A stretch of DNA of 53,356 nucleotides, taken from assembly GCA_013792075.1 (NCBI GenBank), contig VMSR01000119.1, positions 1-53,356 on the forward strand, read 5' to 3'. The stretch is from Desulfobacula sp. (GTDB taxonomy: Bacteria; Desulfobacterota; Desulfobacteria; Desulfobacterales; Desulfobacteraceae). The position numbers and the translations under genes are program-made. Shown here one piece after another: positions 1 through 53,356 of the stretch (the first letter of the stretch is position 1; each line of letters starts with the position of its first letter). The notes beneath the pieces were generated by a model. That model did not search any database. It was not told where the DNA came from and saw nothing but the letters and a program-made list of their open reading frames with translations.

Positions 1-57
1 GACAACTATACCTCTATAAATTACATGCGTTGGCCCTGCCCAAAGGCGTTTAATGAT

Positions 58-86
58 TTGATAAAAAAGAAATGATATACTATATA
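58..86 (+). promoter_or_regulatory. Possible sigma70-type promoter of the NRPS gene
   Basis: TTGATA at 58-63 and TATATA at 81-86 are separated by 17 bases, a spacing suited to sigma70-type recognition. The region is AT-rich and lies about 65 bases upstream of the NRPS start codon. The match was made by eye; in such AT-rich DNA chance matches are common, so this is only a candidate. Confidence 0.3.
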
Positions 87-90
87 TCTA

Positions 91-122
91 TGAACTATAA
101 TTGAACTATAATTGAACTATAA
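91..122 (+). repeat. Three tandem 11-bp direct repeats upstream of the NRPS gene
   Basis: The unit TTGAACTATAA occurs three times head to tail (91-100 lacking the first T, then 101-111 and 112-122). The array lies between the candidate -10 box and the NRPS start at 151, where a repressor or activator array could act. One unit is close to one helical turn, so proteins bound to each would face the same side of the DNA. The function is inferred. Confidence 0.6.
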
Positions 123-150
123 ACCCCTTTGACGTGATAAAACGCTTCAT

Positions 151-3100
151 ATGAAAAAACCTGAATTGCTTGATCAAATTTTTTCCTGCATGGCTGAAAA
201 ACACCCTGAAAATACAGCCGTAATTTCAGGAAAATCCCGTATCACCTATCAGGCCTTGGACGAGCTTTCCAGTCGTATCCAATCGGCCATGGCCGCAGGA
301 AACATTTGTCCCAACGGGAAGATCCTCACCTATCTGCCGCCGGGCATTCCCTTTATTGGCGCCATCCTGGGAATCCTAAAATCCGGTTCAACCTATGTTC
401 CTGTTGATATCAATGATCCGCTTGCCAGAACCCGTGACATGGTGGATGCCCTGGCACCAGATCTGATCATAACAAGCTTCCGACTCAAGCCAAAGTTGGA
501 ATCCATTCAGGGAGTCAGGTTTCTGGTCCTGGATGAGGCAACCCTTGAAATAACCCTTTCACCTGAATTCCCAAACCTTCATCGGGCAAAACCCGGTATC
601 CGAAACCCGGTCAATCCCGATGCCTATATCATCCACACCTCCGGATCAACAGGAATTCCAAAGGGGATTGCCATCTCCCACAGGGCGGTCATCAACCTTA
701 TGGATGCCTTTGACCGGGAGAAATCCATCGGGCCGGAAGACCGGTGTTCCCTGTGGTCAAGCCTTAATTTTGATGTTTCTATTTACGAAATCTGGTCCGC
801 CCTGCTCACCGGGGCCTGCCTGTATATCCCTGAAGACCCTGTCCGGTTTTCCCCTTTGGCGTTCATGGACTGGCTTGGAACCCACAAGATCACCAGTGCC
901 TATGTCCCTCCTTTCATGCTCTCTGAAATGGCTGCGGCTCCCGGACTTCCCCTTAGCCTGAAACGGATGTTAACCGGGGTAGACCCCATACCGGAAAGCT
1001 TGCTGCACCAGATAAAAACCAAAATCCCCGGTCTCTGCCTGATCAACGGATACGGACCGGCAGAGGCAACGGTCTGTGCCACCCTTTACACACTTCCTTC
1101 CACCCCTTCCCGGTCCGGGAATGCCCCCATTGGAAAGCCCATTCAAAATCTTGAAATCCATCTTCTGGATGAAGCGGGTCTGCCGGTCAAAAAAGGGGAA
1201 AAAGGCGAGATCTGTATCAAGGGAATTCAGGTAGCCAACGGCTACCTGGGAAATCCCCGCTTGTCTGCTGAAAAATTTGTCAAATACCCTTTTTCAAAAA
1301 CCTTTCTTTTAAACACGCCGGATGCAGATGATACCGGTACCCTGATGTATAAAACCGGAGACAAGGGGTTTTGGCTGGACGACGGAAACCTTATGTTTGC
1401 AGGAAGAATGGATTTCCAGATGAAGCACAAGGGTGTCAGGATCGAACCCGGAGAAATAGAAAACACGCTGATTGCTTTCCCCGGTATCTCCCAGGCAGCC
1501 GTGGTCTTAAAACCGGGCCGGTTCAACGGAAAAGTTCTGACAGCCTACGTGGACGGCATGCCGGACACAACCGCTGTGTTTAATTTTTTAAGATCAAAGC
1601 TGCCAAGAACCATGCTGCCATCAGCCTTGATAGGGCTCCAGACCCTGCCCCAGACCCCCCAGGGAAAAATTGACCGCAACGCCCTCATCAAAAGGAAGGA
1701 CAAGGGTACACCCCCTGACGAAAAAATTCTTCCTTCTGAAAAATTGTCACAAGGGCCAACCCCATTTCAGGACAGGGGTCAGGAAGATCAGATTGGAAAA
1801 ATCTGGGAACAGGTTTTGGGGAAAAACCCGATATCGCCCAATGACAATTTTTATCTGCTGGGCGGAGATTCCATCCTGGGGGTAAAAATCATATCCCGAA
1901 TCAATCAGCTGTTTGATATCAACCTGCACCTGAATGAATTGTTCGATTATCCTGAACTCAAAGCGTTTTCCTGCCGCGTAACCCAGGAGAGACAGTCAAA
2001 CCCAAAGGCACCTGATCTGCCAGATTCTCCTGATAATAACCAGATTTCAAGGGATAGGCTTCCCCTTCTTCCGGACCAGCAGCTTATCTGGATGTTTGAA
2101 CAGCTCACCCCCGGCACCCCGGTCTACCATATCCCCCTTGTTTATAGGCTATCTGGGAAACTTGATCTTGATCTGCTCAAAGAGGCGATCGTTCTTATCC
2201 AGAACCACAACGCTTCCCTGAATACTGTTTTTTTTCTTGAAAACGACCAGCCCTGCCAGGCGGAAAAACCATATCCCCCTGAATTTTCCATCACCCAGGC
2301 CCGGGAGATGGAAGATACAGTACAACAGGAATGGCTCCAGAAACAGGTGGAAACTGTCTTTGATCTTGAAAGCGGCCCCCTTTTCAGAACCGCTGTTTTA
2401 ACGACAAAGACCCAAGGGTCCATCCTTTGTTTTACCTTCCACCACCTTATCTTTGACGGGTGGTCCGCAGGCCTGTTTGTCCGGGAGTTGAACCGGGTCT
2501 ACGGGCAGCTTGTTCTGGGAAATGCCGTGCAAATGCAGGGTCAGGGGATGTCATACCCCGGATATGTTATTTCACAAACCCATACGGCGGCAAAAAAATG
2601 GCAGGCCGCAAACCCTTTTTTCACCCGCTATCTTAAGGATCTGCCACAAAACGATCTGGCAACTGAGGGGTTTGAAGCCAGGACCCTGCCACTTGAAATA
2701 TCGGCAGACCAGTATCAGCAGATAAAAAAAATTGCCCGGGAACATAACACCAGCGCCTTTGCCGTTCTGCTTTCCTTTTTTCAGATCCTTTTGTTCACCC
2801 ATACCCATGAGGATGACCAGGTCACAGGCATTGCCCATGCCGGCCGTAACCAGGTCGAAACAGAATCTTTGATCGGTTTTTTAATGAACACATTGGTTGC
2901 AAGAAATCGTATCCAGCTGGACATGACATTTGGCCGATTTCTGACCCAGGTTAAAAAGAACCTGGACACTCTCTTTCAATATGGGCATATTCCCTTCCAG
3001 CGCATCAGCAGATTCTGCCGGGAACAAGGCAGGGAATCTGGCCCAAACACCTCTGTCTTTCAATCCCTTTTCCTGATGCAGACCATGGCCTTTCCCAATC

Positions 3101-6100
3101 TTGATCTTTTGGGAACCCAATCGGATTATGTCCATTTTAAAACCAGTGCAGCCAATACGGATATTACCCTGGAATTGTATGAAAAAAAAGCCGGAATAAC
3201 CGGATGGTTTAAATACAGGACCCAGGCTTTTTCTGCCATGGAGATGGAACACCTGGAAACCAGATTCATGGAAATCATGAAAAATACACTTGTGCAGCCG
3301 GAGTCCACCCTTGATACCATCATGGGCATGAACACCTTTCCCCTCTCTCCCATGCAGCACGGCATGCTCATGGAAACCCTGCGGGCTCCCCAGGGAGCCG
3401 GCTGCTATGTGGAACAGATTCTGTTTGCCATGGACCAGGAAATTGATTTCCATCGGTTTACCCTGGCATGGGAACGGATCATTGCCCACCATGACATCCT
3501 GAGGCTGGGATTCACCTGGAAAGGACTTGATTATCCGGAACAATGCGTTGCCCCGATAAAGCCCCTGAAAATTGAATACAATGACTGGAGCGCCATTAAC
3601 ACATCTGAAAAAAAAGAATACCTGGAAATGTTTCTCAAGGCAGACCGGCGGCTGGGGTTTCCTTTGTACAAACCACCGGCATTCCGGGTAGCACTGTTCA
3701 AAACCAATGCCCGCCGATATACCTGTATCTGGAGCTTCCATCACTGCATTGCCGACGGCAGGTCCATGGCATTCATATTGCGGGATTTGTTTCTTGCTTA
3801 CCAGAATCCGGCCATTGATCTGGCACCAGCCGGATCATTTAAGCATTATATCCTCTGGCTGACCCGGCAAAAGCAGACAATGGCAAAAAAATTCTGGGCA
3901 GATTACCTTGAAGGGTTTAACAAACCCCTGGTCTTCCCCTTCAGGATGCAAAAAAAAATACTGACCCGGAAAAGAAGGCAGCAGCATGCCATCCCCCTTG
4001 CCACAGGCCTCCACAAAGCCCCCATATCTCCCATAACTGCCCGAAAAATTAAAAAAATATGCCAGGAAAACGACATCACCCTGAATTCATTTTTAATGGG
4101 TGCCTGGGCCATACTGCTCAGCCATTATACCGGAAACACAGACATCCTTTTTGGCGCCACCATTTCCGTTAGAAATTTTGAACAAAGCCGGGATGACAAA
4201 ACAGGGATGTATATCAACACCGTTCCCGTGAGGATCCGCATCCAACCGGACCAGCCCCTGATCGCCTTTGTTTCCGGCATCCGAAAACAATGGCAGGACA
4301 TCAGAAAAAATGAGCACCTATCCCTCACTGACATCCATGCCCTAAGTCCCATTCAAGGGACCCTGCCCCTTTCAGAGATCTATTTTTCCTATGATTACCA
4401 TTCCCTTGATGCCGCATTAAGCGAATACAAAGAAGCCATCTCCTGTTCCCGCATCGCCCTTTTTGAAAGAACACCTGCATCGATTTTTCTGGCGGTTCAG
4501 GGAACAGACGACATGGTTGTCACCATTGAATATGACAAGCGGAAATTTAATGCCCATACCACCCGTCAGATCCTGGACCATTTTGCCGTTTTTTTAAAAT
4601 CTGCATCGGAAAACCCGGACGCCTGCCTCATGGAACTTCCGATCTTAACCGAAACAGAAAAAACAGGGATTGCAGAGAAACTCAATACCCTCCAACGCCA
4701 CCTGAAACCGGGAAGCTGTATCCATCATCTGTTTGAAATTCAGGCCTCCATCAATCGGACAGCGCCCGCCGTGACAGACGGGCAACAAACCTTGAGCTAT
4801 GAGCAATTAAATGCCTTTGCAAACCAGATTGCCCACTTCCTCATCACCAAGGGCTGCGGGCCTGAAAAAAAAGTATTGCTCCTCCTGGAACAAAATACAG
4901 ATTTAATTGCAGTCCTGCTGGGCGTGCTCAAATCCGGATGCTGCTATATCCCCCTGGACATTTCCTATCCCAACGAAAGAATCCGGCAGATTTTAAAGGA
5001 TGCAGTACCGGATATCATTATTACCACGGGCTCGGACCTGGAAAAACTTGGAAACACCACTGCCCAGATAGTTTTGATGGACAGGGATCTTTTGGAAATC
5101 AAACAGATGGGAACCCTTAATCCGGCCACACAGGTGACCCCTGACAATATGGCCTATATCATCTACACATCCGGATCCACCGGGGCTCCCAAAGGGGTGG
5201 TCATTGAACACAGCGCTCTTGTCTCCTTCACACGGGCGGCCACAGACACCTATGATATCCGGCCCAATGACAGGGTGCTGCAGTTTGCATCCATCAGCTT
5301 TGATGCCTCTGCCGAAGAAATCTACCCGACCCTGTTTTCCGGGGCAACCCTTGTGATCAAGCCCAGAAAACTAGTCCAAACCCCGGCACAGTTTTTTGAT
5401 TTCTGCCGGATCCATCAATTGACCGTGATTGATCTGCCCACGGCCTATTGGCATATGATCGCAGATCAGATCCACACCCTGACAGTTCCCGATCAATTGC
5501 GGCTGGTTATCATCGGCGGAGAGGAAGCCAACCCGGACAAGGTGAGACATTGGCAAGCCCACATTGCCGATGATATTCGACTTATCAACACCTACGGCCC
5601 CACAGAAACCACAGTGGCAATTACCTTTGCCGATCTGTCCCATAATAATCTGGAAACAGGACAGGTGCCCATTGGTATTCCCTTTCCCCGCGTCAGCCTG
5701 TGCATCCTCAACCATTTTAAGCAACCCACCCCCCCGGGGATAAAAGGAGAACTTTATATTGGCGGACCCCAGATTGCCAGGGGGTATTTAAACAGGGAGG
5801 ATCAAACCCGAAAGGCCTTTGTCACAATCGATGCCCTGGCGAACAAGGATCGCTTCTTTAAAACCGGGGACCATGCCATGATGCTGCCATCTGGGCAGGT
5901 GATTTTCCTTGGCAGAATTGACCGGCAGATAAAAATCAGGGGTTTCAGGGTTGAACCCGGAGAAATTGAAAAAACCGCTCTGACCCACAATCAAATTAAA
6001 GCGTTTGCCATAGTCGTGTCCAAGGATGCGGACGACAATTTAAAAACAATTGCCTTCATGGTCCCAACGGATGGGGGAAAATTGAATTTCCAGGACTTTA

Positions 6101-7320
6101 AACGCTGGATGCAGGAAAGGCTCCCGGAATACATGGTCCCTTCAGCCCTGGTAAGCGTCGCGGCCCTGCCCCATAACGCTTCCGGAAAAATCGACTATAA
6201 GGCACTGGAAAAAATACTTTCTGAAACCAGCGACATTAAACCCGACACCCCGGATACGGACAGCCTTGCTCTGGCATTTGATTCCAGAATACCGGAGAAC
6301 CAATTCCAGGACAGGTATGAAACCAATTTAAAAGAAATATGGGAAACCATTTTAAAGATCACCCGCTTTGGCCCGACGGATAATTTTTTTGAGATTGGCG
6401 GATCTTCATTGACAGCCATCCGGCTGGTAACGGCCATTGAAAGAAAATTCAATATTTCCATACCAGTACTGGCGATATTTAAGTTTCCCACCCTAAGGGA
6501 ACTGGCCCATGTGCTCCGGAAAAAAGACGCCCATTTTGAATTTACCAATATAAAAATCATCCGGGAAGAAGGAGAGAAGCCCCCAATCTTTTTCATCGCC
6601 GGCACCAAGGAAGACACCCAGGCTTATAAACACCAGGACCTCAAAGGCCATCCTTTTTATACCGTCACCGTTTTTGCCCATAAAACCATCAACCATAGAA
6701 TCATCCCCATGGACCTCTGGGAAATCGCCAGAAAAAACGTTACAGAGATTCTCCAGGCAGAGCCCACAGGGCCCTATATCATTATCGGATTCTGCCGGTA
6801 TTCCATTGCAGCCTTTGAAATCGCTTCCCAATTGGCCGGCATGGGAAAAACAGTGGAACGGCTTGTGCTGATCGACGAATTCTGGCAAAAAAAAGGATTG
6901 TCCTCTTTTGTGGGCCACCATATAAAAGGGATATTCCGCTTTGGTATCGGTCATGTTCTGAAAAAAATCATCCCCAAAACAAAAGAAAAATTTCACATGT
7001 ATTCCCTTGCCCTGGACAATAAAAGGGAAAAATTTTATATCCTTCTGGGAAGACCTGTACCGGAAGCACTTCAATTCAGACTCATGGAATCCTCCTTCTG
7101 GAAAGCCTATGAATCCTATATGCCCCTTCCCTATACCGGAGATGCCCTTGTTCTGGATACCCGAAGATGGAAAGAAAAATTTGATCCCCAGTTGCGAAAC
7201 TATATACAGGGGGAATTGAACCGCATTGAAGTGGCCGCCACCCACAGAGACTGGTTTAAACCAACACAAATCAACACGGTTATTGATGCCCTGGAAAGGC
7301 CGGAGATGGACTTGCCGTAA
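151..7320 (+). CDS. Non-ribosomal peptide synthetase, A-T-C-C-A-T-TE
   Basis: This is a 2389-residue cytoplasmic peptide synthetase with two adenylation domains. Visible motifs in order: adenylation domain 1 with its Gly-rich loop near residues 158-172; carrier protein with LGGDS and pantetheine Ser574; a condensation domain with HHxxxDG from His764; directly after it a second condensation domain with HHxxxDG from His1197; adenylation domain 2 with its loop near 1669-1682 and Asp of the FDAS motif; a second carrier (Ser2086); and a C-terminal thioesterase. The thioesterase nucleophile position reads G-F-C-R-Y, so Cys2215 replaces the usual Ser, with a likely catalytic His2365. Two A-T pairs predict activation of two monomers, but the extra condensation domain breaks the usual module order. 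The substrate-lining residues match no code I know. No phosphopantetheinyl transferase, exporter or tailoring gene is adjacent, so the product is unknown. The ATG start has no strong ribosome site. Confidence 0.93.
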   Translation: MKKPELLDQIFSCMAEKHPENTAVISGKSRITYQALDELSSRIQSAMAAGNICPNGKILTYLPPGIPFIGAILGILKSGSTYVPVDINDPLARTRDMVDALAPDLIITSFRLKPKLESIQGVRFLVLDEATLEITLSPEFPNLHRAKPGIRNPVNPDAYIIHTSGSTGIPKGIAISHRAVINLMDAFDREKSIGPEDRCSLWSSLNFDVSIYEIWSALLTGACLYIPEDPVRFSPLAFMDWLGTHKITSAYVPPFMLSEMAAAPGLPLSLKRMLTGVDPIPESLLHQIKTKIPGLCLINGYGPAEATVCATLYTLPSTPSRSGNAPIGKPIQNLEIHLLDEAGLPVKKGEKGEICIKGIQVANGYLGNPRLSAEKFVKYPFSKTFLLNTPDADDTGTLMYKTGDKGFWLDDGNLMFAGRMDFQMKHKGVRIEPGEIENTLIAFPGISQAAVVLKPGRFNGKVLTAYVDGMPDTTAVFNFLRSKLPRTMLPSALIGLQTLPQTPQGKIDRNALIKRKDKGTPPDEKILPSEKLSQGPTPFQDRGQEDQIGKIWEQVLGKNPISPNDNFYLLGGDSILGVKIISRINQLFDINLHLNELFDYPELKAFSCRVTQERQSNPKAPDLPDSPDNNQISRDRLPLLPDQQLIWMFEQLTPGTPVYHIPLVYRLSGKLDLDLLKEAIVLIQNHNASLNTVFFLENDQPCQAEKPYPPEFSITQAREMEDTVQQEWLQKQVETVFDLESGPLFRTAVLTTKTQGSILCFTFHHLIFDGWSAGLFVRELNRVYGQLVLGNAVQMQGQGMSYPGYVISQTHTAAKKWQAANPFFTRYLKDLPQNDLATEGFEARTLPLEISADQYQQIKKIAREHNTSAFAVLLSFFQILLFTHTHEDDQVTGIAHAGRNQVETESLIGFLMNTLVARNRIQLDMTFGRFLTQVKKNLDTLFQYGHIPFQRISRFCREQGRESGPNTSVFQSLFLMQTMAFPNLDLLGTQSDYVHFKTSAANTDITLELYEKKAGITGWFKYRTQAFSAMEMEHLETRFMEIMKNTLVQPESTLDTIMGMNTFPLSPMQHGMLMETLRAPQGAGCYVEQILFAMDQEIDFHRFTLAWERIIAHHDILRLGFTWKGLDYPEQCVAPIKPLKIEYNDWSAINTSEKKEYLEMFLKADRRLGFPLYKPPAFRVALFKTNARRYTCIWSFHHCIADGRSMAFILRDLFLAYQNPAIDLAPAGSFKHYILWLTRQKQTMAKKFWADYLEGFNKPLVFPFRMQKKILTRKRRQQHAIPLATGLHKAPISPITARKIKKICQENDITLNSFLMGAWAILLSHYTGNTDILFGATISVRNFEQSRDDKTGMYINTVPVRIRIQPDQPLIAFVSGIRKQWQDIRKNEHLSLTDIHALSPIQGTLPLSEIYFSYDYHSLDAALSEYKEAISCSRIALFERTPASIFLAVQGTDDMVVTIEYDKRKFNAHTTRQILDHFAVFLKSASENPDACLMELPILTETEKTGIAEKLNTLQRHLKPGSCIHHLFEIQASINRTAPAVTDGQQTLSYEQLNAFANQIAHFLITKGCGPEKKVLLLLEQNTDLIAVLLGVLKSGCCYIPLDISYPNERIRQILKDAVPDIIITTGSDLEKLGNTTAQIVLMDRDLLEIKQMGTLNPATQVTPDNMAYIIYTSGSTGAPKGVVIEHSALVSFTRAATDTYDIRPNDRVLQFASISFDASAEEIYPTLFSGATLVIKPRKLVQTPAQFFDFCRIHQLTVIDLPTAYWHMIADQIHTLTVPDQLRLVIIGGEEANPDKVRHWQAHIADDIRLINTYGPTETTVAITFADLSHNNLETGQVPIGIPFPRVSLCILNHFKQPTPPGIKGELYIGGPQIARGYLNREDQTRKAFVTIDALANKDRFFKTGDHAMMLPSGQVIFLGRIDRQIKIRGFRVEPGEIEKTALTHNQIKAFAIVVSKDADDNLKTIAFMVPTDGGKLNFQDFKRWMQERLPEYMVPSALVSVAALPHNASGKIDYKALEKILSETSDIKPDTPDTDSLALAFDSRIPENQFQDRYETNLKEIWETILKITRFGPTDNFFEIGGSSLTAIRLVTAIERKFNISIPVLAIFKFPTLRELAHVLRKKDAHFEFTNIKIIREEGEKPPIFFIAGTKEDTQAYKHQDLKGHPFYTVTVFAHKTINHRIIPMDLWEIARKNVTEILQAEPTGPYIIIGFCRYSIAAFEIASQLAGMGKTVERLVLIDEFWQKKGLSSFVGHHIKGIFRFGIGHVLKKIIPKTKEKFHMYSLALDNKREKFYILLGRPVPEALQFRLMESSFWKAYESYMPLPYTGDALVLDTRRWKEKFDPQLRNYIQGELNRIEVAATHRDWFKPTQINTVIDALERPEMDLP

Positions 7321-7449
7321 AAGAACCCTTTGCTTTTGACAGATTAGCCCTTGATTTATGCCCAACACGCTGGTAAACCCTTATTAAAAAGCAAAAAGGC
7401 AACCATAAATAATTCCAGAATCCCTTAACATGCGCTTAAGATATACATT

Positions 7450-8490
7450 ATGTACACATCCTTTTACGGTTTAAAAGCAAAACCCTTTCAAATCAGTACG
7501 GATCCCACCTTTCTCTGGCTTGGAGAAAAGCACAGGGAGGCCATCTCCATGTTGAAATACGGTATTCAGGGAGAGGGTCACACCGGGATTCTGCTACTGA
7601 CTGGAGATGTGGGAACAGGCAAGACAACCCTGATCAATGCCCTGTTTAAATCCCTGGATAAACGTGTGATCCGGGTCTGTATCACAAATCCCAATCTGGA
7701 GGGGCTCGACTTTTTAAACTATATTGCAGCCGCCTATGGGAGCAAACGAGAATTCAAGTCAAAAAGCAATTTTCTGATTCACTTTGGCCGGTTTTTAAAG
7801 AATGCAAATGCAAAAAACAGAAAAGTATTGCTGGTGGTGGATGAAGCCCAATTGCTATCCCATAAACTTCTGGAAGAGATCCGGCTCTTTTCAAATATAG
7901 AAAAAGAGGGCCAAAGCCTTATCCACACTTTTCTTGTGGGCCAGCTTGAGTTAAGACAAAAACTATCCAGACCTGAAAACAGGGCCCTGAGACAAAGAAT
8001 CACCTTAAATTATAATATCGATGCCCTTGTCTCTGAAGAAACAGACGAATATATCAAATATCGTCTCCAGGTGGCCGGTACTTCAAAAAGAATTTTCACT
8101 CCCGATGCCGTTCAGAGTATCCACCGATATGCCAGGGGACTGCCCCGAAAAATCAATATTCTATGTGACCATGCCCTGCTGACGGGCTTTGTTCAAAACT
8201 TAGAGCAGATAGGGGCGGCCATTGTGAAAGAATGTGCCAAGGACCTTTCCATCGCCATTGTACCGGAAAAAAAACAGGCAGCACCCCAAAAAACAATTGA
8301 TGAAGAGATGGCACAGCCAGTTCCGGTGCCCCCAGACACCCAGCAAGTTTCAAACCGGATGGCCGATGAGCACCAGAACCATATTGCAACAGCCACACTA
8401 AAAAAGAAAAAAAATCGGCATATGATATTTTTTGTTGCAATTGCCATTTTAGTGTTGCTGGCATTTACCGGTTTTCTCCTCTTTCTTTAG
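7450..8490 (+). CDS. ExeA-like AAA ATPase with C-terminal membrane anchor
   Basis: The 346-residue protein begins with the YxxFYGLKxxPF signature of ExeA/GspA-type ATPases. It has a Walker A loop GDVGTGKTT at residues 52-60 and a Walker B/DEAQ motif at about 128-134. The last 24 residues are a single hydrophobic segment after a Lys-rich stretch, so the ATPase domain probably stays in the cytoplasm. Family members work in type II secretion assembly or, in exosortase-linked clusters, in polysaccharide export. The peptidoglycan-binding domain of full ExeA is absent. The neighbours do not settle the role; the gene follows the NRPS after 129 bases and may belong to the next operon. Confidence 0.85.
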   Translation: MYTSFYGLKAKPFQISTDPTFLWLGEKHREAISMLKYGIQGEGHTGILLLTGDVGTGKTTLINALFKSLDKRVIRVCITNPNLEGLDFLNYIAAAYGSKREFKSKSNFLIHFGRFLKNANAKNRKVLLVVDEAQLLSHKLLEEIRLFSNIEKEGQSLIHTFLVGQLELRQKLSRPENRALRQRITLNYNIDALVSEETDEYIKYRLQVAGTSKRIFTPDAVQSIHRYARGLPRKINILCDHALLTGFVQNLEQIGAAIVKECAKDLSIAIVPEKKQAAPQKTIDEEMAQPVPVPPDTQQVSNRMADEHQNHIATATLKKKKNRHMIFFVAIAILVLLAFTGFLLFL

Positions 8491-8500
8491 GCAGGCTTTT

Positions 8501-9196
8501 ATGCGCATTTATGCGGTCGCCGATATCCACGGAAAAAAAGAGAGAATTGAGGTCCTTTTTTCTGTCGTAAATAAATTTTCTCCAGACCTGGTCGTTATTG
8601 CCGGAGATATCACTTCCTATTTTCATTGGCAATCCACCATTTCCCAGCTAAATCAGATGAAGGGTCTTCTTGATATCTGTCTTCCAATTCTCTGCATCCG
8701 GGGAAATTCCGATTTTAAGCGAACGGAAAACCGCCTGGCCGACACCAACGGCCTAACCCTTTTGACGGCCTCTCCCCATTTGGTTCACGGTATTCCCTTC
8801 ATGGGGGCAAACGGCACCATCCCCCTTCCCTTTGCATCCAGAATCTGCCTAGGGGAAAACAAATTGCTAAAAACCCTTTTGCCCCGGATCAACAAAGAGA
8901 CCATCCTGGTGGTCCATCCGCCGCCCAGGGGTGTTTGTGATCGGGTGGGCAAAAAAGTTTGTGCCGGGAGCCAAAACCTGTTTAACTTTATTGAAATCAC
9001 ACAGCCCAGAATGGTCCTCTGTGGTCACATCCACGAACAGGCCGGAACAGGGTTCGTAAAAAACACCCTGATTGTAAATTGTGCCATGGGCAAAAAAAGT
9101 CATGGGGCACTCATTGATATTGAAAAAGAAGACCTTCCCCGGGTAAATTTCTTGCAACCCGGAAATGGGAATGGTATGGAATCCGGGTTGCTATAA
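8501..9196 (+). CDS. Calcineurin-like metallophosphoesterase
   Basis: The 231-residue protein carries the metallophosphoesterase metal-binding set: D8-x-H10, GD with Asp36, GN with Asn69, His139 and the GHxH motif with His176 and His178. It resembles small stand-alone phosphodiesterases or phosphatases with a dinuclear metal centre. No signal peptide is seen, so it should be cytoplasmic. It begins 10 bases after the ExeA-like gene ends, which suggests co-transcription. The substrate cannot be told from sequence. Confidence 0.85.
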   Translation: MRIYAVADIHGKKERIEVLFSVVNKFSPDLVVIAGDITSYFHWQSTISQLNQMKGLLDICLPILCIRGNSDFKRTENRLADTNGLTLLTASPHLVHGIPFMGANGTIPLPFASRICLGENKLLKTLLPRINKETILVVHPPPRGVCDRVGKKVCAGSQNLFNFIEITQPRMVLCGHIHEQAGTGFVKNTLIVNCAMGKKSHGALIDIEKEDLPRVNFLQPGNGNGMESGLL

Positions 9197-9217
9197 CCTT
9201 TACAAAGGAAAGATTTA

Positions 9218-9409
9218 ATGTGCGAATCAAATGTATACTTAAAAGAAAATGATACGGAAAGACTGATCATGGAAAATGTGGCCGCCATTACACCGGCAGG
9301 AAACAACTCTTTTTTACTCAGAGGCCTTCTGGGAGAACGCATGGAAATTACGGGCATCATCGAAGAGATCAATCTCATGGGGCATAAGATAATACTCAAA
9401 GCGTTGTAA
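9218..9409 (+). CDS. CooT-like small (nickel-binding) protein
   Basis: This 63-residue protein starts MCESNVYL and ends with a short beta-rich region (EEINLMGHKIIL). That matches the CooT family, whose characterised member binds nickel through its N-terminal Cys and acts with carbon monoxide dehydrogenase maturation. Many homologues lie in genomes without coo genes beside them, and none are seen here. The stop codon shares one base with the start of the next gene, so the two are translationally coupled. The family call is good; a nickel role here is inferred. Confidence 0.75.
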   Translation: MCESNVYLKENDTERLIMENVAAITPAGNNSFLLRGLLGERMEITGIIEEINLMGHKIILKAL

Positions 9410-9960
9410 TGAGGCGATTCGCCCGATATCTTACTGCCCTTTCCCGGGCCAATGCCTTAGGAGATAGGGTTGAATGGCTTTTTTACCCCGGCATGCTCCA
9501 GGAAAGCCGTGATAAATGGTGGGATGATTTTGGCAGACGTCCTTGTGCCCATGAAGGCATGGACATCTGTTTTTACAGAACAAAAACAAAAAAAATGAAG
9601 TGTCTTTCAAAGACCGCTCAGATTCCGGCCATGGACAATGGCGTTGTCTTAAATATCTGCAATGATTTTCTGGGCCAATCCCTTGTCGTGACCCATGGAA
9701 AGGAAACTTTTGGCTCTCCCGACGCAATTTTGGTATATTCCCACCTGGAAATACAAAAAAACATTACCCCCGGCAGCCGGATTGAAAAGGACCAGATTAT
9801 TGCCCGGGTATTTGACACAAGCCAAAAACAATCAAAGCTTTTGCCCCACCTGCATATTTCCTGTATAGAACTGATCGAAAAGACCCCTGTGGATGCGCTT
9901 AACTGGGCCCTGTTTGCAGATCGGGGGAAAATCAACCTGATCAATCCTGTTTTTATTTAA
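9409..9960 (+). CDS. M23-like (LytM-type) metallopeptidase domain protein
   Basis: The 183-residue protein shows the main features of an M23/LytM domain: HxxxD with His48 and Asp52, an Y-S-H-L segment with His112, and the closing HxH motif (His147, His149) in the context PHLHIS. Family members are zinc endopeptidases acting on peptidoglycan or catalytically inactive activators. No clear signal peptide is visible, unusual for a wall hydrolase, so a cytoplasmic or different substrate is possible. The start overlaps the CooT-like stop by one base. Confidence 0.7.
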   Translation: MRRFARYLTALSRANALGDRVEWLFYPGMLQESRDKWWDDFGRRPCAHEGMDICFYRTKTKKMKCLSKTAQIPAMDNGVVLNICNDFLGQSLVVTHGKETFGSPDAILVYSHLEIQKNITPGSRIEKDQIIARVFDTSQKQSKLLPHLHISCIELIEKTPVDALNWALFADRGKINLINPVFI

Positions 9961-10114
9961 ATTCTTTTTGCCGTGAATGCCATTAAGATCCAATATCCCC
10001 GGCAGCTTAATCCCAAAAGAAGAATTGAAAAAAACAAAAAATTAATCTATGATCACCCCAAAAATATAACTTACACTGAACCCATAACATTTACCCGTAA
10101 TATGGAGAGTATGA

Positions 10115-10513
10115 ATGAAAGCCATTAAAACCCTATTTTTGCTGATTGTACTGGGGCTGCTCGGCACACTTGTCTATCAGAATCTGGATTATTTCATGAC
10201 CCCGTCGGCACTGAACATTGATTTGAAAGTTTCCACCTGGCACTGGACAGCACCCTCCCTTCCCAACATCGCTTATTGGGGCATCTGTTTCGGATTGGGA
10301 CTTTTGGTAACGGGCGTAAAGGGCCTTTTTACGGCATTCCGCCTGGGAAGGGAGATAAAGGCCCAAGAGGGTCTGATTTCCAAAATGAAACAGGAAATCA
10401 ATGACCTGAAAATCAGACTGGATGTTTTTGTCCACGACCCCTATATCAAACAAGAGCTAAAAACGATTGCGGGTGGGGAGGCGGTGGATAAAAATGTTTC
10501 CTCCGACCTATAA
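10115..10513 (+). CDS. LapA-like (DUF1049) inner-membrane protein
   Basis: The 132-residue protein has an N-terminal hydrophobic segment (about residues 4-22), a second one (about 52-72) and then a charged stretch (about 80-105) likely to be a cytoplasmic coiled coil. This two-helix plus coiled-coil layout fits the LapA/YciS family, which in enterobacteria helps control lipopolysaccharide assembly. A GGAGAG ribosome site lies just before the ATG. The gene precedes mutS by 29 bases. Sequence similarity in this family is low, so the call is moderate. Confidence 0.6.
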   Translation: MKAIKTLFLLIVLGLLGTLVYQNLDYFMTPSALNIDLKVSTWHWTAPSLPNIAYWGICFGLGLLVTGVKGLFTAFRLGREIKAQEGLISKMKQEINDLKIRLDVFVHDPYIKQELKTIAGGEAVDKNVSSDL

Positions 10514-10542
10514 TAACCCCCTGCTGAACTGCATTTAACAAG

Positions 10543-13257
10543 GTGACGCCACAAAAACTTGACCAATCATCTGAAACAAAATCGTCCATGACCACACAAA
10601 AAAATACGCCCATGATGGAACAGTATCTGGCCATCAAAGAAAACCATAAAGATGCCATACTCTTTTATCGGATGGGGGATTTTTATGAAATGTTTCTTGA
10701 GGATGCAAAGAAGGCGGCTGCCATACTTGAGATTGCCCTGACCTCCAGAAATAAAAACGACAGCTCTCCCATTCCCATGTGCGGGGTACCTTTCCGGGCA
10801 GCAGACACCTATATTGCCAAACTCATTGAAAACGGCCTCAAAGTGGCGGTCTGTGACCAGGTGGAGGCTGCAGCCGAGGCCAAGGGGCTTGTCAAACGGG
10901 AAGTGGTCAGGGTCATTACCCCGGGAATGATTCTGAACGAATCCCTTCTGGACAAAAAATCCAATAATTTCCTGGTGGCCATCTCCAAGGTCAAGGATGC
11001 AGCAGGCCTTGCCTGCCTTGATATTTCCACCGGCGCCTTTAAGACCTGTCAGGTGGAAAGAACAGGAAACGCCATTCCCTTGTCCTTGATTGATGAAGCC
11101 TTGAAGCTGGATCCCAGGGAAATTCTCCTGCCGGCTTCCTTTGAAACGGACCCGGTCTACACCCCGCTGAAAAAGGCCTTTTCCACACGGCAGATCACCT
11201 ATCTTGAAAAAAGCCAATTCCAGGTGGAAGATGCCAGGGAACGACTGCAAAAAAAATTTAAAACCCGCAGTCTGGAGGGGTTTGGCATGGAAAATATGCC
11301 GGCTTCCATCTCGGCTGCCGGCGCCGTGATCTCCTATGTCCAGGATACCCAGATGCAGGATACCCAGCATATTTTTCAGATCATTCCCTATGATCTGAGA
11401 GACTTTTTAAAGATTGATGACCGATCCTGCAAAAACCTGGAGCTTTTGAACAATATCCAGACCCTGGACAAACGAGGGACCCTGATTTTTGTACTGGACA
11501 GGACGGTTACAGCCATGGGCGGCCGCCTTATCAAAAACTGGATACGATACCCCTTAATTGACCGGGATAAGATTGAGCAGCGCCTGGACTGTATCCAAGA
11601 ACTTCTGGCGGCATCCCATATCCACCAATTGCTGGTCACCCATTTAAAATCGGTCTATGACCTTGAGCGCCTGGGCAGCAAAATCTCCATGGGCCAGGGC
11701 AATGCAAGGGATCTGATTTCCCTTAAAAATTCCTTGCTAAAACTGCCCAACCTGTTTTCCGAACTTGCCCTGTTTAAACATCCCCTGTTGAACGGCAGCC
11801 GCCTTGAAAATCAGGCAGATCTGCTGACAGATCTTTTATCCCTTGCCAACCTCATCCATGAGACCATTCGGGAAGACAGCGTCCATGTCCTGAACGAAGG
11901 CAACCTGATCAAGGACGGCTACAGCCCGGAACTGGATGAACTGCTGTCCATCACCCGGGATGGAAAATCCTGGATTGCCAGGGCCGAGGCCACGGAAAAA
12001 GAGAGGACAAAATTATCTTCCCTGAAAATTAAATACAACAAGGTCTTTGGGTATTTCATCGAAGTGTCCCGGGCACAGTCCAGGGGGGTGCCGGATAATT
12101 ATGTCCGAAAGCAGACCCTTGTCAATGCCGAACGCTTTATTACCGACGAGATGAAAGAGGTGGAATCCACCATTTTAAATGCCCAGGACAAACGAAACTC
12201 CCTTGAATACGAGATTTTTTGTTCTGTCAGGGACCAGGTGGTGGAAAAGGCAGTTCTTATCCTGAAAATGGCGGATTTTCTGGCCGTCGTTGACACCCTC
12301 CAGGGACTTGCCCAGGCGGCATCGGAAAACGGATATGCCAAACCCAGCATAAACACTGAAAATTATATTGATATTGAAGACGGCAGGCATCCGGTGGTCG
12401 AAAAACTGATCACAGGCGAACGTTATGTTCCCAACTCCGTCCGCCTGGACAATGTGGACCACCAGCAATTGCTGATCACAGGACCCAATATGGCCGGCAA
12501 GTCAACGGTCTTAAGACAGGTTGCCCTGACCGTTCTCATGGCCCAGATGGGCTCCTTTGTGCCGGCAAAAAAAGCCAGCCTCTGCCTTACGGACAGAATT
12601 TTCACCCGGGTCGGTGCCCTGGACAACCTGTCCTCCGGACAAAGCACCTTTATGGTTGAAATGGAAGAAACCGCCAATATTGTCAACAACGCCACCCAGA
12701 ACAGCCTGGTCATCCTGGATGAAATCGGCCGGGGTACCAGTACCTATGACGGCATGAGCATTGCCTGGGCCGTGGCCGAATACCTGCACGATCTGAAAGG
12801 ACTTGGGGTAAAAACCTTATTTGCCACCCATTACCATGAATTGATCCGACTAGAGGAGATCAAACCCCGTATTAAAAACTATCATATTGCGGTCAAAGAA
12901 TTTAATGACAACATTATTTTTCTCAGACGCCTGGTAAGGGGCGGCACCAATAAAAGCTATGGAATACAGGTGGCGCGACTGGCAGGAGTGCCGGACCCTA
13001 TCATTGATTCCGCCAAAAAGGTCTTGTCCGCGATTGAACAGGAGAATAAGACAGAACAGCCCTTTTCTTTGCCAAAGGAATCGATAGAACCCAAAAAAAC
13101 CAGGAAAAAGAACCCAAGAGACAAAGGCCAGCTTGAATTGTTTGGAAACAGGGATATGCTGCTTCGGCAAATGCTGGAAAAAGCAGACATCTCCAATATG
13201 ACCCCTCTGGATGCCCTTATTTTTTTGAATGATCTGAAAAAAAAGGCAGTCTGCTAA
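10543..13257 (+). CDS. mutS: DNA mismatch repair protein MutS
   Basis: A full-length MutS of up to 904 residues. The mismatch-wedge motif F47-Y48-E49 is intact (GDFYEMF), followed by connector, lever and clamp regions. The ATPase domain has Walker A GPNMAGKST at about 647-655 and Walker B with the signature DEIGRGTSTYDG at about 725. The C-terminal tail has the usual charged linker and dimerisation segment. MutS binds mismatches and recruits MutL. The longest reading frame starts at a GTG; an in-frame ATG at 10588 (residue 16), just before the conserved TPMMEQYLAIK segment, is an equally likely start. The amidase gene follows after 3 bases. Confidence 0.97.
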   Translation: MTPQKLDQSSETKSSMTTQKNTPMMEQYLAIKENHKDAILFYRMGDFYEMFLEDAKKAAAILEIALTSRNKNDSSPIPMCGVPFRAADTYIAKLIENGLKVAVCDQVEAAAEAKGLVKREVVRVITPGMILNESLLDKKSNNFLVAISKVKDAAGLACLDISTGAFKTCQVERTGNAIPLSLIDEALKLDPREILLPASFETDPVYTPLKKAFSTRQITYLEKSQFQVEDARERLQKKFKTRSLEGFGMENMPASISAAGAVISYVQDTQMQDTQHIFQIIPYDLRDFLKIDDRSCKNLELLNNIQTLDKRGTLIFVLDRTVTAMGGRLIKNWIRYPLIDRDKIEQRLDCIQELLAASHIHQLLVTHLKSVYDLERLGSKISMGQGNARDLISLKNSLLKLPNLFSELALFKHPLLNGSRLENQADLLTDLLSLANLIHETIREDSVHVLNEGNLIKDGYSPELDELLSITRDGKSWIARAEATEKERTKLSSLKIKYNKVFGYFIEVSRAQSRGVPDNYVRKQTLVNAERFITDEMKEVESTILNAQDKRNSLEYEIFCSVRDQVVEKAVLILKMADFLAVVDTLQGLAQAASENGYAKPSINTENYIDIEDGRHPVVEKLITGERYVPNSVRLDNVDHQQLLITGPNMAGKSTVLRQVALTVLMAQMGSFVPAKKASLCLTDRIFTRVGALDNLSSGQSTFMVEMEETANIVNNATQNSLVILDEIGRGTSTYDGMSIAWAVAEYLHDLKGLGVKTLFATHYHELIRLEEIKPRIKNYHIAVKEFNDNIIFLRRLVRGGTNKSYGIQVARLAGVPDPIIDSAKKVLSAIEQENKTEQPFSLPKESIEPKKTRKKNPRDKGQLELFGNRDMLLRQMLEKADISNMTPLDALIFLNDLKKKAVC

Positions 13258-13260
13258 AAA

Positions 13261-15021
13261 ATGGAACGATTCCGGTCAATACCCAACGCCTGCATGATCA
13301 TTTGTATGATCCTCTGCATGGCGTGTTTCGCCACCCCGGGACAGGCCGATTCCGCCAAAGAAAAGTATCTGGATGCCGACAATTGTTTTAAAAAACTCAG
13401 AAACTCCACCCTGGAACGCCAGAAGATATCCGGATGGCTCAATTGCATTCATCAATATGAGACCATTTACAAAGACCACCCGGAAAGCTCCTGGGCACCT
13501 GCCGGAATGTACAAGGCAACAGAGCTGTATCTGCACCTGTTTAAATTATCCGGCAACATAATCCATCAGGATCAGGCCATGGACCTTATGGCCAGGATCA
13601 GAAACAGATACCCACAAAGTGCCTACAATGGAAAAGCAAATATTCTGCTCAAATCCCTTATTGACAGTCCCGATCCAAACCCCATAAAAACGATTCGTTC
13701 AAAAAAACAAACCACCCGCAATGAATCCCTGATAGATAAATTCAACCAAGAACAAACCCAGCAAGGCCCAGACAAACAGGATCAACCGGCTGAGAACACA
13801 CTCTCACCTGGAAAACAAGAACCGGAACCCGAGAATTCCCAAAGCCCCTCCAAAAAAAAGCCCCTAAAAGATACCCGGGTAACCGATCTAAGGTTCTGGT
13901 CCAATCCCGAGTATACCAGAATCGTGATCAACGCCTCTGATGAACGGGATTATTCCCATCGGCTTCTGAAAAAAGACCCCATCATAAACAAGCCCTACCA
14001 GCGGCTGTATATTGATATTGAAAATGCCCGCCTGGGCAAGGATGTTGCAGAGCAGATGCCCATCAATGACGACCTGTTAAACCAGGCAAGGGCCGGCCAA
14101 TACCTGCCCCATACCGTCCGTGTGGTGGTGGACATCAAATCATTTGAAAATTATAAAATCTTTTCGTTAAAAGACCCGTTCAGAATTATCATTGATGTCT
14201 GGGGAAAGGGCTCCAACGGGGCTCCATTGGAACCTTCCCTTGCCCAGAAAGATTCCGGCAAAAAACCGGATAAAACCTCCCGCTTAACCACGGACAATCT
14301 CAAATCTTCTGATATTGCCCGGCAGCTGGCCCTGGGTGTGAGAAAAATTATTATTGATCCTGGCCACGGAGGAACGGACCCGGGTGCTCCCGGATATATC
14401 AAGGGTGTATGGGAGAAGGATATTGTTCTCAAACTGGCTTTGAATCTGGCCCAAAAACTTAGGGATCGGCTCAAGTGCACCGTGGAGCTGACCCGTTCGA
14501 CGGACATAAAACTGACCCTTGAAGAACGAACGGCCATGGCCAATACCAGGCGGGCGGATCTGTTTATCTCCATGCACTGCAATGCCGCCCAGAACAAAAA
14601 TTTGACCGGTTTTGAAACCTATATATTGAATCTGGCAACCGATGAACAGGCCATTGCTGTGGCTGCAAGGGAAAATGCCACCTCCAAAAAAAATATTTCC
14701 GACCTTGAGTATATCCTAAGCGATTTGATGAAGCATGCAAAAATCGAAGAGTCAACCCGGCTGGCCAATGATGTTCATAAGGCCATGATCCGGGGGATGA
14801 AAAAAAAGCATTCAAACATAAATGATCTGGGTGTCAAGCAGGCACCCTTTTATGTTCTCCTGGGTGCCAGAATGCCCTCCATTCTCATTGAAGCCTCCTT
14901 TATCAGCAACCAGACAGAATGCAAAAGATTGTTGACCGAATCCTATAGAAATGACATCTGCACCGCCATTACCGACGGAATTGAAAAATACATTGATGCA
15001 ACCAACCCCAGACAATTATAA
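13261..15021 (+). CDS. N-acetylmuramoyl-L-alanine amidase with AMIN domain (AmiC-like)
   Basis: The 586-residue periplasmic cell-wall hydrolase has an N-terminal signal peptide (about residues 1-29), a helical repeat-like region, a Lys/Pro/Gln-rich linker, an AMIN domain (about 200-315) that in the family targets septal peptidoglycan, and a C-terminal amidase_3 domain. The zinc ligands His369 (DPGHGG), Glu385 (WEKD) and His439 (SMHCNA) and the catalytic Glu544 (LIEASFISN) are all present. It cleaves the bond between MurNAc and the stem peptide. It begins right after mutS and is probably co-transcribed with it. The extra N-terminal helical region is longer than in E. coli AmiC. Confidence 0.93.
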   Translation: MERFRSIPNACMIICMILCMACFATPGQADSAKEKYLDADNCFKKLRNSTLERQKISGWLNCIHQYETIYKDHPESSWAPAGMYKATELYLHLFKLSGNIIHQDQAMDLMARIRNRYPQSAYNGKANILLKSLIDSPDPNPIKTIRSKKQTTRNESLIDKFNQEQTQQGPDKQDQPAENTLSPGKQEPEPENSQSPSKKKPLKDTRVTDLRFWSNPEYTRIVINASDERDYSHRLLKKDPIINKPYQRLYIDIENARLGKDVAEQMPINDDLLNQARAGQYLPHTVRVVVDIKSFENYKIFSLKDPFRIIIDVWGKGSNGAPLEPSLAQKDSGKKPDKTSRLTTDNLKSSDIARQLALGVRKIIIDPGHGGTDPGAPGYIKGVWEKDIVLKLALNLAQKLRDRLKCTVELTRSTDIKLTLEERTAMANTRRADLFISMHCNAAQNKNLTGFETYILNLATDEQAIAVAARENATSKKNISDLEYILSDLMKHAKIEESTRLANDVHKAMIRGMKKKHSNINDLGVKQAPFYVLLGARMPSILIEASFISNQTECKRLLTESYRNDICTAITDGIEKYIDATNPRQL

Positions 15022-15057
15022 CCCACCACTTATAATGACCAAAAAAAGGAGAGAATC

Positions 15058-15846
15058 ATGTCTTTTGAAAACATTATCCTTGAGGAAAAAAACAACATTG
15101 CCACTATATTTTTTAACAGACCCAAAGCCCTGAATGCACTTAACAATGCCCTTTTTGACGAACTGGACATGGCCCTTGACCGGGTAAGGGAAAACAGTGA
15201 TATCCGGGTGCTTATTCTCACGGGTGCGGGAGAAAAAGCCTTTGTGGCCGGTGCCGACATTTCTGAGTTGGTAAAAATGAATCCCCTCCAGGCCAAATTT
15301 TTCTCAAGAAAAGGCCAGAAAATCTTTTCAAAAATTGAAGACCTGCCCATCCCGGCCATTGCAGCGGTAAATGGCTTTGCCCTGGGGGGAGGAAGCGAAG
15401 CTGCCCTGGCCTGTGATTTTATCTATGCCTCGGACCGGGCTGTCTTTGGCCTGCCGGAAATAAACCTGGGCTTGATCCCGGGATTTGGCGGCACCCAGCG
15501 CCTTGCAAGACTTGTGGGAAACAACCGGGCCAAAGAATTGGTTTTTACCGGGAAAAATATCAAGGCAGATGAAGCCCTTGCCCTGGGAATTGTCAATCGC
15601 GTCTGTGCCCATGAAAGCCTGATGGACGAAGTTCTGAAAACAGCCAACCTGATTGCCTCCAAAGGGAAAGTGGCCCTGAGAGCCGCCAAGGAGGTCATCC
15701 AAAACGGAACCGCCGTTAATCTTGAGATCGGCTGCAGGATTGAAAATGACGGTTTCGGCATTGCAATGGTCAGTGAAGATGCCAAGGAAGGTACCAGCGC
15801 CTTTCTGGAAAAACGAAAACCCGTGTTCAAAGGAGAGCTCAACTAA
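15058..15846 (+). CDS. Enoyl-CoA hydratase / crotonase family protein
   Basis: The 262-residue protein is a typical crotonase. It has the oxyanion-hole segment with AGADISEL near residues 64-71, the NGFALGGGSE helix and the PEINLGLIPGFGGTQRL segment with the catalytic-type Glu. It ends with FLEKRKPVFKG as in 3-hydroxybutyryl-CoA dehydratases and enoyl-CoA hydratases. It most likely hydrates a short-chain trans-2-enoyl-CoA. An AAGGAGAG site precedes the ATG. The next gene is a phenylacetate-CoA-ligase-like enzyme 33 bases on, so the pair may serve fatty or aromatic acid oxidation. Confidence 0.88.
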   Translation: MSFENIILEEKNNIATIFFNRPKALNALNNALFDELDMALDRVRENSDIRVLILTGAGEKAFVAGADISELVKMNPLQAKFFSRKGQKIFSKIEDLPIPAIAAVNGFALGGGSEAALACDFIYASDRAVFGLPEINLGLIPGFGGTQRLARLVGNNRAKELVFTGKNIKADEALALGIVNRVCAHESLMDEVLKTANLIASKGKVALRAAKEVIQNGTAVNLEIGCRIENDGFGIAMVSEDAKEGTSAFLEKRKPVFKGELN

Positions 15847-15879
15847 AAGCTCCCAAATTACCCTAGTAAGGATCCCTAT

Positions 15880-17184
15880 ATGCCCATTTACAACAAAAAT
15901 TTTGAAACCATGCCAAGAAAAGGCATTGAGGCGCTCCAGCTTCAAAGACTTCAAGCAACGGTTGAACGGATTTATGCAAGTGTTCCCTTTTACAAAACAG
16001 CCTTTGACAAGGCCCACATAAAACCCAAAGACATAAAAAGCCTTGCCGATCTTCAACGGCTGCCCTTTACCAACAAACAAGATTTACGGGACAACTATCC
16101 CTATGATATGTTTGCCGTTCCCATGGAAGATATTGTCAGAATACACGCCTCCTCCGGCACCACCGGCAAACCGACGGTTGTCGGCTATACCCAGAACGAC
16201 ATCAATACCTGGGCCGAACTCATGGCCCGAAGTTTTTCAGCAGCCGGTGCCACCCGCAAGGATATCATTCACAATGCCTTTGGATACGGACTTTTTACAG
16301 GGGGCATCGGCGCCCACTATGGGGCGGAAAAATTAGGCGCTTCGGTCATTCCGGTTTCCGGTGGGAATACCAAACGCCAGATCACCATTATGCAGGATTT
16401 CAAACCCACCATCCTCTGCGGTACGCCCTCTTATATTCTGCACCTTGCCGAAGTGGCCCAGGAGATGGGGGTTGACTTTAAGGACCTTCAGTTTAAAGCG
16501 GGTATTTTCGGTGCAGAACCCTGGACGGAAAATATGCGCTCAGAACTGGAGGCAAAACTGCATTTAAGAGCAATTGACATTTACGGTTTGAGCGAAGTCA
16601 TGGGACCCGGGGTCTCCATCGAATGTTATGAAGAACAAAAGGGTCTCCATGTTTTTGAAGATCATTTTATTGTTGAAATCATTGATCCGGAAACAGGCAA
16701 CCTCCTTCCCCACGGGGAAACAGGAGAGCTGGTTTTTACCGCCATCACCAAGGAAGCCTTTCCTGTCATCCGGTACCGCACCAAGGACATTACCTCCCTG
16801 AACCCTGTCCCCTGTACCTGCGGCCGAACCCATATCCGGATGAACAAACCCTCGGGGCGAACCGATGACATGCTTATTATCAGGGGCGTTAATGTGTTCC
16901 CCTCTCAGATCGAAAGCGTTCTCATGGAGACCAAAGAAATCCTCCCCCATTATCAGCTGGTGGTGGATAGAAAAGACAACCTGGACACCCTGACCGTAAA
17001 GGTTGAAATTGATGATCAATTGTTCAGGGACGACATCAAGAGCCTCCAGAAAATGGAAAACCGTATTTCCAGCGATATTAAAGAATATCTGGGTGTATCG
17101 GCAAAGGTTACGCTTGTGGAACCCAAAACCATCCAAAGGAGTCAAGGCAAAGCAATCAGGGTCATTGACAACCGAAAACTATAA
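15880..17184 (+). CDS. Phenylacetate-CoA ligase family protein (PaaK-like)
   Basis: The 434-residue protein matches PaaK-type adenylate-forming ligases in length. It has the SSGTTGKPT phosphate loop at 91-99, the YGLSE motif, a YRTKDI segment and a C-terminal GR(T)DDM hinge. It should activate phenylacetate or another aryl or short acid with ATP and CoA. In anaerobes such ligases often sit beside an ACT-domain protein, as here, and can be linked to indolepyruvate/aryl-pyruvate oxidoreductases, which are not in this window. The substrate is therefore uncertain. Confidence 0.88.
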
Positions 17185-17203
17185 ACTTAAGAGGAGAACC
17201 CAA

Positions 17204-17635
17204 ATGCTGGCAGAACAGATATCCATATTTATTGAAAACAAAGAGGGCCGGCTGGCAGAGGTCACTGCGATCCTGAGGGATGCCAACGTGAATATCCGGG
17301 CGCTGTCCCTGGCCGACACAACGGATTTTGGCGTCTTACGCCTGATTGTAAATGACAATGATGCCGCCGAAAAAGCCCTTAAAAAAGAAGGTTTTACCGT
17401 GGGAAGGACCCAGGTGCTTGCCGTTGAAGTCAATGATGAGCCCGGTGGGCTCAATAAGGTCTTGGATCCATTGTGTGAGCAGGATGTCAATGTGGAATAC
17501 ATGTACGCATTTGCAAATCCCCAGTGCAAAAATGCCATCATGATATTCCGGTTTGATGATCCTGTAAAAGCCTTGGAAATCCTGGCAGAAAAATCAATCA
17601 AGGTGATTTCGGGTGAAGAAATCAGCAACCTTTAA
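17204..17635 (+). CDS. Tandem ACT-domain protein
   Basis: This 143-residue protein consists of two ACT modules (about 1-68 and 70-140); the first begins LAEQISIFIENKEGRLAEV and the second LAVEVNDEPGGLNKVL. ACT pairs bind small ligands, often amino acids, and regulate a partner enzyme. It follows the PaaK-like ligase by 19 bases and is probably its regulatory partner. The start was set at the ATG at 17204, which has a GAGGAG ribosome site; the open frame runs further upstream only inside the ligase gene. Confidence 0.85.
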   Translation: MLAEQISIFIENKEGRLAEVTAILRDANVNIRALSLADTTDFGVLRLIVNDNDAAEKALKKEGFTVGRTQVLAVEVNDEPGGLNKVLDPLCEQDVNVEYMYAFANPQCKNAIMIFRFDDPVKALEILAEKSIKVISGEEISNL

Positions 17636-17650
17636 AGAATAATTAAATTT

Positions 17651-17718
17651 CACCATGAAGACCCGGAAGGTGCATGAAAGTAAAAAACTCAACTTTCGGA
17701 CCAAAGGGCTTCATGGTG
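17651..17718. terminator. Long inverted repeat between convergent genes, possible terminator
   Basis: CACCATGAAG at 17651-17660 pairs perfectly with CTTCATGGTG at 17709-17718. Inside lies a second pairing (GAAAGT at 17676-17681 with ACTTTC at 17692-17697). The element sits between the converging ACT gene and the sensor kinase gene. It could end transcription from both sides, but no clean U-tract follows on either strand. Confidence 0.4.
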
Positions 17719-17754
17719 ACTGAATAGAAAACTTAAAAAAAGCAATCCAGTATT

Positions 17755-19812
17755 TTAGATTTTGGGATGCAATTCTTTTTCATTAATGGGAAGCTTAATC
17801 GTAAAACAAGTGCCCTGGCCGGGATTGGAATTCACTGAAATATGGCCTTTGTGATTTTCCGTAATGATGAAATAGGAAACAGCCATGCCAAGCCCTGTTC
17901 CTTCCCCGACATTTTTTGTTGTGAAAAAGGGCTCAAACACTCTCTTTTTCGTATCTGGCGGCATACCCGGACCATTGTCCTTAATTTGGATACACACCAG
18001 GGACCCTTCCTGGTATGTTTTTAAAACAAAAAGAGGCGTATCCGTCATTTCCCCCGCCATCATGGCCTGGGCCCCATTAGACAGAATATTGAAAAACACC
18101 TGCTGAACCTCGCTGGACTTACAGGGAACCTGCGGCAATTGGGGAGCATATTCTTTTACGATGCGTATTTTTTTAAAATCAAATTTTTTTTTCAGGCTAT
18201 AATCACTGGTAGCAAGCTCAAGTGTCTGATTCAAAAGAAGACAGATGTCTTGGGGCAGAAAACCGGATGAACTCTTCCGTGAAAAAGAAAGCATGTTCGA
18301 GACAATGGAAGCCGCCCGTTTGCCGGCGTCCAGAACCGAATCAATCATTTTATAGATATCCCGCCGCTCCATATAGATTTCAAGATCATCCAGATCTATT
18401 CCTATCTCCCGGGCGGCTGAGATATTGGCGGGCAATTTTGTTTTTAGCCGATTCCGGATCACCTGGGAGTTTTGCAAAATTCCGGCCAAAGGATTGTTAA
18501 TTTCATGGGCCATGCCGGCCGCAAGTCCGCCAAGGGACGCCATTTTCTCCGACTGCACCATCATCTCTTCAAGCTTGATTTTTTCATCTTCTTGTTTTTT
18601 AAGACTCAACGCTTCAATCAGCGCCACGGCAAGCATTTCAGCCGATTCCTTATCCTCAGCATCATAGCCGTTTTCCTTTCCGGCAAAGGCCAGAATCCCT
18701 TTCACCTTGGCCCCTATTTTTATGGGCACCCCAAGGAAAGAATCAATGGGGATATGCATCTCTGGCATTTCCATAAAGCCTGGATGGGAAGCTGGGTCAT
18801 TGGATATAACGGAAACATTCTCGAAAATTACCCGGGAGAGTATCCCGTTAATGCATTTTCCCTGGAGAAAAAAATTTTGTCCTGTGGCCGCCTGGCGACA
18901 GTCTGTCAAGACCCCATGGGAAACAGCCAGAATATTCATTTTATCCGGCTCCTCTTCGATCATCTCACCGATAAAACAATACCTGCCGGGAATAATTGCC
19001 AGGGCAATGGGAATAAACGATTCGGCAATTTCCTTATACGAATGGGCAAGCATGGATTTTTGTAAAAACGCATTTACCGAAGAAATCACCATGCTCTGGT
19101 GAAGGATTTTCATTTCATTTTCTTCTTTTAGTTTAATTTCGTCTTCAAGATTTTTATTGGTCAGTGCCAGATCATTGATTTTATCCTTAACAGCATCCCG
19201 CATGGAAGAAAAATTTCGGGAAAGTTCGCCAATCTCTCCCACCCCATTTTGTTCAATTTCCTTCTCAAGGTTCCCTGCTGCGATTTCAGATGCTGCCTGG
19301 GCCAGTTTGGTCACCGGTCGCATCAATTGATTGATCAAAAAAATAAGGACAATGGCAAGGCCCATGGTGATCGTAAAGGTAAAATACAACATTTTGGTCC
19401 GAAATCCTGCCAATTTTTTCTCAATGAGGCTGGTGGAATAGACCACCTTCATTTTCCCCAGTCTAATGCCTTTGTGAAAAATATAAAAATTCTTTTGGAT
19501 TTCCATGCCCTTGGATTCAAATTCACGCTCAAGATGGACATCGATATCAATATCCGCCTCCAGGACAGCAATACTTTTCATGTTTTCATCATCAAAAAAA
19601 GTTTCCAGGTTAATCTTTAATGTCTCTTTATCCACGTTATAAAGCGGCCTGGCATTGACAAGCCGCATCATATAGGCTGCCTTATCAATTTTGGCCCGAA
19701 GGCTCTCAAGTTCAAGGTTTTGAATTTGTTGGGTAATATAAAAACACAAAAACAAATTGATAATGCTGCAGGCGAACACAACAACGATGATAATTCGCGC
19801 TCTCAGACCCAT
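17755..19812 (-). CDS. Membrane sensor histidine kinase (HAMP-GAF-HisKA-HATPase)
   Basis: The 685-residue kinase has a first membrane helix near the N-terminus, a periplasmic sensing region of about 130 residues, a second membrane helix, a HAMP linker, a coiled coil, a GAF-like domain and the kinase core. The phosphorylated His436 lies in AGMAHEINNPLAG, and the ATPase domain shows NGAQAMM, DNGPGMPP and GEGTGLGMAVS. No receiver domain is attached. The start was set at the ATG at 19812, which has GGAG upstream; a GTG at 19851 would add 13 residues. It is the last gene of an operon with PilZ and ParA proteins. The signal sensed and the partner regulator are unknown; a lone response regulator lies about 7 kb away. 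Confidence 0.9.
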   Translation of the reverse strand: MGLRARIIIVVVFACSIINLFLCFYITQQIQNLELESLRAKIDKAAYMMRLVNARPLYNVDKETLKINLETFFDDENMKSIAVLEADIDIDVHLEREFESKGMEIQKNFYIFHKGIRLGKMKVVYSTSLIEKKLAGFRTKMLYFTFTITMGLAIVLIFLINQLMRPVTKLAQAASEIAAGNLEKEIEQNGVGEIGELSRNFSSMRDAVKDKINDLALTNKNLEDEIKLKEENEMKILHQSMVISSVNAFLQKSMLAHSYKEIAESFIPIALAIIPGRYCFIGEMIEEEPDKMNILAVSHGVLTDCRQAATGQNFFLQGKCINGILSRVIFENVSVISNDPASHPGFMEMPEMHIPIDSFLGVPIKIGAKVKGILAFAGKENGYDAEDKESAEMLAVALIEALSLKKQEDEKIKLEEMMVQSEKMASLGGLAAGMAHEINNPLAGILQNSQVIRNRLKTKLPANISAAREIGIDLDDLEIYMERRDIYKMIDSVLDAGKRAASIVSNMLSFSRKSSSGFLPQDICLLLNQTLELATSDYSLKKKFDFKKIRIVKEYAPQLPQVPCKSSEVQQVFFNILSNGAQAMMAGEMTDTPLFVLKTYQEGSLVCIQIKDNGPGMPPDTKKRVFEPFFTTKNVGEGTGLGMAVSYFIITENHKGHISVNSNPGQGTCFTIKLPINEKELHPKI

Positions 19813-19862
19813 TGATCCATCACTCCATACGCCCGTCTCACATTTCCTCACATAATTGATGC

Positions 19863-20804
19863 TTAAACAAGTGCGGTATCATCCCGGCTTACTTTTCTTA
19901 CAAGCTCCCGGTAATCGGCCGAGGCGAATGAACCCGGCGCAAACTCAAAAATTGTTTTTCCAAAGGAGGGTGCCTCGGACAGACTCTCGCTGTAGCGAAT
20001 GGGGGTGCAAACATATTCCGGATATAATTTTTTGAGTTCAGAATACAATACCTGGGGCCCTTTTATCCGGGTATCCAGAAAAGTGGGGACGATATATTTT
20101 AAACTGATTTCATTTCGATACTTCTGTATGGAACCCAGGCTTTTCATAAACTCCGAAAGTCCGTGCAGGGGCATGACTTCCAGGGCCACCGGCACCAATA
20201 CTTCCGTAGCATAGAACAAGACATTGACGATCAGCTGATCCCAGCCAGGGGAGGTATCCATAAGAATGAAATCATACTGGTGGTCCAGGGGCTCCATGGC
20301 CTCAGCCAGGGTCCATTCAGCACCAAAGCTCTTCCGATCAATAATCCGTTTCACTCCAGCAAGGGATTTGCCCCCTCCCAGGAGCCACAGGTTCTTTCTG
20401 GCATTGACAATACATTCGGCCGGGGTCAATTCCTTGGTTAAAAGCTCTGTTAAACCGGCATTGGGTTTCTTGCCGAGAATATAGGAGGACTGCCCCTGGG
20501 TATCGGTATCCACCAGCAATACCCGGTACCCCGCCAGTGCAAGCCCGGCCCCAAGATTGACGCAGGTAGTTGTCTTGCCCACCCCGCCTTTGCTGAGTGT
20601 CACACAGATTTTTCTGGCCTTTTGCCCCTGGGTTTGTTTTTCAGTGGAAGACCTGTCGATAAGCTGGTCCATCAATACGGGAAATTTATATTTGCAGGAT
20701 CTGCAGGTTGCAGATATATTTTTTCCGGAATCAATATGGACTTGGATGATGTCCGGGTTCACTTTGTGCTTTCTGGCACATTTCGGACAGGTAATAATCA
20801 CCAC
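19863..20804 (-). CDS. ParA/Soj-like ATPase with N-terminal zinc ribbon
   Basis: The 313-residue protein joins an N-terminal MJ0042-type zinc ribbon (Cys6, Cys9, Cys34, Cys37) to a ParA-type ATPase with the deviant Walker A motif KGGVGKTT at about 72-79, DTDTQGQ and a second Walker-type segment ILMDTSPGWD. ParA ATPases position plasmids, chromosomes, chemoreceptor arrays or other cargo. No parB gene follows, so chromosome partitioning is unlikely; positioning of a protein complex is more plausible. Two adjacent GTG codons (20804 and 20801) follow a GGAGGG site; the second has the better spacing. The frame touches the stop of the preceding gene. Confidence 0.87.
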   Translation of the reverse strand: MVIITCPKCARKHKVNPDIIQVHIDSGKNISATCRSCKYKFPVLMDQLIDRSSTEKQTQGQKARKICVTLSKGGVGKTTTCVNLGAGLALAGYRVLLVDTDTQGQSSYILGKKPNAGLTELLTKELTPAECIVNARKNLWLLGGGKSLAGVKRIIDRKSFGAEWTLAEAMEPLDHQYDFILMDTSPGWDQLIVNVLFYATEVLVPVALEVMPLHGLSEFMKSLGSIQKYRNEISLKYIVPTFLDTRIKGPQVLYSELKKLYPEYVCTPIRYSESLSEAPSFGKTIFEFAPGSFASADYRELVRKVSRDDTALV

Positions 20805-21106
20805 TATCCCTCCTTTTTCAATTCCTCAAGAATAGCATCAACTATAATACTGGCAATCCTTTTCATGGAAATATTGGGACCGCTTCCGGGGGAGACTCTC
20901 ACATTTATCTTTGCCTTACCTTCCCAGACTTCAACCGATACATTGTCCTTTGAAATTTTCCAGGAAGCCTCTGTCTGACAAACAAATTCTTGGTTTTTCA
21001 TCTCAACATCATTGCGATAAATAAGACAATCCAATTCACGATTCCGGGTTGAAACCGTTTCATCCTTATCGGCAAGAATGCGTTCCATAATATCTTTTTT
21101 TTTCAT
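20804..21106 (-). CDS. Conserved-looking protein of unknown function
   Basis: I do not recognise this 100-residue, charged, soluble protein. It has no signal peptide or membrane helix. The first half is rich in Lys, Glu and Asp, and the C-terminal 30 residues look helical (SMKRIASIIVDAILEELKKEG). Its start overlaps the PilZ gene stop by four bases, and its stop lies at the ParA start, so it is surely translated as part of this operon and may work with ParA or the PilZ protein. Confidence 0.7.
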   Translation of the reverse strand: MKKKDIMERILADKDETVSTRNRELDCLIYRNDVEMKNQEFVCQTEASWKISKDNVSVEVWEGKAKINVRVSPGSGPNISMKRIASIIVDAILEELKKEG

Positions 21107-21537
21107 GTTTTTGTTTCTTGGATTTTGGATATCTTCCGGTCATTGTTTTCAAGTACCAGACGCTTCATCCGGGAAATGATTTCATCCAAGGCCTGGGCTT
21201 GACCGGTCTGAAGGTCTATCCATTGAATCCCATATCGCAACTGGCCGGTGTCAGCCGAAGAACAATGGATAATCTTTCCGGTTAATCCGTTTATACGGTC
21301 GTTGGCCAGTATCAACTCACAATCGACAAGAATTTCACCGGATTCGAACTCCGGCCGACTGCCAGGGCCAATACCGATTCCGCCCCTGCTGATATTGGAT
21401 ACTCCATACTCTTTTTGCCGGATACGGACCCGGACGGATTCTTTGTCGGAAACGGGAACGCGAAAAAATCGCCGGACCTGTGAATTCTCTTCTTTTTCAT
21501 CGGAAATGAGGCAAAACTCAATTGAGGTATTCTTCAT
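21103..21537 (-). CDS. PilZ-domain protein, predicted c-di-GMP receptor
   Basis: The 144-residue protein has both parts of the PilZ c-di-GMP-binding signature: RxxxR (Arg22/23 to Arg26 in RRFFRVPV) and NxSxxG (Asn48, Ser50, Gly53 in NISRGG). A short N-terminal extension precedes the domain. It is the first gene of a four-gene operon with an unknown protein, ParA and a sensor kinase, which suggests that c-di-GMP controls a positioning or surface process. An AAGGTG-like ribosome site lies upstream. Confidence 0.85.
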   Translation of the reverse strand: MKNTSIEFCLISDEKEENSQVRRFFRVPVSDKESVRVRIRQKEYGVSNISRGGIGIGPGSRPEFESGEILVDCELILANDRINGLTGKIIHCSSADTGQLRYGIQWIDLQTGQAQALDEIISRMKRLVLENNDRKISKIQETKT

Positions 21538-21660
21538 TACCCACCTTCCCCATCGGCAAAAAGTTCATTTAAGCCGAATTTATGGCAAATAATACATAAC
21601 ATATCAGAGACATACCAGTTATACCGGGTCCAGGCAAGAAAAATAATAAGGGGACGGTGA

Positions 21661-21705
21661 AAATATAAAAAAAGGTGCAGAGCCAACCAACAGCTCTGCA
21701 CCTTT
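21661..21705 (-). terminator. Rho-independent terminator of the Fo ATP synthase operon
   Basis: On the minus strand AAAGGTGCAGAGC (from 21705) pairs with GCTCTGCACCTTT (to 21671), 13 perfect base pairs around a 9-base loop, followed by a T-rich tail to 21661. It lies 28 bases beyond the atpE stop. Confidence 0.92.
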
Positions 21706-21732
21706 AAAGTAAAGCCTATTCAGTCGTATGGC

Positions 21733-22002
21733 TTAGTGACCGGCTACTGTGGCAATAACGCCTTTCAGAGCAGGATGAGCATACATGAGGATAAGGGATA
21801 CAACAAGTGCATAAATACAAAGGGACTCGATCATGGCAAGACCGATCAGCATGTTTACCTGGATTTTACCGGCTGCTTCAGGGTTTCTGGAGATACCGCT
21901 CATTGCGCCTGCAAGACCAAGACCCTGACCAATACCACAACCGAATGCGGCGATACCGATTGCAAGACCTGCTGCCCATACACTACCAACTAGAAATTCC
22001 AT
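21733..22002 (-). CDS. atpE: ATP synthase Fo subunit c
   Basis: The 89-residue hairpin protein has two membrane helices joined by the polar loop RNPEAAGK. The ion-binding carboxylate is Glu59 in IESLCIY. Gln26 in the first helix, Ser60 and Tyr64 line up with Gln32, Ser66 and Tyr70 of the Ilyobacter tartaricus sodium-binding ring, while the Thr67 position is Leu61. Sodium coupling is therefore possible but not proven. Subunit c forms the rotating ring of Fo in the inner membrane. It is the last gene of the Fo operon, with a strong terminator after it. Confidence 0.96.
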
Positions 22003-22077
22003 GTTTTACTCCTTATAACAATTAATTAATATAAATAATAACGGGGGCTTCTTCCAAGTACCCGTAAAACAACCTAT

Positions 22078-22767
22078 TTAATGAGATTCCTCAATGGCGC
22101 CTGCAATATACATGGTTGCCAAGAGAAAGAACACAAACGCCTGAACCAGGGCCACAAACGATCCCAAAGCCATAACCGGAAGCGGTGCCAGAAACATGCC
22201 GCCCAAGCCCAGAAGGATGCCCACAACCAGCTCATGTCCTGCCATGTTGCCGAAAAGACGGAAGGTAAGAGACAAAACCCTGGCGGTATGTCCGATAATT
22301 TCAATGGGGAGAAACAAGGGAATCATGGCCGGAACAGGCCCTAGAAAATGCTTGATATATTTGATACCATGGCGTTGTACTCCCACCACATGGCTCCAGG
22401 ATACAGCAATCAAGGCAAGCCCGAGCGTGGTATTAATATTGGCGGTGGGCGGGAAAAAACTAGGAACAAGCCCCATGAGGTTTCCCAAAAGAACAAACAA
22501 AAAGATGGTCAAAACCAGGGGATAAGATTTTCTGCCTTCGTCACCTGTAATTGTTACCATGAATTCTTCAAGGCCTGAAATCAGCACCTCAAAAACATTC
22601 TGTGCAGTTTTCGGGACCATGGAAACGCTCTTCCCTGCTATCCAGCCAAAAAATATCAATATGATCATGGCCAGCCACATATAGGTAACATGCGGGTGGG
22701 CTGCTGCCCACTCTCCCATTCCCAGCATTCCAAACAATGACGTTAGTAACAAATATGGATGTTCCAC
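22078..22767 (-). CDS. atpB: ATP synthase Fo subunit a
   Basis: The 229-residue polytopic membrane protein has the subunit a signature in its C-terminal half, RVLSLTFRLFGNMAGHELV, with the essential Arg that faces the c-ring. It forms the ion half-channels of Fo. It lies between atpI (1 base away) and atpE. Its length is normal for bacterial subunit a. Confidence 0.96.
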   Translation of the reverse strand: MEHPYLLLTSLFGMLGMGEWAAAHPHVTYMWLAMIILIFFGWIAGKSVSMVPKTAQNVFEVLISGLEEFMVTITGDEGRKSYPLVLTIFLFVLLGNLMGLVPSFFPPTANINTTLGLALIAVSWSHVVGVQRHGIKYIKHFLGPVPAMIPLFLPIEIIGHTARVLSLTFRLFGNMAGHELVVGILLGLGGMFLAPLPVMALGSFVALVQAFVFFLLATMYIAGAIEESH

Positions 22768-22768
22768 C

Positions 22769-23170
22769 TTATACCGCCTCCTTGAAAAATAATCTCGTTA
22801 ACTCAAGCAACGTTGCCAGAAACATGCTTGCAACAACCACCGAAAGTCCCGCCAAAAGGCCTAACGGATGAACAATATGGTTTGATATAAGCAGAAAAAT
22901 GAGACCGCCGCTTATTACAAATCGGATATAATATTTCACCAGAACATTCCCCACAAGGGAACGCCCTTTTACGGATACCACTTCAGGGCTTAAATTATTA
23001 ACAATTGTTTTCTTCAATAATTGAAAATTGACTGCCACAATCAGACCGCCCAACAACACCCCCAATGAGACCTTGGTCGGGGTTGTCATCAGTGCCAGTA
23101 AACTGCTGCCCATGAACAGCAACCAATTGGTTTTGGTGACAAAATTAACAATTTTCTGAAGATCCTGCAT
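22769..23170 (-). CDS. atpI: ATP synthase protein I (AtpI-like)
   Basis: The 133-residue protein has four predicted membrane helices and sits directly before atpB, the usual place of atpI. AtpI proteins help assemble the c-ring and, with AtpZ, may handle magnesium. Its start overlaps the atpZ stop by one base. Sequence is poorly conserved in the family, so position carries much of the call. Confidence 0.8.
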   Translation of the reverse strand: MQDLQKIVNFVTKTNWLLFMGSSLLALMTTPTKVSLGVLLGGLIVAVNFQLLKKTIVNNLSPEVVSVKGRSLVGNVLVKYYIRFVISGGLIFLLISNHIVHPLGLLAGLSVVVASMFLATLLELTRLFFKEAV

Positions 23171-23388
23171 TAATACTTCTGCCCTTTTTTCCCTGCCCTG
23201 ACGATGTTGCTGAAGCCTGCGGCAATACCGAAGGCCAGCCCCACAAACAAAAGAACAGGTTCTGTATCAAACTTTTTATCAAGCCAAATCCCGATACCAA
23301 GGCCGATAAAAATCGAAAGCGCCACTGACATGCCAAGACTGGCAAAATACCCCAGTTCTCTTATGGTCTTGCCGGTTTCTTTTTTCAT
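23170..23388 (-). CDS. atpZ: AtpZ-like ATP synthase accessory protein
   Basis: The 72-residue protein has two membrane helices separated by a short loop with the WLDKKF segment typical of AtpZ/AtpI small proteins. It is the first gene of the Fo cluster and overlaps atpI by one base. AtpZ is thought to support ATP synthase assembly. The upstream gap to selD is 114 bases, so the Fo genes may have their own promoter there. Confidence 0.8.
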   Translation of the reverse strand: MKKETGKTIRELGYFASLGMSVALSIFIGLGIGIWLDKKFDTEPVLLFVGLAFGIAAGFSNIVRAGKKGQKY

Positions 23389-23502
23389 CCTTTTGCCTCT
23401 CCCTGTTTACAGCGTCCAGGATCGGTCTTTGACTTTACAAAGATCAATTTATCTTGAGAGCAAATATCATATGAATCCACTCAAGTCAATGTGAAAAAAG
23501 CA

Positions 23503-24552
23503 TTAAATAATATCCAAAAACCCTGTGCTGTTCTCTTTGGTAACCTCGCCGATAACCCGGGCGTTTATTCCGATTTTCTCCATTTGTGCCACACAGAAAG
23601 GAGCATCCTCTGTTTTCAAACTTATCAAAAGCCCACCCGAGGTCTGGGGATCGAACATCAGGTCCACCAGTGCCAGGGGCAGGGCAGGAGAAATCCGCGT
23701 TAAGTCCTTGAAAAATGCCCTGTTTTTATGGGCACCCGCCGGAACCAGCCCCATTTGGGCAAAGGCGAAAACATTCTCCAGCAAAGGAACCTTTTGTGAA
23801 TAAAGGGTTATCTGTTTTTTGGCTCCCTTTGCCATCTCCATGAGGTGGCCGGCAAGTCCAAATCCTGTCACATCGGTGCAGGCATTAACCGAAAATCTTG
23901 CCATCAGTTCGGCCGCATATCGATTGAGGCATGACATAACGGCAACCGCTTCCCGGATATGACTTACTTCTGCAAGGCCTGCCTTGATGGCCGTTGACAT
24001 GATGCCGGTTCCAATGGGTTTGGTCAGAATGATGGCATCACCTACCCTTGCAGTGGAATTGGTCAGCACCTTGTCCGGATGCACAATCCCGGTGACGGAA
24101 AGTCCGTATTTAAATTGCGGGTCATCCACGGAATGACCGCCCACGAGGACGGCACCAGCCTCATTGATTTTGTCCTGCCCCCCTTTTAATGTCCGGGCAA
24201 GAACATCCTCGGGAAGATCACAACTGGGAAAACAGACGATATTCATCACTGTCAAAGGGGTCCCGCCCATGGCATAAACATCACTTAAGGAATTGGCGGC
24301 CGCAATCTGACCAAACTCATAGGGATCATCTGTGACCGGGGTCAAAAAATCCAGGGTCTGGATCAGAGCGGTCTGGTCATTGAGCCTGAAAACCCCGGCA
24401 TCGTCCGGCGTGGCAAGCCCCACGATCAAATCCGGATGGGATAATATATCAAGCCCTGAAACAATTCGATCCAGCGTCCCTGGATCCAGTTTGGCCGCTC
24501 AACCCGACGCCGTCACACGCTGGGTTAACAAAATTTTCTCTGTCTTTTCCAT
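23503..24552 (-). CDS. selD: Selenide, water dikinase SelD, a selenoprotein with in-frame UGA
   Basis: SelD makes selenophosphate from selenide and ATP. A plain open reading frame begins only at 24429, but the frame continues upstream through a TGA at 24499-24501 to an ATG at 24552. The upstream part ends TASG, then the UGA, then AAKL, which is the SelD active site where Sec (or Cys) stands three residues before the catalytic Lys. Reading UGA as selenocysteine gives 349 residues with Sec18 and Lys21, the normal length of SelD. A bacterial SECIS-like hairpin follows 12 bases after the UGA. The rest has the usual GGHSVDD and TDVTGFGLAGH motifs. Standard annotation would cut off the first 41 residues. 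It lies between pgeF and the Fo genes. Confidence 0.93.
24468..24486 (-). promoter_or_regulatory. SECIS-like hairpin of selD
   Basis: On the minus strand GATCCAG pairs with CTGGATC (7 perfect base pairs) around the loop GGACG. The stem starts 12 bases after the UGA codon at 24499-24501. A short stem with G-rich apical loop at this distance is what bacterial SelB needs to insert selenocysteine. The hairpin lies within the coding sequence, as bacterial SECIS elements do. Confidence 0.8.
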
Positions 24553-24610
24553 TCATATGCTCTTTACTATATAATTAACCAGGACCCCAAACAATGATCA
24601 CCTGTTCGCC

Positions 24611-25360
24611 CTAGTTCTTCAATGATATAACACAGGCAAACCTGCCGGTTTTTTTTTCCCGGCGATAGGAAAAAAAAGTATCTGTACTGCAGTGGGTACA
24701 AATATTCATTGTCTCAATATTTTCCTGCTTCACACCTTTTTCCATCAATTGATCACGGGAAATTTTCCAAAAATCAAAATAGGGTCCATCCGGCAGTTTA
24801 TAGGGCCACAAATATTCCGGTATTTCATCCTTATAATTGACAAACTCGGCACAACAGGGTCCCAGGGACGGAGAAATACCTGCCCGGATATGCACAGGAT
24901 CACACTGGAACCTTGTTACCATCACATCAATGCAGTTCCCGATAATATTGTGAACACTGCCCCGCCATCCGGAGTGAACATTTGCAATGACCTTTTTTTG
25001 GGGATCAAACAGCAATACCCCCTGGCAGTCTGCCACCTGGACCATGAGCGCGACGCCTTGCCTGTCCGTTACCACCCCATCTGCAACAATGGGAATTTGA
25101 GGGTTCTCTCCGGTGAACACATGGATCTTTGTCCCATGGACCTGGTTCAAAAAAACCGCCTGTTCGGTCCCTGTTCTTGCCAGTATGCGACGCCTGTTTT
25201 CTGCAACGGCCAAAGGTTCATCCCCTGAATTCAACCCGACATTCAACGAATCAAAGCAAAGGGAGCTCACACCCCCTGCCCGTGAAAACACGGCGCAAAA
25301 AAGGTCTGCATAATCCTTAAACAGTTCAAATTCAAAGGCTTTAATTTCAGATCTGCCCAT
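24611..25360 (-). CDS. pgeF: Peptidoglycan editing factor PgeF (laccase-domain, YfiH family)
   Basis: The 249-residue protein has the three conserved metal-site segments of the YfiH/PgeF family: NQVHG, ADCQGVLLFDP and NVHSGWRGSVHNI, and the C-terminal CTHCSTDTFFSYRR motif. PgeF removes wrongly incorporated amino acids from UDP-MurNAc-linked precursors; related enzymes have been called polyphenol oxidases. The ATG at 25360 was chosen because the conserved part starts there; the open frame extends upstream only inside the rfaE2 gene. It overlaps rfaE2 by 14 bases. Confidence 0.9.
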   Translation of the reverse strand: MGRSEIKAFEFELFKDYADLFCAVFSRAGGVSSLCFDSLNVGLNSGDEPLAVAENRRRILARTGTEQAVFLNQVHGTKIHVFTGENPQIPIVADGVVTDRQGVALMVQVADCQGVLLFDPQKKVIANVHSGWRGSVHNIIGNCIDVMVTRFQCDPVHIRAGISPSLGPCCAEFVNYKDEIPEYLWPYKLPDGPYFDFWKISRDQLMEKGVKQENIETMNICTHCSTDTFFSYRREKKTGRFACVISLKN

Positions 25361-25844
25361 AATAAAGCCTGCCGATCCGTTCAATGATCTTTGTGGTGGA
25401 AATATCGGGTTCCAGGACAATTCGTTCCACCCTGCCCCCGTTTTCCCTGACAAAGGCAGCTCCCACGATCTTATCCTCAGTCCAGTCCGCCCCTTTGACA
25501 AGGATATCCGGACAAATGGTTTCAATCAATTGACCCGGATCCGGATCATCAAACAGAACCACATGGTCCACAAATTCAAGGGCGGACATCACACAGGCCC
25601 TGTGGGCCTCACCAATTATCGGGCGTTTTTCCCCCTTGATTCTTTTTACCGAAAGGTCGGAATTGAGTCCCACCACAAGAACATCGCCAAGGGCTGCCGC
25701 CATGGAAAGATAAGAGACGTGTCCTGCATGGAGGATATCAAAACACCCGTTGGTAAACACAATACGTTTGCGGCCGGCCCGGTAGACATCTGCCAGGGAC
25801 CTGATTTCGTCAAAGCCAACTATTTTACCTGTTTTATTGTCCAT
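25347..25844 (-). CDS. rfaE2: D-glycero-beta-D-manno-heptose 1-phosphate adenylyltransferase
   Basis: The 165-residue protein is a stand-alone cytidylyltransferase-fold domain with TNGCFDILHAGH (HxGH at 39-42) and the LILxxGADW-like segment VKGADWTEDKIVG. This matches RfaE2, the C-terminal half of HldE, which makes ADP-heptose for the lipopolysaccharide inner core. The kinase half is not in this window. Its start overlaps the nitrilase-family gene by 11 bases. Confidence 0.92.
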   Translation of the reverse strand: MDNKTGKIVGFDEIRSLADVYRAGRKRIVFTNGCFDILHAGHVSYLSMAAALGDVLVVGLNSDLSVKRIKGEKRPIIGEAHRACVMSALEFVDHVVLFDDPDPGQLIETICPDILVKGADWTEDKIVGAAFVRENGGRVERIVLEPDISTTKIIERIGRLYYGQI

Positions 25845-26628
25845 AGATATCTGCCCTTCTGTCGGTTAAACAGGGAATCATTTGCCGCGCCTGGGCCACC
25901 CGTTCCATCTCAATGGGTGCCACAGCTGTCCCATTGAATGCACCGGCATCTGCAATAATTTCTCCCAAGGGGTCTACTATCATGGACATACCGGGAAAGG
26001 CCAGACTTTCGTCTGTTCCTGTCCGGTTTGCACAGACCATATACAATTGACTCTCAATGGCCCGGGCCACTGCCAGATGATGCCAGTGATGCTTTCTTGG
26101 AGACGGCCATTGGGCAGAAACAAGTATCATCTCTGCACCGGCCAGAAAAAGCTTGCGGGCCAGCTCGGGAAACCGTAAATCATAACAGATCATTAACCCC
26201 ATTCGCCCAAGACTGGTATCAATGGTTACGGCCTTGTCTCCGGCCCCGTAGAACAGGTGTTCATTGGTCAGCCTGAATAGATGCAGTTTTCTATAGGTTT
26301 CCCTGACAGATCCGTTTGTATCCACAAAGTACATGGTATTGTAAACCTGCCCGTTGGCCGATTCAGGAAGACTCCCGGCAATGGCCATGCCATGGGCTCT
26401 TGCAAACCCGGACAAGCGTTCCAGAATGGAGGCCGTATGGCGCGAATGCGCTTTTAAATGCCTATTGTCAAATCCGCAGGAAAAGAGTTCCGGAAGAACT
26501 GCCAGACGGACATTTTGGGAAGCCAGATCCCCAAGCGTTGCAAACACAAGCTCCATATTGGTCTCTATTTGACCATTGATGATATCAAACTGAACAACAC
26601 CGGCTTTAAATATTTTCTGGGGTTCCAT
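25834..26628 (-). CDS. Nitrilase-family C-N hydrolase (omega-amidase-like)
   Basis: The 264-residue protein has the full Glu-Lys-Cys triad of the nitrilase superfamily: Glu47 in LPELF, Lys114 in YRKLHLF and Cys148 in MICYDLRFPEL. The PEL segment after the Cys and the length resemble omega-amidase (YafV/Nit2-like) enzymes that hydrolyse alpha-ketoglutaramate-type amides, but other amides are possible. The start at 26628 has a strong AGGAGGGG site; a longer frame to 26721 lacks one. It is the first gene of the block running to the Fo genes. Confidence 0.88.
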   Translation of the reverse strand: MEPQKIFKAGVVQFDIINGQIETNMELVFATLGDLASQNVRLAVLPELFSCGFDNRHLKAHSRHTASILERLSGFARAHGMAIAGSLPESANGQVYNTMYFVDTNGSVRETYRKLHLFRLTNEHLFYGAGDKAVTIDTSLGRMGLMICYDLRFPELARKLFLAGAEMILVSAQWPSPRKHHWHHLAVARAIESQLYMVCANRTGTDESLAFPGMSMIVDPLGEIIADAGAFNGTAVAPIEMERVAQARQMIPCLTDRRADIYGQ

Positions 26629-27047
26629 TCCCCTCCTTTTTTGCACAGTGACACTAGAACCAGCCCCACCATATAGACTCCTTTTTTTCCAGTCAATGCT
26701 TTTTATCCGGCAAAGGCCCATGAACGCTGTGGCTCTGGAACCTCAAGAGCCAAGATCCTATGGATCATATCCGTCTCATATCAGTACCCTTGTCAATTGA
26801 AACCAATCCTGGTATTCTTGGGGTATGCAATTGTCAGGGACAAAATAGTCTGTCATCATTTTATCTTATTCTATTTTGCTTTTGGGTCCTAATTACCTTG
26901 ACTTTTAAGCTGGGTTTCGATAATTTTTTATATTAGGAATAAAAATAGATATAGTTAATTATTATAGTGTAATATCAATAAACACGAAACAATAATAAGA
27001 AAATGTTGTATTTCCTTATTGCATACAATTCATAGGGAGAAAATCAT
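26629..27047. other. Divergent intergenic region, no gene seen
   Basis: This 419-base gap separates the nitrilase-family gene (-) from the response regulator gene (+). I see no convincing small gene or RNA. The right half is very AT-rich. A candidate plus-strand promoter lies at 26898-26926. On the minus strand a TTGACA (26796-26791) is followed by TATGAT 21 bases on, too far for a good promoter. Confidence 0.5.
26898..26926 (+). promoter_or_regulatory. Possible sigma70-type promoter of the response regulator gene
   Basis: TTGACT at 26898-26903 and TAATTT at 26921-26926 are separated by 17 bases, about 120 bases before the start codon at 27048. The match was made by eye in AT-rich DNA. Confidence 0.35.
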
Positions 27048-27605
27048 ATGACGCAAACCAATTCCTTTCTCAAGGGCAAACACATTCTGGCCGTGGATGA
27101 TGAATGGGATGTGATTGAAACCATAGAGGAAATTCTTGATCCGGCAAAGGTTGATGTTGCACAGGACTATGAAACCGCCTCGGAAATGATCCTTCAGACC
27201 CGTTACGACCTGGCCATCCTCGATATCATGGGCGTAAACGGGATCAAGCTTTTGGAAGAATGTGTACGCCGGGGTATTCCGGCTGTGATGCTCACTGCCA
27301 ATTCCCTGAACCCGGAATCCCTGATGGAATCCATTAAAAAAGGGGCCATTTCCTACCTGTCCAAGGAGCATTTAAGTGAACTGGACACCCTGATCTCTGA
27401 TCTCTTAGGGGCTCACAATAAAGGGAAACCCACATGGAAGCTATTGTTTGAAAAGCTGGGCAGCCACTTTAACCTGCGTTTCGGCAACAATTGGAAGGAA
27501 AATGATCAGGCCTTCTGGGATGATTTTGAAAAAAACTGGAAGATTTCCAAAGGCATCCAAGAGAGGCTTCTACACGACCCGAACATTGTTGACAAGGGCA
27601 TTTAA
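27048..27605 (+). CDS. Stand-alone response regulator receiver protein
   Basis: The 185-residue protein has a receiver domain in its first 125 residues: acidic pair in AVDDE, phosphorylated Asp in LAILDIMG, switch Thr in MLTAN and Lys in YLSKEH. The remaining 60 residues are Trp- and Lys-rich (NNWKENDQAFWDDFEKNWKIS) and match no output domain I know; no DNA-binding helix-turn-helix is apparent. A GGGAGA ribosome site precedes the ATG. It is monocistronic, with its own terminator. The partner kinase may be the sensor kinase at 17.8-19.8 kb or another elsewhere. Confidence 0.88.
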   Translation: MTQTNSFLKGKHILAVDDEWDVIETIEEILDPAKVDVAQDYETASEMILQTRYDLAILDIMGVNGIKLLEECVRRGIPAVMLTANSLNPESLMESIKKGAISYLSKEHLSELDTLISDLLGAHNKGKPTWKLLFEKLGSHFNLRFGNNWKENDQAFWDDFEKNWKISKGIQERLLHDPNIVDKGI

Positions 27606-27623
27606 CCCATCCGATAAAATCCC

Positions 27624-27664
27624 AAAAGCCGGAATCAGAAAAATATCTTCTGATTCCGGCTTTT
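27624..27664 (+). terminator. Rho-independent terminator after the response regulator
   Basis: AAAAGCCGGAATCAGAA (27624-27640) pairs perfectly with TTCTGATTCCGGCTTTT (27648-27664) around a 7-base loop, giving a 17-bp stem ending in a T run. Because the arms are flanked by A/T runs it may also stop transcripts from the TRAP operon, which ends at 27710 on the other strand. Confidence 0.92.
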
Positions 27665-27709
27665 CTTATGGAAATCCAAATCCATTGACCATTGCCGTTT
27701 GGCCAAAAA

Positions 27710-29002
27710 TTAATAATATCCGAACAGCTTGGGCAAAAAGAGCACTATACTTGGACAATAGGTCAAAAAGAAGAGCACCCCGATCTGGATGGCCAGAAAC
27801 GGCAAGACTGCCCGGGACACATAAATAATATCCCGCTTGGCCAGGGCCCCCGTGATAAACAGGCTGACCCCCATGGGCGGGGTGCAGTAACCGATGGCAA
27901 GATTCACGGTCATGATCAGCCCAAAATGCATGGGATCCACGTTAAAGGGCCCCAGAAGCGGAATAAAGACCGGTCCCAGAATCAATGTCGCAGATATAAT
28001 GTCCATGAACATGCCGATAATCAGTAATAAAATATTCATGACCAGCAAAAATACGATGGGAGAACTGATATTGGCCACCACTATCTCGGCCACCCGGTTG
28101 GGAATGTTCTCAAAAGTAAGGTACCGGCCGAAACAGGTTGCCGAAGCCACAATCAGCAACAGGGTTGCCGAAGTAACGGCAGAGCTTACGGTCACATTTT
28201 TGATGTCTGCAAAATTCATTGATTTATAAATGTAATACTCAACAAAGAATGCATACACGCTTGCCACAACCGCCGCCTCATTGGCAGTAAACAAGCCTGA
28301 AAAAATACCGCCGAATATGATCACAATGAGCATAATCGCCCAGAACCCTTCCTTTAAAATGTGGAAAAGCTGCTGGAAGTTCGGGGCCGGAAGCCGCTGG
28401 ATGTCCTCTCTTTTTCGATAGAGCAAAAAGGTATAAATACAAACACAGATGATAATCATAATGCCTGGAACAAATCCCGTGATAAACAAGCCTTCCAGGG
28501 ACTGATTGCTGATCATGGAATAAAAAATCATGGCAATACTCGGGGGAATGATAACCCCGAGGTTGGGGGAGGTGGTCATCAGTCCCAGGGTATAGTCTTC
28601 ATCATACCCGTTTTTGATCAGGGCCGGAATCATAAAGCCCCCCAGTGCCACCACCGTTGCAACCGTTGATCCGGATATGGCGCCGAACAGACCGCAGCCG
28701 ATGACCCCTGCCATACCCAATCCCCCGGGCAGCCAGCTGACAAGGGCATTGGCCAGATTCATCAGCTTTTCAACCATTTTCCCCTTGGCCATAATATTCC
28801 CGCAAAGAATAAAAAACAGCACCACCACAAGGGCAAAACTGTCAAGACTTCGAAACAGGGTCTGGGCCAGAAGTGCCAGGGGCATATCCTGAAAAAAAAC
28901 AAATCCGATGCTTGCCGTAAAGAAAAGGCACAGAAAAACCGGCACGTAGGTACTCATGAGCCCCAGAAGGACAAATAGAATAATCAAATCACTCATCTGC
29001 AT
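27710..29002 (-). CDS. dctM: TRAP transporter large permease (DctM)
   Basis: The 430-residue protein has about 12 hydrophobic segments and the DctM features: the GAISGSTVATVVALGGFMIPALIKNGYD motif, LGVIIPPSIAMIFYS and GYCTPPMGVSLF near the C-terminus. It forms the ion-coupled transport channel of a tripartite ATP-independent periplasmic transporter. It is the last of three TRAP genes (P-Q-M order) in the same direction as the amino acid operon upstream, so the transporter probably brings in that operon's substrate, a carboxylate or amino acid. Confidence 0.95.
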   Translation of the reverse strand: MQMSDLIILFVLLGLMSTYVPVFLCLFFTASIGFVFFQDMPLALLAQTLFRSLDSFALVVVLFFILCGNIMAKGKMVEKLMNLANALVSWLPGGLGMAGVIGCGLFGAISGSTVATVVALGGFMIPALIKNGYDEDYTLGLMTTSPNLGVIIPPSIAMIFYSMISNQSLEGLFITGFVPGIMIIICVCIYTFLLYRKREDIQRLPAPNFQQLFHILKEGFWAIMLIVIIFGGIFSGLFTANEAAVVASVYAFFVEYYIYKSMNFADIKNVTVSSAVTSATLLLIVASATCFGRYLTFENIPNRVAEIVVANISSPIVFLLVMNILLLIIGMFMDIISATLILGPVFIPLLGPFNVDPMHFGLIMTVNLAIGYCTPPMGVSLFITGALAKRDIIYVSRAVLPFLAIQIGVLFFLTYCPSIVLFLPKLFGYY

Positions 29003-29020
29003 GGAAAAAAGGCCCCTTTA

Positions 29021-29503
29021 TTATCTGGATTTAAAATCTTGAATCATCACCTGAACCGTTCGGATACCTACCATCACGCCCATGACGGGCATGATGGCAT
29101 AGATAATCACAAGCGGTATCTGCATGATAATGGTTTTTTGATGGGTCATATATTGCAGATGTGTCATTTGGTACCCGTAATATACCATCATGCCTGAAAA
29201 AAGAAGCATCAGGAGGCTGGTATAAACCGTCAGGCCCGGTTTAAGCTTTGGGAAAATCTGGACAACGGCATCAATTCGGATCATCGCCCTCTGATTGACG
29301 GCGACGCTGGCACCCACAAAGGTAGAGTAAATAATCACGATACGAACCAGTTCCTCACTCCAGGCCAGGGTGTAATTAAACCCATACCGCAATACCACGT
29401 TTGCAAAAAGAGACAGCAGCGCTGCAATGACAATGACAAAAAGTGTCCATTCTTCGATCCGGGTCACCATGTTGTCAAACTTTTTAAGCATTTTCCCAAG
29501 CAT
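29021..29503 (-). CDS. dctQ: TRAP transporter small permease (DctQ)
   Basis: The 160-residue protein has four predicted membrane helices and the DctQ-type segment RYGFNYTLAWSEELVRIVIIYSTFVGASVA. It couples DctM to the binding protein. It lies 18 bases before dctM and 45 bases after dctP. Confidence 0.93.
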   Translation of the reverse strand: MLGKMLKKFDNMVTRIEEWTLFVIVIAALLSLFANVVLRYGFNYTLAWSEELVRIVIIYSTFVGASVAVNQRAMIRIDAVVQIFPKLKPGLTVYTSLLMLLFSGMMVYYGYQMTHLQYMTHQKTIIMQIPLVIIYAIMPVMGVMVGIRTVQVMIQDFKSR

Positions 29504-29548
29504 AAACCAAGTCCTAAATAAAAGTTAACAGATAGTCGCCAACAACGA

Positions 29549-30625
29549 TTATTTCAGTGAGTCCTGAACTTCTTTCAGGAAATCAGCCGGTTTATAGGTG
29601 TCACCAGGGTAAATCTGGTTGATTTCAGGCGCATATTTCTCATAGGTTCCCTTGCTCTGATCGGCCAAGGTTGCCATGTCCGCATCAGACAGCTGAAAAA
29701 ATTCAACCCCGGCTGCTTTTGCGGCTTCAATATTGGTGTTCTCTTCGGTCAAAGATTTTACCCTGCTTGCAGCACAGATATCGTGAACACTTGCAACAAA
29801 GGTCTCTCTCAAGTCGGCCGGAAGGCTTGCCAGCCAGGCTTTGTTAAAAATCCAGATAAAAAGACCCTGGGCATAATTGATCTGGGTAAAATACTTGGCC
29901 ACTTCAAATTTTTTGGTCACATTGCAGACCGTAAGGGTATGATCCAGGCCAGTGATAACGCCCTGCTTCAGGGCAACGGGTACATCGGGCCAGGGCATGG
30001 AAACAGGATTGAATCCCCAGTTTCTGTAACTGAGCTGATTCACGGCTGCTTCTGCAATTCTGAATTTGATTTTTTTGGCATCTTCAATGTTTCGAACCGG
30101 CTCGGTTGTGGCCCATCCGTAATTACCATAACCGGTAATATCCAATCCGGTTATCCCCTGGTGGTCCATGGCCATGAGAAAATGGTTGAACAATGTTTTG
30201 TTATTGATGAAATTTTCCAGTTTTTCAAAGGAATTCACAAGAAAAGGAAGATTGACAACACCGAATCTTGGGCCCAGGTTTGTGGAGGCCACCGATGAGA
30301 CGCCCATACCCTGAATGGCTCCCATCTGAACCATGTTGAGAACTTCCACCTCTCCGCCCAGCATGGAGAAGGGTTTAAAATCCACATAAATTTTACCATT
30401 GGTTCTTTTCCAGACCTCATCCCGGATTTCAAAGCCAGCCAGGGTTCCCACAAGCCCCGGGGTGGATACATTGGAAACAATGCATTTGTACTCGGCACCA
30501 CTTGGGTCGAAATCGGGTTTCCATTTGTCCAGGGAGGGGGCGGCCTTAGCGAGAACAGGAGAAGTGAACATAAAAGATCCCACTATTAAAACAAGCGATA
30601 ATAGTAAAAATGTTCGAATTTTCAT
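29549..30625 (-). CDS. dctP: TRAP transporter periplasmic substrate-binding protein (DctP)
   Basis: The 358-residue protein begins with a signal peptide (about residues 1-26, ending SPVLA) and has the DctP fold signature: KFRIAEAAVNQLSYRNWGFNPVSMPWPDVPVALKQGVITGLD, which carries the substrate-contacting Arg and the cross-strand helix. The ligand cannot be read from sequence; context suggests an aromatic or beta-amino acid, or a related carboxylate. A 192-base gap separates it from the ligase gene, so it may have its own promoter. Confidence 0.94.
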   Translation of the reverse strand: MKIRTFLLLSLVLIVGSFMFTSPVLAKAAPSLDKWKPDFDPSGAEYKCIVSNVSTPGLVGTLAGFEIRDEVWKRTNGKIYVDFKPFSMLGGEVEVLNMVQMGAIQGMGVSSVASTNLGPRFGVVNLPFLVNSFEKLENFINNKTLFNHFLMAMDHQGITGLDITGYGNYGWATTEPVRNIEDAKKIKFRIAEAAVNQLSYRNWGFNPVSMPWPDVPVALKQGVITGLDHTLTVCNVTKKFEVAKYFTQINYAQGLFIWIFNKAWLASLPADLRETFVASVHDICAASRVKSLTEENTNIEAAKAAGVEFFQLSDADMATLADQSKGTYEKYAPEINQIYPGDTYKPADFLKEVQDSLK

Positions 30626-30729
30626 ACTTAAGTTCCTTTCCTTTAAAAAGTTTTTATCATTTGCCGTGCAGAACCAAATGTTCTTGCACCGGTTTCAACT
30701 TTTGGAATTTGGTAAACCTAAAGTATATC

Positions 30730-30758
30730 GAAGTATCAGCAATCCAAGTTCAGGTCAA
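30730..30758 (-). promoter_or_regulatory. Weak possible promoter of the TRAP genes
   Basis: On the minus strand TTGACC (30758-30753) is followed after 17 bases by TACTTC (30735-30730). The -35 box is good but the -10 box is poor. It lies in the 192-base gap before dctP, where an internal promoter would be expected. Confidence 0.2.
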
Positions 30759-30817
30759 GGCTTTCTCTCAGCGCAGTTTCAGGATCAATGGGGAATAGGG
30801 TATGGCATAAATGAACT

Positions 30818-32398
30818 TTAAACCAGTTGTTTAAATGCCTCCTTCCGTCCGGTAAATTTCTCCCGCAGCTGGGGTTTCATCAATTTTCCCGTTGGGTTGC
30901 GGGGCACCTGGTCAAAAATGACCTTTCTGGGTACCTTGTACAATGAAAGTTTTGATTTGGCAAATTCAATAATCTGTTCTTCACTCAAGTTTCGACCCTC
31001 TTTTATCTGGACAACCGCCAGAACGATTTCCACCAGCCGATCGTCCGGATATCCGATACAGGCAACATCCTCAATATCCGGATGATCCATGAGCGCATCT
31101 TCTATTTCCACAGGGAAAATATTCTCACCGCCACTGGTAATCATGTCCTTCATACGGTCCACAATATAAAAATATCCGTCTTTGTCTTTTTTTAATAGAT
31201 CTCCGGTGTAAAGCCAACCATTTTTTAAGGTTTCATTTGTTTTTTCGGGATTGGAGTAATATTCCCGCATCATGCGCGGGGTCTTAAAAATCAACTCCCC
31301 CACCTCTCCATCGGGCAGTTCATCACCCATGGGGTCCGTAATTTTTGCCTCAACACCAAATGTGGGCTTCCCAATAGAACCGGGCTTGGCAAGAACATCC
31401 TTTGGATACAGGTTAAAAGTACCGCCGCCCCCGCCCTCGGTGATACCATATATATTGGATACGGCACAGGGCAGTTTTTCAACCAAAAGCTTCATAACCT
31501 CAAAAGGAACCGGCTGGGCACCGATCTCCATATATTTCCAGGAGGAAAGATCAAAGGTTCCAAGATCAAGGGTTCCTTTTTCAATGGCATTTAAAATGGC
31601 GATGCCAATGGGCACTACAAAGAGGGTATCCGTGCATTTTTCGGCTGCAATGGCTTCAATGATCCATTTGGGATCCCTGAAATCCCTGATAATAGTGCCG
31701 CAGGCGCCGGTGGCATAAAACGGTGCCCATAAAAACATGGTCCCGGAATGATACAAAGGCAGAAAAATAAGGTAGTTATCGTCTTTCTGGACAAAATAGG
31801 TCATGCCGTTGCCCACGGCGGTATTGTTCAAGGAAAAATGTGTGTGCAGAACCGGCTTGGGCTTTCCCGTGGTTCCCGAGGTGAACATCATGGCAAGAGA
31901 GTGGTCGCGGTCCACTTCCACCAGGGCGTCGGAGGTATCTGCATACGCCTGTATCACGCTGAAATCAATGACATCGCCGGGAACCCCTTCCCCGACGCAG
32001 ATGAAATGTTGAACCGTGGTAAGCTTTTCTTTGATCGGTTGAACCACACCGATAAATTCTGCGCCGAAAATAAACACATCCGGGTTGCAGACGCCGGCAG
32101 CAAAAAGGATATCAGAACTTTCAAACCTGAAATTCAATGGCACAACCACTGCCCCCAGACGAATAATGGCAAAATAGGTGACCATCCATTCAAGGGAGTT
32201 GTTCTGGAGGTGCATGACAAAATCCCCGTGTTTGACCTTTAATACCTTTGCCAGATAATTGGCAGTTCGATTGATCTCGTCATTAAATTCCTGCCAGGTA
32301 AAAGAGCGCCGCGTCCCATTGGCCGGGGTTCTTTCAATTAGGCAAACCTTATCAGGAATATGTCTTGCATGGATTGAAGCATAACCAGAGTAGTTCAA
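30818..32398 (-). CDS. Acyl-CoA ligase (AMP-forming)
   Basis: The 526-residue adenylate-forming enzyme has the phosphate loop TSGTTGKPKP at about 173-182, the IYGITE adenine motif, the YTGDLL aspartate, the DRMKDMI hinge and the C-terminal catalytic Lys in PTGKLMKP. It should activate a carboxylate to its CoA thioester. In this operon two substrates make sense: acetoacetate released by the beta-keto acid cleavage enzyme, or an aryl acid (for example a cinnamate if the MIO enzyme acts partly as a lyase). It follows the BKACE gene by 89 bases. Confidence 0.92.
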   Translation of the reverse strand: MNYSGYASIHARHIPDKVCLIERTPANGTRRSFTWQEFNDEINRTANYLAKVLKVKHGDFVMHLQNNSLEWMVTYFAIIRLGAVVVPLNFRFESSDILFAAGVCNPDVFIFGAEFIGVVQPIKEKLTTVQHFICVGEGVPGDVIDFSVIQAYADTSDALVEVDRDHSLAMMFTSGTTGKPKPVLHTHFSLNNTAVGNGMTYFVQKDDNYLIFLPLYHSGTMFLWAPFYATGACGTIIRDFRDPKWIIEAIAAEKCTDTLFVVPIGIAILNAIEKGTLDLGTFDLSSWKYMEIGAQPVPFEVMKLLVEKLPCAVSNIYGITEGGGGGTFNLYPKDVLAKPGSIGKPTFGVEAKITDPMGDELPDGEVGELIFKTPRMMREYYSNPEKTNETLKNGWLYTGDLLKKDKDGYFYIVDRMKDMITSGGENIFPVEIEDALMDHPDIEDVACIGYPDDRLVEIVLAVVQIKEGRNLSEEQIIEFAKSKLSLYKVPRKVIFDQVPRNPTGKLMKPQLREKFTGRKEAFKQLV

Positions 32399-32487
32399 CG
32401 ATCTTCTCCTTTTTGTTTTGTATTTATATCCTAATAAAACCTGTCTCCCTATTGTTTTTCAATTTTCTCACGGTGGCGCGTCCTGAA

Positions 32488-33423
32488 TTAAAAATTAACC
32501 TTATCAAGTCCCTTAAGTCCGAGGATGACCCTTGCTTCGTCGGATGTGGCAGGCACAAGGCTCATTTCCTTTGCAACGTTCTTGATCATGGTGACCTGAT
32601 CGGCACTGGCCTTTGCCATGATGCCCTTGCCCGCATAGATTGAATCTTCAAGTCCCACCCGGACATTCTGAGCCCCCATGGCAATTGCGGTGGTGGTGAT
32701 GGGGATCTGAAACCGTCCGCCGGCGGCCACGGACCAGGTGAAATTCTCTTCCCCCAAAACCTCCTTGGCTTCATCATGGATGAGCACCAGGTGTTTGACG
32801 GAGGGCTTCATCCAGCCCACCATGGGACCAAACACAAACTGGAGATGAACCGGTGTTTTTACCAGATTTTCCTCCATAAGCCATTTTACATAGGAAACAT
32901 GCCCCAGCTCATAGATTTCAATCTCCGGCTTGGTATCAATTTCAAGAAATGTTTTGGCATAGATAATGTCATCGTTAAAGGTGGGGCGAAAGGTCACATT
33001 TTTGCACAACTCCAGATATTCTTTTTCCCAGGCATGCTTGTAAGTTTTAAACCGGCCGGCAATCTGGAAAATACCGAAATTAAAGGGTGCCGGGTCAAAG
33101 GAACACATTTCCGGTTCCAATCGTTTAATGGGAATAAGTTTTTCCTCTGTGGTCTGGTTCATGCCGCCGCCCGTGGTGGGCAAAAGAACCATGTTGCACC
33201 GTGCCTTGATTTTGGTATGGACTTCCACAAACAGATCCGGATCAGACACGGGCATGCCGGTTTCAGGATTGCGCACATGGATATGGGCGATGGCGGCCCC
33301 GGCTTCCCATGCACGCACTGCATCCTCTACGATTTCATCCGGGGTTATGGGAAGATAATCACTCATGGTCGGGATATGGACTGAGCCGGTAATCGCTGCT
33401 GTTATAATAATTTTATCATCCAT
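32488..33423 (-). CDS. Beta-keto acid cleavage enzyme (BKACE/Kce family)
   Basis: The 311-residue TIM-barrel enzyme has the family's zinc ligands His47 and His49 in AHIHVRNPETG and Glu259 in VGLEDS, plus GGRFQIPITTTAIAMG. Known members condense a beta-keto acid with acetyl-CoA and cleave it to acetoacetate and a new acyl-CoA; the founder, Kce, works on 3-keto-5-aminohexanoate in lysine fermentation. No other lysine fermentation gene (aminomutases, kdd, kal) is here. With a beta-amino acid transaminase and an aminomutase-like gene in the same operon, an aroylacetate is the likelier substrate. That substrate is inferred. Confidence 0.9.
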   Translation of the reverse strand: MDDKIIITAAITGSVHIPTMSDYLPITPDEIVEDAVRAWEAGAAIAHIHVRNPETGMPVSDPDLFVEVHTKIKARCNMVLLPTTGGGMNQTTEEKLIPIKRLEPEMCSFDPAPFNFGIFQIAGRFKTYKHAWEKEYLELCKNVTFRPTFNDDIIYAKTFLEIDTKPEIEIYELGHVSYVKWLMEENLVKTPVHLQFVFGPMVGWMKPSVKHLVLIHDEAKEVLGEENFTWSVAAGGRFQIPITTTAIAMGAQNVRVGLEDSIYAGKGIMAKASADQVTMIKNVAKEMSLVPATSDEARVILGLKGLDKVNF

Positions 33424-33488
33424 ATTGATGTTCTCCTTTAAAAAAATTCATTCATCAGAAAACCCCCAATACCCATACCAAAGGTTCT

Positions 33489-33971
33489 CTATACTCTGTA
33501 CTCCTCGTCCGGATCCAGCACAAATCTCTTCTTTTCCTTGACATTATCGATGACAAAAGAAGATTTAATAATCTGGATGCCCTCTATCTGGGTGAGTTTT
33601 TTATTCATGAACTCACCATAGGCCTTAATGTCCTTGGCAATGACCTTGAGTACAAAATCATTGGCACCGGCAATCTGATAACATTCCACCACTTCATCAA
33701 TTTCAACAAACCGCTCTTTGATGCAGGCCACGGAAGAAAGATTGCTCAAACTTAAAGAAATACTGACAATGGCCATGATGGAGAACCCAATCTTTTCAGG
33801 ATCCACAACGGCCGTAAAATGGGAGATCACGCCTGAAAGCTCAAGCCTTTTAACCCGTTCAAGGGTTGCCGGCGCAGATATCCCGACCATTTTAGACAAC
33901 TTGGAATTGGTTGTTTTTCCATTCTCCTGAAGCGTATTTAAAATCAATTTATCGATTTTATCCAGAACCAT
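33489..33971 (-). CDS. Lrp/AsnC family transcriptional regulator
   Basis: The 160-residue protein has an N-terminal winged helix-turn-helix (about residues 1-60: LDKIDKLILNTLQENGKTTNSKLSKMVGIS) and a C-terminal RAM/AsnC ligand-binding domain with VVECYQIAGANDFVLKV. Such proteins sense amino acids. It lies inside the operon between the aminotransferase and BKACE genes and probably controls it, perhaps through the promoter near 37.1 kb. Confidence 0.93.
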   Translation of the reverse strand: MVLDKIDKLILNTLQENGKTTNSKLSKMVGISAPATLERVKRLELSGVISHFTAVVDPEKIGFSIMAIVSISLSLSNLSSVACIKERFVEIDEVVECYQIAGANDFVLKVIAKDIKAYGEFMNKKLTQIEGIQIIKSSFVIDNVKEKKRFVLDPDEEYRV

Positions 33972-34012
33972 TTAATCCCTCTTTCATCTTTTACATTAAA
34001 TAAAACCTGCAC

Positions 34013-35358
34013 TTATAGGAGTAAATGGTTATATTTTTCTTCAATCAATGGCAACAATTCTTTTAAGCTTGCATCTATTTTATCCACCAGAACATCAATT
34101 TCAGGTTCCGTCATTATGGTTGACAGGATAAACAGGCCCCTGGGGATGTTAAACACACCCTTGGTAAGCAGGGACAGGTGCATCAGGGCGTGCAGTTCTT
34201 CAACCGATTCCTGCACATGGGCTGCCGTGGTCGTTTTTTGATTGACAAAATGCAGATTGATCAGGGAACCGATCTGGTTGGACTGGATGCCCAGGCCATT
34301 GTCAGCAAAGCTTTTTAAAAGCCCTGCCTGGAACCTGTCTCCCAAAAGGTTTATGGCGGTCACGGCCTTTTCATCAAACTTTGACAAAGCGGCAAAGCCC
34401 GCCTGCATAACGGTTTCATACCCATTAAACGTACCAGAATGATATAAAGGTCTGTCCGTATGCTCATGGCAGAAAATGTTCATGTACTCATTCTTTCCGC
34501 CAAAGACACCAATGGGCAGCCCCCCCCCACCACTTTACCCACCGTGGTGAGATCCGGAATCACATTATAAAGCTTCTGGCATCCGCCGGTATCCACCCGA
34601 AAGGAAAAAATTTCATCAAATATCAAAATTACATTGTGAGCTGTCGTCACTTGCCGGGCCCTTTGAAGAAAACCCGGTTCCGGCAGCACCACCCCCCCTG
34701 CCCCCAAAAAAGGTTCCATGATCACCGCGGCAAGTGTGCCTGCATTCTCCCGAACCACCCGTTCAAGGGCATCCCCGTCGTTAAAGGGCACTTCCAGCAT
34801 GTCCTGGGTCATGCCGGCGGGGATGCCGGCCGTGATCACATTTTTTTTGGTGGAGGCGGCCACACTATCGTGGGTGCCGTGGAAGCCGCCGGTCATTTTC
34901 AGAATCTTGTCCCGACCCGTAATCGCCCTGGCCGTTCTCATGGCAAAAAGCGTTGCCTCGGTTCCGGAATTTACAAACCTTACCTTTTCGAATCCGGGAA
35001 TCCGTTCACACAGAAGCCGGGCAAGACGATACTGGCCCTCGGTGGGGGTTGAATACTGGGACCCCCTTTCAATGCCTTCCTGAACCGCCCTTACCACATC
35101 CGGATCTCCATGCCCGTGGACCAGTGCCCCATAGGCATTGGTCACATCAAAAAGCGCATGTCCTTCATGGGTATAAACATAGGCCCCTTTTCCATGGGAA
35201 ATATGAAGGGGGTAGGGTTTGAAATAACTTAAGCTTCGGGTGGCACCCCCCGGAATATAATTGATCAGGCGTTCATGGTGCACCTTGGAAAGGGGAAACT
35301 TTTCCTGGTAGGCAGCAATGATTTTCCCTTCGATCTGAGATGATATCTGGCGTGTCAT
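34013..35358 (-). pseudogene. Class III aminotransferase (beta-phenylalanine aminotransferase-like), frameshifted
   Basis: Two frames, 35358-34480 and 34483-34013, together encode one PLP-dependent class III aminotransferase of about 448 residues. The first contains the glutamate-1-semialdehyde-mutase-like N-terminus (PGGATRSLSYF), NSGTEATLFA, FDEIFSFR and the PLP-binding Lys275 in VGKVVGGG. It then runs into a wrong frame after nine G. One extra G restores the conserved GGGLPIGVFGG and joins the second frame, which has HSGTFNGYE and the C-terminal domain. From memory, whole-length similarity is highest to the Variovorax beta-phenylalanine aminotransferase type (shared LTT-GK-x-x-GGG, HSGTFN, GSL-N-HFV and PRG segments). 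It would convert a beta-amino acid to a beta-keto acid. Sequencing error, phase variation and real decay are all possible; the otherwise clean reading argues against old decay. Confidence 0.88.
34520..34528 (-). repeat. G9 homopolymer at the aminotransferase frameshift
   Basis: Nine C on the plus strand (nine G in the mRNA sense) sit right after the PLP-binding Lys codon region. Ten G would keep the aminotransferase in frame. Such tracts are prone both to slippage in the cell and to miscounting in sequencing. Confidence 0.95.
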
Positions 35359-35373
35359 TCATCCCCCCTTTGT

Positions 35374-36996
35374 CTATTCTTTTGTATGAACAATCAATAG
35401 CTCACCCATGACCGCCTCAACCCTTTTTACAAATTCACCCGACTCGATCCTGGCCTTGAGTGCTTCCAAATGGTCAATATAGACCATGTCATAATCAAGG
35501 TAGGGAAGGGTTTCGCGGACCGCCTTGTGCATTATTTTACCGGCCGTACTCAGTTTTTCAATACCCCTCAGATCTGCTGCCTGGGCAGCGCAAAGGAGTT
35601 CAAAAGAAAGAATATGGTTGGTATTTTCCACAATCTTCCTGGCTTTTCTGGCAGCAATGAGACCAAAGCTGACAATGTCCTGAAAATCGGCTGTGGAGGT
35701 AATGGACTGGATGGATGCCGGCACGGCCAGGGTCCTGTTTTCAGCCACAAGGGAGGTGGTCATGAACTGGCCGCCCATGAGGCCCATGCGAACGCCGGTA
35801 TCTTCCTTGCACAGGAAGGGCGGCAGGCCGGTGCTGTGGGCTGAATCCATAAACCGGTCAATACGCCGGTCGCTGACCACACCCAGATTGATCATGGCGA
35901 TTGCCAGGCAGTCCATCACAAAGGAGATGGGCTGGCCATGGAAATGACCGTTATGGATAAAGGTGTTAAATTCGGTAAAGATCAGGGGATTGTCATTGCT
36001 GGAGTTCAATTCCCTGAGCAGAACCTCCCGGGCATGGTTTACCGCTTCCTTGGTGGGGCCGACAAATTGCGGGGTACACCGGATGGAATAGGCATCTTCC
36101 ACCGGAATATCGGCAACGGTAATGCCTTGATGCTTTTTGAGTACTGCCTGGAGTTCCAGGGAAAGCTCCTGCTCGTCAATGGCCAGCTTGGAATCGCTCA
36201 ATAGTTTGGTCAGGTTCATGGCAGTGGCATACTGGCCGGGATGGTATTTTTGCTCATGGACCCGAAGATCAAAGGGATTGATACGTCCCATAAGGGTTTC
36301 AATGGCAAAGGCGGCAATAATATCTGAATTTTTCAATGTATTGGTGGCTTCGTCAATCACGGTGCAGCCGAGCCCGACCATGGCTGAGGTGCCGTTGATC
36401 AGGGAAAGGCCCTCTTTGGCGTTGAGATACATGAGTTCAACCCCGGCCTTTTCCATGGCCTCTTTACCCGGCATTACCACGCCGTCTATCCGGGCCTTCC
36501 ATTCGCCGAAAGCGACACTGGCGATACATCCCAGGGGTCCCAGATCTCCGCTGGTTCCCAGGGAACCTTTTCTGGGGACCAAAGGAAACACGTGTTTGTT
36601 GATCATGTCCAGGTAAATCCTAAGATTTTTTTCCTTGATGCCGGAATAGCCGCGGCAAAGGGAATTGGCCCGGGCAATCATGAATTTTCTGACAAGGGTG
36701 TCTTCAAAGGGTTTGCCCACCTGGGTGGTGATGCTCCGGACCAGGTTTTTCTGAAAATCATTGTCCCGTTCCTTGGGCAGCAAATGATCCACCAGGCCGC
36801 CGCAGCTGGTATTTACACCATAAATGCAGCGTTCTTCATTTGCCCAATCCTCCACCAGTTTTCGACAGTCCCGGATTTTGGGCCAGTTTTTTTCCGCTAC
36901 TTCAACCTTTATGGACAGATCAGTTCCTGCTGTCATCAATTCTTCAATGGTCATTGAATATCCATCAAGAATCAGTGTTTTTCCTTTTATCGGCAT
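35374..36996 (-). CDS. MIO-dependent aromatic amino acid 2,3-aminomutase/ammonia-lyase
   Basis: The 540-residue protein belongs to the histidine/phenylalanine ammonia-lyase superfamily. The cofactor MIO would form from Thr148-Ser149-Gly150 in GSLGTSGDLGPL; most lyases have Ala-Ser-Gly. The catalytic Tyr59 lies in YGVNTSCGG. The substrate-selecting pair is Ser88-Ile89 rather than Ser-His of histidine lyases. From memory, the TSG triad, YGVNTS, EDAYSIRCTPQ, LNSSNDNPLI, HNGHFHGQ and GLPPFLC segments match Pantoea AdmH, a phenylalanine 2,3-aminomutase that makes (S)-beta-phenylalanine. Automated tools may call it HutH, but no urocanate pathway gene is near. It is the first gene of the operon, with an AGGAGG site, and lies 15 bases before the beta-aminotransferase. 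Mutase and lyase activity cannot be told apart by eye alone. Confidence 0.9.
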   Translation of the reverse strand: MPIKGKTLILDGYSMTIEELMTAGTDLSIKVEVAEKNWPKIRDCRKLVEDWANEERCIYGVNTSCGGLVDHLLPKERDNDFQKNLVRSITTQVGKPFEDTLVRKFMIARANSLCRGYSGIKEKNLRIYLDMINKHVFPLVPRKGSLGTSGDLGPLGCIASVAFGEWKARIDGVVMPGKEAMEKAGVELMYLNAKEGLSLINGTSAMVGLGCTVIDEATNTLKNSDIIAAFAIETLMGRINPFDLRVHEQKYHPGQYATAMNLTKLLSDSKLAIDEQELSLELQAVLKKHQGITVADIPVEDAYSIRCTPQFVGPTKEAVNHAREVLLRELNSSNDNPLIFTEFNTFIHNGHFHGQPISFVMDCLAIAMINLGVVSDRRIDRFMDSAHSTGLPPFLCKEDTGVRMGLMGGQFMTTSLVAENRTLAVPASIQSITSTADFQDIVSFGLIAARKARKIVENTNHILSFELLCAAQAADLRGIEKLSTAGKIMHKAVRETLPYLDYDMVYIDHLEALKARIESGEFVKRVEAVMGELLIVHTKE

Positions 36997-37119
36997 GGTT
37001 TCCTCCTAAATTATTAGAATTAAACTTTCAGTGTCATACAGTGGAAAATAATAAATTTCAGCTCAGAAAGAGATACGGACCAGGCACACCCCAAGGGTTC
37101 AATTTTTCCGCTTACATTA

Positions 37120-37148
37120 AGATAACCAAATCTGCTTTTTTTTGTCAA
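37120..37148 (-). promoter_or_regulatory. Promoter of the aromatic beta-amino acid operon
   Basis: On the minus strand TTGACA (37148-37143) and TTATCT (37125-37120) are separated by exactly 17 bases, with an A-rich spacer. This is the best sigma70-type match in the window. It would give a leader of about 115 bases before the MIO enzyme gene. Confidence 0.55.
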
Positions 37149-37278
37149 GAGATTTTTTATAATTTTATAAGGGTAAATTGAAATATCATGGAATTATCGA
37201 AACAAAATATTCAAGACTTACTTATTTTTTAAGCTTTTTTATGACATAGGCCTTATAAACCAATAATCATCCCACAGC

Positions 37279-37295
37279 AATCACCCAGGGTGATT
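37279..37295. promoter_or_regulatory. Perfect 8+1+8 palindrome, possible operator
   Basis: AATCACCC (37279-37286) is the reverse complement of GGGTGATT (37288-37295), with one central base. The one-base centre makes a DNA-bound dimer site more likely than an RNA hairpin. It lies about 95 bases before the acyltransferase start and about 130 bases upstream of the divergent promoter. Confidence 0.45.
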
Positions 37296-37390
37296 TTGTA
37301 TTAATATTGTAAAATAAGGGGGCCACAATTTACGCACCCATCGCCTTGGGGTAGGTTTTTTTTAATTTTTACACGTATCCGGAGACTATT

Positions 37391-37972
37391 TTGCGACCAC
37401 TGCTTTTAAACAATCCGTTCTTCAAACCGATCCTATACGGGTTTGCCACTGTTTCTCTTTTTCTTTTCGGATGGAAAACCAAAGGCGGGATGCCGGATAT
37501 TAAAAAATTCATCCTGGTGGCTGCCCCCCATTCCACCAATTGGGATTTTGTCTTTTTCCTATTGATTATTTTTAAATTTCAGATACCGGTTCACTGGATG
37601 GGGAAAAAATCCATGTTCATCTGGCCTTTTAAGGGGCTTTTAGAACGTCTTGGCGGCATTTCCATTGACCGCTCCCGGAAGGGCAATCTTGTGGCTGCCA
37701 TGGTCGAAACCTTTGACCGGACAGACCGCCTGATTATTACCATTGCCCCTTCAGGCACCCGGAAAAAAGTAACCCAGTGGAAAACCGGATTTTACCAGAT
37801 TGCCTGCCAGGCAAATATTCCCATTGTCTGCGGATTTGTCGACTATAGACAAAAAACCGGCGGCATCGGCCCTGTGATTTTCCCCACCGGAGACATGGAC
37901 ACGGATATGCATGCCATGCAGACTTTTTACAAGGACAAATCCGGCAAATATGCAGATGCCAACCCTGCCTGA
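37391..37972 (+). CDS. Lysophospholipid acyltransferase-like protein (PlsC superfamily)
   Basis: The 193-residue protein has the acyltransferase HxxxxD motif (His47 to Asp52, PHSTNWD), a GGISIDRSRKGN segment and an APSGTR segment like the EGTR motif of PlsC enzymes. It probably acylates a lysophospholipid or related acceptor at the membrane. The start is a TTG at 37391 with CGGAG upstream; no ATG lies before the conserved part, the first internal Met being too late. It is short but complete for this subfamily. Confidence 0.82.
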   Translation: MRPLLLNNPFFKPILYGFATVSLFLFGWKTKGGMPDIKKFILVAAPHSTNWDFVFFLLIIFKFQIPVHWMGKKSMFIWPFKGLLERLGGISIDRSRKGNLVAAMVETFDRTDRLIITIAPSGTRKKVTQWKTGFYQIACQANIPIVCGFVDYRQKTGGIGPVIFPTGDMDTDMHAMQTFYKDKSGKYADANPA

Positions 37973-38009
37973 CAAATCCCCAGGATTTTTCGATAAACAT
38001 CGCTAAAAA

Positions 38010-38070
38010 AAAGGAGGCCTTCCTGGCATAGATCTCCAATTTTTTCCAAGGCCGTCTCCTGACCTCCTTT
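38010..38070 (+). terminator. Possible terminator after the acyltransferase gene
   Basis: AAAGGAGG (from 38010) can pair with CCTCCTTT (to 38070), and GGCCTT inside with AAGGCC, giving a long imperfect hairpin followed by a T-rich stretch. It lies 38 bases after the stop. The imperfect middle makes this uncertain. Confidence 0.3.
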
Positions 38071-38167
38071 GCCTTGTATTTTTAAAAAAAATAACGTATG
38101 GAAGTAGTGAATCCGACGCGTATACAAAACCAATATCATTGCCCATGCAGACGAAGGAGAATAATAA

Positions 38168-40180
38168 ATGAGGTCCAAGTTTTTTTTACTCACAACACTA
38201 TTGGCTCTGATCTGCCTGCCCATAATCGCGCAATACGCCGACGCCGACACGACAACGGGCATGAGCACCCAAAAAAATCCACCCCTGGCAACGCCGCCAT
38301 CTCCAGGGCAGGAAAGCATTACCGCCACAGCCAATCGGTTTGCAACATCCTACAACCAGGCATTCCAGGACAAAGAAGACCTGACCATCGCAGCATATAA
38401 TAATGACCATGAAAAATCCCAGGAATTGATCCGGTCCTATAACCAAAACATGAGGGCCTCCAAGGATAGCTATCAAATTCTCCAGCAGATTGCAGAGAAC
38501 CAGGGAACCGGTGATATCACCCTTTTTTTCGAAGAGAATTCAGCTGAAATACCGGAAAAAGATTTTCAATATAACCGCCTTATTCGGTATCTGGATTCTC
38601 TGGAGAGAAATAACAGGGACAGGAAGCTGGTATTTATCATCATGGGCAGCGCATCTGCCACCGGAGAAGAGACCCACAACAGAATTTTATCCAAAAACCG
38701 GGCCAATGCGCCCATTCCCATTCTGGACCAATACCTTATAAATGTTCCCCATTCATACCACAAAGTATACGGCACAGGCGAGGCAAACAGCCCCCAGGGG
38801 GAACCCGAAGATATAAACAAACGCTATCGGTTTGTGCGGATCATGGCCCTTTATGAGGATCTTGCGCCCACAACGACCGGAATGGGGGCACCCCCCATGG
38901 AATCTTCTCTCATGATGGGCCAAACCCTGCAAAGCCCGGCGATGGTCCAAAAAATTCAGATCAATGAGTACATCAATCCCATTGGGATGAAATTCATCCG
39001 GGTTCCGGCCGGAACCTTTTCCATGGGAAGCCCGGAATCGGAAATACGAAGGGACGCCAACGAAATCCTGCACCCGGTAACCCTGACCCAGTCTTTTTAT
39101 CTTCAAACCACGGAAGTCACCCAGCAGCAATGGCTGGCGGTCATGGGAGACCATCCCTCCCATTTTAAAAACTGCGGCATGGACTGCCCTGTGGAAAATG
39201 TCCGCCATTCAGATGTGCAAAAATTTATTAAACGGCTCAATGAAATGGAAAACACGATTTACTACCGCCTGCCCACGGAAGCGGAATGGGAATATGCGGC
39301 CAGGGCAGGTACCCCATCGGCATTCTTTAACGGCCCCATGATTGTAGAAGGCGACTTCAGCAGAAACCCATACCTGGATTCTGTGGGCTGGTATTATCGG
39401 AATGCGGACCACGCCCCCCACCTGGTTGCCCAGAAGCCGGCCAATGCCTGGGGATTTTATGACATGCACGGAAACGTATGGGAATGGTGCTCCGACTGGC
39501 AAAGGCCCTATCCTTTCCAAGCCGAAATCGACCCCCAGGGTGCCGAGTTCGGGGAGGCAAAAATCAGGCGCGGCGGAAGCTGGGCCCATTACCCGGAATA
39601 CTGCAGGTCTGCCTACCGGTCCTGGTTTGATCCCCAAGACAGAAGTCCTGAAATCGGCTTCAGAATGGCCATCACCAAATTGGAAAGGGTTGCCCAGCCG
39701 GCACCGCCCCGTCCCATGCCGGCCCCCATGCCCGAGCCGCCTCCCCTGCCCAAGCCTGTGGTAAAGGCAAAACGCGTGTTCAAAAAAGACCTTGAACCCA
39801 TCCCCATGCCGGACCCGGCCCGGGTGACCCAGTGCATTCTGATCCGGGATATTTCCTTTGACCTGGATTCAAGCAAGATCAACAGCCGGATGATCCCCCT
39901 GATGGACCGGGCGGTTGAACTGCTTAAAAAATATGATGGGAAAATTGACCTGCACGGCCACACCTGTTCTCTGGGCTCCAAGCCCTACAATATGGATCTG
40001 GGATTAAGGCGGGCTGAATCCGTTAAAAATTACCTGGTATCCAAGGGCATCAGTGAAGGCCGCATCTCCACCAAATCCTTTGGAGAAGAAGCTCCCAAGT
40101 TCACCAATCATACAGATGCCGGCCGCTCTTTAAACCGGCGGGTGGAAATCCTGGTCCATGGATTTACCAATGAACAATAG
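38168..40180 (+). CDS. Secreted OmpA / FGE-like / OmpA multidomain protein
   Basis: The 670-residue protein has a signal peptide (about 1-26). An OmpA-like region follows (about 117-225: LFFEENSAEIP... and a C-terminal NKRYRFVRI). Next comes a formylglycine-generating-enzyme-like (SUMF1) domain (about 274-500) with MKFIRVPAGTFSMGSPESE, LPTEAEWEYAARAG, YDMHGNVWEWCSDW and IRRGGSWAHYPEYCRSAYR. A Pro-rich linker (about 505-545) leads to a standard C-terminal OmpA domain (about 560-668) with SFDLDSSKIN and GRISTKSFGEE, which binds peptidoglycan. Only one Cys lies at the catalytic region, so true formylglycine synthesis is doubtful; such domains often act as binding modules. It probably sits in the periplasm or outer membrane. 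The next gene overlaps its end. Confidence 0.87.
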   Translation: MRSKFFLLTTLLALICLPIIAQYADADTTTGMSTQKNPPLATPPSPGQESITATANRFATSYNQAFQDKEDLTIAAYNNDHEKSQELIRSYNQNMRASKDSYQILQQIAENQGTGDITLFFEENSAEIPEKDFQYNRLIRYLDSLERNNRDRKLVFIIMGSASATGEETHNRILSKNRANAPIPILDQYLINVPHSYHKVYGTGEANSPQGEPEDINKRYRFVRIMALYEDLAPTTTGMGAPPMESSLMMGQTLQSPAMVQKIQINEYINPIGMKFIRVPAGTFSMGSPESEIRRDANEILHPVTLTQSFYLQTTEVTQQQWLAVMGDHPSHFKNCGMDCPVENVRHSDVQKFIKRLNEMENTIYYRLPTEAEWEYAARAGTPSAFFNGPMIVEGDFSRNPYLDSVGWYYRNADHAPHLVAQKPANAWGFYDMHGNVWEWCSDWQRPYPFQAEIDPQGAEFGEAKIRRGGSWAHYPEYCRSAYRSWFDPQDRSPEIGFRMAITKLERVAQPAPPRPMPAPMPEPPPLPKPVVKAKRVFKKDLEPIPMPDPARVTQCILIRDISFDLDSSKINSRMIPLMDRAVELLKKYDGKIDLHGHTCSLGSKPYNMDLGLRRAESVKNYLVSKGISEGRISTKSFGEEAPKFTNHTDAGRSLNRRVEILVHGFTNEQ

Positions 40181-40619
40181 GCAAAAGGACACACCAAAGC
40201 CCAATAGAAAATGGCGCTTCATTGGGCTTTGGATATTTCTGGTATTGATCCCGGGCCTCCAGCCCTGCCTGGCAGAAGATTTTCCCGTGGTCAATGAAAA
40301 ATTTCACACCTTTGTCCTGGAATGGGTCACCAAAATTCAATCTTCCTACCTCTACTCCCAGGAAAACCCAAAAATGGAAACAGCCGGCGATCAATTTATC
40401 GCCAGCTATTATTATTTGGATGAAACCTCCATCAAAACCGATGTCAAGGGGGCAGGCGATTCAAATCAGATGTACACAGGGGTTCTGAGCTATAATGAGT
40501 ATTTGTTTCAGTCCAGGGCAAATTCCAGAAGCCAGGCCCTTGCCAATAAATTTGAACCGGTTTCCATGAAACAGATGATGGAGCTTTTCCTGTATCAAGA
40601 CGGATCATGGGTGAGGTGA
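40158..40619 (+). CDS. Secreted protein of unknown function
   Basis: I do not recognise this 153-residue protein. It has a basic N-terminus and a hydrophobic stretch ending in CLAEDF, so a cleaved signal peptide is likely, leaving about 110 mature residues. The mature part is rich in Tyr, Ser and Gln. It overlaps the OmpA/FGE-like gene by 23 bases; an internal ATG at 40170 would shorten it by four residues and still overlap. The glycosyltransferase gene starts 1 base after its stop, so it belongs to this operon and probably acts in envelope glycan export or assembly. Confidence 0.7.
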   Translation: MDLPMNNRQKDTPKPNRKWRFIGLWIFLVLIPGLQPCLAEDFPVVNEKFHTFVLEWVTKIQSSYLYSQENPKMETAGDQFIASYYYLDETSIKTDVKGAGDSNQMYTGVLSYNEYLFQSRANSRSQALANKFEPVSMKQMMELFLYQDGSWVR

Positions 40620-40620
40620 C

Positions 40621-41562
40621 ATGCTAAAGCCAAGCATCATCATTCCCACCTACAACAGGCCCAGAGATCTTGAAGTTGCAATTGCATCGGTTTTAAACCA
40701 GACCCTGCGCCCCCATGAGATCATTATAGTGGACGATGGTGCCCTCACAGATCCCCCTTTACAAAAGAAAACCCTGCACATGGGGATTGACTATATTTAT
40801 ATCAGAAAAAACCCCAAAGACAGGGGGCTGACCAAATCCAGAAATATCGGTGTGGACAGGGCCTCGGGAGACATCATCTTTTTTTTGGATGACGATGTAA
40901 AATTGTTTGGGGATTTCCTTGAAAACTCCATAAAAGAATATGAACAACACCCGGATATTTCAGGTATGGGCGGGGGAGAAATTTTTAACAAAAAGCCGTC
41001 TCTGTCTCAAAAAATCTGGTTTCTATACGACGTATTGTTCTGCATGACCGGATTTAAAAAAGGATATTTTCTAAGGTCATGCTTTTCTACCAATTTGGGA
41101 AACCCCGTCCTGAAAACAAAATTTTCCAGGGTGGAGTTTTTAGGTGGCGCCTCCTTTTCCTTTAGAAAAAAAGTATTTCAAACGACCCGGTTTTCAGAGA
41201 CCTTCCAGGGATATGGCCTTGGAGAAGACAAGGATTTCTCATACAAGGTCTCCCAAACCCATATTTTGTTTGCAAATCCCGGGGCCAGGCTCTATCATTT
41301 TGAATCACCGGTCATGCGATACGAAAAATACAACAAGGCAAAGTCAAAGATACTTTCTAAATATGCTTTTTTGACTTCCTGCAATGTCAAAGGTAAATTC
41401 AGCGGATTCTGGTTCTGCTATGCCATGGCCGGTTATTTGTTAAAACGATCCTTTTTGATGTTCCTGTCCTATGACCGAAGTGAGGTAATGCGGGTTAAAG
41501 GAATTCTGGCCGGCATGATTGAAATTTTGAAATCCAGACAAAGACTGCGCCATAATCCTTAA
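40621..41562 (+). CDS. Family 2 glycosyltransferase
   Basis: The 313-residue protein has the GT-A start SIIIPTYNRPRDLEVAIASVLNQT with IIVDDGA and the metal-binding DxD-type motif FFLDDDV. It should add a sugar from a nucleotide sugar in the cytoplasm. The C-terminal part includes a hydrophobic stretch that may touch the membrane. It lies in an operon with a secreted protein, a beta-propeller protein and a sulfotransferase. Confidence 0.9.
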   Translation: MLKPSIIIPTYNRPRDLEVAIASVLNQTLRPHEIIIVDDGALTDPPLQKKTLHMGIDYIYIRKNPKDRGLTKSRNIGVDRASGDIIFFLDDDVKLFGDFLENSIKEYEQHPDISGMGGGEIFNKKPSLSQKIWFLYDVLFCMTGFKKGYFLRSCFSTNLGNPVLKTKFSRVEFLGGASFSFRKKVFQTTRFSETFQGYGLGEDKDFSYKVSQTHILFANPGARLYHFESPVMRYEKYNKAKSKILSKYAFLTSCNVKGKFSGFWFCYAMAGYLLKRSFLMFLSYDRSEVMRVKGILAGMIEILKSRQRLRHNP

Positions 41563-41574
41563 TTTTAAACGGGC

Positions 41575-44500
41575 GTGAAAAAAATGAATCTATCCCATAA
41601 AACTCCATACGCTGTTTTAACGGCTGTCATTTTCAGCCTGGGCTGTCTTTTGTCCATGCCGGCCCCATCCCTTGCAGCAGAGAAAACCCAGCACCCCATA
41701 TCCCCCCAGCTGATATTTCCAATCCCCGCATCTTCCGGGCATTCAAAACCCGATAAATCACCCGGGCCTGGAAAAACCGGGCCGGAAAGTACAGACCGGT
41801 TAATGCGCCCGGTTGAAGACGGCCTATGGCGCCAGGTGGGACCGGGAGGGTCCGGGGGCACCCTTGACGTGGCCATGCACCCGGTTACCGGAACCCTGCT
41901 GGTCAGCTCGGATATGGGCAGAAGCCTGTTGCAAAGCAAAGACAAGGCAACAAGCTTTCAGGCAATTGCACCGGAAGGCCACCCCACCCTTGATGTATTG
42001 GTACCCCATCCGTCTGTTCCCGGTGTCTGGTATGCAGGGTTCTCCTCCCCACAAGGCGCAGGCTTGTTCAAATCTGCAGATGACGGCGTAAGCTGGAGCC
42101 TGGTCCGGACAGACGAACAGATAGCCGGACAGACCGTCTTTGGCAGGGTCATCACGGGCCCCCCGGATACGCTCATCTGGCTCACCCGGGGCCAGGGCCC
42201 TGTCATCAGTCTTGACGGCGGCATTACCTTTTCCGATTTTTCCCAGGGACTTTTGCCCCAGAACATGCCGGGCACTCAGAAAAACATTTCAGCCCAATCC
42301 CCGCTGTTGGCAGCGGAGCACAAGGGCAAACAGCAGATTTTTCTTGCCTGTAAAGACGGTTTATACAGGCGGGAACTAACAGGCGTATCCTGGGAAAAAA
42401 TTAATCAATTGCCCGATATCCCTGTGACCGCCCTGTCCTATGATCCTGTCAAAAATTGGGTGTGGGCAGGAAATGCAGACAATGATATTTATTCAGGGGA
42501 CCTGGATACCGATACCTGGCAAAAAGCAGCCCCAGGCCCCCCGTCCGTGACCCTGCTTCGGACCCACCCCCAAAAACCCGGATGGGTCTGGTGCTTCTCC
42601 CATGGAAGGGCCGGTCTTTTCAGAAGCTCCGACAGGGGTCTCACCTGGGAATGGCTGACCCGGAGGCTTTTGGTTGAAAATTCAGAATACAAAGGGAACC
42701 TGCCCCGGGACTTCAGGCACCGGACCAAATTTCAGCGGGATTATTTTTTTATTCTTCCCGATGATCCGATGCATCTTCTTCTGGGAGACATGTATGCCAG
42801 CCGGGACGGCGGAAAATCCTGGCAGTTTTCAGCCACCCGATATCAGCCACAGGACAATACATGGCAAGGCAATGGTCTTACCCTGTTAACCAGCTACAGG
42901 GCCTGGTGGGATGAATTAAATCCCAACCGGGTCTATCTGGGATTTTCAGATACCGGGTTAATGCGAAGCGACGACAGGGGCAACTCCGTCAAAGCACTCT
43001 GGAGCAGCCAATACCCGGATCTTTATTCGCTGGCCTATTGGAGCCGGCAGATGCTGGATACCAGCGGGTCATGCACAGCCTTTGCAGCCGACCCTGACTA
43101 TCCGGACACCCAGTTCTACGGCATGTCCGGCAAAGGCGGCAAAGACAGCGTCTGCGGCATGGTGTTTAAAACCCGGACAAACGGGCGGCACTGGTCCCCG
43201 GTCATGCCGTCCAAAAACGGGCTGCCCAACGGGATTATCACGGACATGATGCTGCTGGACGGCAATGGGTACGACAGCCGAATTCTGTATGTGCTGGTCA
43301 ATTTCCTTGCCCCGGACCAAACCCCCATTGCCGGAATCTATCGCTCCCAGGACAGCGGTACCAGTTTTACAAAACTTGCCGACACGCTTTCCTCGGACTT
43401 GCGCTTTCCCCTGATGAACATGGATTTTTGCAGAGATCAGCCAGACATCCTGTATGCCGCCTCCAGCAGCGAAGGCGGAAACCGGGCGGCAAAAAACCTG
43501 AAAAAAATTGCAGAAAAACAGATGGGCCAAGGTGGGATCTTCAAATCCAATGATGCGGGAACCACCTGGCACAAGGCGGATGGCCCGGAGCTGGCAGGCG
43601 CACTTCAGGTGGCCGTGCACCCGAACAATCCGGATATTGCCTTTGCAGCTGTGGTAGACGGCCCGGAAAAAAGAGGCGGGATATACAGAACCCTTGACAG
43701 CGGCAACAGCTGGGCCCTTGTTCTGGGAAAAACCCGGATTTTTCCAACACCAGACAATGATGACGCCGTTGTGCCCGTATCCGTGGCCATCAATCCGGTT
43801 CTTCCGGATATTCTGTATGCAGCAGTCAACCGGGCTGGCGTATTCAGAAGCATGGACAACGGGAATTCCTGGGAGCCTGTGGACTGGGCCCACTTGAAAA
43901 AATTCCAGGGAACCTATCACACCCTGACCATCAATCCCCATGACCCGGCAGAATTCTATCTGGCCCTGTTCGGCAATTCCTTCCTGGCATATAAAGATCC
44001 TTTTGCAGCAAAGGCCCTGGAACAAAACCAGGCCAAATACACCCTTGTTCAAAACGGAGATTTTGAACACACGGACATCTCCGGCAAACCCGTCCGCTGG
44101 ACCTGGAACAATCTGACCCATCCCACCCCCCAGGGCACCCCCATTCTGAGCATCCAGAAAGCCCCTGACAGGAAGGGAATGGCCCTCAGGATTAAAATGA
44201 GCGGAGAGCCATATGAAAACCCGTTGTTCACGGGAAGCAACCAGGCCCCCGTCACCTTTCTCGCCCACAGGCTGTCTGCCTATGCCCTGTCCTGTATCAG
44301 GGGCAAAACCGTTCAGATCAGCTTTGAGATTTACAGCCGCAAACTCAAGGCAACGGATATCCCCATCCTGAGCCTCATGGAAACCAGGGACGACCTGCCG
44401 CAACTGATTGGTGAACTACCGGCCTCCCTGGCTTACAACGATACCCCCTATGAAAAAATAACCATCAAAAAAAAACGCACAGGATCAGACCAATGGGTCC

Positions 44501-44640
44501 GGGTGGAAAGCCGTGTAAAAATTTCACCAGATGCCAGGGCCTTGAACCTTATTTTACACACCACAGAAAAAAACCAGCAAACGGATTATTTTTTAGACAA
44601 TATCCGCATACAACTTGACGGAGGGTTTCATGGCCAATAG
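41575..44640 (+). CDS. Large secreted Asp-box (BNR/VPS10-like) beta-propeller protein
   Basis: The 1021-residue protein begins with a signal peptide (about 1-35). Its body (about 80-800) contains many Asp-box repeats of the SxDxGxxW type (SADDGVSW, SSDRGLTW, SRDGGKSW, SNDAGTTW, SMDNGNSW), as in GH74 xyloglucanases and sortilin-type propellers. The last 200 residues (from NGDFEHTDISGKP) look like a jelly-roll carbohydrate-binding domain. It may bind or trim the polysaccharide made by the neighbouring genes. Catalytic acids of GH74 cannot be assigned by eye. The start is a GTG at 41575 or an ATG at 41584. Confidence 0.85.
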   Translation: MKKMNLSHKTPYAVLTAVIFSLGCLLSMPAPSLAAEKTQHPISPQLIFPIPASSGHSKPDKSPGPGKTGPESTDRLMRPVEDGLWRQVGPGGSGGTLDVAMHPVTGTLLVSSDMGRSLLQSKDKATSFQAIAPEGHPTLDVLVPHPSVPGVWYAGFSSPQGAGLFKSADDGVSWSLVRTDEQIAGQTVFGRVITGPPDTLIWLTRGQGPVISLDGGITFSDFSQGLLPQNMPGTQKNISAQSPLLAAEHKGKQQIFLACKDGLYRRELTGVSWEKINQLPDIPVTALSYDPVKNWVWAGNADNDIYSGDLDTDTWQKAAPGPPSVTLLRTHPQKPGWVWCFSHGRAGLFRSSDRGLTWEWLTRRLLVENSEYKGNLPRDFRHRTKFQRDYFFILPDDPMHLLLGDMYASRDGGKSWQFSATRYQPQDNTWQGNGLTLLTSYRAWWDELNPNRVYLGFSDTGLMRSDDRGNSVKALWSSQYPDLYSLAYWSRQMLDTSGSCTAFAADPDYPDTQFYGMSGKGGKDSVCGMVFKTRTNGRHWSPVMPSKNGLPNGIITDMMLLDGNGYDSRILYVLVNFLAPDQTPIAGIYRSQDSGTSFTKLADTLSSDLRFPLMNMDFCRDQPDILYAASSSEGGNRAAKNLKKIAEKQMGQGGIFKSNDAGTTWHKADGPELAGALQVAVHPNNPDIAFAAVVDGPEKRGGIYRTLDSGNSWALVLGKTRIFPTPDNDDAVVPVSVAINPVLPDILYAAVNRAGVFRSMDNGNSWEPVDWAHLKKFQGTYHTLTINPHDPAEFYLALFGNSFLAYKDPFAAKALEQNQAKYTLVQNGDFEHTDISGKPVRWTWNNLTHPTPQGTPILSIQKAPDRKGMALRIKMSGEPYENPLFTGSNQAPVTFLAHRLSAYALSCIRGKTVQISFEIYSRKLKATDIPILSLMETRDDLPQLIGELPASLAYNDTPYEKITIKKKRTGSDQWVRVESRVKISPDARALNLILHTTEKNQQTDYFLDNIRIQLDGGFHGQ

Positions 44641-45568
44641 CCCCCAGCCTGTTTTTGTGGTGGGAACCGCCAGAAGCGGCACCTCCTATCTGCATTCCCT
44701 GCTCAACCAGCATCCTTTGATCCGCCTTTCCTATGAAAGCAAGCTGCCCCTGGAAGGACGGCAATGCTATCAACAGCGATCCAATCTGGATTCCTTCCTC
44801 GGGTTCAACCGCCTTCTGGACGACTTCATTGCCATGGAAAGCGGGGAGGACCAAAACAACTGGCTGGTCCAGGCCATTGAACGCAACAGACAACTGCTTT
44901 TCGAACGACATCGTAAGCACCCATCCTTTGCCGATCTTGTCCGGGACATCTTTGAACTGGACGGCAGCATCCTCTGCTTTGGCAACAAAATGCTCCGGGC
45001 GGAGATGTGCCCCCAGATCCTGTCCATCTGGCCAAACGCAAGATTTATTGTCCTCATGCGGGACCCCAGGGCGGTGGTGTCATCCCAACTCAAACGATTC
45101 AAGGGCCGCCGCCTCCCCTATGCTGCCATTTATTGCGACATCCATTTCAAATGGAGTTTTGCCCATGCCGTCAACCGAAAGAATTTTCTGATCCTATCCT
45201 ATGAAAAATTTATCAGCTCCCCCCTTCCCGGCTTGGAAAAAATTCTAACCTTCTGCGGCATACAGGACACCTTTTATGCAAGGCAGATGCTATCAAAAAA
45301 ACCAGCCCGTTCCCATGCAATGAACAAATGGCAGGAACGCCTGACCCAAAACCAGATCCGGCAGATTGAATCTTATTGCTTTCACACCATGCAAAAGGCC
45401 GGGTACAACCCCCGATTGGCCTTGCATCAAAAACAGGTGTCAATCCTTGAAAAATGCATTGAAATAGGGTTTGAAAAAAAAACAGGCCCTTTTTTACGGG
45501 CCCCAAAAATGGAAACAAAAAAACATGATACACCGATTCTTAAATTGGGTCCGTTCATAAGCGCCTGA
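44630..45568 (+). CDS. Sulfotransferase (PAPS-dependent)
   Basis: The 312-residue protein has the 5'-phosphosulfate-binding loop VGTARSGTSYLHSLL at about 11-25 and the 3'-phosphate-binding segment IVLMRDPRAVVSSQLKRFKG. It should move sulfate from PAPS to a hydroxyl group, here probably on a glycan. The ATG at 44630 was chosen because GGAGGG lies just before it; the frame opens a little earlier. It overlaps the beta-propeller gene by 11 bases, which implies translational coupling. Confidence 0.88.
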   Translation: MANSPQPVFVVGTARSGTSYLHSLLNQHPLIRLSYESKLPLEGRQCYQQRSNLDSFLGFNRLLDDFIAMESGEDQNNWLVQAIERNRQLLFERHRKHPSFADLVRDIFELDGSILCFGNKMLRAEMCPQILSIWPNARFIVLMRDPRAVVSSQLKRFKGRRLPYAAIYCDIHFKWSFAHAVNRKNFLILSYEKFISSPLPGLEKILTFCGIQDTFYARQMLSKKPARSHAMNKWQERLTQNQIRQIESYCFHTMQKAGYNPRLALHQKQVSILEKCIEIGFEKKTGPFLRAPKMETKKHDTPILKLGPFISA

Positions 45569-45623
45569 CAAGTTGCTGCCTAAAAAGTGGACTTTACCCT
45601 CTGATTATTGTAAAATTCTTAGA

Positions 45624-46238
45624 ATGAAAACGATGCACGCTTTAATTACACCGCTTAAAAATTGGATTATTGCCCTATACGAAAAACATATCGGCATTGA
45701 TACCCCCAAAGAACCAAAGGGAAGGGTTTTCTTCGAATATGCCAAGGATATGTGCGGGTATGAACCCTCCAACTGGCTCACCCTGAAAAGAATCGACAAA
45801 ATCATTCATATCACGCCGATGGATACGCTCATTGATTTTGGATCCGGCAAAGGGAAAATGGTATATCTGGCGGCCCGCTATCCCCTGAAAAAAGTGATCG
45901 GCGTTGAAATATCTCAGCATCTCCATGATATTGCAAAAAAAAATATTGCGCATAATCAGAAACGCTTTAAATGCAAAAACATCCAATTGGTGAACGCCGA
46001 TGTCCTGGATTTTGTCATACCCGACGATTTCACCATTGCCTATTTTTTCAACCCCTTTCTCAATGAGATCTTTATCCGGGTCATCTCAAACATTGAGGCT
46101 TCTTTAAAAAAAAATCCCAGAACAATCTGGGTAGTGTATAAAAATCCACTCATGAAAGCATATCTGGACAACTGCTCCTGGCTGACCTTTGTGGGCATGC
46201 ATCACAATATTGCCTTTTATCGCTCAACCCCTGACTGA
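45624..46238 (+). CDS. Class I SAM-dependent methyltransferase
   Basis: The 204-residue protein has the SAM-binding motif I LIDFGSGKGKMVYLA, the acidic residue after strand 2 (VIGVEIS) and ADVLDF. It would methylate a small molecule or glycan. No conserved substrate motif was identified. The ATG at 45624 was preferred; a TTG at 45573 would add 17 residues without a ribosome site. It ends 32 bases from the convergent second sulfotransferase gene. Confidence 0.82.
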   Translation: MKTMHALITPLKNWIIALYEKHIGIDTPKEPKGRVFFEYAKDMCGYEPSNWLTLKRIDKIIHITPMDTLIDFGSGKGKMVYLAARYPLKKVIGVEISQHLHDIAKKNIAHNQKRFKCKNIQLVNADVLDFVIPDDFTIAYFFNPFLNEIFIRVISNIEASLKKNPRTIWVVYKNPLMKAYLDNCSWLTFVGMHHNIAFYRSTPD

Positions 46239-46270
46239 TACTTTTACCAAACAGCCTCCCCGCAGCTTTC

Positions 46271-47125
46271 TCATCTCTCACTTTTGGTTGCAATAAACCG
46301 AATCACCAGTTTTTGGAACCGGTTCAACCGTTTTTTCCAGCTCTCATCATACCGGATCCCTTGAAAATCCCTGAATTGAACACGGGTGTTGCTGCCGGTA
46401 AAAACATGAAAGGTCCTTTCCCGAATACGTTCGATCACCTGATCATAGGACAGATCCACACCCACATACCTGCCAAGTTTTTTCAATTCTTCTTCCGGCC
46501 GGGCGCACAAGTTTTTGTAGGACAGAAAATAAAAATCCAATTTGTGGCGTTTCAAATACAGCGGCATGAAAAAATGGTTCAATTTATAATTCATGAACCC
46601 TTTTAAAAAGCTATCCCTGTTTTTTATAAACGAAGAGATATTGCCCATCAGATCCCGTTTGATATACACGATTTTTACATCATAGGCATTGGAGCAAATC
46701 AGATAGATCAGCCTGAAAAGGCTTTTAGACGTATCCACAATGATGGAAGATCCATGGTCATGGTAAACCATGTTTTCCATTAACTGCCCATGAAATTTTG
46801 CATCATCCCATTTCCCCTTTTTCATGATTGGAGACAAGGGACGATTCCATAATAATTTCAGCAACAACAAAATCTTGGTAGACAAATCCGGTTTGGTATA
46901 CAACCGATACTCCGACAGCCCCATATGCTTCCAGAACCCGCAGGCTTCAACCCGTTTTCCACAAAAGCAAGAGATTTCACCAATCTGTTTTTTCTTTGAA
47001 AACAGCATCAGCTCCCCTGCATTAAACACCTGCCCAGATGCACCTAAAAGATAGCCCAGCAAAGTAGAACCGCTGAAACTGGTTCCCAGCAGATAAATTA
47101 TTTTTATTTTTTTTTGTCCACCCAC
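46271..47125 (-). CDS. Second sulfotransferase-family protein
   Basis: The 284-residue protein has a PAPS-binding loop, LLGTSFSGSTLLGYLLG at about 12-28, and a 3'-phosphate site in IVYIKRDLMGNISSFIKNRD. It is only distantly like the sulfotransferase at 44.6 kb, so the two likely act at different positions. It is transcribed towards that gene. Lys- and Arg-rich segments and one Cys-rich patch (ISCFCGKRVEACGFW) stand out; the latter also occurs in other bacterial members of this family. Confidence 0.83.
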   Translation of the reverse strand: MGGQKKIKIIYLLGTSFSGSTLLGYLLGASGQVFNAGELMLFSKKKQIGEISCFCGKRVEACGFWKHMGLSEYRLYTKPDLSTKILLLLKLLWNRPLSPIMKKGKWDDAKFHGQLMENMVYHDHGSSIIVDTSKSLFRLIYLICSNAYDVKIVYIKRDLMGNISSFIKNRDSFLKGFMNYKLNHFFMPLYLKRHKLDFYFLSYKNLCARPEEELKKLGRYVGVDLSYDQVIERIRERTFHVFTGSNTRVQFRDFQGIRYDESWKKRLNRFQKLVIRFIATKSER

Positions 47126-47198
47126 TCTTTAGTCTCCACTACCGTGACAGTCAAAATAGAAATGCCCACGCGCAAACTTTTCCCCCATGGTAAGTGTG

Positions 47199-48116
47199 CT
47201 ATCTGTCTCCATGAAACCATCGAACCTTAACATAAGCCCGGCCAGTGCCGTTGGGATTTTTTAATAAGCACCCGGGTAATGCAGCCGCTACCTTAATTAA
47301 TATTTTTTGGGGATCATAATGATTATAAATATCGATGCGGGGTAAGTGCCACGGTTCTGCCGATGCACCAACCCATATCGGATCTGTCGTCATAACCGTC
47401 TTAACACCGCAGGAAGCCGCAAAGCGGGCAAGATCGTTTGTATAACTCCCATTGGGGAAAGCGAAGGAAACACAGTCGTGCCCCATTTCCCGAGTAACAG
47501 ACGCAATTGATCCGCCAATCTCACCTTTGGCCTCTTCCAGGGATTCATTGGTTAAAATCGGGTGATTTCGGGTATGGGCCCCAATGGTAAAGCCTTTCTT
47601 CTGAAGCATTCTGGCCTCATCCCACGACATGGCACCAACGCATGGATCATTTGTATCGGGACATACAGAATATTTTTCTGCAAATTGATCCAATTGTGCA
47701 TGGATCTGTGCAAGGGGCATTTTCTTTAATCTCTCCGGTTTCAGTTCTTCCGGAATCATTCCCAGGTCCTTGACGATGGCATTCCGCCGATCAAACCACA
47801 GGGGCAAGTTAGAAGTGACACTGTCTGTGACAAGATAAAATACAGCCGGCACACCCAATTTTTCCAAGACAGGAACCGCCTCCAAGACATTGATTTTTTT
47901 CCCATCATCAAAGGTAAACAGACAAAACGGTCTTTTCCCCGCCATTGCCATCCGACCCGTCAACGCATCATGATGGATAAACTCAAAATATTGTCCCAGG
48001 GTTTCCACTTCTAATGTGACCTGATACCGGTCCTGGATGTGGTTGCCGATTATAATGCCTTTAGAAAAATAATTTCCCAACAGAAATTTTGCCAGGCCAA
48101 GCAGGAATTTTCCCAT
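47199..48116 (-). CDS. Polysaccharide deacetylase family protein
   Basis: The 305-residue protein has the NodB-type motif 1 FTFDDG (Asp70, Asp71) and motif 2 HTRNHP with the two metal-binding His. It also keeps the later SFAFPNGSYT segment. It probably removes acetyl groups from an N- or O-acetylated polysaccharide. No signal peptide is evident; the N-terminus has a mildly hydrophobic helix. It follows the acetyltransferase-like gene by 1 base. Confidence 0.9.
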   Translation of the reverse strand: MGKFLLGLAKFLLGNYFSKGIIIGNHIQDRYQVTLEVETLGQYFEFIHHDALTGRMAMAGKRPFCLFTFDDGKKINVLEAVPVLEKLGVPAVFYLVTDSVTSNLPLWFDRRNAIVKDLGMIPEELKPERLKKMPLAQIHAQLDQFAEKYSVCPDTNDPCVGAMSWDEARMLQKKGFTIGAHTRNHPILTNESLEEAKGEIGGSIASVTREMGHDCVSFAFPNGSYTNDLARFAASCGVKTVMTTDPIWVGASAEPWHLPRIDIYNHYDPQKILIKVAAALPGCLLKNPNGTGRAYVKVRWFHGDR

Positions 48117-48117
48117 G

Positions 48118-49269
48118 TCAGAATCTTTTAAACAGCTTTGATTTTAGAATTTTTTTGTCAATCATTTCCCATATCTTTATTCTGCTCTCTTTTTTTCTAA
48201 TATATTCTTCAATGCAGCCTTTTAGATAATACAGGGAAAAAACCGATCTGGAAGCATAAATACGCCATATCCGCTGGGTTTCATTGGCAAAATAATATTT
48301 ATACGCCTCATTTCCACGACCGAAATCCATTGTATTATACCCGTTGTCCGCCATCCACAACCCCATGAGCCGAATCGTAATATTGCCGGTTCCAAGCTTA
48401 TTATATACGGGTAACCGGGCTGTATGGAAATAAATAATCTCCTTCCCGGTTTTCAACCCAACCACAAATGTAATCCGCCGGTTCACCACGCAGATGCTGA
48501 AACGGATCAACACCTTATCCTTTGCCCAAGCCTTTAATGCTTTTTTCAAATCCTCCCGGGGCTGTTTGTCCTTATATTTTGACGGAGTAGCGGTAGGTTC
48601 CCACCGCTTGTCATGGGCCTCACAAAATTGGTCTGCCCATTGATCGATATGCATACCTGTTTCATTGATTTCAAAAAAAAATCCTTTTTCCCGTTTCAAC
48701 TGATTGGTATAATTATTCAAACTGCGATGCCGGTTAAACAGCTTTTTAAATTTTATGACCCCGTCAGAATCTGTTGCTCCTCGGACGTGGGGTACCCGGC
48801 CAAAAGGAACCGCCTTATATTTATAACCTGCCTTTTTTATCCCATCCCTGGCAGCACAAAGCGTATGCCCCCATTCAGGCAAGGGCTCAAGCAATATATG
48901 CCTGGGTTGAATCGTTTGAATAACGTCAGCAATTCCTTGGGAAAGGTCCTCAACACTTGTATGGGAATCATATATGGGGCTGGCATAATCGCACAAATAA
49001 TATTGAAGAAAATGAAGATTACGTGATTTGTCCAACCGCAACAGCCACAAGGCAGAAAGAATACTCAAATCAGAATACCCCCTTGCAATTATGACCATTT
49101 GACCCTTGGCAACAACTTTCTCCACCAGTATTTCTATAAATGAAGGGGAAGCAAATGGATTTGAGAAAGGATCTTTTTCCCAAAGCCGCTTTATTTCTAT
49201 TTTAAAATCAGGAGAAATAGTACCTATTTTTTCTATCTTCCATTCAAGCAATTTTGTCTCCCATGACAA
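48118..49269 (-). CDS. FemAB/CelD-like GNAT acetyltransferase
   Basis: The 383-residue protein fits the CelD/BcsL (acetyltransferase-6) family used in polysaccharide biosynthesis. The C-terminal GNAT part has VGLKTGKEIIYFHTARLP and the family's closing MDFGRGNEAYKYYFANE. It probably acylates a sugar or lipid-linked intermediate in the cytoplasm. It sits between an acyltransferase-3 gene and a deacetylase gene, in line with tuning of acetylation. Confidence 0.82.
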   Translation of the reverse strand: MSWETKLLEWKIEKIGTISPDFKIEIKRLWEKDPFSNPFASPSFIEILVEKVVAKGQMVIIARGYSDLSILSALWLLRLDKSRNLHFLQYYLCDYASPIYDSHTSVEDLSQGIADVIQTIQPRHILLEPLPEWGHTLCAARDGIKKAGYKYKAVPFGRVPHVRGATDSDGVIKFKKLFNRHRSLNNYTNQLKREKGFFFEINETGMHIDQWADQFCEAHDKRWEPTATPSKYKDKQPREDLKKALKAWAKDKVLIRFSICVVNRRITFVVGLKTGKEIIYFHTARLPVYNKLGTGNITIRLMGLWMADNGYNTMDFGRGNEAYKYYFANETQRIWRIYASRSVFSLYYLKGCIEEYIRKKESRIKIWEMIDKKILKSKLFKRF

Positions 49270-49295
49270 ACCATTTTTCTATCAGTTCAAATACA

Positions 49296-50312
49296 TTAAC
49301 CCGTTAGTAAAATTTTCATATTTTTTCTTGCAGCAACGCTTGAAGTAAGATTTATAAGAACATTGTTCACAAGCCACACTTGACAATAAACAATAGCAAC
49401 AGAGATTGAAAATACAATTACATACTTTAAAACAAAATTTGTATGCGGTATTTTCACAAGCGGGATATGCCACAAATAAATCCAAATAGAATTTTGGGCT
49501 ATAAACAAAACCACCTGTAATAATTTTACTTTTTTTAATATTTTTTCGATGGATAGACTGAATCCCCATAAAATACATGATACAAAAATAGAATATGAAA
49601 AATAATAGGTTGAAGGCGGGTATTTAAGCGCTTGCGTGGGTTTGAACTCGCCAAAAATCAAAAACAAGATAGCGCCAAGCACTATAAACAATCCCAAATT
49701 AAAGATTGACACATTAATCATTTGTCTTTTATTTAATGATGGAATTCTCAAGCCAAGAGCAAACAATATCGAATAGGGTACAACATATGGAATGACTAAA
49801 TTTACAACCGTTCCAACACCACCTTCAATATCCAGTACAGAAAAATAGCGAACTAACTCATAAACAGCAAAGAATATCGTAAGAGAGAGAAGGTAATGAT
49901 AATGTGACTCTATTTTTTTATTATACAAATATATGAAGGGAGATACCAAAGCCACCAAAAAAAACACCCGGATAATCCATACATAACCGATACCGCCAAT
50001 GAGAGAAAAAGATGAAAATATGATATTGGCTTCTAACTCACTGTTATCCGGAAAAAACAAAAAAAGCACTGAAAAATAAACCATTAAAAATATCCAAACA
50101 GGAAAAACCACTCTTTTAACCCTTTTCCAAATATATGTCAGATATGCCACATCGTTTTTATAACTCAAACCAAAAGACATGCCGGATACCAACACCATCA
50201 GTGGCACATCAAAATTTCTGAGTTGAAACAAAAATCTAGGCGGACCGACATGGGCAAAAATTACCATTGCCAGACCTATAAATCTTAAGATATCTATTCT
50301 GTTATCTCTCAT
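49296..50312 (-). CDS. Acyltransferase-3 family membrane protein
   Basis: The 338-residue protein has about ten hydrophobic segments and the acyltransferase-3 signature at its start: RNIDILR-like RIDILRFIGLAMVIFAHVG with the conserved His, and later MSFGLSYK. Such proteins O-acetylate exopolysaccharides or lipid carriers across the inner membrane. Its codon use is more AT-rich than that of genes before 48 kb, which suggests transfer. Confidence 0.87.
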   Translation of the reverse strand: MRDNRIDILRFIGLAMVIFAHVGPPRFLFQLRNFDVPLMVLVSGMSFGLSYKNDVAYLTYIWKRVKRVVFPVWIFLMVYFSVLFLFFPDNSELEANIIFSSFSLIGGIGYVWIIRVFFLVALVSPFIYLYNKKIESHYHYLLSLTIFFAVYELVRYFSVLDIEGGVGTVVNLVIPYVVPYSILFALGLRIPSLNKRQMINVSIFNLGLFIVLGAILFLIFGEFKPTQALKYPPSTYYFSYSIFVSCILWGFSLSIEKILKKVKLLQVVLFIAQNSIWIYLWHIPLVKIPHTNFVLKYVIVFSISVAIVYCQVWLVNNVLINLTSSVAARKNMKILLTG

Positions 50313-50617
50313 GACAAACTACTATCCCCAAAACAAACCCGTATCCTCAAGTTTGTTGTAATACGGTGAAAAAAGATTTGGGGACTAATTAGGCTGCCCT
50401 CCCTGAAATTTTTATACCGACCAAGGTTATGTTGTTCATATTTTTTTAATGTCTAACATATTGGGACTGGCCATACAATCCATCTGCAATAATTGAATAC
50501 CTTAAAATGATACCATAATGATGGAAATCGAAAGCTTAAATCAAAGCAAGACGCGTGAAACGTTTTTAAGATGACGGGTATACACACTTAACTGATTCCA
50601 TAGTTGTTTTTTCAATC
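50313..50617. other. Intergenic stretch without recognised genes
   Basis: This 305-base AT-rich gap lies between the acyltransferase-3 gene and the GT92-like gene, both on the minus strand. A small hairpin is possible (CCGTAT at 50339-50344 with ATACGG at 50361-50366). I see no clear terminator, promoter or small gene. Confidence 0.5.
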
Positions 50618-51682
50618 TCAACCAAGATTCACACTTGACTCTGAGATCGGATTTTTTTCTATCTGTTGTTTTAAGGCTTGCAACAAAAAATGACAGCTCG
50701 TATCTTCTATCTCAAACTTGTGGATCTCTTTGAAAACATTTCTGTTCCGACGTAACTTTGGGGCATCAGGGTTGGTAATCTGGTATCCGCTTGCATCCCA
50801 GGCATAATTCATTCGACAAACCCAATCCTCCAAGGATTTGGTATAATAATGATTCAGGCGGATCTGCTTTTGGGGATGTATATCGCTGATAAGGGTAATG
50901 GGAGTACGATTTTCATCATAGCCCAAAACAGGCCATATCTTTGTTTGAAAACAGTGAACATTACTCACGGCTGTCACTTCATGAGGTTGGACAATGGATT
51001 TCACAAGGGGACGATACTGATTTTCGGGATGGGATATATCTGTGCGTTTTGTATAATTTTCGGTAAGAAGTCCTTTTGGTCTGAACTTGTGACCTGAGGT
51101 TCCGAACATATCCCAGTAGACAATCAAAGCCGGTAGATCGACATATAATTCCAAAAAAGAAACAAAATTTTTGTATGATGGTGAAAATAAAAATTCATCT
51201 ACATCAATCAAGGCAAGCCATTGAACATGGCAACGACTCTTATAGATCGCATGACAGTAAGCAAGTTGCTGGGTATTCAACCAGGAATTCATATGAGGCC
51301 ATTCAACCCAATCTACTACCCCTTTTTTTGAATAATAATCCAGGATGTCCCTTGTATTATCCGTACTGCTGTTGTCATAGATATAAAACTTACTGCATCC
51401 TACCAGCCGATGAAATTCTATCCATTCTTGAAGATATCTTCCTTCATTTCTGACGATTGCTGCGATAGCAAATGCATGTTCAAATTTTTTGGGTATATCC
51501 CCTTCAACTGGATAGAGAGGATGGTATTGTGTTTTTCCATACAGATAATCCAATCGGATTTCTCCTCGTAACACTTTCCCCAAGCCGAAAAACAAATTTT
51601 TATAAGTTTTTTTAAGTCCGTGGTGAAGATCCATCCCAGGTGGCTTTAACAGTCTTTTGAGGTATTGAATGCTTTTTTTCAA
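50618..51682 (-). CDS. GT92/GT2-like glycosyltransferase
   Basis: The 354-residue protein has the DUF23/GT92 pattern: AAIVRNEGRYLQEWIEFHRLVGCSKFYIYDNSSTDNT followed by the metal-binding LIDVDEFLF motif and a late LNHYYTKS segment. Family members are sugar transferases (galactosyltransferases in animals) and are common in bacterial polysaccharide loci. It should act in the cytoplasm on a growing glycan. The gene is AT-rich. Confidence 0.85.
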   Translation of the reverse strand: MKKSIQYLKRLLKPPGMDLHHGLKKTYKNLFFGLGKVLRGEIRLDYLYGKTQYHPLYPVEGDIPKKFEHAFAIAAIVRNEGRYLQEWIEFHRLVGCSKFYIYDNSSTDNTRDILDYYSKKGVVDWVEWPHMNSWLNTQQLAYCHAIYKSRCHVQWLALIDVDEFLFSPSYKNFVSFLELYVDLPALIVYWDMFGTSGHKFRPKGLLTENYTKRTDISHPENQYRPLVKSIVQPHEVTAVSNVHCFQTKIWPVLGYDENRTPITLISDIHPQKQIRLNHYYTKSLEDWVCRMNYAWDASGYQITNPDAPKLRRNRNVFKEIHKFEIEDTSCHFLLQALKQQIEKNPISESSVNLG

Positions 51683-51804
51683 AAATCTCCTTTCGGAAAA
51701 ATATGGAAGATGGCAAACATCAAATCAAGTTTACACTTTCTGCATAAATTTAAAAAAAATGTCAAGAAATTCAGATGTTTTTTATGGTAAATTAAAGCAT
51801 AGAT

Positions 51805-52392
51805 TTAAGTATTTGGCTTTTTTCTAAATTTATAAATCAATTGCTTTTTCCACTCCTCTATGTGGTGGCATTGAAAACCATCATTCTCAAACAATTCAAT
51901 GAATCTCATGGAGCTAAAGTCATTAACCCATCCTTGCGTTCTCCGATTTGATTCGTTTAAATCTGTTACTGCATAAGATGCGATTATTACATCAACGTAA
52001 TTAGACAAATACAATATCAACCGTGGCACATCATTAACGTATTCTAAAACACCACTAAAAACTGCTAAATCATATTGTTGTAGATTAGGGAGCGGTTCTC
52101 TGTTCAGGTCACATATAATAGTCCCACTGCCTCTATCAACTATATCAGAAGGAGTGTATGAGCATCCATCTGGCAGACATACTTTTAGAACAAGTCGTCC
52201 GGCACCAAATTCAATAACAGATGTGCCATTGTCAATTAACTTCGCTATTTGTTCTGTTCTTGAATCCCAACTCGTGGATAAATTTTCCACCGATACCCAT
52301 CTTTTATAATCTGAGCCTTTTCTGAATTTTCTTAATGAAGTATAAATCCCTCTTGTCAGGGAATGGAATCGGCGGGTTGCTTTTTTGATCAT
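51805..52392 (-). CDS. Class I SAM methyltransferase-like protein
   Basis: The 195-residue protein has a shortened SAM-binding fold: SVIEFGAGRLVLKVCLPDG (motif I), SDIVDR and the YDLAVFSGVLEYVND motif typical of methyltransferase-11-like proteins. It may methylate a sugar or act as a non-catalytic relative. It starts 8 bases after the pyruvyl transferase gene stop, so the two are co-transcribed. Confidence 0.72.
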   Translation of the reverse strand: MIKKATRRFHSLTRGIYTSLRKFRKGSDYKRWVSVENLSTSWDSRTEQIAKLIDNGTSVIEFGAGRLVLKVCLPDGCSYTPSDIVDRGSGTIICDLNREPLPNLQQYDLAVFSGVLEYVNDVPRLILYLSNYVDVIIASYAVTDLNESNRRTQGWVNDFSSMRFIELFENDGFQCHHIEEWKKQLIYKFRKKPNT

Positions 52393-52400
52393 GCTGATTC

Positions 52401-53312
52401 CTAAAAAGAAACATGCTTTTTAAAAATTTCTAATACATTATCCGCCATTTCCTCAATTGAGACCTTAGGTTGAGGGAAATCCAACACGATTTTTCTTAAC
52501 AGTTCATCTTCTTTGGGTAACTCATTCAAAGTTTTGGGCTTAAGATTAAAAACGCCAACGCTCTGATAATAATCATAAAATTTAACATTGTCTCCTGGCA
52601 CAGCGTCTGAAAACATCACCCACAAAGCTGGAATACCATACGCATGTGGAACAATAATACCGTGCAATGAAGAGCTTATGATTACAGAACAAGAACCTAT
52701 CTCTTCCAAAACAACTTCAACATCTTGCCTTAGATCAATGACCTTAAAGGGCTCGAAAGGAAATATTTTTAAAACCAACTCATAATCGCTGTTATGTGGT
52801 ATAATTCCTATTAAATCCCCTGCAGTTGCTTGAATAGAATAAAACTTAGGCAATAAAATTGCCGGATCCCCATAAACTGCTGGACAATCATATCCCATTT
52901 CCATAAACCTTTCACGAGTGATAGGCCCTCGAACACAAAGTGTTTTATTGGGTTCCTGGAAGAACACTTTTCGTTTCATTATTCCAGACCCCCAAACAAT
53001 AGAATTGGACGAAGTGTGCTGTAGAATACTTCCAATCGCCATTAAAACTGTTTGGTTGGATTTATTAGACGGCTTCTGAAAAATCGCATTTTTCCCTGTG
53101 ATTTTTTTATAGATATATGGTGTAATCCAATCTCCAAAATTATTCTTATTGCGCCACCAAAAAACCAAATCCTCTTTTTTTAGAAGCTTTTTTTTATGAT
53201 GAATAACATTTAATAATTTAAATTTCCATTCATAAGCCCACTCCATAATTGGTTCAGGAATTTTGCCTTTGAAACCTTCCTTTCGAATGGGTTTTAATTG
53301 TGGTTGATTCAT
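52401..53312 (-). CDS. Polysaccharide pyruvyl transferase family protein
   Basis: The 303-residue protein has the CsaB/ExoV-type features: WWRNKNNFGDWITPYI, VWGSGIMKR, VRGPITRERFMEMGY, VYGDPAILLP and the C-terminal SSSLHGIIVPHAYGIPALWV. Such enzymes add a ketal pyruvate from phosphoenolpyruvate to a sugar. The ATG at 53312 was chosen; the frame can extend to a TTG at 53336. An AGGAGG lies about 14 bases before the ATG, rather far. It is the last complete gene before the window edge, with an AT-rich base content. Confidence 0.85.
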   Translation of the reverse strand: MNQPQLKPIRKEGFKGKIPEPIMEWAYEWKFKLLNVIHHKKKLLKKEDLVFWWRNKNNFGDWITPYIYKKITGKNAIFQKPSNKSNQTVLMAIGSILQHTSSNSIVWGSGIMKRKVFFQEPNKTLCVRGPITRERFMEMGYDCPAVYGDPAILLPKFYSIQATAGDLIGIIPHNSDYELVLKIFPFEPFKVIDLRQDVEVVLEEIGSCSVIISSSLHGIIVPHAYGIPALWVMFSDAVPGDNVKFYDYYQSVGVFNLKPKTLNELPKEDELLRKIVLDFPQPKVSIEEMADNVLEIFKKHVSF

Positions 53313-53356
53313 AACCGATATCGCAACCTCCTGCAAACATATTTATCTGTTTTCAA

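Follow-up and report, generated by a model that had tools for sequence, protein, structure and literature searches.

The selD gene for selenide, water dikinase lies on the minus strand of the window (the whole stretch of 53,356 nucleotides of Desulfobacula sp. DNA analysed here), where its frame runs from an ATG to a TAA stop codon through a single in-frame TGA (Table 1). The N-terminal reading is MEKTEKILLTQRVTASG-U-AAKLDPGTLDRIV..., and the motif around the UGA is ASG-U-AAK, as given in the original prediction, which had been made from the letters of the window. That prediction had also claimed that the first 41 residues would be lost in normal gene calling, and exactly 41 are lost in the ordinary ORF list, which presents selD as a 308-aa frame at 23503-24429 beginning with TTG.

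In profile searches, with C put for U, the full-length product scores 375.3 bits against TIGR00476 (cut-off 125) and 329.4 bits against NF002098 (cut-off 299), which makes it a member of the SelD family by equivalog model. The AIRS (PF00586) and AIRS_C (PF02769) domains also score over cut-off, both following the N-terminal Cys/Sec loop. Two solved SelD structures can be aligned with it, chain 2yye over residues 7-342 and chain 3u0o over residues 6-338; both carry Cys opposite position 18.

Table 1. Features of the selD locus, in window positions.
Feature	Position	Strand	Details and evidence
selD (selenide, water dikinase)	23503..24552	-	349 aa with Sec18, TAA stop included in the positions; TIGR00476, AIRS/AIRS_C
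UGA codon 18, very probably read as selenocysteine, at the active-site position	24499..24501	-	TGA in 84/84 family copies; opposite Cys of 2yye and 3u0o
41 N-terminal codons missed by calling from TTG 24429	24430..24552	-	ORF list against full frame
Bacterial SECIS hairpin, 7-bp stem GATCCAG/CTGGATC, loop GGACG	24468..24486	-	Folding, conservation, covariation, published model constraints

Two neighbors of selD deserve mention. The frame for PgeF (window 24611-25525) has 304 aa when read from its TTG, and the family match starts only at residue 86; the true PgeF start is probably further downstream. Window 22078-23170 holds ATP synthase subunit a (TIGR01131, 134 bits, cut-off 102.6) and, upstream of it, a 133-aa frame without an NCBIfam match; the ATP synthase operon may be split here.

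We examined codon 18 in a family set of 86 genomes, which we take to be Desulfobacteraceae, 76 of which had a SelD match. Residue 18 was covered in 84 of the 86 SelD loci fetched (L209 and L210 were without it), representing 74 genomes, and the codon is TGA in every one of the 84, the window's own copy counted. The two matched genomes with no covered copy are G073, with a piece starting at residue 24, and G075, with a weak 24% match. Left out of the family counts were weak matches (E of 1e-12 or worse, starting past residue 18, about 24-34% identical) and two SelD pieces without residue 18 (G004:C239 and G042:C38). Many of the family matches begin at residue 1, and the peptide flanking the UGA is conserved among the copies.

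A class-wide draw of 291 genomes yielded 265 with a SelD match at E of at most 1e-40. Among the matches listed (down to E 7.7e-110), one TGA occurs in every row that starts before residue 18, the TGA being counted per match row without regard to its position in the row; the two listed rows that lack a TGA begin further in, at residues 53 and 55. We also assembled a combined set of 110 SelD loci (30 family and 80 genome_contigs, with duplicates included since some genomes are in both; 94 distinct), of which 108 could be read at residue 18: 84 have TGA, 15 TGC and 9 TGT, two are not readable, and no other codon occurs. Cys at this position (24/110) is confined to loci of less than 50% identity. 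Where homologues have Cys, the gene has an in-frame UGA, the pattern by which bacterial selenoproteins are recognised.

The nearest named relatives are MAGs that go by the name Desulfobacteraceae (loci L048-L051 and L082, 83-86% identity), followed by Desulfobacula and Desulfobacter among others, and it is on these names that we take the family set to be Desulfobacteraceae. Identity is 83-86% within the genus, 59-76% for the nearest copies outside it and about 50% in a further group; one 159-residue piece from outside the genus is 83% identical. A plasmid search found 12 records, short pieces only, at 68-81% identity. Seven of the records give a gene at the matched place, annotated as SelD in every case; one opened record has no annotation at that place.

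A second, divergent SelD type was noted in some genomes of the family (L192-L200 and L202-L204), 42-46% identical to the window's copy, with the motif RTCG-U-AAKI, the UGA present, and a downstream stem that does not keep the register of the first type. Eleven of the 12 family segments with less than 48% identity are of this type, the exception being L207. Three genomes (G028, G061 and G080) carry the divergent form alongside another UGA-containing SelD, with no Cys copy listed there. In the same-genus genome holding L196, the neighbors of the divergent gene include frames matching OYE-type oxidoreductase and short-chain dehydrogenase models; three further frames nearby had no model match.

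Just past the UGA of the window's selD is the hairpin that the original prediction described, a perfect 7-bp stem with a GGACG loop starting 12 nucleotides after the UGA. Its arms are at 24486-24480 (GATCCAG) and 24474-24468 (CTGGATC), with the loop at 24479-24475. The published bSECIS model (PMC13188914, section 5) calls for a stem of 4-16 bp, a loop of 3-9 nt with G in its first two positions, a UGA-to-loop distance of 16-37 nt and an MFE of at most -7.5; the selD hairpin lies within all of these constraints (loop 5, stem 7, GG, 19 nt, -11.8 kcal/mol). Taken alone the hairpin would say little, because a stem of at least 7 Watson-Crick pairs follows, with similar spacing, 10 of the window's 1996 TGA triplets (the one in selD among the ten). 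When the peptide is kept and its codons are redrawn among synonyms, a stem of this kind arises in 1.1% of 20,000 trials. The fold of a 71-nt segment is unremarkable (z -0.57, 52/200 shuffles as stable); for a 31-nt core, chosen around the stem, the energy is -11.8 kcal/mol with z -4.2, and none of 200 shuffles is as stable. An Rfam scan of 24300-24620 gave no matches.

Comparison among relatives is far more telling. Codons 23-29 form the most codon-conserved 7-codon stretch of selD, ranking first of 342 windows among 41 copies with at least 60% identity (own included); where the amino acid agrees, the codon is identical at a frequency of 0.83 in this stretch, against a mean of 0.54. Among family segments with 48% identity or more (61 distinct ones), standard pairs fill 401 of the 427 pair cells, whereas controls with one side slid by 1 or 2 bases are 16-52% paired. 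The basal pair changes in step (G-C in 28, U-A in 10, C-G in 8), and so do the second (A-U 38, C-G 15) and third (U-A 51, G-C 10). The 26 failing cells fall mostly at the base of the stem, 13 in the basal pair and 8 in the next, with 1 in the fourth and 4 in the sixth. Positions 19-20 after the UGA read GG in 56 of these 61 segments.

The stem register is not kept in the 12 distinct family segments of less than 48% identity (29/84 cells), all of which keep the UGA; sliding by +2 improves their pairing to 53/84. Among distinct segments of the 110 combined loci, a perfect stem of at least 6 bp occurs in the scanned range in 66 of 70 TGA forms vs. 9 of 24 Cys forms, and mean fold energy is -13.0 vs. 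-8.5, a contrast that is only supportive because the two groups differ in taxonomy. The codon ranking and the compensatory changes indicate that the hairpin is under selection as RNA, in the register of the segments with at least 48% identity. As sequence comparison goes, the evidence for the hairpin is strong, and what decides against chance is that relatives keep both the UGA and the stem.

The window's own assembly (5.3 Mb, 308 contigs, 98.9% complete, 4.96% contaminated) was searched for the selenocysteine machinery. A 475-residue open frame matches the N-terminal domain of SelA, and selB was found at 347 bits (cut-off 242). The tRNA-Sec gene scores 76.9 bits, where the gathering score is 47 and seven weaker matches fall below it; ARAGORN calls the same locus tRNA-SeC with anticodon tca. 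The original prediction had held that a Sec-type SelD implies selA, selB and tRNA-Sec in the organism, and that absence of selB and tRNA-Sec would count against it; all three are in the same assembly, these last two above cut-off. The genome therefore has the Sec-decoding trait (selA, selB, tRNA-Sec and selD together), with selA identified by its N-terminal domain only. All six genomes of the genus have selB (identity in the other five is 84-89%; in G080 the match covers residues 310-632 only), which speaks against a stray or contaminating contig as its source. One SelD homologue was found in the assembly. Neither of two further traits was found in this 98.9% complete assembly: for the selenouridine trait, the best MnmH/SelU score was 25 bits (TIGR03167, cut-off 219.75), and for dual Sec and Pyl code expansion, the best PylS score was 24.5 bits (TIGR02367, cut-off 178.15).

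Other selenoproteins, likely to be misannotated, had been expected in this organism, and candidate genes for them are indeed there, FdhA and FlpD genes with in-frame TGA. The formate dehydrogenase model gave 17 match rows, three of them with one TGA, and two of these three are full-length and over cut-off; their UGA context, DHCARL-U-HSSTVAGL, resembles the CCARV-U-HGPSVAG of E. coli fdhF (UGAs past the FdhA end in L132 were left out of the reading). For FlpD/MvhD, TGA occurs in seven of 12 match rows, twice in one of them, and all eight TGA of these seven homologues lie opposite Cys16 or Cys67 of the Cys paralogue L144, their positions having been read by pattern search and tblastn (four loci with a minus-strand match). 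The doubly marked homologue is L148 (G000:C304:35052-35420), with in-frame UGA opposite both Cys16 and Cys67. Three others (L143, L145 and L146) have UGA at the second site only, in the context GUHxG(D/E)C, and L149, L150 and L151 have it at the first site only. FrhD/VhuD with multiple Sec are noted for archaea in PMC13188914. On contig G000:C304 the predicted Sec-FdhA L131 (36328-38331) lies about 0.9 and 4.7 kb from the predicted Sec-FlpD genes L148 and L143 (31220-31588), all on the same strand, a grouping that suggests an electron-bifurcating formate dehydrogenase cluster.

We consider the window's gene to encode a canonical Sec-containing SelD, with a probability of about 0.97; from the conservation and context described above, its UGA is very probably read as selenocysteine in this relative of sulfate reducers. 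SelD makes selenophosphate from selenide with ATP; SelA uses selenophosphate to produce Sec-tRNA(Sec), and SelB together with a hairpin decodes the UGA. By analogy with this pathway, the window's SelD would convert selenide to selenophosphate at the expense of ATP, from which SelA would generate Sec-tRNA(Sec); SelB would bring this charged tRNA to the UGA while bound to the hairpin a short way 3′ of that codon. Sec would thereby be inserted into SelD itself, where the predicted Sec18, in the N-terminal selenium-binding loop, would replace Cys as the catalytic residue.

The UGA might in addition serve partly as a selenium-sensitive stop, such that scarce selenium would halt translation past residue 17 and lower the SelD level, in a self-reinforcing switch. 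SelD does need Sec to make Sec, and a single SelD homologue was found in the assembly, with no sign of a Cys copy to start the loop; however, the same would follow from any Sec-SelD, and the effect may be weak since little enzyme is needed, which leaves us regarding such a stop as unlikely. Somewhat more doubtful still is a fuller version of this idea, in which the selD UGA would be a selenium-gated positive-feedback switch, turning the whole selenoproteome on or off and inherited as protein; it is entertained because the only SelD found needs its own product for its synthesis, with no Cys copy seen.

Three further alternatives to a canonical Sec-containing SelD were rejected, on alignment, orthologue and Sec-context evidence. 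That selD truly starts at or near TTG 24429, with the upstream stretch untranslated, agrees with the output of a mechanical ORF finder, but the SelD active-site loop is encoded in the 41 upstream codons, which can be aligned with the solved chains, many family matches reach back to residue 1, and the peptide at the UGA is conserved; we give this start very little credence. A sequencing or assembly error turning TGC or TGT into TGA, which the original prediction had named as a way in which it could fail, would require only a single base change in a draft assembly of many contigs, yet it is excluded because each of the 83 further family copies that cover the codon, from 73 other genomes, likewise has TGA there, and the stem past the UGA is conserved as well. 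Use of UGA as a general sense codon, for which in-frame UGA in several genes might be cited, is just as implausible, given that the UGAs read lie in the known FdhA Sec context or opposite Cys of the FlpD paralogue, that selA, selB and tRNA-Sec are present, and that window ORFs of 2389, 1021 and 904 aa are without any UGA.

The reading has practical consequences for annotation: where gene calling stops at the UGA, SelD is truncated and its active site hidden, and the UGA-bearing FdhA and FlpD genes are affected likewise. The selD hairpin, a clean case with covariation over 61 distinct segments, can serve as a reference when SECIS elements of the family are modelled.

The window's hairpin can be compared with the SECIS of E. 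coli fdhF, whose GG sits in its apical loop. The fdhF GG is at +19,+20 after the UGA and that of selD at +20,+21, also in the loop; the stem sequence differs, and the selD loop is the 5-nt GGACG. That Sec-type SelD is known in other bacteria, as the original prediction had stated, is confirmed by several papers. FdhA and SelD are described as the most widespread bacterial selenoproteins, and SelD is listed among the selenoproteins of several Deltaproteobacteria (PMC1794560, Table 3). Sec is encoded by 19% of SelD genes in reference genomes, always at the same position, and a structure search recovered the bacterial SECIS of SelD-Sec genes (PMC4561486). Closer still, the Desulfobacteraceae MAG CORE_19_RING_Bin_00001 (Deltaproteobacteria-bbl-31) is reported with selenophosphate synthetase among 34 putative selenoproteins (PMC8318568). 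A contig under this isolate name is our locus L058, whose SelD is 75% identical over residues 1-304 and has the TGA and the same stem and loop. The MAG also uses pyrrolysine, according to the same paper, whereas the window's assembly has no PylS_Cterm match over cut-off. With the bacterial SPS-Sec genes described in PMC1794560 and PMC4561486, the window's gene shares a common family, Sec at the single known position, a downstream SECIS and the company of SelA, SelB and tRNA-Sec, and we found no difference of substance. The Sec-SelD here is genuine but ordinary, because Sec-SelD ranks with the most frequent selenoproteins of bacteria and has already been published for Deltaproteobacteria, a Desulfobacteraceae MAG among them.
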